Of a stretch of DNA of 29,867 bases, positions 1 through 29,867 are shown piece by piece. The DNA comes from a virus. The stretch is taken from the IMG/VR virus record IMGVR_UViG_3300017726_000053, positions 1 through 29,867 of that record, one strand, 5' to 3'. The position numbers were made by a program, and so were the translations under genes. The number at the start of each line of letters is the position of its first letter. Positions within the stretch are counted from its first letter, which is position 1. The notes below the pieces were generated by a model that ran no database searches, was not told where the DNA came from, and was given only the letters and a program-made list of their open reading frames with translations.

Positions 1-768
1 CAAGTCATGGAGGGACGGACGCTCAAGACATGCAAGAATTTCTGGGCAGCTCTCAAGCCGATGCTGACCCACGCTATCAAGTGTGGCTGTCGGACCACCA
101 ATCCTGCAAAAGTTGTGCGGCCGATTCACGGCGGGGTTACAGAGAAAAAGAAAGAGAAAGCGCGACGGATCAGCCCACAGCTTATCGACAAGATCATCGG
201 TGCGATGCGCGGCAAGTGGAAACTGATGGCACAGTTCGCTCGGACAACCGGCCTGCGGCAAGGCGAGCAGCGGTGCCTGACATGGGGTGACTTTACCGGC
301 CTGCTTGAGCCCAGCAACTTGGGTTGTAAGGTGCATGTAACGAAAGCCGTCAAAGCTCGCACCTACGATATCGGGGAGCCCAAGACCGAAGCTGGCATCC
401 GAGATGTCAATGTTCCGGCTTTCGTCGCAGACGAGCTGCGGGAGCGCTACATGGCTCTCGGCCGGCCCGAGCTGCACACCTACGTCTGGCCTTCGACGAC
501 AGGGCTGGTGCTCGCTGGACAGCGCTTTGTCGAGGCAATCTCGCAGGCTTGTTCGGATGCGGGTGTCCAGCACGTTACATGGCATGAGCTGCGGCACCAC
601 TACGCTTCGATGCTGCTCAAGAAATTTGGTCAGGAAGATCTGTGGACCGTTGCGAACCTGATGGGCCACGAAAACACGCTGATCACGCAAGATACCTATG
701 GTCATTGGCTTGCCGACGAGGAGGAGGAAATTGCGCTCGCCAACACAATCGACGATATTTTTGCGTAA
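1..768 (+). CDS. int: Tyrosine-recombinase integrase, 5' end missing
   Basis: Site-specific recombinase that would insert and excise the phage genome at att sites. Numbering from the ATG at 7, the full catalytic set is visible: Arg84 in TGLRQGE, Lys126 in GEPKTE, His193 and Arg196 in WHELRHH, His221 in LMGHEN and the nucleophile Tyr231 in TYGHW. Residues 1-50 look like the end of the core-binding domain. The frame is open to the window edge and the 253 visible residues are short of the usual 330-400, so the ATG at 7 is probably internal and the true start lies to the left. It is followed within 6 bases by an operator-promoter for the next operon. No att site could be identified. Confidence 0.95.
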   Translation, partial: QVMEGRTLKTCKNFWAALKPMLTHAIKCGCRTTNPAKVVRPIHGGVTEKKKEKARRISPQLIDKIIGAMRGKWKLMAQFARTTGLRQGEQRCLTWGDFTGLLEPSNLGCKVHVTKAVKARTYDIGEPKTEAGIRDVNVPAFVADELRERYMALGRPELHTYVWPSTTGLVLAGQRFVEAISQACSDAGVQHVTWHELRHHYASMLLKKFGQEDLWTVANLMGHENTLITQDTYGHWLADEEEEIALANTIDDIFA

Positions 769-773
769 TATAC

Positions 774-803
774 CTTGACGGAATACGTCAAGCACTCCAT
801 ATT
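774..803 (+). promoter_or_regulatory. Operator O1 with rightward early promoter
   Basis: A perfect inverted repeat, CTTGACG-GAATA-CGTCAAG, spans 774-792. Its left arm supplies a -35 box TTGACG (775-780), followed by a 17-base spacer and a -10-like CATATT (798-803), 21 bases before the first small gene. The palindrome matches three others near the repressor and exonuclease genes, so a repressor bound here should block RNA polymerase. The palindrome is seen directly; promoter activity and the bound protein are inferred. Confidence 0.75.
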
Positions 804-823
804 AATTGTGTAAGGAGTGTTTG

Positions 824-925
824 ATGGTTTTAGAAATGACTACCGAAGAAATGTTCATGTGGGTCGCCGGCGCTTTAACGCTTTGCGGCCCATTATTTTT
901 GGCGATAGCCGGAGGTGTTGTCTGA
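824..925 (+). CDS. Very small membrane protein (33 aa)
   Basis: A 33-residue reading frame starts 4-5 bases after a strong ribosome binding site (AAGGAGTG at 812-819). After a short polar start (residues 1-10) residues 11-33 are almost wholly hydrophobic with Gly and Ala, as in a single membrane-spanning segment. It is the first gene of the O1-controlled operon, and its stop TGA directly abuts the ATG of the next gene at 926. No family is recognised. Small early membrane proteins in temperate phages can serve in superinfection exclusion or lysis control, but nothing here shows which. The ribosome binding site and tight packing support it as real. Confidence 0.6.
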   Translation: MVLEMTTEEMFMWVAGALTLCGPLFLAIAGGVV

Positions 926-1072
926 ATGTTTGTGACTATCAAAACAAAAACTGGGCGCGTCGAAAAAGTCTACGGCGGCGTAACCAAGAAATACAAAAAC
1001 GGCAAAGTCGTTGTCACCAATTATCGGGGCAAAAAATTCTACGGGACTGTCATAAAAACGGAGGCTGCGTAA
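926..1072 (+). CDS. Small basic protein, unknown function (48 aa)
   Basis: A 48-residue basic protein, rich in Lys and Tyr with short alternating beta-type stretches (MFVTIKTKTG, KVVVTNYRGKKF). It starts immediately after the stop of the 33-residue membrane protein and its TAA overlaps the ATG of the next gene (TAATG at 1070-1074), so translation is probably coupled. The charge would suit nucleic-acid binding, but no known motif is seen. It was judged a gene from its fit in the operon and from codon use resembling its neighbours; the longer frame beginning at 817 reads through this interval out of frame. Confidence 0.6.
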   Translation: MFVTIKTKTGRVEKVYGGVTKKYKNGKVVVTNYRGKKFYGTVIKTEAA

Positions 1073-1344
1073 TGGCTAAAATCAAGACTTTCGGGATGAA
1101 TTACAACGGCGAGTGGGGCAAAGATGGCGTCGAGGTCATTTGCTTTGACGCTGCCGCTGGCACTGTCGGGATGGCAAAAACTGCGAAAACACTAGCCTAC
1201 ATTATGAAAACGCTGGGTATTGAGAATGAAACAAAGACAGCGTTCACTGGGCTCTATCGGGATGAGCTCGTCGCTGTGTTTGACGAGATTCTTGATGAGG
1301 CTCTTGAGATTTATAACTGGGAAGTAAACGGGGTGGCCGGATGA
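1072..1344 (+). CDS. Small acidic protein, unknown function (90 aa)
   Basis: Ninety residues. The ATG at 1072 was chosen over the longer frame from 817 because it overlaps the upstream TAA and has GGAGG upstream at 1060-1064. The N-terminal third is mixed polar and hydrophobic (ICFDAAAGTVGMAK); the rest should form two helices, the second acidic (ELVAVFDEILDEALEIYNW). No recognised family. It ends in an ATGA overlap with the following zinc/OB protein, so both are probably translated together. Role unknown; early expression under O1 is inferred. Confidence 0.7.
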   Translation: MAKIKTFGMNYNGEWGKDGVEVICFDAAAGTVGMAKTAKTLAYIMKTLGIENETKTAFTGLYRDELVAVFDEILDEALEIYNWEVNGVAG

Positions 1345-1946
1345 CCGAGCACTACCTTTACGCTGCTGACACACCATACACGGGCGCCGTCACGACAAAA
1401 GACGGCAAGCTCTACGGCAGGGCGCCTTGTGGCTATTGTGACAATGGCGTCCGGCTCATTTACATGCACGTCGAAGGCGGCCGGTGTTTTCATTGTTGGG
1501 GCATCGGCACGAAGCCAGCTCGGCTTTACACAGCCAAGCAGGCCGCCGGCCATATCAAGGCACGGGCCAAGACAAAAGCCAAAGAAAAAGCGCGGTTCCT
1601 AGTCAACCTTGAAATCCTCAAGATCAAAGATCTCAAGTTCACAGTCGCGCGGGGTTTCGCTGCGATTGCCAAGATCAAGGCTGCAGCTGTCAGCCAGCAC
1701 GTCGGCAAAGTCGGCGAGCGGATTGAGATCGACGCCAAGATCGTGTTCGCAAAAAGCTTCGATGGGTACTACGGCACCACATGGTTCAACACCATGACCG
1801 ACCCAGCTGGCAACGTGTTCCACTATCGGGGCAATCGCCTCGGACAAAAAGGCGACGCCATAAAAATCAAAGCGACTGTCAAGGCCCACGACGAGTATGA
1901 CGGGACCAAACAGACAGTCATTCAACGGCCAAAGGAGATTGCATGA
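1341..1946 (+). CDS. CxxC zinc motif plus OB-like domain; candidate ssDNA-binding protein
   Basis: A 201-residue protein in two parts. Residues about 29-53 hold two knuckles, CGYC and CFHC followed by WGIG, a plausible four-Cys zinc site. A basic linker (residues 64-90, rich in Lys and Ala) follows. Residues about 118-200 are predominantly beta and resemble an OB-like module common in phage and actinobacterial proteins: a Gly-led start (VGKVGERIEIDAKI), a central FDGYYGTTWF, then TVKAHDEYDGTKQTVI. This suggests single-stranded DNA or RNA binding, perhaps in replication or recombination. The zinc knuckles are seen directly; the OB assignment is from memory of similar sequences and is moderate. 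Confidence 0.6.
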   Translation: MTEHYLYAADTPYTGAVTTKDGKLYGRAPCGYCDNGVRLIYMHVEGGRCFHCWGIGTKPARLYTAKQAAGHIKARAKTKAKEKARFLVNLEILKIKDLKFTVARGFAAIAKIKAAAVSQHVGKVGERIEIDAKIVFAKSFDGYYGTTWFNTMTDPAGNVFHYRGNRLGQKGDAIKIKATVKAHDEYDGTKQTVIQRPKEIA

Positions 1947-2155
1947 CAGACAACGGTGTAAAAATTCTCGCGAAGTTTACGGACGGCGATGGGTACGCTG
2001 CCGAAAAGAACGGCAAGCAATACGCGAAAAAAACTTTCGATACTTTTGAGGCGCTTGAGGAGTTCTGGGAGGCAACATTCCTCCACAACAAAGAGGCGAA
2101 AACAAAAGTCATCGGTAAGACTGTTTTCTGGTGGTTGGTTGAGGAGGCCGAATAG
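1943..2155 (+). CDS. Small hypothetical protein (70 aa)
   Basis: Seventy residues starting in an ATGA overlap with the preceding gene, behind AAGGAG (1932-1937). The sequence is Lys- and Glu-rich with several aromatics; FEALEEFWEATF looks like an amphipathic helix and the C-terminus (TVFWWLVEEAE) holds two adjacent Trp. There is no signal peptide and no recognised family. It is part of the tightly packed O1 operon, and its TAG abuts the ATG of the next gene, so it is probably co-translated. Confidence 0.7.
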   Translation: MTDNGVKILAKFTDGDGYAAEKNGKQYAKKTFDTFEALEEFWEATFLHNKEAKTKVIGKTVFWWLVEEAE

Positions 2156-2491
2156 ATGGAAGCCGCGCGCCTGATCGAAATGTATCGTGTCGGTGGCGGC
2201 TACAAGACCAAGGGCGCACACGAAACACGCTGGGCATTTGGCGACCATGAGATCCGCGTAAGGGTGCGGCGCGGCAACTGGCAATATCACATGCACGCTA
2301 ATGCGCGCATCTCTGGGACTTGGGAGGTAGAAGGTTTCCCAGAATGGCTGGAGGTTCGCTGCCCCACAATGTCAGATGATCAGCTTTGTGATGTGAGAAA
2401 CTGGATTGCGGGTGTCTGCGAAGAAGATAACGACAACAGGCCAGCAATCGTGACCAACAAACCGTTCATGGCAGTAAAAAGGGGGCTGTAA
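2156..2491 (+). CDS. Hypothetical protein, last gene of the O1 operon (111 aa)
   Basis: A 111-residue soluble protein whose ATG directly follows the stop of its neighbour, with GGAGG at 2142-2146. The first two thirds look beta-rich and basic with repeated Arg, Trp and His (IRVRVRRGNWQYHMHANA); the rest is acidic and helical around DDQLCDVRNWIAG. No family is recognised. The final codons lie inside a hairpin that acts as the terminator of the convergent leftward operon, and the stop TAA sits in its loop (2489-2491), so the two opposing transcription units meet here. Confidence 0.7.
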   Translation: MEAARLIEMYRVGGGYKTKGAHETRWAFGDHEIRVRVRRGNWQYHMHANARISGTWEVEGFPEWLEVRCPTMSDDQLCDVRNWIAGVCEEDNDNRPAIVTNKPFMAVKRGL

Positions 2492-2498
2492 AGCCCCC
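2476..2498 (-). terminator. Leftward rho-independent terminator
   Basis: A 7-bp perfect stem, GGGGGCT (2481-2487) and AGCCCCC (2492-2498), encloses the loop GTAA. Read on the minus strand, the hairpin is followed by TTTTT (2480-2476), a standard intrinsic terminator for the leftward operon ending at 2508. On the plus strand no T-run follows, so it should not strongly end the rightward operon. Confidence 0.85.
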
Positions 2499-2507
2499 AG
2501 TTCGAGT

Positions 2508-2657
2508 TCAAGAAAAGACCGATTGCAGCAGCCGGCGCCACCATGGTTCCGGCTTTTGTTCATTCTCTTTTCTTGCGGCCCAGTAGGCTCTCATTTTTTT
2601 TGATTGGTTCGCTTTCTGAGCTGGCGTCCAGCTCCTTGCTTTTTTCTTTTGCATCAT
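2508..2657 (-). CDS. Small basic protein with WTPAQKA motif (49 aa)
   Basis: A 49-residue, strongly basic protein. The start ATG at 2657 (a second ATG follows at 2654) has a ribosome binding site, AGAAGGGA, just upstream; a longer upstream extension in this frame has Cys/His/Thr-rich composition and is unlikely. Residues 7-27 (ARSWTPAQKA, then AYWAARK) match a short motif common in small phage and plasmid proteins, often with helix-forming repeats. The C-terminus is KPEPWWRRLLQSVFS. Function unknown. It overlaps the C-terminal 98 bases of the 100-residue gene in another frame and is the last gene before the terminator. Confidence 0.55.
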   Translation of the reverse strand: MMQKKKARSWTPAQKANQSKKMRAYWAARKENEQKPEPWWRRLLQSVFS

Positions 2658-2862
2658 TTTGTCCCTTCTGATGTCTTGCGTGATATGGCATGTAGTCTGG
2701 TGATGCCAAATAGTTGTCCAGTGTGACGCTCGGCACGATTGTCTCGGGCTGGTAGTACACACCATGCTTGTCAGCCTCCTCAGCTCTCGGGTCGTCCGTA
2801 AACCCTTCGTCGGGTTTCTCGGGCGGCTTCGTGGAATCTGAACGCGAGGTTGTCGAGCTCAT
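2560..2862 (-). CDS. Hypothetical acidic polar protein (100 aa)
   Basis: One hundred residues, largely polar and probably disordered: a Ser/Thr/Pro/Asp-rich start, a central stretch PETIVPSVTLDNYLASPDYMPY that may be ordered, then a Lys/Glu/Ser-rich end. The ATG shares one base with the TGA of the upstream excisionase-like gene, so translation is probably coupled. Its last third is overlapped in a different frame by the 49-residue gene, which has its own ribosome binding site. No family is recognised. Confidence is moderate because composition alone cannot separate a real disordered protein from a chance frame. Confidence 0.55.
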   Translation of the reverse strand: MSSTTSRSDSTKPPEKPDEGFTDDPRAEEADKHGVYYQPETIVPSVTLDNYLASPDYMPYHARHQKGQNDAKEKSKELDASSESEPIKKNESLLGRKKRE

Positions 2863-3119
2863 CAGCCGTCAGCTGTCTCTTGTGCAGCTGGCCGTCGATC
2901 AGCGCGCAAAGATCGTTCCCCGACGGGTAGACCAGAAATTCCGAGCCAGTTTTCCAGATCTGTGCGTTTGACGTAGATCGCTTTGCCGACCCTGACAGAT
3001 GCCAGCTCTTTGCTCGCCAAAAGGCGCAGAAACCTTCGATAGCTGTTTTCATGGTTATCCCCGAAGCAGATGGCCGCAGCTTTCTTTGCTGGCAGCAGAT
3101 TAGAATCCGACTTTGTCAT
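2862..3119 (-). CDS. Excisionase-like helix-turn-helix protein
   Basis: Eighty-five residues starting at ATG 3119, preferred to the TTG just upstream. Residues 8-58 have the pattern of the excisionase/MerR-like winged helix (HTH_17 type): a helix beginning LLPAKKAAAICFG, a second helix SYRRFLRLLASKEL, then a wing and anchor VRVGKAIYVKRTDLENWL. Such proteins bend att DNA to steer the integrase toward excision (Xis) or act as small regulators. The start overlaps the end of the preceding gene by 20 bases. Its place at the far end of the leftward early operon, expressed on induction, fits an Xis role, but it is far from int and could be another regulator. Confidence 0.65.
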   Translation of the reverse strand: MTKSDSNLLPAKKAAAICFGDNHENSYRRFLRLLASKELASVRVGKAIYVKRTDLENWLGISGLPVGERSLRADRRPAAQETADG

Positions 3120-3516
3120 CAAGAATCTCCTGTGATGTCTGAGGTGGTGCGGATGGCGCTGATGCCTGTTGCTGGCCCATAGGAGCCTGCTGGTCGCTAT
3201 CTCGCGGCTTGTTGGGCAAAAGGGTCATCGTCAGCACTTTCGGCCAGCTGCGCGGCTCCTCGCCGATTTTTGCCTGCAACGAGACAGATATCTGGATTCC
3301 ATGGTCAAGCAGCTGCTTTGCCATGTCATCACAGACCTTTTTCTGTTCGTCAGTCATAGGCTCATATCTATGACTGTTATCGTCCCACGCTGTTTTGAAT
3401 TGAAGATAAGCAGACCCGCGATAGATTACCGGCACCCCAGCTGGTGTTTGCATATCGACAGGCTGGCGCAGCTTCACTTCGCTGCGTGAAAGGTGTGGCA
3501 GTGTGCCATAGCTCAT
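3100..3516 (-). CDS. Recombination-operon protein with SSB-like acidic tail tip (138 aa)
   Basis: One hundred thirty-eight residues behind AAGGAG, with an ATGA overlap to the upstream gene. The first 100 residues look like a compact mixed alpha/beta domain (PVIYRGSAYLQF, then a helix around MTDEQKKVCDDMAKQLLDHG, then WPKVLTMTLLP). A Gln/Pro/Ser/Ala-rich linker follows (about 105-128), and the last nine residues are EILDDKVGF. Linker plus acidic tip ending in Phe resembles the C-terminus of bacterial SSB, which recruits repair proteins, but the N-terminal part lacks a classical SSB sequence. A ssDNA-metabolism role is inferred from this tail and its place in the exonuclease operon. Confidence 0.5.
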   Translation of the reverse strand: MSYGTLPHLSRSEVKLRQPVDMQTPAGVPVIYRGSAYLQFKTAWDDNSHRYEPMTDEQKKVCDDMAKQLLDHGIQISVSLQAKIGEEPRSWPKVLTMTLLPNKPRDSDQQAPMGQQQASAPSAPPQTSQEILDDKVGF

Positions 3517-4190
3517 TGGTTGTCTCCTTCCGGCGGCAAGCCGGTGTTAAGTTTTTCGAATTTGTCGTTGTAGATATTGGTCAAGCGTTGCCACTTGGCC
3601 TCGGAGAAGTTTTTGAGGTTCCGCATGTGATCGCGGTTTTCATGCGTCCACAGCGTCAGCTGCTTGGTTTGTGTGCTTGCCTCTATTTTCGGCACTTGAG
3701 ATTTGCACCAGCTCAGCCACTGTGCCTCCAGCTCGTCGGGCGTTGGCTCAGGATCTTCAGTCTTTACGACTTCCTCCCTGCCAGACGCCTCACGCGCCAG
3801 ACGGGCTTGCTCAGCTTTGAAATCCTCAGCCTCCTCGTTTGAGTAGACATCGCCGGAGACTTCGATGAGCTTGAGGATCACGCGGTCCTTTGCGCGCTTT
3901 TCAGCCATGGCGTAGGGGTAGCCGTTTTTATTGTTGTACGGCGCCGCCTCGCCAATCGACCATTCAACCTTTTCGCCGAGCCGGCCGGTCACAAGCATGA
4001 CGACAGTTTTTGTCTGCGCGTCACTTTCGATCACCGATGGCTCGTCAAAAGAGATCTTCAGATGGGCTGCAACACGCTCCAAGGATTTATGATTCACGAC
4101 GGGTGTGCCGTGGCAATCCCAGACAGCCTCGCTTGAGGTGATGCCCATATCCTTGAACAGAGCGACCAGCTTCTCAGGAATTTTTCGCAT
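3513..4190 (-). CDS. Candidate single-strand annealing protein
   Basis: The start was set at ATG 4190 (MRKIPEKLV) because GGGGGGA lies 4 bases upstream; the longer frame to 4286 begins with Arg/Ser-rich shadow sequence. Of 225 residues, the N-terminal 125 form a conserved-looking domain with PVVNHKSLERVAAHL, WSIGEAAPYNNKNGYPYAM and AEKRAKDRVILKLI. The last pattern, an Ala-rich helix with Glu, Lys and Arg before a hydrophobic turn, recalls the helix conserved in Rad52/Erf-type annealing proteins. The C-terminal half is charged and helical. Lying three genes after a RecB-like exonuclease supports an exonuclease-annealase pair. The family assignment is tentative; the gene itself is clear. Confidence 0.5.
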   Translation of the reverse strand: MRKIPEKLVALFKDMGITSSEAVWDCHGTPVVNHKSLERVAAHLKISFDEPSVIESDAQTKTVVMLVTGRLGEKVEWSIGEAAPYNNKNGYPYAMAEKRAKDRVILKLIEVSGDVYSNEEAEDFKAEQARLAREASGREEVVKTEDPEPTPDELEAQWLSWCKSQVPKIEASTQTKQLTLWTHENRDHMRNLKNFSEAKWQRLTNIYNDKFEKLNTGLPPEGDNQ

Positions 4191-4524
4191 CAATCCCCCC
4201 GAGCAGCTCATGGCCCTTCGGCGTTGCAGCCCAGACGACTTCCTGCCTGTTGCGCTCGTTTTTTTGCCGCAGGCCAGTATCGACAACCAGCCCGAGGCGC
4301 TGCAGCTCGGTTATGCGGGGCTTGACGCTATACTCATAGGCGCCGACACTCCGGACAACCTGACTAGATGACAGGCCAGCGGTGACTGAGGCGATGCTTC
4401 TCAGGGCTTGTAGCCTCAGTCCCGTGACCTTGTTTGCCATAAAATCAGCAGCCATCTGCTCTGTGTCTGGCCCGTTTTTGTGGGTGATCGGGCCAGTGTC
4501 ACCCCAGTCGATTTCTGTCTGCAT
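4174..4524 (-). CDS. Winged-helix DNA-binding protein
   Basis: A 116-residue protein. The ATG at 4524 was chosen because GGAGG lies 7 bases upstream; the ATG at 4536 and the longer frame to 4635 lack this. After a polar N-terminus, residues about 35-105 read as a winged helix: LRLQALRSIASV, a recognition-type helix SSSQVVRSVGAYEYSVKPRITELQRLGLV, then a wing with Arg/Asn/Gln leading to VVWAATPKGHELL, as in MarR-like folds. It probably binds DNA as a regulator of the operon or a recombination accessory factor. Its end overlaps the next gene by 17 bases. Confidence 0.65.
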   Translation of the reverse strand: MQTEIDWGDTGPITHKNGPDTEQMAADFMANKVTGLRLQALRSIASVTAGLSSSQVVRSVGAYEYSVKPRITELQRLGLVVDTGLRQKNERNRQEVVWAATPKGHELLGGIDAKNS

Positions 4525-4526
4525 TG

Positions 4527-4658
4527 TTACCTCCATAACAGCGGGTCTGGGAAAATCAGCACCATCACGACACAGACCAATGCCATGGCGGTGAAAAAAA
4601 GCAGGGTGGCGAAGATCTCTCGAATCCACTCCCACATGGTCAGTCTCACAATTTCCAT
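4527..4658 (-). CDS. Small single-span membrane protein (43 aa)
   Basis: A 43-residue frame with a charged start (MEIVRLTMWEWIRE), one long hydrophobic segment (residues 15-36, ATLLFFTAMALVCVVMVLIF) and a short tail PDPLLWR. It overlaps the end of the exonuclease gene by 13 bases, with GAGGAGG upstream, and its TAA lies 2 bases before the next ATG. The perfect fit between two genes and the clean membrane segment argue that it is translated. Function unknown; a membrane protein inside a recombination operon is unusual and could act in exclusion or membrane attachment. Confidence 0.65.
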   Translation of the reverse strand: MEIVRLTMWEWIREIFATLLFFTAMALVCVVMVLIFPDPLLWR

Positions 4659-5581
4659 ATTTGCTTTGCCTCCTCGACGATTGCCGGCGGCTCTTGCCAG
4701 CACAGCTCGGAGAAATCTGGCGAAACCAGAGAGAACAGCTCGTCCTTGTGCTCGGCAGCGCGCAGCAGATTTTCGGTGGTTTTGTGATAGAGCTTGATGT
4801 CCTCGACTATCGCAGCGAGGTTGTCATCGCGCAGCTCAGGCGCATTGTCCGGTGTGAATACCGTGCAATCGGTTTTGTTGGCGTAGACCAGAAAGGGTGG
4901 CTGGTGGCCGTTGAGCGCCCAGAAACCGGCAACCTGATAGACATGGGCCTGCTCAAACATCCCGCCCAGATGCTTCGGCAGTGAGCTGCTGGCAAACCCA
5001 GATTTGCTTGTCGCGCTTTTCTTTGACCACTTTGTCTTGAGATCGCCGCGACGGGCATAGTCAGGTTTGGTAAAGTGGGGCAGGGCAAGGCCGCCGATCA
5101 GGTCATGCAAGTCAATCTCGCCGATGATCCTGTTTTCCCTAGCCATTGCTTCTTTCAGGCCGATAATCGCGTTTGCAGCCACCTCTGGCAGCTCCTCGCG
5201 GTATTGCTTGGCCTTGGCAGCATCGGTGCCGTCATCCCAGTCACGGGGCTTGTAAGCGTCGTATTTTTCGAAAGCGAGCTTGACTGAATCACCAATGTCC
5301 ATGCCTTCCAGCAGAACCTTGTCAGCGATCAGCTGTGCAAGCCTGCCGCCAAGCATGTTGGCGTTGTCAGCCCCAGAATATTTTTGATCGAATTTTTTGA
5401 TGGTTGCCCAAGCATCGGGCAGGCGCGGATCGTTCTTTGCTTTGACGATTTCCCAAGCTGCGGTCAGCGTTGGGCGCAGATGCACCTTTTCAAAAAAGGT
5501 CTTGGCTCGGGATTTGGATTTTGGGTTTGAGTGGTGGCGATAGTGATGTCGCTCGGCCCAGTCAGGGATGTCATGGAACAT
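4646..5581 (-). CDS. RecB/Cas4-like PD-(D/E)XK exonuclease
   Basis: A 311-residue nuclease candidate starting behind GGGAGAAG. Features in order: GGRLAQLIAD (78-87), like the N-terminal helix motif of RecB-family nucleases; an acidic IGEIDLHDLIGG (153-164); GDLKTKW (179-185), with Asp180 and Lys182 in the D/E-x-K position; then a helix QAHVYQVAGFWAL (211-223), like the QxxxY motif, followed by a strand FLVYANKTDC. Together these indicate a metal-dependent DNA exonuclease of the type that makes single-strand tails for phage recombination. It is first in the leftward operon under the O2 promoter, with the annealing candidate downstream. Confidence 0.75.
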   Translation of the reverse strand: MFHDIPDWAERHHYRHHSNPKSKSRAKTFFEKVHLRPTLTAAWEIVKAKNDPRLPDAWATIKKFDQKYSGADNANMLGGRLAQLIADKVLLEGMDIGDSVKLAFEKYDAYKPRDWDDGTDAAKAKQYREELPEVAANAIIGLKEAMARENRIIGEIDLHDLIGGLALPHFTKPDYARRGDLKTKWSKKSATSKSGFASSSLPKHLGGMFEQAHVYQVAGFWALNGHQPPFLVYANKTDCTVFTPDNAPELRDDNLAAIVEDIKLYHKTTENLLRAAEHKDELFSLVSPDFSELCWQEPPAIVEEAKQIWKL

Positions 5582-5609
5582 TTAGGCTTCTCCCGTTACA
5601 TTTCGGGAT

Positions 5610-5638
5610 AAGCTAATGTCCTTTACGGATTACGTCAA
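5610..5638 (-). promoter_or_regulatory. Operator O2 with leftward early promoter
   Basis: The imperfect palindrome TTTACG-GATTA-CGTCAA spans 5622-5638. On the minus strand its TTGACG (5638-5633) forms a -35 box, with a 17-base spacer and TAGCTT (5615-5610) as a weak -10, just upstream of the exonuclease gene. The arrangement is the same as at O1, supporting repressor control of the recombination operon. It lies in the 67-base gap between the exonuclease start and the end of the repressor gene. Confidence 0.7.
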
Positions 5639-5648
5639 TAGGCTTTCT

Positions 5649-6398
5649 TTAATACGTTGCACCCAAAGCCTTCGCCCAAGCCTCATTGTCAGTATCCTTA
5701 AACTCTATTTGCCTGAGATCGGGCCTGATTACCATGTCAACGATTGGTGTAGCCCATTTTAATTTGAGATTTTCATAACATCCGAAATTCCATGAATTTA
5801 TGTTGTATTTATTGCGGCCTGTTTGATACAGCTCGCCGTAAAGCAGCCGCTCATCATCTGTCATTGCGATGCAGTAATGGCCCCCAAGCGCGTTCTTATC
5901 GACATAATGATGCCAAATGGGGTCTGCGTTGATGATGTCGAGATTGCCGTGCTGCCAGCTTGCTGGGTGCTCAATGTCTTGATCCAAGTCCCAGACGATG
6001 CACATGGTCGAATGATTGTAATTGCCATGCAGATAGACAGATTTGTTGTAAAACCTCTCGCTGCCATGTTTGCTGAGGTGTTGGCAAAGCACCAGAGTAG
6101 GCTCTGTCAAACTTTTTAAATCAACCTCGCAGTGCGCTGTCTCTATGTTTTGAACCGTTGCGAGTATTGGGATCGGCGGGTTTGAAAAAAATATCTGCTG
6201 CGGCTCGCAGACAAGTATTCCAGCATATTCCTCCGCGTCGGCAAGGGAGATCCCGATGTCACCGGACTTATGCCGTGATAAGGTTGCTGGTTGAATACCC
6301 TTAAGCTCTGCGACCATCTTGTTCGTCAAGCCAGAGCGCTGAATCATCTTATTTAGATTGTTAGGCGCCATGTTGTAGTCCTTGTTGAGTGTTACCAT
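5649..6398 (-). CDS. CI-like repressor with N-terminal XRE-type HTH
   Basis: A 249-residue lysogeny repressor candidate. ATG 6398 is preferred: GGAGG lies 10 bases before it, whereas the ATG at 6407 almost touches that site. Residues about 10-65 are an XRE-type helix-turn-helix (NNLNKMIQRSGLTNKMVAEL, then IQPATLSRHKSG). The C-terminal 170 residues, with PILATVQ, VYLHGNYNH and WATPIVDMVI, have the general layout of a CI/LexA oligomerisation domain, but no clear Ser-Lys autoprotease pair was found, so SOS cleavage is doubtful. It is divergent from the Cro-like gene, with operators O3 and O4 between. A+T content is higher than in the neighbours, common for immunity genes. Confidence 0.8.
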   Translation of the reverse strand: MVTLNKDYNMAPNNLNKMIQRSGLTNKMVAELKGIQPATLSRHKSGDIGISLADAEEYAGILVCEPQQIFFSNPPIPILATVQNIETAHCEVDLKSLTEPTLVLCQHLSKHGSERFYNKSVYLHGNYNHSTMCIVWDLDQDIEHPASWQHGNLDIINADPIWHHYVDKNALGGHYCIAMTDDERLLYGELYQTGRNKYNINSWNFGCYENLKLKWATPIVDMVIRPDLRQIEFKDTDNEAWAKALGATY

Positions 6399-6412
6399 GG
6401 CAAGCATACCTC

Positions 6413-6430
6413 CTTGTCGTTATGCGTCAA
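6413..6430. promoter_or_regulatory. Operator O3 at the repressor leader
   Basis: TTGTCG-TTATG-CGTCAA (6414-6430) matches the phage palindrome with one arm diverged. It lies just upstream of the GGAGG site of the repressor gene, downstream of its candidate -10, so occupancy would limit repressor transcription (autoregulation). No -10 box follows at a suitable distance on either strand, so it is not itself a promoter. Confidence 0.6.
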
Positions 6431-6440
6431 TGTCAGGAAA

Positions 6441-6481
6441 GAGATAAGCGCATTGACGAAATAAGTCAAGCTGCTTACATT
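6441..6481. promoter_or_regulatory. Operator O4 with divergent PR and PRM-like promoters
   Basis: TTGACG-AAATA-AGTCAA spans 6453-6469. Rightward: -35 TTGACG (6453-6458), 17-base spacer, -10 TACATT (6476-6481), leading to the Cro-like gene. Leftward: -35 TTGACT (6469-6464), 17-base spacer, -10 TATCTC (6446-6441), leading to the repressor. Both -35 boxes are the two arms of the same palindrome, so one bound dimer would cover both promoters. Boxes are read by eye; activity is inferred. Confidence 0.7.
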
Positions 6482-6511
6482 AGGACAAATATTAACTGTC
6501 CGGAAAACGTA

Positions 6512-6724
6512 ATGCAGCTTAACAATTATCGACAAAAAAAGGGCTGGTCCTATAGCCAGCTGGCGCGTTTGCTGGGTGCAAGCCACGCAACTGTGGTGCG
6601 CCGCTGGTGCTTGCCGCATGGCGACAAACAGCGGTTGATACCGAATCCAGACAATATGGACAAGGTCATGCTGCTGACCCAAGGCGAAGTCATGCCAAAC
6701 GATTTCTACATTCGCCATGACTGA
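6512..6724 (+). CDS. Cro-like small helix-turn-helix protein
   Basis: Seventy residues from ATG 6512; the longer frame to 6389 runs through the promoter and operators, so it is rejected. Residues 1-35 form a helix-turn-helix: a short lead MQLNNYRQKKGWSYSQLARLL, then GASHATVVRRW as turn and recognition helix. Size, orientation (divergent from the repressor) and placement right after the rightward promoter match Cro of lambda-like phages, which represses the immunity promoters during lytic growth. Only a weak ribosome binding site (GGAAAA) is seen. It overlaps the next gene by 8 bases. Confidence 0.75.
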   Translation: MQLNNYRQKKGWSYSQLARLLGASHATVVRRWCLPHGDKQRLIPNPDNMDKVMLLTQGEVMPNDFYIRHD

Positions 6725-7088
6725 GGACGAGCTGCAGACGCAAGTGGCAGACTGGCTGGAGCTGGCGTTGCCTGTTGGCTGCGTTTTCCATCATTCGCCA
6801 AACGAAGGCACCCGCCATGTGGCGTTCAAAATGAAACTTAGGCGCATGGGAACGCGCTTCGGGTGGCCGGATCTTGAAATTTTTGTGCCAGCAGACGCTT
6901 CAAGGACGGGTATTAGCTCGTCCATTTTTATTGAGCTCAAGCGTCCGAAGGGCGGCAGGCTGAACGAAAACCAGCAGAAGATGCGCGATGCGTTACTTGA
7001 TGCCGGTTGCCACTGGGGGCTGGCGCGCTCTCTGGAACAGGTGGAGGAGATCCTGTCGCCGCTGGTCAAGCTGAGGGCCGGCACATGA
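6717..7088 (+). CDS. VRR-NUC domain nuclease
   Basis: A 123-residue stand-alone VRR-NUC domain, a PD-(D/E)XK nuclease type found in phages and in the FAN1 repair nuclease. Visible: RRMGTRFGWPDLEIFVP (42-58) with Asp52, IELKRPKGG (72-80) giving Glu73-x-Lys75, and QQKMRDALLDAGCHWGLARSLEQV with Gln86 starting the final helix. Stand-alone phage versions are thought to act on branched DNA such as Holliday junctions. Starts inside the cro-like gene and ends in an ATGA overlap with the next, so it is the second gene of the rightward early operon. Confidence 0.85.
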   Translation: MTEDELQTQVADWLELALPVGCVFHHSPNEGTRHVAFKMKLRRMGTRFGWPDLEIFVPADASRTGISSSIFIELKRPKGGRLNENQQKMRDALLDAGCHWGLARSLEQVEEILSPLVKLRAGT

Positions 7089-7279
7089 GCTGGAGCGGCA
7101 GAAAATGCACTTACAGGAACAGCTATACGCGCTGCAAGGAGGGCTGGATCTACGAGCCTGACGGCCATGGTTGTGTGCAATCTGCCTTGTGTCCTCGCTG
7201 CGCCGGCAGTGGCGAGGAGCCGCTGATGGACCCCGATATGTTCAACAACAAGGGCCAGAAGGGCGAGTTTGATGATTAA
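7085..7279 (+). CDS. Small Cys-rich zinc-binding-like protein (64 aa)
   Basis: Sixty-four residues from ATG 7085 (ATGA overlap with the VRR-NUC gene); the longer frame from 7007 is a shadow. Cys8, Cys17, Cys30, Cys36 and Cys39 are present, the last two in CPRCAGSG, which resembles the CxxCxGxG knuckle of DnaJ-like zinc fingers. The tail is polar (MDPDMFNNKGQKGEFDD). It probably binds one zinc ion and could be a nucleic-acid or protein adaptor; no specific function is recognised. Confidence 0.7.
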   Translation: MSWSGRKCTYRNSYTRCKEGWIYEPDGHGCVQSALCPRCAGSGEEPLMDPDMFNNKGQKGEFDD

Positions 7280-8042
7280 TTCGATTAAGTCTGAGTTAAT
7301 ACGCCTCGGCGTTGACAACCCGAGCGTCCTGACTGTCGAGGGCAACGATCACACCGCGTTTTACAAAGGTTTGAACAAGGTGGAGATGCAGGCAATCAGG
7401 TCAGAGTTCCGCAAGGAGCTGTTGACCCGTCAAAGGGTCTGTCAGATGACAGGCTGGTGTTATCAGCCGTCGCTGGTCGCATCACACATTAAGCCTTTCA
7501 GGCATTGCAAAGATCGTGCTGAGGCTGTCTCGCCAATGAACGGGCTTTTGTTGAACAAGCATATTGATCTGCTTTTTGACAAGGGTTTCATCTCTTTTGA
7601 CGAAGGCAGGCGACTGATGATTTCGCACAAGATCTACGATGCTCTCGGCACAAACTGGGGTGAGCAGCTGCAGTCAGGTTTTGGCGATTTCATTCTGGCA
7701 GCGTGGGCGAATGGCGATGACAAGTGCAAGATCCCTGCGGTTGTCGTGCCGCAGAAGATGACATGGAACACGCCTTTCAATGCGGGTTTGAACATCTTTT
7801 CGTCAATTAACCAGATTCGCAAAATGGACTTGCCGAAATGGCAAGTTGATGCGGCTTTCAACAAATTCAGGGCCGCGCAGCAGCGCTACAAGGATGCGCT
7901 GCAGGATTATCATCTGCGCCAGTCTTTCATGGATTACCACCGCCGGCATGTATTCCTCGGGCCGGAGGTGCAACACGCTTCGAATGACAAGGCGCTGGAT
8001 CAGCTCAAAGTCCTCAAGGCTACGGGGAGGGTGAAGTTTTGA
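7272..8042 (+). CDS. HNH endonuclease
   Basis: A 256-residue protein starting at ATG 7272, preferred to the TTG three bases earlier. Residues about 45-112 are an HNH domain: TRQRVCQMTGWC (Cys57, Cys63), LVASHIKPF (His72), SPMNGLLLNKHIDLLFDKGFISF (Asn90, His97, Asp99). The N-terminal 45 residues are helical; the C-terminal 140, with WNTPFNAGLNIF and a late YHRRHVF, look like the extra part seen in HNH_2-type nucleases that end near YHREHVF. It may cut invading or own DNA during packaging or recombination. Located inside an operon of nuclease and methyltransferase genes, overlapped at both ends. Confidence 0.8.
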   Translation: MINSIKSELIRLGVDNPSVLTVEGNDHTAFYKGLNKVEMQAIRSEFRKELLTRQRVCQMTGWCYQPSLVASHIKPFRHCKDRAEAVSPMNGLLLNKHIDLLFDKGFISFDEGRRLMISHKIYDALGTNWGEQLQSGFGDFILAAWANGDDKCKIPAVVVPQKMTWNTPFNAGLNIFSSINQIRKMDLPKWQVDAAFNKFRAAQQRYKDALQDYHLRQSFMDYHRRHVFLGPEVQHASNDKALDQLKVLKATGRVKF

Positions 8043-8563
8043 CTTCGATGGCTAGGCAGAAAGATGATTGGTATCCCACGCCTCCGGTTGCGACCAAGCG
8101 CCTGCTTGATGTCGAGCTGTTTGACGAGCGCATCTGGGAGCCTGCAGCTGGTGATGGCGCAATCTGCGAGGTGCTGCGCGCTGCCTGCTACGATGTGGTC
8201 GCCTCGGATCTTGTCGATTATGGTTATTGCACCGCCGGCGTTGATTTTCTGATGACGACGAAGGCAGAGAGCAATTCGCTTGTCACGAACCCGCCTTACA
8301 AGCTGGCAGAGCAGTTCATTCAACACGCGATTGATCTGGGTGTTGGCAAACATGCGTGGCTGCTGCGCCTGAGCTTTTTAGAGGGCAAGGGCCGGCATGA
8401 CAGTCTGTTTTTGCATCACCCGCCAGCTCGGGTCCATGTGTTTTCCAAGAGATTGACGATGTGGCGCGGTGGTGAGGAGGCCACTTCGACAGGCACGACG
8501 GCTTATGCGTGGTTTGTCTGGGCAGGCTGTTACAACGGCGCAACGCAGCTCAGCTGGGTATGA
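8039..8563 (+). CDS. DNA adenine methyltransferase-like protein
   Basis: A 174-residue SAM-dependent methyltransferase-like protein. TTG 8039 is the likely start because GGGGAGG (8024-8030) is 8 bases upstream and the codon overlaps the previous stop; ATG 8048 is 17 bases from it. Motifs: DWYPTPP (10-16), SAM-binding WEPAAGDGAI (33-42), a DF at 69-70 and catalytic NPPY (84-87), the amino-methyltransferase signature. It ends AYAWFVWAG, as in related phage proteins. Likely role: methylating phage DNA to resist restriction, or pairing with the adjacent HNH nuclease. It is compact, with no visible separate target-recognition domain. Confidence 0.8.
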   Translation: MTSMARQKDDWYPTPPVATKRLLDVELFDERIWEPAAGDGAICEVLRAACYDVVASDLVDYGYCTAGVDFLMTTKAESNSLVTNPPYKLAEQFIQHAIDLGVGKHAWLLRLSFLEGKGRHDSLFLHHPPARVHVFSKRLTMWRGGEEATSTGTTAYAWFVWAGCYNGATQLSWV

Positions 8564-9036
8564 GCATCAGTCCCGAAAGGTGCTGCGTTTGCGGCAAGCT
8601 GCACAACATCAGGGATGGCAGCTGGGTTATTTTGGCAAGTAAGCATTTCGTGTGCGCCTTGTCGGATTGCATCAAAGGTGTTAACGAAATAGAGAAAGAA
8701 GGGTTGACAATGAATCGACGAAATAATTACAATCCCCGCAATCCCGCTGCTAAGCATAGCGAACAAAGCGCTCACAGCGCTTCTGCAAACCCCCAAATAA
8801 ATTCTATAATCCAGAACATAGCTAAGCATAGTAACTCTAAGTATCGCGAGGCAATCCAGCGTTCAAAGCAATCACCGCTGGACGAGCTGCAGCGCAGGGT
8901 GATGAAGAAGCTCAGGCCAAGCTACTCAGCTGATCGGTTCAGCGAGCTGCAGAACCATATCAGTGGATTACCGCCTTTTCAGCGTCAGGTGTTCCTCAGT
9001 GAGCTGGAGCTGGAGGCAGAAAAGATCAGACGATGA
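8560..9036 (+). CDS. Hypothetical protein with N-terminal Cys knuckle (158 aa)
   Basis: One hundred fifty-eight residues from ATG 8560 (ATGA overlap with the methyltransferase). Near the start ERCCVCGKLH and HFVCALSDC suggest a single zinc site. After this comes a polar, Asn/Ser-rich stretch (MNRRNNYNPRNPAAKHS and on), then a helical C-terminus (ELQRRVMKKLRPSY, FSELQNHISGLPPFQRQVFLSELELEAEKIRR). An internal ATG at 8710 has AGAAGGG upstream and could give a shorter product lacking the zinc part. No family is recognised. It ends in an ATGA overlap with the DUF6362-like gene, placing it just before the late switch. Confidence 0.6.
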   Translation: MSISPERCCVCGKLHNIRDGSWVILASKHFVCALSDCIKGVNEIEKEGLTMNRRNNYNPRNPAAKHSEQSAHSASANPQINSIIQNIAKHSNSKYREAIQRSKQSPLDELQRRVMKKLRPSYSADRFSELQNHISGLPPFQRQVFLSELELEAEKIRR

Positions 9037-9419
9037 ATGTCACGCAGTTGCATGATATGTTCGTCGAGGCTTGCGAGACAGAGCGCAAGATGCCGCCGGC
9101 GATGGTCAGGCAGAAGATGTCAGCGTGGCCTGACTATGTGCAGAGCTGGGATGCGTATGGCTACACCAGCTTCGAAGCGCCCATCCTCAAAGCTACTCCT
9201 TCACAGATTGATGCGTATGACAGGGCTATCAGGATTGCCTGTGAGCAGCTGCAGGATGATGAGCGCAGGCTTGTGTGGGCTGTGGCCCACTCGGCTGCCT
9301 ACAGGCGCCGTGGAGCCCAGTGGTCGAAGCTGGCGAGGATCTTGGGGTTGCATGACCCCAGAGTGGTCAAGGCGCGTTACAAGGATGTACTGGTGCAGCT
9401 GAGTTACAGGATGCTGTAA
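9033..9419 (+). CDS. DUF6362-like HTH protein, candidate late regulator
   Basis: A 128-residue protein starting in an ATGA overlap. It resembles DUF6362-type phage proteins: an N-terminal helix (LHDMFVEACETERKMPPAMV), the pattern AWPDYVQSWDAYGY (38-51), a central helix (IDAYDRAIRIACEQL) with DDERRLVWAVAH, then a sigma-factor-like helix-turn-helix (WSKLARILGLHDPRVVKARYKDVLVQL). Such proteins are often the last early gene before the terminase. Here it precedes a promoter and a terminator ahead of terS, so a role as activator or antiterminator of late genes is plausible. The family call is moderate and the role is inferred from position. Confidence 0.6.
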   Translation: MNVTQLHDMFVEACETERKMPPAMVRQKMSAWPDYVQSWDAYGYTSFEAPILKATPSQIDAYDRAIRIACEQLQDDERRLVWAVAHSAAYRRRGAQWSKLARILGLHDPRVVKARYKDVLVQLSYRML

Positions 9420-9437
9420 CGGAAAAGATCAAGGGAC

Positions 9438-9466
9438 TTGCGCCAATGCGCTAAATGGGGTAGCTT
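9438..9466 (+). promoter_or_regulatory. Candidate late promoter
   Basis: In the 157-base gap after the DUF6362-like gene, TTGCGC (9438-9443) and TAGCTT (9461-9466) are separated by 17 bases, giving a weak sigma70-type promoter. A terminator follows 63 bases later, before terS. This promoter, short leader and terminator resemble the PR'-tR' layout controlled by lambda Q. The boxes are weak matches, so this is a suggestion. Confidence 0.4.
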
Positions 9467-9528
9467 TTTCGGTAAGATACGCAAGATGTTGCGATTTCAT
9501 GCGTTTCCTCCGTAAGAGTGTTACCTAG

Positions 9529-9568
9529 CCCAGTCATTTTCGTCCCTGAGAATGGCTGGGTTCTTTTT
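9529..9568 (+). terminator. Intrinsic terminator before terS
   Basis: CCCAGTCATT (9529-9538) pairs with AATGGCTGGG (9551-9560), ten pairs with one G-T, enclosing a 12-base loop, and is followed by TTCTTTTT (9561-9568). It ends just before the ribosome binding site of terS, so late genes require read-through or an antiterminator. Confidence 0.75.
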
Positions 9569-9576
9569 GGAGCATC

Positions 9577-9981
9577 ATGGCTAAGGTTCGTGTCACAAAG
9601 AAACAGATGGAGCAGATCTGCGATGAGATTGCCAACGGGAGATCTCTGACCAGAATTTGCAACAACAGTGATGAGCTGCCCTCATGGCGTACTGTGCTGA
9701 GATGGGTGCAGGAGGACGAAGAAGCGTACAAGGCTTACCGGATTGCAAGGACTTTGCAGTGCGAGGTCATGCGTGATCAGATTATAGATCTTGTCGAGGC
9801 AGAGCTGCCAAGTGATCCGAAGCTGGCAATGGCTGAGGTGCAACGTAGAAGGCTTGAGGCAGATCACAAGGACAAGCATATCAGGCAGATGCAGCCTCTT
9901 GGGATCAGAGACAAGGCAGACGATAACAAGCAGAGCAGTGGCACGGTGACGCTCAGCTGGGGCAATGCTCAGGTGGAGTGA
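9577..9981 (+). CDS. terS: Terminase small subunit
   Basis: A 134-residue protein behind GGAG. An N-terminal helix-turn-helix (VTKKQMEQICDEIANG, SLTRICNNSDELPSWRTVLRWVQEDEEAYKAY) precedes a helical part (ARTLQCEVMRDQIIDLVEAEL) and the segment QRRRLEADHKDKHIRQMQPL with the trailing GIRDK that is typical of phage TerS-like proteins. It would recognise the packaging site and load DNA onto the large subunit. It precedes terL by a 253-base untranslated gap that carries repeats and hairpins, a sensible site for pac or cos. The short C-terminus may mediate terL contact. Confidence 0.75.
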   Translation: MAKVRVTKKQMEQICDEIANGRSLTRICNNSDELPSWRTVLRWVQEDEEAYKAYRIARTLQCEVMRDQIIDLVEAELPSDPKLAMAEVQRRRLEADHKDKHIRQMQPLGIRDKADDNKQSSGTVTLSWGNAQVE

Positions 9982-10234
9982 TTTCTGTGTGGGTGGTCTG
10001 CCACATGGCAGTGCTCGCGCGCACGAGGCACCCAGTCAACTGATTTTCAGTTAACATTGTTTCTCTGTGATGCGTTTGTGATGCAACGCTCTGTGATGCC
10101 CAGATCCTGCAGGGTCGTGGGTAGGATTCAATCCTGCTGGTGGGGGGTGTCGCTGAAAAACCGGACCCCCACCCACCCCCAGAAGTGGCCGCCTGTCACT
10201 AGACGTATAATAGATCTTGGAGACACTGTCTCAC
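9982..10234 (+). other. Untranslated terS-terL gap; possible packaging site
   Basis: No convincing gene; a 77-residue frame from 10057 is Arg/Pro/Ser-rich and lacks a ribosome binding site. The gap holds an inverted repeat AACTGA-TTT-TCAGTT (10038-10052), three direct TGTGATGC copies, an 8-bp stem-capable pair (GGTGGGGG and CCCCCACC around 10138-10175), and TATAAT at 10206-10211 without a good -35. In late operons this dense, such a long gap is unusual. A TerS binding or cleavage site is inferred, not shown. Confidence 0.45.
10066..10099 (+). repeat. Three direct copies of TGTGATGC
   Basis: Identical 8-mers at 10066-10073, 10077-10084 and 10092-10099, spaced 11 and 15 bases start to start. 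Short iterated boxes between terminase genes are a usual form of TerS recognition site, hence a possible pac element. Confidence 0.6.
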
Positions 10235-11515
10235 ATGAACATCGAAATCCCCTACGCTCCGAGGCGTCTGCAAGCCGAGCTCCACGCTGAGCTAGACAAG
10301 CACAGATGGGGCGCTGTTGTTTGCCATCGCAGATTTGGCAAAACGGTGATGGCGATAAACCACTTGCTCAGGGATGCTATTCTCTGCAGCAAGCCGAACC
10401 CTCGGTATGCTTACATTGCGCCGAGCTACAAGCAGGCCAAGGCTGTTGCTTGGGATTATCTCAAGCAGTTCGCGGGAGCTGTGCCTATGGTGCGCTTCCA
10501 TGAGACTGAGCTGCGGTGTGATCTGCCGAATGGCGCAAGGATACAGCTGCTAGGTGCTGAGAACCCTGACAGCCTGCGTGGCATTTACTTGGATGGTGCC
10601 TGCCTTGATGAGATGGCAGATATGCCTGAGAGTTTGTTTCCTGAGATCATCAGGCCGGCTCTGAGTGACCGCAAAGGGTGGGCATTGTTCATTGGTACGC
10701 CTAGAGGGCATAACGCTTTTTATGAGCTCTACAGCGCTGCTGAGGGGCAGGACGAGTGGTTTGTCCGGACTTACAAGGCCAGCGAGACAGGCATCGTTGA
10801 CGACGAGGAGCTAGAGGCTGCGAGGTCGATGATGTCGGCTGATCAGTACAATCAGGAATATGAGTGCTCTTGGGTCGCCAATGTGGCGGGGGCTGTCTAC
10901 GGCAAGGAGCTGCAGGATCTACATGAGAAGGGCCGCATATCTTCGGTGCCGGTAGAGCCGACAGTGCGGGTCGATACTTGGTGGGATCTGGGTATAGGTG
11001 ACAGCACGGCGATATGGTTTACGCAGTCTGTTGGCAGGGCTGTTCATGTTGTGGATTTTTACGAGAACAGGGGCGAGGGCTTGCCGCATTATGCGCGGGT
11101 CTTGCAGGAAAAAGATTATTTTTATGGGACGCATAATGCCCCGCACGACATTGAGGTTCGTGAGCTGGGCAGCGGCAAGAGCCGGCGTGAGGTTGCGTGG
11201 GATCTTGGCATTAACTTTCGGGTCGTCCCGAAGCTGCCCGTCGAGGATGGCATACATGCAGGACAGATGCTTCTTGCGAAATGCTGGTTCGACAAGGTTG
11301 CGTGTAAGGCCGGACTTGAGGCGCTGAGACAATATCATCGCGCATACAATGAGAGGCTGAGGACGTTCCGGAACAGTCCGGTGCATGACTGGTCATCACA
11401 TGCAGCTGATGCGTGGCGCTACTGCGCTGTAGGCATCAAGGATACATCGGCCATGGAACGGCCGCCGCAAGTCATGGCTGAGAGTAAGTACAACCCCTTT
11501 GGAGCAATCGCATGA
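10235..11515 (+). CDS. terL: Terminase large subunit (packaging ATPase-nuclease)
   Basis: The 426-residue packaging motor. The start is ATG 10235 with GGAG 12 bases upstream; a TTG at 10217 lies before that site. ATPase motifs: Walker A variant CHRRFGKT (30-37), adenine-binding-type AYIAPSYKQAK, Walker B GACLDEM with Asp125-Glu126, and coupling GTPRG (154-158). The nuclease half begins at VDTWWDLGIGDSTAIW (Asp251 is the first acidic residue) and ends with HDWSSHAADAWRY (His384, Asp385, Asp392). It drives DNA into the procapsid through the portal and makes the cuts. It is smaller than T7 gp19 but complete. The stop overlaps the next start (ATGA). Confidence 0.95.
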   Translation: MNIEIPYAPRRLQAELHAELDKHRWGAVVCHRRFGKTVMAINHLLRDAILCSKPNPRYAYIAPSYKQAKAVAWDYLKQFAGAVPMVRFHETELRCDLPNGARIQLLGAENPDSLRGIYLDGACLDEMADMPESLFPEIIRPALSDRKGWALFIGTPRGHNAFYELYSAAEGQDEWFVRTYKASETGIVDDEELEAARSMMSADQYNQEYECSWVANVAGAVYGKELQDLHEKGRISSVPVEPTVRVDTWWDLGIGDSTAIWFTQSVGRAVHVVDFYENRGEGLPHYARVLQEKDYFYGTHNAPHDIEVRELGSGKSRREVAWDLGINFRVVPKLPVEDGIHAGQMLLAKCWFDKVACKAGLEALRQYHRAYNERLRTFRNSPVHDWSSHAADAWRYCAVGIKDTSAMERPPQVMAESKYNPFGAIA

Positions 11516-11730
11516 GTTTTATGACGCCAAAAGTGCCGGTGCCTCCACCACCCCCACCGCCACCGCCCGATCCTGTTGTGCCAGATCCGGTGACGACAGT
11601 AGAGGATGAGGTCAAGCGCAAGATGAATGACCCCGCGAGGGTCGGGCCTAAACAGACGCTGATGACGGGGCCGCGAGGCTTGGTGACTGATGCGCCGGTT
11701 GAGTACAAGAATTTACTTGGAGGCAACTGA
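11512..11730 (+). CDS. Small Pro-rich protein after terL (72 aa)
   Basis: Seventy-two residues with a run of nine prolines near the start (PPPPPPPPP, residues 11-19), acidic VTTVEDEVKRKM in the middle and the conserved-looking end TLMTGPRGLVTDAPVEYKNLLGG. Small proteins with a poly-Pro start and a TGxxGLTxxAP...KxLLG end are common beside terL in podoviruses; their role is unknown, perhaps in packaging or head assembly. Overlaps terL (ATGA) and the following gene. Confidence 0.7.
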   Translation: MSFMTPKVPVPPPPPPPPPDPVVPDPVTTVEDEVKRKMNDPARVGPKQTLMTGPRGLVTDAPVEYKNLLGGN

Positions 11731-12506
11731 TGGCTGGTGAAACATCTGGTGGCGGCGGCGGCGGCAAGGTTACGCCTCCGCGCCCGAAATCATCTGTGAA
11801 CAGGCGGCCGCCTCCAAAGCCGAAGCCGATTCAAACAGATGTTAAAAAGGCCGCGTCTGCAAAACAGGCAGAGGTCGGGGTGAGATATACACCAACAGGC
11901 CCGAAAATCGGCCGAGAGGATGACTATCAGCGCGCTCAGGGCATGAGCCCGTTAGCTGTCAAGGCAATCACCGGCAGCGATGAGATGGCCGGCAAGCTGT
12001 CTGGCAGAGATGACATCAACAAGGACAACCTCGGAGATCTGCAAACCAGAGCAGGCGCGGGTCAGATGGCCGATATGAGGGTCGGTGTTGGTGGATTGAG
12101 CGTGGCGGCAAATGTGCTGAACACTATCGGCAAGAAAAACGCGCGAAACATCATGCAGAAAATAGCAGATGGCGCCGATCCTGTCTTTGACAGCAGCGGC
12201 AGGATCATGGGTGCCACCAGTGAGAACGCAATGGGTGGCAGGGTGTATTCCGGCAGACCCGAGTATAACCCCATGAATACCGGCGGCCTGATGGGTGGCG
12301 GTTCCAACACCACGCCGGCGCCTCCTGAATCTGCGCCGGAAGCGCCAGCGCCCGAAGATGCGACAGGCGGCACGGTATCGACTGCAGTTGGCGCTGCGGC
12401 AAAGAAGAAAACGAAAAATCTTATGGGAACGGATAGGGCGCGGGAGCTCATGGCAAAAGGGCTTTTGAGCAAAACGCAGTCTGACCGGATCTTGATGGGG
12501 GGTTGA
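11730..12506 (+). CDS. Low-complexity structural-region protein (258 aa)
   Basis: Two hundred fifty-eight residues starting in an overlap with the previous stop. It begins with a Gly run and a Pro/Lys-rich basic tract (residues 6-35), has a probable ordered middle (MADMRVGVGGLSVAANVLNTIGKKNARNIMQKI), then a Gly/Pro/Ala/Glu-rich stretch (about 170-220), and ends with TDRARELMAKGLLSKTQSDRILMGG. No family is recognised. Position between terL and portal and a disordered, charged composition suggest a minor head or DNA-binding component. Codon use matches the neighbours. Confidence 0.6.
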   Translation: MAGETSGGGGGGKVTPPRPKSSVNRRPPPKPKPIQTDVKKAASAKQAEVGVRYTPTGPKIGREDDYQRAQGMSPLAVKAITGSDEMAGKLSGRDDINKDNLGDLQTRAGAGQMADMRVGVGGLSVAANVLNTIGKKNARNIMQKIADGADPVFDSSGRIMGATSENAMGGRVYSGRPEYNPMNTGGLMGGGSNTTPAPPESAPEAPAPEDATGGTVSTAVGAAAKKKTKNLMGTDRARELMAKGLLSKTQSDRILMGG

Positions 12507-12509
12507 TGA

Positions 12510-14120
12510 ATGGCTGATGATCTCGCCATCAAACTGATGAAGCGCTTTGGTAGCTTGGAAAACCAGCGCCAGACATGGGAGAGCCATTGGCAGGAAGTCG
12601 CTGACTTCGTCGTTCCACGCAAGGCAGATGTCACAAAACAGCGGTCTGCCGGCGACAAGCGTTCCGAGCTGGTGTTCGACAGCACCGCGATCCATGCGGC
12701 CGAGCTGCTCAGCGCCAGCTTGCATGGTATGCTCACCAACGCATCGACCAGCTGGTTCTCTCTGCGCTTTCGTGACCGTCAGCTTGACGGTGATGACGAG
12801 GCGAAAGAGTGGCTGGAAAGCGTCGAAGATGTCATGTATCAGGCGTTTAACCGCTCTAATTTCCAAGAACAGGTCCATGAGCTCTATCACGATCTGATTA
12901 CATTCGGCACCGGCATAATGATGATCGAGGCCGATCCTGAGCAGCAGCTGCAATTCTCAACGCGGCACATCTCCGAGTGCTATCTGTCGGAAGATGCAAA
13001 GGGCCGCGTCGATACTGTCTACAGAAAATTCAAGATGCCTGCACGGGCAATCATTGAGCGTTTCGGCGAAGCCGCATTGTCCAAGAAAATGCAGAAAAAA
13101 GCCGGCGAAAATCCTTATGAGCTGATCACGCTGGTTCATGCGGTATACCCAAGGACAGAGCGGGATATCACAAAGGACACAAGCGATCAGAAGCCGATTG
13201 CGTCCGTCTATCTTGACCCAGAAGAACGGGTTGTCCTGTCTGAATCCGGCTTTGACGAAATGCCTTACACTTGCCCGAGGTTCCTCAAGAGCTCGTTTGA
13301 GATCGGTTATGGCAGATCTCCTGCGATGAGCTGCCTCGCTGATGTCAAAATGCTCAACAAAATGAGTGAGACAACCATCAGGGCGGCACAAAAACAGGTG
13401 GACCCGCCGCTCCTTGTCCCTGACGACGGGTTCATCTTGCCTATCAGGACGGTGCCAAGTGGCCTGAATTTCTATCGCTCAGGCACAAGGGACCGGATTG
13501 AGCCACTGAACATCGGTGCGAATAACCCACTCGGTCTGAACATGGAGGAGCAGCGCAGGGGTGCCATCCGCTCTGCTTTTTATGTAGACCAGCTGATCCT
13601 CGGTGAAGGGCCGCAGATGACGGCAACCGAGGTTGTCCAGCGCACCGAAGAAAAAATGAGGCTGCTTGGACCCGTTCTGGGAAGATTGCAGGCCGAGCTT
13701 CTGCAGCCGATGATCTCTCGGGTCTATAATATTCTGGCGCGTCAGCAGATGTTCGATGCAGCTCCCGAGTTCATGTCGGATCAGGATATAGAAATCGAAT
13801 ATGTATCGCCTCTAGCTAAAGCACAGCGTCAGGGTGACATACAGTCGATGCAGCGCCTGATGGAGCTGATGATGCCGCTGACACAGCTGGACCCAGCGAT
13901 CATGGATCACATCGACACAGACGGGCTTTCCAAGCATCTGATCAAGGTTCTGGCCGTGCCGGCAACAGCGATCAGGGGCGACATGGAAGTCATGCAGCTC
14001 CGCGAGCAGCGCCAGCAGGCAGAGGCAGCCGCAGCTCAGCAGCAGGAGCTGATGCAGACAGCAGAGGCAGCCGGTCAGGTCGCGCCATTCGTGCAGGCAA
14101 CTAAGGACATGGGACGTTGA
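12510..14120 (+). CDS. T7 gp8-like portal (head-tail connector)
   Basis: A 536-residue protein, the same length as T7 gp8 from memory. It forms the dodecameric ring at the capsid vertex through which DNA enters and leaves, and nucleates head assembly. Recognisable family features: start LMKRFGSLENQRQTWESHWQEVADFVVP, then TAIHAAELLSASLHGML, a central DLITFGTGIMMIE, SFEIGYGRSPAMSCLADVKMLNKM, and TATEVVQRTEEKMRLLGPVLGRLQAELLQPMI, which belongs to the crown/stem helices. The C-terminus is Gln/Ala-rich. Preceded by a run of G (12497-12502) as ribosome binding site, followed by the Bbp19-like gene with a 4-base overlap. Confidence 0.95.
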   Translation: MADDLAIKLMKRFGSLENQRQTWESHWQEVADFVVPRKADVTKQRSAGDKRSELVFDSTAIHAAELLSASLHGMLTNASTSWFSLRFRDRQLDGDDEAKEWLESVEDVMYQAFNRSNFQEQVHELYHDLITFGTGIMMIEADPEQQLQFSTRHISECYLSEDAKGRVDTVYRKFKMPARAIIERFGEAALSKKMQKKAGENPYELITLVHAVYPRTERDITKDTSDQKPIASVYLDPEERVVLSESGFDEMPYTCPRFLKSSFEIGYGRSPAMSCLADVKMLNKMSETTIRAAQKQVDPPLLVPDDGFILPIRTVPSGLNFYRSGTRDRIEPLNIGANNPLGLNMEEQRRGAIRSAFYVDQLILGEGPQMTATEVVQRTEEKMRLLGPVLGRLQAELLQPMISRVYNILARQQMFDAAPEFMSDQDIEIEYVSPLAKAQRQGDIQSMQRLMELMMPLTQLDPAIMDHIDTDGLSKHLIKVLAVPATAIRGDMEVMQLREQRQQAEAAAAQQQELMQTAEAAGQVAPFVQATKDMGR

Positions 14121-14344
14121 TCAACCCCGAAGATTTGAGGACGACTTACAAGCAAGTTTTCAACAGCCCAGAAGGTCAGGAGATCTTGGGTGATCTGAGG
14201 ACACGGTATCACATCTCGGGGACGACATTCTCCCCAGATGCGACAGAGACAGCCTATCGTGAGGGGCAGCGCACGGTAGTTCTGTTTATTGAAGCAATGC
14301 TGCGCGATACAAAACAGCTAGAGGAATTATCATCAGATGAGTGA
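14117..14344 (+). CDS. Bbp19-like small protein (75 aa, TTG start)
   Basis: Seventy-five residues. The likely start is TTG 14117, overlapping the portal stop by 4 bases (TTGA). The sequence (LRTTYKQVFNSPEGQEILGDLRTRYH, later AYREGQRTVVLFIEAML) matches the small Bbp19-type protein found between portal and scaffold in Bordetella phage BPP-1 and relatives: an F-x-P-x-G-x-x-V/I-L-x-D-L start and a YREGQR helix. Its role is not known. The gene overlaps the scaffold gene by 8 bases. Confidence 0.7.
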   Translation: MINPEDLRTTYKQVFNSPEGQEILGDLRTRYHISGTTFSPDATETAYREGQRTVVLFIEAMLRDTKQLEELSSDE

Positions 14345-15146
14345 AGAACAGGTAGCGGATGTCTCCGTTGAGGAGGTAGCACCGTCTGTGCCAGACTTTG
14401 ACTGGCGCTCGCAAATCCCCGAGGAAATCGCGGGACACAAATCACTGGAAACAATCAAGGATGTTGGCAGTCTGGCAAAAGGCTTTGTCCACGCGCAGTC
14501 TATGATCGGCGCTGACAAGGTTGTTATCCCGCCGGCTAGTGCCACGCCTGATGAATGGACCGACTTCTATTCCAAGACAGGCAGGCCGGAGGAGCCGGCA
14601 GGCTACGAGCTGGGTGATGTCGATATCGACGAGGACACAGGCAACTGGTTCAAGGATCTGGCCCACAGCGCGGGATTGCGGCCTGATCAGGCACAAAAGC
14701 TGATGAATGGATATCTGGAGCGCGCCGGCTCACAGCAGCAGAACAGCGAGGCTGATGTCACGCGGCTCTATGAGGATGGCGTCAGGGAGATGCAGCGTGA
14801 ATATGGCTCCGCGTTTGAGGAGCGGATTGCAGCTGGCGACAGCGTCCTGCAGCAGTTTGGCAACCCAGAGCTTACGCAGCTGCAGCTGGCAGACGGCAGA
14901 GCGCTGAAAGATCACCCAGAAATGGTCAGGCTGGCCGTTAATCTGGGCCAATATATACAAGAGAAGATCGGCGAAGATCAGCTGCTCGGCGTCAAAAGCA
15001 AAGGCGGCATGACGCCTGATGAGGCTAACGAGCGACTGCGCGAGATCACACGGCCGGATGGCCCGATGTTCGATGCGCGGCATCCTGAGCATGACTGGTA
15101 TGTGCAGGAAAGCCTCAGATTGAGGGAGCTGATGACCGATGAATGA
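14337..15146 (+). CDS. Capsid scaffolding (assembly) protein
   Basis: A 269-residue acidic, helical protein between portal and major capsid protein, the place of T7 gp9. An acidic start is followed by VPDFDWRSQIPEEIAGHKSLETIKDVGSLAKGFVHAQSMIG and a short conserved-looking segment with IPPASATPDEW and FYSKTGRPEEPAGYEL, seen in many podovirus scaffolds. The middle and end are long charged helices (LYEDGVREMQREYGSAFEERI; EANERLREI). It guides shell growth and leaves before maturation. Start ATG 14337 lies within the Bbp19-like gene. Confidence 0.8.
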   Translation: MSEEQVADVSVEEVAPSVPDFDWRSQIPEEIAGHKSLETIKDVGSLAKGFVHAQSMIGADKVVIPPASATPDEWTDFYSKTGRPEEPAGYELGDVDIDEDTGNWFKDLAHSAGLRPDQAQKLMNGYLERAGSQQQNSEADVTRLYEDGVREMQREYGSAFEERIAAGDSVLQQFGNPELTQLQLADGRALKDHPEMVRLAVNLGQYIQEKIGEDQLLGVKSKGGMTPDEANERLREITRPDGPMFDARHPEHDWYVQESLRLRELMTDE

Positions 15147-15321
15147 ACAGGAATTAAGGCTTGAGGTTCTCCGTCTGACAATGGAAACCGGCTCGGCTGC
15201 GGTCATCGCTGACCCGCTGGGCCATGCCGAAAAGAATTTGCAGTGGGTGCTCGACACTCTCGACAAGCCAAAGGCCCGAGAGACAGGCAACCAAGGCAAT
15301 AAAACGGGAAAAGCAGCTTAG
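15139..15321 (+). CDS. Small hypothetical protein before the capsid gene (60 aa)
   Basis: Sixty residues overlapping the scaffold stop by 8 bases. The first 45 read as helix (MNEQELRLEVLRLTMETGSA, AEKNLQWVLDTLDKP), the tail is polar (KARETGNQGNKTGKAA). No recognised family. Codon use matches the neighbours and there is a sensible overlap, so it is probably real; it could be a small head accessory protein. Confidence 0.6.
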   Translation: MNEQELRLEVLRLTMETGSAAVIADPLGHAEKNLQWVLDTLDKPKARETGNQGNKTGKAA

Positions 15322-15411
15322 CCCCCGCGCCGCAACCGTACTTGCAAAACCCTTCGTCCTGCACCCCGCAGGGTAGCGATTAGTCAAAACGCAACGTGAA
15401 GGAGGATTGCA
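15322..15411 (+). promoter_or_regulatory. Capsid gene leader with strong ribosome binding site
   Basis: A 90-base untranslated spacer, unusual in this dense operon, ends with AAGGAGG (15400-15406) five bases before the capsid ATG, the best ribosome binding site in the window. This fits the need for high capsid protein output. No clear promoter or hairpin was seen in it. Confidence 0.6.
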
Positions 15412-16275
15412 ATGAGCAATCAAATCACAACCGCGTTTGTCCAGCAGTTTAGCGCCAACGTCCAGATGCTCTCGCAGCAGACTGGTTCTTTGTTGCGTGG
15501 GTCTGTTGATGAAGAAAGCGTAACAGGTGAAAAGGCTTTCTTCGATCAAATCGGCTCCACAGCTGCTGTCAAGCGCACCTCTCGTCATGGGGATACACCC
15601 ATGGTTGAGACCCCCCATAGCCGCCGGATGGTGACTATGGATTCGTATGAATGGGCAGACCTAATCGACGACGCTGACAAGGTCCGGATGCTTGCTGACC
15701 CCACCTCGACTTATGCCAAGGCAGCTGCCGCAGCTATGGGTCGTGCGATGGATGATGCGATCATTTCGGCCGCAACCGGCAACGCTCTGACAGGTAAGTC
15801 AGGCTCAACCAGCACAGCGATGACAGCTTCGCATGTTATTGCTCACGGTTCAGCTGATCTGACCATCGCAAAGCTGATCACGGCCAAGAAAACTCTTGAC
15901 CTTGCATCAGTCGATCCATCCATCCCACGGTATATCGCCGTCGGTCCGGATCAGATCGAAGCTCTGCTGAACACCACATCTGTAACAAGCGCTGACTTCA
16001 ACACAGTCAAAGCTCTGGTGCAGGGTGAGATTGATACCTTCCTCGGTTTCAAGTTCATCACCTCAACTCGTCTGGCTGTTGCTTCAAACATCCGGACTTG
16101 TTTCGCGTGGGCAGAAGATGGCGTTAAACTTGCTGTTGGCAAAGACGTGATGAGCCGCATCGACGAGCGGTCAGACAAGTCTTACTCAACTCAGGTTTAC
16201 TATTGTGCAACCTTCGGGGCGACCCGCATGGAGGAAGAAAAAGTTGTTTCTATCCTCTGTGATGAATCAGCATAA
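15412..16275 (+). CDS. Major capsid protein
   Basis: A 287-residue coat protein of HK97-like type, similar in pattern to BPP-1-like podovirus capsids. Visible: an N-terminal helix region FVQQFSANVQMLSQQTGSLLRG, a basic loop around TSRHGDTPMVETPHSRRMVTMDSYEWADLID (E-loop area), the helix AAAAAMGRAMDDAIISAATG that serves as the spine, and a C-terminal strand region SYSTQVYYCATFGATRMEEEKVVSI. It builds the icosahedral shell and is expressed from the strongest ribosome binding site here. It follows the scaffold gene and precedes a decoration-like gene, an order typical for the module. Confidence 0.9.
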   Translation: MSNQITTAFVQQFSANVQMLSQQTGSLLRGSVDEESVTGEKAFFDQIGSTAAVKRTSRHGDTPMVETPHSRRMVTMDSYEWADLIDDADKVRMLADPTSTYAKAAAAAMGRAMDDAIISAATGNALTGKSGSTSTAMTASHVIAHGSADLTIAKLITAKKTLDLASVDPSIPRYIAVGPDQIEALLNTTSVTSADFNTVKALVQGEIDTFLGFKFITSTRLAVASNIRTCFAWAEDGVKLAVGKDVMSRIDERSDKSYSTQVYYCATFGATRMEEEKVVSILCDESA

Positions 16276-16286
16276 GGAGAGTTGAC

Positions 16287-16751
16287 ATGGCAACAGTTTA
16301 TTCAACTCAACGCACTTCGTTGACCCAGAACAACCCAACCGACATGGTCAAAGCTAACGAGCTTGGCGGTGAAGTTCGTGTTGCACACGGCACATACGAG
16401 GCATCTTCTCTGGCATCTGGTGATGTCATTGAGATGTTCGCATTGCCTGACGGCGCGCGCATCCTGCAAGGTCAGCTGGCCCATGACGCGATGGGTTCAT
16501 CGACAACCCTCTCAGTAGGCTTCGCAGCCCACAGCAAAGCAGATGGAACAGCTGTTTCAGCATCCGCTGCTGCGTACAAGGCTGCCGCTGCCTCGACATC
16601 AGCACAGATCGTGGACATCGTTGCCACGCTCGCTCTGCTGAATGGCGAGGAAGTGGACGCCGATGAGAACGGCAAGGTCGTAACAGTAACCATGGGCGGT
16701 GCCGCAGGCACAGGCTCCGTTGCTGTAACGATGCTTTACGTCGTCAACTAA
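16287..16751 (+). CDS. Head decoration/stabilisation-like protein
   Basis: One hundred fifty-four residues directly after the capsid gene, behind AAGGAGA. It begins MATVYSTQRTSLTQN and carries LGGEVRVAHGTYEASSLASGDVIEMFALPDGARIL, a pattern seen in many phage proteins next to capsid genes, then a Ala/Ser-rich region and a beta-type end GSVAVTMLYVV. The beta-rich pattern suits a trimeric jelly-roll cement protein, like Bbp16 of BPP-1. The role is inferred from position and pattern. A terminator follows it, closing the head module. Confidence 0.65.
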   Translation: MATVYSTQRTSLTQNNPTDMVKANELGGEVRVAHGTYEASSLASGDVIEMFALPDGARILQGQLAHDAMGSSTTLSVGFAAHSKADGTAVSASAAAYKAAAASTSAQIVDIVATLALLNGEEVDADENGKVVTVTMGGAAGTGSVAVTMLYVVN

Positions 16752-16758
16752 CACAGGT

Positions 16759-16788
16759 GGGGCAGCTCAGGCTGCCCCATTTCTCTTT
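16759..16788 (+). terminator. Intrinsic terminator after the head module
   Basis: GGGGCAGC (16759-16766) and GCTGCCCC (16771-16778) form a perfect 8-bp stem with the loop TCAG, followed by ATTTCTCTTT. It lies between the decoration-like gene and the tail tubular A gene; partial termination would reduce tail output relative to capsid. Confidence 0.8.
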
Positions 16789-16802
16789 ATCAGGGGATTG
16801 GC

Positions 16803-17393
16803 ATGGCTTCGGTAGTAGACATCTGCAACAGCGCTCTCAACCAGATCGGCGCGTCCAATATCATCAGTCTGACTGAGGACAGCAAGGCCGCTCGGATCTG
16901 TAACCAGCGTTTTGAGTTTCTGCGCGATAGCGTATTTAGAGCCCACCCATGGAATTGCCTTATTCACCGCACTACGCTTGCAGCTGACAGCACAGCGCCT
17001 GCTTTCGAATATGCCTTCCAGTATCAGCTGCCGACAGACCCGTTCTGTCTGCGCGTTCTGGGGCTTCTGGATACAAACATTCTTTTCCGCATCGAAGGTC
17101 GCAAGCTGCTGACTGACGACAGCACGGTCAACCTGATCTATGTCGGGCGCGTCACTGACGTAAACGAATATGACACGCTGCTGATCGAAACGCTCGCAGC
17201 TGCACTTGCTTATGACCTTGCATATCCTTTGGTCGGCAGCTCGACGCTGGCTGCGAACATGTACACGTTTTATCAAGACAAGTTGAAAGAGGCGCGTTTC
17301 GTAGACGCAACGGAGGATAACACCACATCATCGACGAATATAGCGGATAGCCGCAACTTCTCAGCTGATACCTTTGTAAACAGCCGGTACTAA
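16803..17393 (+). CDS. T7 gp11-like tail tubular protein A
   Basis: A 196-residue protein, the size of T7 gp11 from memory, starting behind AGGGGA. It forms the adaptor ring under the portal. Family features: an N-terminal VVDICNSALNQIGA, LTEDSKAARICNQRFEFLRDSVFRAHPWNCLIHR, the middle FQYQLPTDPFCLRVLGL and the later LLIETLAAALAYDLAYPLVGS helix. It precedes the nozzle gene with no gap, as in T7. Confidence 0.9.
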   Translation: MASVVDICNSALNQIGASNIISLTEDSKAARICNQRFEFLRDSVFRAHPWNCLIHRTTLAADSTAPAFEYAFQYQLPTDPFCLRVLGLLDTNILFRIEGRKLLTDDSTVNLIYVGRVTDVNEYDTLLIETLAAALAYDLAYPLVGSSTLAANMYTFYQDKLKEARFVDATEDNTTSSTNIADSRNFSADTFVNSRY

Positions 17394-17394
17394 G

Positions 17395-19680
17395 ATGGCA
17401 CAAGCATCTCCGATACTTTCTAATTTCACAGCCGGCGAGCTGAGCCCGAGGCTGGATGGGCGCACCGATGTTGCCAAATATGGCAACGGTTGCAAGACGC
17501 TGCAGAATTTTGTTGTGCAGCCGCACGGCGGTGCGTCGCGAAGATCCGGCACCAAGTTTGTCAATGAGGTCAAGAACAGCGCTCACAACGCGCGTCTGAT
17601 ACCTTTCGAATTTAACGTGACGCAATCTTACATCCTAGAGTTTGGCGACCAATATTTTCGGATTCACAAAGATGGTGGGACAGTTACTTCTTCTGGAAGC
17701 GCTGTGGAAGTCACAACGCCGTATCTGCAGACCGAGCTCGCAGAGCTCAAGTTCACGCAATCGGCCGATGTCATGTACATTGTCCACCCCAATCACGCGC
17801 CCAGAAAGATCACAAGAACCAGCCACACGGCTTGGACGATCACAGAAGTTGCGTTCCGGCGTGGCCCGATGCAGGACGCGAACACGACAACAACAACCCT
17901 GACAGCGTCGGCCAGAACCGGCAACGTGACGATCACGGCAAGTGCTGACACTTTTGCCAGCACCGATGTCGGCCGGCTGGTCAAGCTACATAACGGCTAT
18001 GCCAAGATCTCGTCCTTTACCAACGCCACAACAGTCGTGGCAGCCGTGCAGGAAAACGAATTGGGCAACACAGAGCTGGAGCCAAGTTACACAGCAACAA
18101 CCATCAGTTTCCACGAAGGAGATCCGAGCTCGACAGGGCTGGAGCACAATGACCGGATGGTCGATACCGCCGGCAAGTTTGTCGAGCAGGGCTTCGAAGT
18201 CGGCATGTCTGTCGTGATTTCGGGTGCAAGCAATGGTGGGAACAACAAATCATCTGCGCTGATCGTACAGGTCACACGCGATACGATACTGCTCAGCCCG
18301 TCTGTTGATCTGGTCGATGAGAGTGCAGGGCAGAGCGTAACGATTGCCGGCGTTATAGCAGCTGACGATGAATGGAGCCTTGGCGCTTTTTCTGCGACAA
18401 CAGGCCACCCAGCGGCTGTGACTTTCTATCAGTCGCGGCTAGTTTTTGCAGCAACGACAGAGCAGCCGCAAACCGTGTTTTTCAGTGTCAGTGGTGATTT
18501 TGAAAACTTCACGGGTGGTGTCGATGCGTCAGCTGCGCTGATCTACACGCTGGGGTCTAATCAGGTCAACGTCATCCGGTATCTGCAATCAGGCCGTGTC
18601 CTGCTTGTTGGGACATCAGGCGGCGAGTTTGTTGTCACCGCCTCAGAAGATGCGCCGATATCGCCAACGAACACGGTTATCCGCAGGCAAGCCACATACG
18701 GGTCGGCTGACGTTCAGCCGGTGCAAGTTGGCAACGTGACGCTGTTCGTGCAGCGCGCCCGTCGCAAACTGCGCGAGCTGGTGTTCGATCTGAACACAGA
18801 CAGCTATGTGGCGCCGGATATGACCATACTTGCAGAGCATGTAACAGAGAGCGGAATCAAAGAGATCTCACTGCAGCAAGAGCCAAACAATGTGGTGTGG
18901 TGTGTCCTCAACAACGGCAAGCTGGTCGGCATGACCTATCGTCGTGAGGAAGATGTTGTTGCATGGCACCAGCATCTGATGGGCGGCAGCTTTACTGATG
19001 GCGGCACGACATACGCTTATGGGTATGTCGAGAGCGTCGCGTCTATAGCTGGGGATCTCAATGAGGATACAGTTTATCTTGTTGTAAAGCGCACGATTGG
19101 CGGCGCGACAAAACGCTATGTGGAGTTTTTCACGGTTAGCGATTTCGGCGACGATGTCGCAGATGCGTTCTTCGTAGATTGTGGCCTGACGTACAGCGGC
19201 TCGGCTGCAACAAGTATATCAGGGCTCAGCCACCTTGAGGGCCAATCAGTCTCGATTCTAGCGAATGGAGCCACACACCCAGACAGGACAGTGGCAAGCG
19301 GGGCTGTAGCGCTGGCATCGTCTGCCACAAAAGCGCATGTCGGTCTTGGCTACACCTCGACGCTTCAGACCATGCGCCTTGATGCCGGTGGCACAGAAGG
19401 AACCTCTCAGGGCAAAACAAAACGGGTGCAGGACGTTACGCTGCGGCTGTTCGAAAGCGTCGGCGCCAAGGTGGGCAGCTCGACGGCAGAAATGGACAGG
19501 ATACCGTTCAGAAGCTCGGCAGACGCGATGGATGCCGCTATTGGGCTTTTTACAGGAGATAAATTCGTCGAGTTTCGGGGAGGCTTCGAAACTGATGGGT
19601 TTGTGGTCGTGCAGCAGGATCAGCCCCTCCCTCTGACCCTGTTGTCGATCATCCCGAGGTTGCAGACATTCGACAGATGA
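17395..19680 (+). CDS. T7 gp12-like tail tubular protein B (nozzle)
   Basis: A 761-residue nozzle protein (T7 gp12 is a little longer). Start one base after the previous stop, coupled, without a strong ribosome binding site. Family features: FTAGELSPRLDGRTDVAKYGNGCKTLQNF, then GGASRRSGTKFV, IPFEFNVTQSYILEFGDQYFRI, later VTFYQSRLVFA with NFTGGVDASAALIYTL, and a repetitive beta C-terminus. It forms the beta-propeller-rich tail tube and nozzle through which DNA and ejection proteins pass. Confidence 0.95.
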   Translation: MAQASPILSNFTAGELSPRLDGRTDVAKYGNGCKTLQNFVVQPHGGASRRSGTKFVNEVKNSAHNARLIPFEFNVTQSYILEFGDQYFRIHKDGGTVTSSGSAVEVTTPYLQTELAELKFTQSADVMYIVHPNHAPRKITRTSHTAWTITEVAFRRGPMQDANTTTTTLTASARTGNVTITASADTFASTDVGRLVKLHNGYAKISSFTNATTVVAAVQENELGNTELEPSYTATTISFHEGDPSSTGLEHNDRMVDTAGKFVEQGFEVGMSVVISGASNGGNNKSSALIVQVTRDTILLSPSVDLVDESAGQSVTIAGVIAADDEWSLGAFSATTGHPAAVTFYQSRLVFAATTEQPQTVFFSVSGDFENFTGGVDASAALIYTLGSNQVNVIRYLQSGRVLLVGTSGGEFVVTASEDAPISPTNTVIRRQATYGSADVQPVQVGNVTLFVQRARRKLRELVFDLNTDSYVAPDMTILAEHVTESGIKEISLQQEPNNVVWCVLNNGKLVGMTYRREEDVVAWHQHLMGGSFTDGGTTYAYGYVESVASIAGDLNEDTVYLVVKRTIGGATKRYVEFFTVSDFGDDVADAFFVDCGLTYSGSAATSISGLSHLEGQSVSILANGATHPDRTVASGAVALASSATKAHVGLGYTSTLQTMRLDAGGTEGTSQGKTKRVQDVTLRLFESVGAKVGSSTAEMDRIPFRSSADAMDAAIGLFTGDKFVEFRGGFETDGFVVVQQDQPLPLTLLSIIPRLQTFDR

Positions 19681-20132
19681 TCATTCTGGATTATCAGGCC
19701 GATCATGCCAGAGAGATAATCAACGGCCACATGAACAAAGGCGCACCTCAAAATGTGCTGGGGATGCGTGATTTTGCAGATGACCTTGTTGTGCCTGAGA
19801 TGTCCTTCACCGGCGTTGCCGAGCAAGGTCTGGTCTGCTGTGCTGGCATAAACCCGCTTTGGGAGGGTGTGGGCGAGGCTTGGGTCATCGCCAGCAGTCT
19901 GCTGCACGAAAACAGAATGGCCGTTGTACGGGCCACAAAGCGCCTTTTATGGCAGATGATTACACACCAGAATTTCTGGCGGGTGCAGGCTTGCGTCCGT
20001 ACAGATTGGCCCGAGGCAATGCGTTATGCAGAGTTTTTCGGGATGCAAAATGAAGGCGTTATGAAACGGTACGGGCCTGACGGTTCCGACTACTATAGAT
20101 ATGCTTGGGTGAAAGAATGTCTCCAAAACTAG
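19677..20132 (+). CDS. Internal virion protein A-like, GNAT-type acetyltransferase fold
   Basis: One hundred fifty-one residues, ATGA overlap with the nozzle gene. It occupies the slot of T7 gp13. The pattern VCCAGINPLWEGVGEAWVI, a helix HENRMAVVRATKRLLWQMI, then WRVQACVRTDWPEAMRYAEFFGMQNEGVMKRYGPDGSDYYRYAWV is that of a GNAT acetyltransferase-like fold common in podovirus proteins here. Whether it still acetylates is unknown. It may help assembly of the internal core or be a virion component. Confidence 0.75.
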   Translation: MIILDYQADHAREIINGHMNKGAPQNVLGMRDFADDLVVPEMSFTGVAEQGLVCCAGINPLWEGVGEAWVIASSLLHENRMAVVRATKRLLWQMITHQNFWRVQACVRTDWPEAMRYAEFFGMQNEGVMKRYGPDGSDYYRYAWVKECLQN

Positions 20133-20620
20133 CGATGACTGCAATGGCTGGCGCAACGGCTGTCAGCGCCTATGGATCTTTACAGCAAGGACGCACGGCA
20201 AAAGCTGCCAGTGATTACAACGCAGCAATCAATGACCGTAATGCGCTTATTAAGGATCAGGAAGCAGCCCAGATCGTTATGTCAGAGGAGCTGGCGATTG
20301 AAAGGTTCAAACGTGAATATGCCGGCTTTGCAGACGCGCAACAGCAGGCGTTCAGATATAACGGCTGGATGGCTGATGGCGACACACCCTTGCTTGTAGC
20401 GCTCGCGTCGGCTCAGGAGGCAGATGAGGAAATAGCCATTCGCCGCTTCAACGCCAAGGTCGGGGCGGGGCAGGCCAGAGAAGAAGGCTTGCAGCAGCGC
20501 ATGGCTGGCAATCTCAACCGCATGTATGGCAGATCAGCGCGGGATGCCGGCAGGATGAGGGCGCTCGGAACACTGCTATCGGGCGCATCTAACGCAAGCT
20601 ACATACAGGCGACAGCATAA
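20117..20620 (+). CDS. Internal virion protein B-like (T7 gp14 slot)
   Basis: One hundred sixty-seven residues from ATG 20117, with GGTGAAAG as ribosome binding site; a TTG at 20105 lies before that site. It begins with a hydrophobic Ala/Gly stretch (LAMTAMAGATAVSAYGSL, residues 5-22), like the small membrane-active gp14 ejection protein, followed by long charged helices (NAAINDRNALIKDQEAAQIV, EADEEIAIRRFNAKVGAG). It is expected to enter the host outer membrane after ejection. The position between the GNAT-like and gp15-like genes supports this. Confidence 0.75.
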   Translation: MSPKLAMTAMAGATAVSAYGSLQQGRTAKAASDYNAAINDRNALIKDQEAAQIVMSEELAIERFKREYAGFADAQQQAFRYNGWMADGDTPLLVALASAQEADEEIAIRRFNAKVGAGQAREEGLQQRMAGNLNRMYGRSARDAGRMRALGTLLSGASNASYIQATA

Positions 20621-22413
20621 TGAAAGTGCCAACATACACAGCCCAGACCCAGCGCACCAATCGCGTCAGCGGAATCCAGATGACGGTGCAGGCCAACGCT
20701 AACGCTTTGAACCAGTCCAACGCGGCGATCACACAAGTTGCGAATAACGCAGCTGAGATCAGCGCGAATTGGTACAAAACAGAGCTGGGTAACCAGCGCG
20801 CCGCAGAAGTGGCGCGAGCGGAGAATGATTTTAACGTAAGGCTGCAGGAAACGGTTGTGCAGTCCAAAGATGTTGAAGCGCCGCAAGTGCGTGGGTTTTT
20901 CGACAATCAGGCAAAATCGACAGCTGCAAGCATTGCAAGCTCAATCACAGACACGGTGTCGCGCAAAAGGTTTTTGTCCAAGGCCGAAGATCTGACAATC
21001 GCCAAACGGCTGTCTGTGCTGCAGGATGCCCGTGCCAGAGCCATTGACGGCGAGGCAGCTGCCTTCTACGAGGGCGCCGAGACACACATCAGAAATGCCG
21101 CATCCGGTAACGCCACAGAGCGCCAGATGGCAACCGAAATGCTTTTCGGAACATCAAGCTCTGTTGGTCTTTATCAATATATGGCAGACGCCGGTTACAT
21201 CACGCAGCAGCGGCGCGTTGAGCTGGAATCAGACGCAAGGTCACAGATTGACAGGTCAAGTGTCAGGCAGCAGCTAAACGCAGCGTCAATCAGCAAAGAT
21301 CCGGCAAACGCGATGGCGGTTTTGCAGCAGCTGCAAGATCCGGCAAATTTCAAATATCTGAAGCCTGCCGACCGTGACAGCCTGACAGGACAGGCAAACA
21401 CATTGGCTGAAACTCTCCAGCGAGCAGCTGTTGCAGCTGAGGCAAAAGCAGATACAAACGCCGCAAAAAAAATGAAAGCGAAACAGAACGCTAATTTTGC
21501 TGACTTAATGACACAAGTGCGGCGAGCAAATGAGGGTATTGATGGTGCAAGTCTGCCAAATTTGCTGGACGTTATTACGATGCGCGGCAATCAGGAGCTG
21601 ACAGAAACACAGTATAAAGCGATAAGCGATGCTATCGAAGGACGCGACGCGCCTGCCACAAATACACAGGTCGCAATGAATTTTCGTCAAAAGATAATGC
21701 AAGCTGAAACCGCCGAAGAAATCGACGAAATCACGACGGAGCTATACACGCATCTGGGGCCAGCTGGCGACATTAAAATGGCAGATGCAATATCTATCCT
21801 GAGTTTGGCTGATGGCGCAAAATCCAAAACGCCGGAGGCGCGGGACATCAAACACTATGAAGGGCTGCTCAAAAAAGGCATCGGCGTTAAGACAGATGGG
21901 ATCGTTATATTTGGCAACTCAGGCCCGTCGGCAGAAACGATTGAACGCCGCAATGACGCTCTGGATACATACCATCGTCTGACCACAGACCCCGACGATC
22001 CGATCCCGCCGCGCCAAGCGTATCAAGAAGTGTTGTTGCAAAATAGGGAGGCAGTAGCACAAGATCTGGCGTTTATAGCCCCCAGCACCGCAACATATAG
22101 TGTTGTCGGCAAAAAAGATTTTTCAAAGTGGACAAGGCAGGATTTCGTCAAAGCTAAAATAAGCGTTAGGAGCATGACAACCGCTGCGGGTTTGCGTTTA
22201 ACGCCGTTGCAGCAGGATCTGGAAATGGAAACGCTGCAACTGCTTGAGGCTTACATGGAAGAAGAAGGGTTGTTTGAAGGCGCCCCAGTTGTCGAGGAAA
22301 ATAACCAAGAAACAGGAGCTGGAGCCCCGACAGTCGTAGACCAAATCCAGCAATATCTCGGCGGCGATGATTCTATCCAGTCCCGCGAAGATGCGCTGGC
22401 AAACCCACAATAG
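20620..22413 (+). CDS. Internal virion protein C-like (T7 gp15 slot)
   Basis: A 597-residue, largely helical, charged protein rich in Ala, Gln and Glu. It begins MKVPTYTAQTQRTNRV, with later helices such as RVELESDARSQIDRSSVRQQLNAASI and PADRDSLTGQANTLAETLQRAA. It is in the place of T7 gp15, an ejected core protein that lines a channel across the periplasm. Sequence likeness to T7 itself is low, so the call rests on position, size and helical composition. Start shares a base with the previous stop. Confidence 0.7.
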   Translation: MKVPTYTAQTQRTNRVSGIQMTVQANANALNQSNAAITQVANNAAEISANWYKTELGNQRAAEVARAENDFNVRLQETVVQSKDVEAPQVRGFFDNQAKSTAASIASSITDTVSRKRFLSKAEDLTIAKRLSVLQDARARAIDGEAAAFYEGAETHIRNAASGNATERQMATEMLFGTSSSVGLYQYMADAGYITQQRRVELESDARSQIDRSSVRQQLNAASISKDPANAMAVLQQLQDPANFKYLKPADRDSLTGQANTLAETLQRAAVAAEAKADTNAAKKMKAKQNANFADLMTQVRRANEGIDGASLPNLLDVITMRGNQELTETQYKAISDAIEGRDAPATNTQVAMNFRQKIMQAETAEEIDEITTELYTHLGPAGDIKMADAISILSLADGAKSKTPEARDIKHYEGLLKKGIGVKTDGIVIFGNSGPSAETIERRNDALDTYHRLTTDPDDPIPPRQAYQEVLLQNREAVAQDLAFIAPSTATYSVVGKKDFSKWTRQDFVKAKISVRSMTTAAGLRLTPLQQDLEMETLQLLEAYMEEEGLFEGAPVVEENNQETGAGAPTVVDQIQQYLGGDDSIQSREDALANPQ

Positions 22414-22420
22414 GTGAAAA

Positions 22421-23878
22421 ATGAACGATCTTGCACATGATTATGTCACCGCTCGCCGACGCATGGCGCAGAAAGCTAGGTTTGCAAAGCGCATAGAAGA
22501 TGAGGGTTTGAGTGATTTCGTAAACTCCGACTATATGTTCGACAATGATGTCATCGGAGTGCCGGAGCCTGACGCTGATGACGAGCTTGCAAACAACGCC
22601 TCATGGCAACAGGACAGCCGGATTGTCCATGACTATTTCGCCAGTCTGCGCCCGTCCAACGGCATGTCTATGCAGCAGATGATGGCAGAAGGTGCTGACA
22701 TGGCGACATTGAACGCCGAAGCTGCCAAGCAGCCGCCAACAAATTTCGGTCAATGGGGCTTAGAGTTCATGGGCGAGTTTAACTATAACTTACCCAAAAT
22801 GGGCATCAGGGCAGCTCAAACCATGGACGCGCCGCCCGAGGTCGCAGGTGCGATGTTCCGACTGATGCAGTCCTATGACGCAAAGCCGGCGACATGGCGC
22901 GGCACACGCAGGGCCATCAAAAACATGTTCCAAGATCCGACAACTTATGTGGGGCTCGGGACTATGGGGTTTGGCTTTATCGGCAAGGCCGGTGTCAAGC
23001 AAGCTGGCAAAAGCGCGTTCATGCAGTATCTGCAGCGCCACGGCGCTACAGCTGCAGCTGGTGCAGCTGAGGGCGGGTTGATCATGTCTGCGGATGACGC
23101 AAGCAGACAGACTGTTAGCATAGCCGCAAAAGACGTATCTGGGCAGGAGGAGTTCGACTTCGGCCAGAACCTTGTGAGCACAGGAGTTGGCGCCGCAGCT
23201 GGCCTTATACTCGCTGGTGCTGTACCGCAGGGCGCAACTGCAATTTACAAAAAGATAAACCCGACAGAGCGGCTGCTCACAAAGGTTTATGAAAATGCTG
23301 AGGAGGCGCAGGAAGGGCTCGTGTCCTACTTGCGAAAAGCTGTGGAGGAGGAGCCTCTCGAGGTTGACGGCCGGCCGGTAATTTCAGACACAGGGCCAAA
23401 TGTGATAGATCCAAAAATCAAAGGGAAAGCCCGTGCGCGCGCAAAAGTGAAGCGCAAGGGCTACGATAGCCCCGATGACTTTACAGATATCGTCAGGGCT
23501 GGCGTCACTGTTGACCGGCCTGACGAGGCAGACGCAGTGGTTGCGGCTCTTGCCAAAAACTATGAGATCACAGACGAGGGCTGGCAGTTGTATGGCGGCG
23601 GCTATTTTGACCGTAAAATCATGGTCAAGACCCCCGAGGGCAAAACAGCAGAAGTGCAATTATTCAGTAGGGAAATTTCCGATATCAAAGAAGATCTGCA
23701 CAAATATTACGAAGAAGCGCAAAAGTTTGAGAAGGCAGCGAAAGCTGGCAACCCAGAAGCCAAACAAAGTTATGACGCCCAGATGAGGCAAGGAGCCGAG
23801 GCGGCTGCAGCCGCACTGCTCGCCGGCCAGCAAATGTGGCAGCCTATTTATGACCAGATCGGCGTGGCACTGCAGTAA
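22421..23878 (+). CDS. Ejection-region protein with C-terminal RelA/SpoT-like domain
   Basis: A 485-residue protein behind AGGTGA. Residues 1-170 are helical and polar. Two Gly/Ala-rich hydrophobic stretches follow (about 175-195, and 251-270, VSTGVGAAAGLILAGAVPQG) that could enter membrane. Residues about 285-432 carry a RelA/SpoT nucleotidyltransferase-like order: basic KGKARARAKVKRK (334-346), DIVRAGVTVD (356-365), GGGYFDRKIMV (392-402), EVQLFSREI (411-419) and HKYYEEA (427-433). Spacing Asp356, Tyr395, Glu411 is close to the Asp264, Tyr308, Glu323 of RelSeq, but the Ser-x-x-His after the Tyr is absent. The Ala-rich C-terminus follows. It sits between gp15-like and LPD-type virion genes, so the domain may be ejected into the host. 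Enzyme activity is unproven. Confidence 0.6.
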   Translation: MNDLAHDYVTARRRMAQKARFAKRIEDEGLSDFVNSDYMFDNDVIGVPEPDADDELANNASWQQDSRIVHDYFASLRPSNGMSMQQMMAEGADMATLNAEAAKQPPTNFGQWGLEFMGEFNYNLPKMGIRAAQTMDAPPEVAGAMFRLMQSYDAKPATWRGTRRAIKNMFQDPTTYVGLGTMGFGFIGKAGVKQAGKSAFMQYLQRHGATAAAGAAEGGLIMSADDASRQTVSIAAKDVSGQEEFDFGQNLVSTGVGAAAGLILAGAVPQGATAIYKKINPTERLLTKVYENAEEAQEGLVSYLRKAVEEEPLEVDGRPVISDTGPNVIDPKIKGKARARAKVKRKGYDSPDDFTDIVRAGVTVDRPDEADAVVAALAKNYEITDEGWQLYGGGYFDRKIMVKTPEGKTAEVQLFSREISDIKEDLHKYYEEAQKFEKAAKAGNPEAKQSYDAQMRQGAEAAAAALLAGQQMWQPIYDQIGVALQ

Positions 23879-23927
23879 AATTTTTTGTAGCGAGTGACCC
23901 TAAAAACAACTATATTAATGGGAGAAT

Positions 23928-23954
23928 AGGCGGCTGCGGCTGCCTTTTTTGTTG
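23928..23954 (+). terminator. Intrinsic terminator between virion genes
   Basis: AGGCGGC (23928-23934) pairs with GCTGCCT (23939-23945), seven pairs with one G-T, with loop TGCG, followed by TTTTTT (23945-23950) and GTTG. It lies in the 81-base gap before the 995-residue gene, with the start codon only 6 bases downstream, so partial termination and limited ribosome access are expected. Confidence 0.7.
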
Positions 23955-23959
23955 CGCGA

Positions 23960-26947
23960 ATGGCGATACCCAAAACGGCACCAGACGATCTGGCCCAGTC
24001 ATCAATCCTGACGGGTGGCCTAACAGATCCCCTGCAGGGAAACGATGTCCTGCAATCCGCTCCCAGCGTAGCATCTGGCTCGTCTATGATCGGGCTTGAT
24101 GTCGTCGCGCCACCACAAAACATTGATCAAGAAGTTGTTGAGCTCGCCAGTGCTCGGTGGTTGACGCGGCCGCTGGTTCGTATGTTTTCGGGTGACTTCG
24201 ACAACGTGTTCAGCCGTTCAGCTGACGAGCTGGAGGATCTGAGGACACGCGAGCAGCTGCCTGATGAGGCTGACAACGATGCCTTGCTGGACGAAATGCA
24301 GGCGGCTGATGAAAATGTCAGGGTGAAGGACGCAGGCTTGGCGACTGAGGAGCAGGCAGCTGAGGTCGCAGCCGCTATGGATCAGCCAGCACAGATCTCA
24401 GATGATGGGATGTTGCGTGATTTCAGAGCTGTTGGCAGCGCCGGCGACGCCAAGATTCCCGATGAGGGCAGCATCCTGTCAACGATTGATGGCATCAGCC
24501 AGACATATCGCGGCACGATTGACGAGGCCACGCGCGGTGTGCAGACCCAGCAAGCGACAAGAGAGCTGGCTGATTACATAGGTGTCACGCCTAACAAGCT
24601 GACAAACAACATACTGAACCGTAAACGCGGTGGCGTAATTTTCCAAGAAGGCATGGGGCTCGCAGAGACAATGCTTGCCGCAAGAGATCTGCTGGTCAAG
24701 GAATCCGAAACACTCGACGGTCTGGCAAAGAAGGCTGCGACTGGCACAGACGAGGACGCTCTTGCGTTTCGTCAGCAGCTGGAGCTGGTCGCGCAGATGC
24801 AGGCTCAAATCAAGGGGTCGCAGACAGAAATCGCCAGAGCTCTAGGCTCGTTTCGCATACCGGCCAGAACCGGCAACGCACCGGATGCGCTGCGCGGCAC
24901 AGATCTTTCCGCGATGCTAAACCAGCATGGCGGGGCAGATAACATCCGCGACATGGCCGCTGCCTACAATCAGGCGAACACAAGGTCACAGCGGCTTGCG
25001 GTTGCCCGTAAAGGCGCGACTGCAAAAACCTTTGATGCCTTCTATGAAGCGTGGATAAACATCCTTCTGTCTAGCCCAGTGACACATGTGAAGAACACTG
25101 CCGGTGCTTTTTTAACAACATTCGCACATATCCCCGAAACTGTTGTCGGCGGCGCCATAGGGACTACCCGCAGGGCTATGGGAGGTCAGGGCGGCATGTA
25201 TATGGGCGAGAGCAGGGCTCTCATGTTTGGCGCAATGATGTCGATGCGTGACGCCTTTGCTGCAGCTGGCCGGTCATTCAAGACGGGCGAGCGCCCGATT
25301 GCAGGCTCAAAGATTGAGATGGTCGGTGGCCGTGATCACATCAACGCTTTCAGCGCTGAGGGCTTTGGCATGGCGTCCTATGGCGGCAGTTTTTTCTCCG
25401 CTGAACGACTGAAAAGTGGCAAACTTGGCACTACAGTCGATATGCTCGGCAGTCTAATGACGCTGGGCAGGGTGCCGACTAGGGCGCTTGAGTTCGAAGA
25501 TACGCTTTTCAAGGTTATGGCTCAGCGCATGAGCCTTTACCAAAACGCTTACAGGACAGGCCGCACCAAAGGCCTGAACGGCGAGGCGTTATCAACGCAC
25601 ATCGCTGAGTTTATGATGGACCCGCCTGCAGAAGCGCTAAAGGGTGCAGATGCCCACGCCCAATATGTGACCTTGCAAACCGATCTCGACAAGCTCGGCA
25701 AGGATCTAAACGGAGTGCGGAACAACGCACTGATGCGACTTATGGTGCCGTTTTTCAAAACGCCATACAACGCCACTAAATACGCGATGATCGACAGGAG
25801 CCTCATAGGCGCGTTCTGGGGCGAAAGTAGCCGCATCATCAAGCGCGGCAGGGCGCCGGATGCGACGGATGCAGACAGAGCTGCCGCCGATATGGCAAAG
25901 GCGAGGATTGCCATGGGCAGCACCACAATGGCAGTCGTCACTGGGTATGCGCTCGACGGTCAAATCACAGGAGCTGGGCCGAACGATCCTGACTTGCGTA
26001 GAGCAATGATCCGCTCCGGATGGCAGCCTTACTCAGTGAGGGTCGGCGATCAGTATTACAGCTATCAAGGCTCAGAGCCTTTCTCGTCAATTATCGGCAT
26101 GGCTGCAGATTTTGCCGAAGTCGGGATATCTGGCGCGCTCGACGGCGATGCAATGGAAGAAATGGCCAATGGCCTTATCGCGGCTGCGGCGAACCAAGTA
26201 ACTGATAAAACCTTTATGTCGGGCTTTGCTGACTTCGTCGCAACGCTGAATGACCCATCGCGCTATGGCGGCAGCCTGACTGACCGGCTGGCAAGATCTG
26301 TTGTACCAAGAATTTTCGCTCAGATAGAAAGGCAGACAGACCCCACAGTCAGCGCAGCGCGCGGCAAACTCGACCAGATCAGATCACAGATTCCAGCGCT
26401 AAGTGGAGAGCTGGAGGCAAAGCGTAATTTCTGGGGCATGAAAGTGTTTAGCTCTGGAGCAGCTGGTCCTGATCTAATTAGCCCGATTTATTCCAGCACC
26501 TATGGGCCTAACAAATTGTCCGAGATTGATGCCGGCATGGGCGCTGAGGCTTATGCTGAGAAAGCGTTTGCGATTGATCAAGAGTTTATTGAGCTGCGGT
26601 ACGGGCCGAGCAAGCATCCGGAAGTCATGCGTGAGGGTGTCGGCCTGACTGACAGAGAGGTAGCCATATTCCATCAGTATGCCGGTATGCGCTCTTTTGA
26701 GCGGCTGTCGGCGATGATTGAAGATGATGGATACAAGGCTTTGAAAGAGGCCGCGCTTGCTGGCGATCTTGATGCAAGGGCCGTTCTGCACGACGCCTTC
26801 AATCGTGAAATCACAAAAGCAAGAAAACAAGCAAAGCAAGATCTGATTGACGACCAGAACGTAGGCCCAGCCGTAACCGCACGGATCAAGGCTTTCGGGG
26901 AGCTCCAACAGGAAAAGCGGAACAGGATCAATGAGGCAGTGAGATGA
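23960..26947 (+). CDS. Large virion protein, LPD-type ejection protein (T7 gp16 slot)
   Basis: A 995-residue protein in the place of T7 gp16. The start is ATG 23960, but no good ribosome binding site precedes it and a terminator hairpin ends just upstream; the frame is stopped above. The N-terminal 260 residues are acidic and polar. Residues about 350-620 (FYEAWINILLSSPVTHVKNTAGAF, ALEFEDTLFKVMAQRMSLYQNAYR, MVPFFKTPYNATKY) match the large polyvalent-protein associated domain found in giant phage and conjugative-element proteins. No lysozyme motif was found. The C-terminus is charged and helical. It is probably packaged and ejected, forming the channel. Overlaps the fibre gene (ATGA). Confidence 0.7.
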   Translation: MAIPKTAPDDLAQSSILTGGLTDPLQGNDVLQSAPSVASGSSMIGLDVVAPPQNIDQEVVELASARWLTRPLVRMFSGDFDNVFSRSADELEDLRTREQLPDEADNDALLDEMQAADENVRVKDAGLATEEQAAEVAAAMDQPAQISDDGMLRDFRAVGSAGDAKIPDEGSILSTIDGISQTYRGTIDEATRGVQTQQATRELADYIGVTPNKLTNNILNRKRGGVIFQEGMGLAETMLAARDLLVKESETLDGLAKKAATGTDEDALAFRQQLELVAQMQAQIKGSQTEIARALGSFRIPARTGNAPDALRGTDLSAMLNQHGGADNIRDMAAAYNQANTRSQRLAVARKGATAKTFDAFYEAWINILLSSPVTHVKNTAGAFLTTFAHIPETVVGGAIGTTRRAMGGQGGMYMGESRALMFGAMMSMRDAFAAAGRSFKTGERPIAGSKIEMVGGRDHINAFSAEGFGMASYGGSFFSAERLKSGKLGTTVDMLGSLMTLGRVPTRALEFEDTLFKVMAQRMSLYQNAYRTGRTKGLNGEALSTHIAEFMMDPPAEALKGADAHAQYVTLQTDLDKLGKDLNGVRNNALMRLMVPFFKTPYNATKYAMIDRSLIGAFWGESSRIIKRGRAPDATDADRAAADMAKARIAMGSTTMAVVTGYALDGQITGAGPNDPDLRRAMIRSGWQPYSVRVGDQYYSYQGSEPFSSIIGMAADFAEVGISGALDGDAMEEMANGLIAAAANQVTDKTFMSGFADFVATLNDPSRYGGSLTDRLARSVVPRIFAQIERQTDPTVSAARGKLDQIRSQIPALSGELEAKRNFWGMKVFSSGAAGPDLISPIYSSTYGPNKLSEIDAGMGAEAYAEKAFAIDQEFIELRYGPSKHPEVMREGVGLTDREVAIFHQYAGMRSFERLSAMIEDDGYKALKEAALAGDLDARAVLHDAFNREITKARKQAKQDLIDDQNVGPAVTARIKAFGELQQEKRNRINEAVR

Positions 26948-29867
26948 GCGTTTCCAGCACCACCACAAAAAATAGTTACAGCGCGAATGGCACGGCCCAT
27001 TCGTTTGCTTATGGCTTCAAGATTTTCGCTGACGCTGACCTTACCGTCGTAGTTCGCAGCTCGACTGGCACAGAGACAACGAAAACGCTGAACACGCATT
27101 ACATTGTCACTAACGCTGGCAACGACAGCGGTGGCAACATTTTGTTCAAATTCAACACTGGGGATGCTTCAGACGCGCATTACAGCGGGACCGACCAGCG
27201 GCCGGCAAACGGCGAGACTGTTGTGATCACAAGATCACTGACGCTGACACAAGGCACAGACTATGTCGCAAATGACGCTTTCCCAGCTGAATCACATGAG
27301 GATGCTCTGGACCGGCTGACGATGATCACACAGCAGATCCAAGAAGAAGTTGACCGCTCGGTCAAAGCCTCTGTGACTAACACATTCAGCAGCTCCGAGT
27401 TCACTGTGTCTGCCACGGACCGTGCTAACAAGGTTTTCTCCTTCGATGGATCTGGTGATCTGTCAGTCACACAAGAGCTCGGCACGTTCAAGGGAAACTG
27501 GGCAGCGAGCACCGCGTATGTCGTGCGCGACATCGTCAAGGACACAAGCACAAACAATATTTTCATAGCTATCACAGCGCACACCAGCTCCGGCTCCCAG
27601 CCGCTGACGACAAACACAGATAGCGCCAAGTGGTCACTGATTGTTGATGCCGCATCTGCAACGAGCGCTCAGACAGCTGCCGCATCTAGCGCCACAGCAG
27701 CGGCATCAAGTGCTACAGCGGCAGCAAGCAGTGAGTCATCAGCGACTAGCAGCGCAAGTAGCGCAACATCTTCTGCCAGCACCGCATCGACTGCTGCCAC
27801 TGCGGCTCAAACAGCGCAAACCGCAGCGGAAACAGCGGAAACAAACGCAGAGACTGCGGAGACAAATGCTGAGACAGCAGAGACAAATGCTGCCAGCAGT
27901 GCTACAGCAGCGTCTAACTCTGCGACAGCGGCGGCAAGTTCAGCCAGCACAGCGTCTGGACATGCTACCACAGCGACTACCAAAGCTAGTGAAGCAGCTA
28001 CAAGTGCTACTAATGCTGCAACAAGCGCGTCTACGGCTTCTACGCAAGCTACAAACGCATCTAACAGTGCGTCCACAGCGACTACAAAAGCGTCCGAAGC
28101 CTCTACATCTGCGACCAATGCGGCCAGCTCAGAAACGGCTGCCGCATCTTCTGCCACTGCGGCATCTACAAGTCAGACTGCTGCGGCCACTAGCGCAACC
28201 TCTGCCGCATCTTCTGCTGCCGCTGCTCAAGCCGCCGCTAATTTCGAAGTTGTCAACGACACCAGTCCCCAGCTTGGCGGTGACTTACAAACCAACGGCA
28301 ACGATATTGACTTCGGCGACAATGACAAGGCTGTGTTTGGTGCTGGCAATGACTTGCAGATTTATCACGATGGTAGCGATAGCTATATCAACGACACTGG
28401 CACTGGAAACCTGCGATTAGCTGGTTCTTCTCAAATAGACATTATTAGTTCCAGCGGCGAATTTATGGCGAAATTTATCGCTGATGGTGCCTCTGAACTT
28501 TATCACAACAACGGTAAAAGCCTAGAAACAACATCTGTTGGCGTTACCGTGAATGGCAATCTTGGCATCGGCACTGCGTCACCCGCAAAACCTTTAACGG
28601 TGGTTGGCGGTGATTTTAGCACTGTTTTGCTAGACAATGCTAATGCATCTCACGGCACACAAATTCTATTCCAAGCAAATGGCGCAACCAACTCAGGTGC
28701 CGACATTCAAATGTCTGACGCTGGTGGTATGAAAATTAGAACTCTTGCCGTTGAGCCGTTAAGTTTTCACACCTCTGCTTCTGCTGGTTCGCCATCTGAA
28801 CGTATGCGCCTGTCATCGGCGGGATTGCTAGGGCTGGGGACTTCAGCACCCAGCAAATTAATGCACCTTTCTGCTGGAAACGATTCAGCTTCGCTGCGTT
28901 TGGAAAATACAGCAAACAGTAAAGTTTGGGAAATCACCCCTGCAAATCCGGGCGTGGCTAACTCAGGACTCAGTATTTATAACGTGACAGATGACGCTGT
29001 TGCACTTCACGTTGACAATAGCAACAATGTCGGCATCAACACTGCGTCACCAACATCATCAAGCGGTGGAAAACTACTAGCTATTGAAACCACTGCTGAT
29101 GAACACACTAATCTAGTTTTCAATACTGCCAACACAGGTAGAAATGGCATTATTGAAGGCCGCCGCACTGGACGTTCTGGCTCAGAGAGATTTGCACAAA
29201 TCAATATTCAGAACGACAGTGACAATGGAGAGATACGTTTTTACACCGCACCCTCTGGGAGTGATGTAAGTGAGCGTATGCGCCTGACATCGGGCGGCAA
29301 TGTCGGCATCAACACTGCGACACCTAACGAAAAACTGACGATTGACAGTGGCGCAATTTCGTTTTTGGGGAGTCTTTCCACACCGTCAATTGGTGCGGGT
29401 ATTTTCAGACCAGCGAACAACACTTTGGCATTTGTCACTGGGAGTAATGAGCGGGCTAGGTTTGATAGCGGTTCACGGTTCTTGGTCGGGCAGACATCAG
29501 CGGCGGGGATTGGTGCAGCTACAGATGCAAATAGTCTTGAACTCGGACCGGGCTATATTGTTGTCAATCGTGATGACACTGCTACAGCTACGCAACTAGC
29601 ATTTGGGAAAAACGGTTCTGTTGTTGGTTCTGTGTCAACAACTGGCTCTGGCACTACCTACAACACCACTTCAGACATTCGCCTTAAACAAGACATAGAA
29701 CCCCTAGAAGCTACTGACAAGCTGATGTCTATGAACCCTGTGTCATACGCTTGGAAGGCTGACCCAGACGGCCCACGCTCTATGGGCTTCATTGCACAGG
29801 AAATGCAAGAGGTGATGCCAGAGGCAGTGTCTACTGGCGATGACGAGGATGCGATGATGTCTATGGA
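26944..29867 (+). CDS. Tail fibre with T7-type N-terminus and S74 chaperone, 3' end missing
   Basis: Open from ATG 26944 to the window edge, 974 residues visible. Residues 1-145 are the T7 gp17-type attachment domain (NGTAHSFAYGFKIFADADLTV, ESHEDALDRLTMITQQIQEEVDRS). About 180-235 includes GNWAASTAYVVRDIV, like a small carbohydrate-binding module. Residues about 236-435 are Ala/Ser/Thr-rich with heptad-based repeats, a probable trimeric coiled coil. Then come beta repeats with a recurring NVGINTASP-type motif. Near the edge TSDIRLKQDI begins a peptidase S74 intramolecular chaperone, with the likely catalytic Ser910 and Asp911, which trims itself after trimerisation. The protein binds the host surface; its tip determines host range. 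Confidence 0.9.
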   Translation, partial: MSVSSTTTKNSYSANGTAHSFAYGFKIFADADLTVVVRSSTGTETTKTLNTHYIVTNAGNDSGGNILFKFNTGDASDAHYSGTDQRPANGETVVITRSLTLTQGTDYVANDAFPAESHEDALDRLTMITQQIQEEVDRSVKASVTNTFSSSEFTVSATDRANKVFSFDGSGDLSVTQELGTFKGNWAASTAYVVRDIVKDTSTNNIFIAITAHTSSGSQPLTTNTDSAKWSLIVDAASATSAQTAAASSATAAASSATAAASSESSATSSASSATSSASTASTAATAAQTAQTAAETAETNAETAETNAETAETNAASSATAASNSATAAASSASTASGHATTATTKASEAATSATNAATSASTASTQATNASNSASTATTKASEASTSATNAASSETAAASSATAASTSQTAAATSATSAASSAAAAQAAANFEVVNDTSPQLGGDLQTNGNDIDFGDNDKAVFGAGNDLQIYHDGSDSYINDTGTGNLRLAGSSQIDIISSSGEFMAKFIADGASELYHNNGKSLETTSVGVTVNGNLGIGTASPAKPLTVVGGDFSTVLLDNANASHGTQILFQANGATNSGADIQMSDAGGMKIRTLAVEPLSFHTSASAGSPSERMRLSSAGLLGLGTSAPSKLMHLSAGNDSASLRLENTANSKVWEITPANPGVANSGLSIYNVTDDAVALHVDNSNNVGINTASPTSSSGGKLLAIETTADEHTNLVFNTANTGRNGIIEGRRTGRSGSERFAQINIQNDSDNGEIRFYTAPSGSDVSERMRLTSGGNVGINTATPNEKLTIDSGAISFLGSLSTPSIGAGIFRPANNTLAFVTGSNERARFDSGSRFLVGQTSAAGIGAATDANSLELGPGYIVVNRDDTATATQLAFGKNGSVVGSVSTTGSGTTYNTTSDIRLKQDIEPLEATDKLMSMNPVSYAWKADPDGPRSMGFIAQEMQEVMPEAVSTGDDEDAMMSM
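27651..28250 (+). repeat. Ala/Ser/Thr-rich coiled-coil repeat region of the tail fibre
   Basis: About 200 codons in the fibre gene use mainly Ala, Ser, Thr, Glu and Asn. A 7-residue unit AETAETN occurs three times in tandem (27826-27888). A 35-residue unit containing ATTKASEA and TSATNAA starts at 27973 and again at 28078, exactly 105 bases, or five heptads, apart, with different codons in the two copies. The heptad spacing fits a trimeric coiled coil. Long reading frames on the other frames here are shadows of the composition. Confidence 0.8.
29026..29046 (+). repeat. 21-bp repeat in fibre gene, copy 1
   Basis: A 21-base sequence coding NVGINTA is identical to that at 29299-29319. Related versions occur at about 28558 (NLGIGTA) and 28831. 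The copies mark modular beta repeats in the distal fibre and could serve as recombination points. Confidence 0.7.
29299..29319 (+). repeat. 21-bp repeat in fibre gene, copy 2
   Basis: Second identical copy of the 21-base sequence at 29026-29046, 273 bases downstream and in the same frame (91 codons). Both are preceded by segments with the same RMRLxS-type lead at 28799 and 29273 or by related sequence. Confidence 0.7.

What the first reader, a model, noticed from the sequence alone, without database searches (positions are those of the whole stretch)
23273..23716. RelA/SpoT-like nucleotidyltransferase domain in a virion-ejection protein
Residues 285-432 of the 485-residue protein show basic cluster, DIVRAGVTVD, GGGYFDRK, EVQL and HKYYEE in the order of RelA/SpoT synthetase motifs. 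Asp356-Tyr395 (39) and Tyr395-Glu411 (16) are close to the RelSeq Asp264-Tyr308 (44) and Tyr308-Glu323 (15). The gene lies in the block that in T7 encodes proteins injected into the cell, after two Gly/Ala hydrophobic stretches. Together this suggests a nucleotidyltransferase effector delivered with the DNA: making an alarmone, pyrophosphorylating tRNA like toxSAS, or inhibiting host translation. Motifs are seen; delivery and activity are inferred. Such domains are known in phage polyvalent and toxin proteins, so novelty needs a search.
Basis: partly seen in the sequence, partly recalled or inferred. Interest (0 to 1): 0.8.

Follow-up and report, generated by a model that had tools for sequence, protein, structure and literature searches.

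The report
Alarmone-synthetase-like domain in phage ejection protein
This bacterial virus carries, on a protein of the set that short-tailed phages pack inside the particle and push into the cell with their DNA, a domain with the fold and catalytic residues of bacterial stress-signal (alarmone) synthetases, so it may inject an enzyme that disturbs the host's nucleotides or translation at the moment of infection.

Summary
Residues 275-485 of the 485-aa protein (window 22421-23878) are modelled with high confidence (pLDDT 89.7, pTM 0.84). All 50 best-ranked PDB matches of the model are RelA/SpoT-type synthetases. A profile built only from relatives of this virion domain finds the (p)ppApp toxin Tas1/Apk1 in the whole PDB at E 5e-10. 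A profile built without the window finds the window at E 2e-11; 5,000 shuffles score at most 9.4 bits against its 42.6. Asp356, Tyr395 and Glu411 are invariant across 12 divergent lineages, and the domain is under purifying selection.

The protein is the N-terminal half of a split T7-gp16-type ejection protein. In LUZ100 the two halves are one ORF, without the domain. Among 80 IMG/VR loci with this N-part, all 15 complete short ORFs that carry the domain are split; all 51 complete long ORFs lack it.

Virion-carried RelA/SpoT domains are already known (MuF Apk2 toxins, polyvalent proteins). New here are the gp16-type carrier, an acceptor-loop signature Y-x-D-x-K fitting neither (p)ppGpp (SxH) nor (p)ppApp (GxN) enzymes, and no adjacent immunity gene. 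Delivery, activity and product remain inferred.

The parts
22421..23878 (+). 485-aa ejection protein, N-terminal half of a split gp16-type protein, carrying the RelA/SpoT-like domain at its C-terminal end
   Evidence: ORF; residues 54-236 match the N-terminus of LUZ100 gp47, annotated internal virion D, at E 5e-20; whole length 44-46% identical to seven IMG/VR homologues
22580..23128 (+). conserved N-module of the ejection protein (residues 54-236)
   Evidence: LUZ100 gp47 tblastn and blastp; 80 IMG/VR loci
23159..23248 (+). hydrophobic Gly/Ala stretch (about residues 247-276), putative membrane-inserting segment just before the enzyme domain
   Evidence: best Kyte-Doolittle 19-residue window 1.73 at residue 251; membrane insertion is inference
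23243..23875 (+). RelA/SpoT-type synthetase (nucleotidyltransferase) domain, residues 275-485 as modelled; core residues 318-440 = 23372-23740
   Evidence: AlphaFold2 pLDDT 89.7, pTM 0.84; Foldseek PDB, all 50 listed hits are RelA/SpoT synthetases, SaEAS 8vx3_C TM 0.60-0.62; profile hits to Tas1 5e-10 and SaEAS 3e-6
23420..23446 (+). donor-site lysines K334 and K342 (codons 23420-23422 and 23444-23446), the R-x-K-x-x-x-S-x-x-x-K region
   Evidence: aligned columns invariant; K342 invariant and K334 nearly invariant
23486..23488 (+). Asp356, putative metal-binding catalytic Asp of D-x-x-R (Arg359 at 23495-23497); equivalent of SaEAS D121
   Evidence: invariant; role by homology (PMC12691689)
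23603..23617 (+). acceptor loop Y395-F-D397-R-K399; Tyr395 is the expected base-stacking residue; D397 and K399 replace the G-N or S-H of known synthetases
   Evidence: Y, D and K invariant in 12 lineages; syn3 comparison from PMC12226406
23651..23659 (+). Glu411-Val-Gln413, the E-x-Q motif
   Evidence: E invariant, Q nearly invariant; equivalents of SaEAS E182/Q184 (PMC12691689)
23928..23945 (+). terminator-like hairpin followed by a T-run in the 81-nt gap between the two halves; the gap leaves no room for an immunity gene
   Evidence: terminator-like sites overall: 11 found against 8.3 expected in shuffles
23960..26947 (+). gp16-C-like half of the ejection protein (995 aa)
   Evidence: phrog_6651 internal virion protein E 5e-34; homologues of this ORF follow the Rel-bearing N-part in the split loci whose contig continues
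20620..22413 (+). ORF in the gp15 position of the ejection block
   Evidence: position and size only, no PHROG hit; between the gp14-like ORF and the split gp16
20105..20620 (+). gp14-like internal virion protein
   Evidence: phrog_418 internal virion protein E 1e-7

Best explanation
The 485-aa protein is the N-terminal half of a split T7-gp16-type ejection protein that carries a RelA/SpoT-type pyrophosphokinase as cargo. SHOWN by computation: the predicted fold, the retained catalytic residues, purifying selection, homology of the N-module to gp16-type proteins, and a gp16-C ORF as next gene. INFERRED: it is packed in the virion with the other ejection proteins, leaves with the DNA, the hydrophobic stretch places the domain at or across the inner membrane, and in the cytoplasm it moves pyrophosphate from ATP onto a 3'-OH acceptor. 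The acceptor may be a purine nucleotide, the tRNA CCA end or another molecule; the acceptor loop differs from both known nucleotide classes. The result would be a fast change in host nucleotide pools or translation early in infection, before phage genes are expressed, in favour of host take-over or the lysogeny decision. Without an immunity gene, I infer that self-harm is avoided by late expression, low copy number or packaging in an inactive state.
For: Fold: pLDDT 89.7, pTM 0.84; all 50 listed PDB matches are RelA/SpoT synthetases, among them Tas1 and SaEAS. Profiles: virion-only profile A8 finds Tas1 at E 5e-10 and SaEAS at 3e-6; A3, made mostly of MuF domains, finds SaEAS at 3e-27; window-free profile finds the window at 2e-11 against a shuffle maximum of 9.4 bits. 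Bridge: 31% identity over 139 aa to a polyvalent-protein domain that itself passes PF04607, E 3.7e-11. Catalytic residues invariant or nearly so. dN/dS mostly 0.05-0.17 in the Rel region. Carrier: LUZ100 gp47 N-terminus; gp16-C ORF directly downstream. All 15 complete short Rel-bearing ORFs are split and all 51 complete long ORFs lack the domain. L050, a diverged ejection protein with the same N-module and gp16-C partner, has a Pfam-level RelA_SpoT domain at the same place, E 6e-9. Injection precedent: gp14/15/16 ejection in T7 (PMC8954989).
Against: No experiment shows virion presence, injection or catalysis. In T7 the gp16 N-terminal part stays in the periplasm, where ATP is scarce, so the side on which this domain ends up is not certain. 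Acceptor-site residues differ from characterised enzymes (D397 and K399 in place of G-N or S-H; the K-N-T-W stretch of Apk2-type domains is missing), so activity could be changed. His427 is not conserved (Trp in L113 and L115, Ala in L143), and one relative (L040) has Phe for Tyr395. No nearby immunity gene is seen, unlike Apk2 toxins.
Confidence: 0.62

Rival explanations
1. The domain has the RelA/SpoT fold but is no longer an enzyme; it serves as a structural or nucleic-acid-binding module of the ejectosome.
For: Acceptor-loop residues are non-canonical and His427 varies; virion proteins can reuse enzyme folds for structural work (general knowledge).
Against: The donor-site lysines, the metal-binding Asp, the stacking Tyr and E-x-Q, which have catalytic roles in homologues, are the invariant or nearly invariant ones across lineages down to 30% identity, and selection is purifying.
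Confidence: 0.17
2. It is an active synthetase but works in the producing cell (late infection or prophage induction), for example to stop host metabolism or exclude rivals, and its place on an ejection protein is incidental.
For: Late structural genes are expressed in the producing cell (general knowledge); no immunity gene guards it, so its effect there need not be neutralised.
Against: It stays joined to the same gp16 N-module, next to gp16-C, across many lineages, which suggests that delivery matters.
Confidence: 0.15
3. It pyrophosphorylates tRNA CCA ends (toxSAS-like) rather than making a free alarmone. This is a sub-case of the best explanation, so its probability is not additional.
For: The acceptor loop fits neither the SxH nor the GxN class (with PMC12226406); tRNA-targeting toxSAS exist (PMC11782079).
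Against: The nearest solved relatives are Tas1/Apk1 and SaEAS, which make (p)ppApp or both nucleotides (with PMC12691689); a FaRel2-type N-terminal tRNA-binding region was not identified.
Confidence: 0.2
4. The motif order is a chance resemblance.
For: No direct Pfam, PHROG or NCBIfam hit.
Against: Window-free profile E 2e-11, shuffle control, fold match and invariant catalytic residues.
Confidence: 0.01

Closest known systems
Tas1/Apk1, type VI secretion effector, (p)ppApp synthetase (PDB 6ox6)
   Same: Best solved match of the virion-only profile (E 5e-10); same fold; D-x-x-R, GY and E-x-Q motifs; C-terminal cargo on a delivery module.
   Different: Y-S-G-V-N acceptor loop against Y-F-D-R-K here; delivered by a secretion system; crystallised with its immunity protein.
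SaEAS, exported alarmone synthetase of Streptomyces albidoflavus (PDB 8vx3)
   Same: Best TM-score among the listed PDB matches (0.60-0.62); no associated immunity protein (PMC12691689).
   Different: Sec-secreted stand-alone enzyme; its acceptor-loop Asn169 is replaced by Lys399 here.
Apk2: MuF polymorphic toxins of temperate phages
   Same: RelA/SpoT-type domain on the C-terminal end of a phage head protein, temperate phages, catalytic residues shared.
   Different: Carrier is MuF, not gp16; acceptor loop GxN; followed by iapK and aph1/HD_4 immunity genes, which are not found here.
RelA/SpoT domains of phage polyvalent proteins (PMC5512222; L020, L135, L144 here)
   Same: Predicted to be injected with phage DNA; L129 to L144 carry the same virion-type domain in large proteins, some with ddrB-ParB or LPD38.
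   Different: The window protein has no ddrB-ParB or LPD domain and is part of a T7-type ejection block; that paper names spirochaete and epsilonproteobacterial (pro)phages and MuF fusions.
LUZ100 gp47 / T7 gp16, internal virion protein D
   Same: N-module homologous (35% over 183 aa); the following ORF aligns weakly to the later part of gp47; same gene order.
   Different: LUZ100 gp47 is one ORF of 1210 aa without the RelA/SpoT domain; T7 gp16 has an N-terminal transglycosylase (PMC8954989), for which no Pfam hit was found here.

Membership tests
RelA/SpoT (RSH) synthetase domain | Synthetase (Pol-beta NTase) fold | tested here: met
   AlphaFold2 and Foldseek
RelA/SpoT (RSH) synthetase domain | Donor-site lysines, metal Asp, stacking Tyr, E-x-Q | tested here: met
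RelA/SpoT (RSH) synthetase domain | Direct match to PF04607 above its curated cut-off (operational criterion) | tested here: not met
   No match for the window protein; met by homologous ejection protein L050 (36.6 bits, cut-off 27). So it is described as a divergent RelA/SpoT-like subfamily outside the Pfam threshold.
RelA/SpoT (RSH) synthetase domain | Pyrophosphate transfer from ATP to a 3'-OH | not testable with these tools
   Needs biochemistry
(p)ppGpp synthetase (Rel, RelP, RelQ) | Syn3 S-x-H in the acceptor loop | tested here: not met
   D-x-K instead (syn motifs from PMC12226406)
Apk1/Apk2 (p)ppApp toxin | D-x-x-R syn2 | tested here: met
   D356-I-V-R359
Apk1/Apk2 (p)ppApp toxin | Syn3 G-x-N and syn4 Y-H | tested here: not met
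   D-x-K and L-F here, I-W or I-Y in relatives
Apk1/Apk2 (p)ppApp toxin | Adjacent immunity genes (iapK, aph1/HD_4) | tested here: not met
   81-nt gap to the next gene; no HD_4 in 20 records, controls positive; IapK itself not searched
toxSAS toxin-antitoxin module | Antitoxin gene or fused antitoxin domain next to the toxin | tested here: not met
   Flanked by the gp15-position ORF and gp16-C, no gene between
T7 gp16-type ejection protein | Homology and gene order in the ejection block | tested here: met
T7 gp16-type ejection protein | Present in the virion and ejected | not testable with these tools
   Needs proteomics and infection assays
Phage polyvalent protein | Several effector or LPD domains in one chain | tested here: not met
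   No other Pfam domain in the window protein; ddrB-ParB and LPD38 in relatives L129 and L135

The most novel reading that the evidence does not exclude
Ejection proteins of the gp16 type have a cargo slot between N- and C-halves, used to inject enzymes at DNA entry. In this lineage the cargo is a pyrophosphokinase with a new acceptor specificity (Y-x-D-x-K loop), deployed without an immunity gene. L068 and L102, also split at this point but with other sequence in the slot, would be further cargo types.
Probability: 0.3. Interest if true: 0.8.

Novelty: new variant of a known kind. Interest (0 to 1): 0.55.

Why it matters
[quoted passage not shown] Ejection of gp14, gp15 and gp16 is well described in T7, so a RelA/SpoT domain on a gp16-type protein makes the question 'does a virion inject an alarmone synthetase?' directly testable. 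Its acceptor loop, conserved yet unlike known classes, points to a possibly new product. For scale (illustration only): SaEAS turns over about 100,000 per minute (PMC12691689) and T7 has four to six gp16 copies (PMC8954989); six such molecules could in principle process an ATP pool of about two million molecules (general knowledge for a small cell) in a few minutes.

Tried and rejected
Single-sequence Pfam, PHROG, NCBIfam and PDB searches gave nothing relevant. The single-sequence AlphaFold model of the whole protein was poor (pLDDT 40.6); its Foldseek list mixed Rib domains with alarmone synthetases and was not relied on. tblastn of the C-terminal region against 50,697 phage records gave no match, and against plasmids one weak Rhodococcus hit at E 2, which proved the useful bridge because its protein matches PF04607 at E 9e-4 beside an HD_4 gene. 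Two genome-contig scans found no host prophage, so the host is unknown. One profile was too diverse to scan with. A search for phage RNA polymerase PF00940 was uninformative because no control rang, so the phage is not assigned to Autographiviridae here. A programmed frameshift joining the halves was considered and rejected: the spacing and frame relation differ between lineages, and the window gap has in-frame stops. L075, a complete 543-aa ORF without the domain, is a break at another place. Cargo of L068 and L102 has no PDB match. Paper searches found no text linking internal virion proteins with alarmone synthetases, in open-licence papers only.

Full report
OBSERVATION. Direct library scans find no RelA_SpoT match, so profile and fold evidence was needed.

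SEQUENCE EVIDENCE. A weak tblastn hit (E 2) led to a Rhodococcus plasmid protein that matches PF04607 at E 9e-4 (20 bits, below the cut-off of 27) and lies beside an HD_4 gene. From it I reached the MuF head proteins of Streptococcus and Pasteurella phages, which are of the published Apk2 (p)ppApp toxin type (PMC12226406). A second bridge, a domain of a large polyvalent protein (L020), is 31% identical to the window over 139 aa and passes PF04607 (E 3.7e-11). An HMM of eight such domains without the window finds the window at E 2e-11 among about 6,000 ORFs, with a clean gap to the next unrelated ORF; 5,000 shuffles of the region reach at most 9.4 bits against 42.6. The profile of ejection/virion-type sequences alone (A8) finds Tas1 at E 5e-10 and SaEAS at 3e-6 in the whole PDB, so the MuF bridge is not needed.

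STRUCTURE. With 16 aligned sequences AlphaFold2 models residues 275-485 at pLDDT 89.7 and pTM 0.84. All 50 Foldseek matches listed from the PDB are RelA/SpoT-type synthetases; the best TM-score among them is to SaEAS 8vx3. In the viral library the best matches are large phage proteins with DdrB-like, ART-PolyVal-like or RelA/SpoT annotation.

CATALYTIC RESIDUES. Across 12 lineages (30-56% identity to the window) K342, D356, Y395, D397, K399 and E411 are invariant, and K334, R359 and Q413 nearly so. These include the donor-site lysines, the equivalents of SaEAS D121, R124, E182 and Q184 (PMC12691689), and the acceptor-stacking Tyr. The acceptor loop, however, reads Y-[FAL]-D-[RQ]-K in place of Y-x-S-x-H ((p)ppGpp) or Y-x-G-x-N ((p)ppApp) (PMC12226406). 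The product cannot be read from the sequence. Pairwise dN/dS in the Rel region is mostly 0.05-0.17, with two higher values (0.31 and 0.46).

CARRIER. Residues 54-236 match the N-terminus of LUZ100 gp47, annotated internal virion D; the next ORF matches phrog_6651, internal virion protein, and aligns weakly to the later part of gp47. The window thus holds a gp16-type protein split in two, with the enzyme domain at the end of the first half. Of 80 IMG/VR loci with the N-module, the 15 complete short ORFs with the domain are all split, and the 51 complete long ORFs all lack it (L075 and a 71-aa fragment of L027 are the only other complete short ORFs). Thirty-nine loci carry the virion-type domain, a number of them on contigs already in the first set. 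Some hold it in large proteins, fused to gp16-C (L144), with LPD38 and ddrB-ParB (L135), or next to a phrog_684 virion structural protein. L050 carries a more classical RelA_SpoT domain (E 6e-9) on the same N-module with the same downstream partner. Five of 20 records examined carry an integrase, the window among them; most records are fragments.

MECHANISM. See best explanation. Shown by computation: fold, residues, selection, carrier and synteny. Inferred: packaging, injection, topology, activity, product, benefit. Given an active enzyme I would put nucleotide alarmone at about 0.45, tRNA at 0.2 and another acceptor at 0.35; these are judgements, not computed.

KNOWN AND NEW. RelA/SpoT domains injected with phage DNA were predicted for polyvalent and MuF proteins in 2017 (PMC5512222), MuF Apk2 activity is shown (PMC12226406), and exported synthetases were surveyed over several secretion routes in 2025 (PMC12691689). 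I found no description of one on a T7-type ejection protein in open-licence papers. Hence a new variant of a known kind: new carrier, new acceptor-loop signature and no immunity gene seen.

Noticed in passing
L068:6935-9331 and 9428-12424; L102:6614-9253 and 9357-11960: Two other split gp16-type proteins carry unrelated sequence of several hundred residues where the window has the RelA/SpoT domain, which may be a variable cargo slot.
   Followed up: partly
L050:2360-4219 (same contig as L145): A separate ejection protein with the same N-module carries a classical RelA_SpoT domain (DLLGGR, GGYRATH), suggesting repeated acquisition or strong divergence.
   Followed up: partly
L129 to L144: The virion-type domain also sits in large virion/polyvalent proteins, next to phrog_684, ddrB-ParB, LPD38 or DUF7178 in different loci.
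   Followed up: partly
L008:4659-7919 (same contig as L002): The near-identical sister contig has reading-frame breaks at the end of the gp15-position gene and the start of the Rel-bearing gene; sequencing error or decay was not decided.
   Followed up: no
window 1-768 and 5649-6724: Truncated integrase at the left end and a divergent pair of ORFs that look by eye like a repressor/Cro lysogeny switch, so the phage is probably temperate.
   Followed up: partly
window 23928-23945: Terminator-like hairpin with T-run between the two halves of the split gp16-type protein.
   Followed up: partly
L010:5205-6435 (Rhodococcus plasmid NZ_CP126459.1): An HD_4 gene next to an unannotated RelA/SpoT-like synthetase on a plasmid, like a synthetase-hydrolase pair, beside a type I restriction system.
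   Followed up: no
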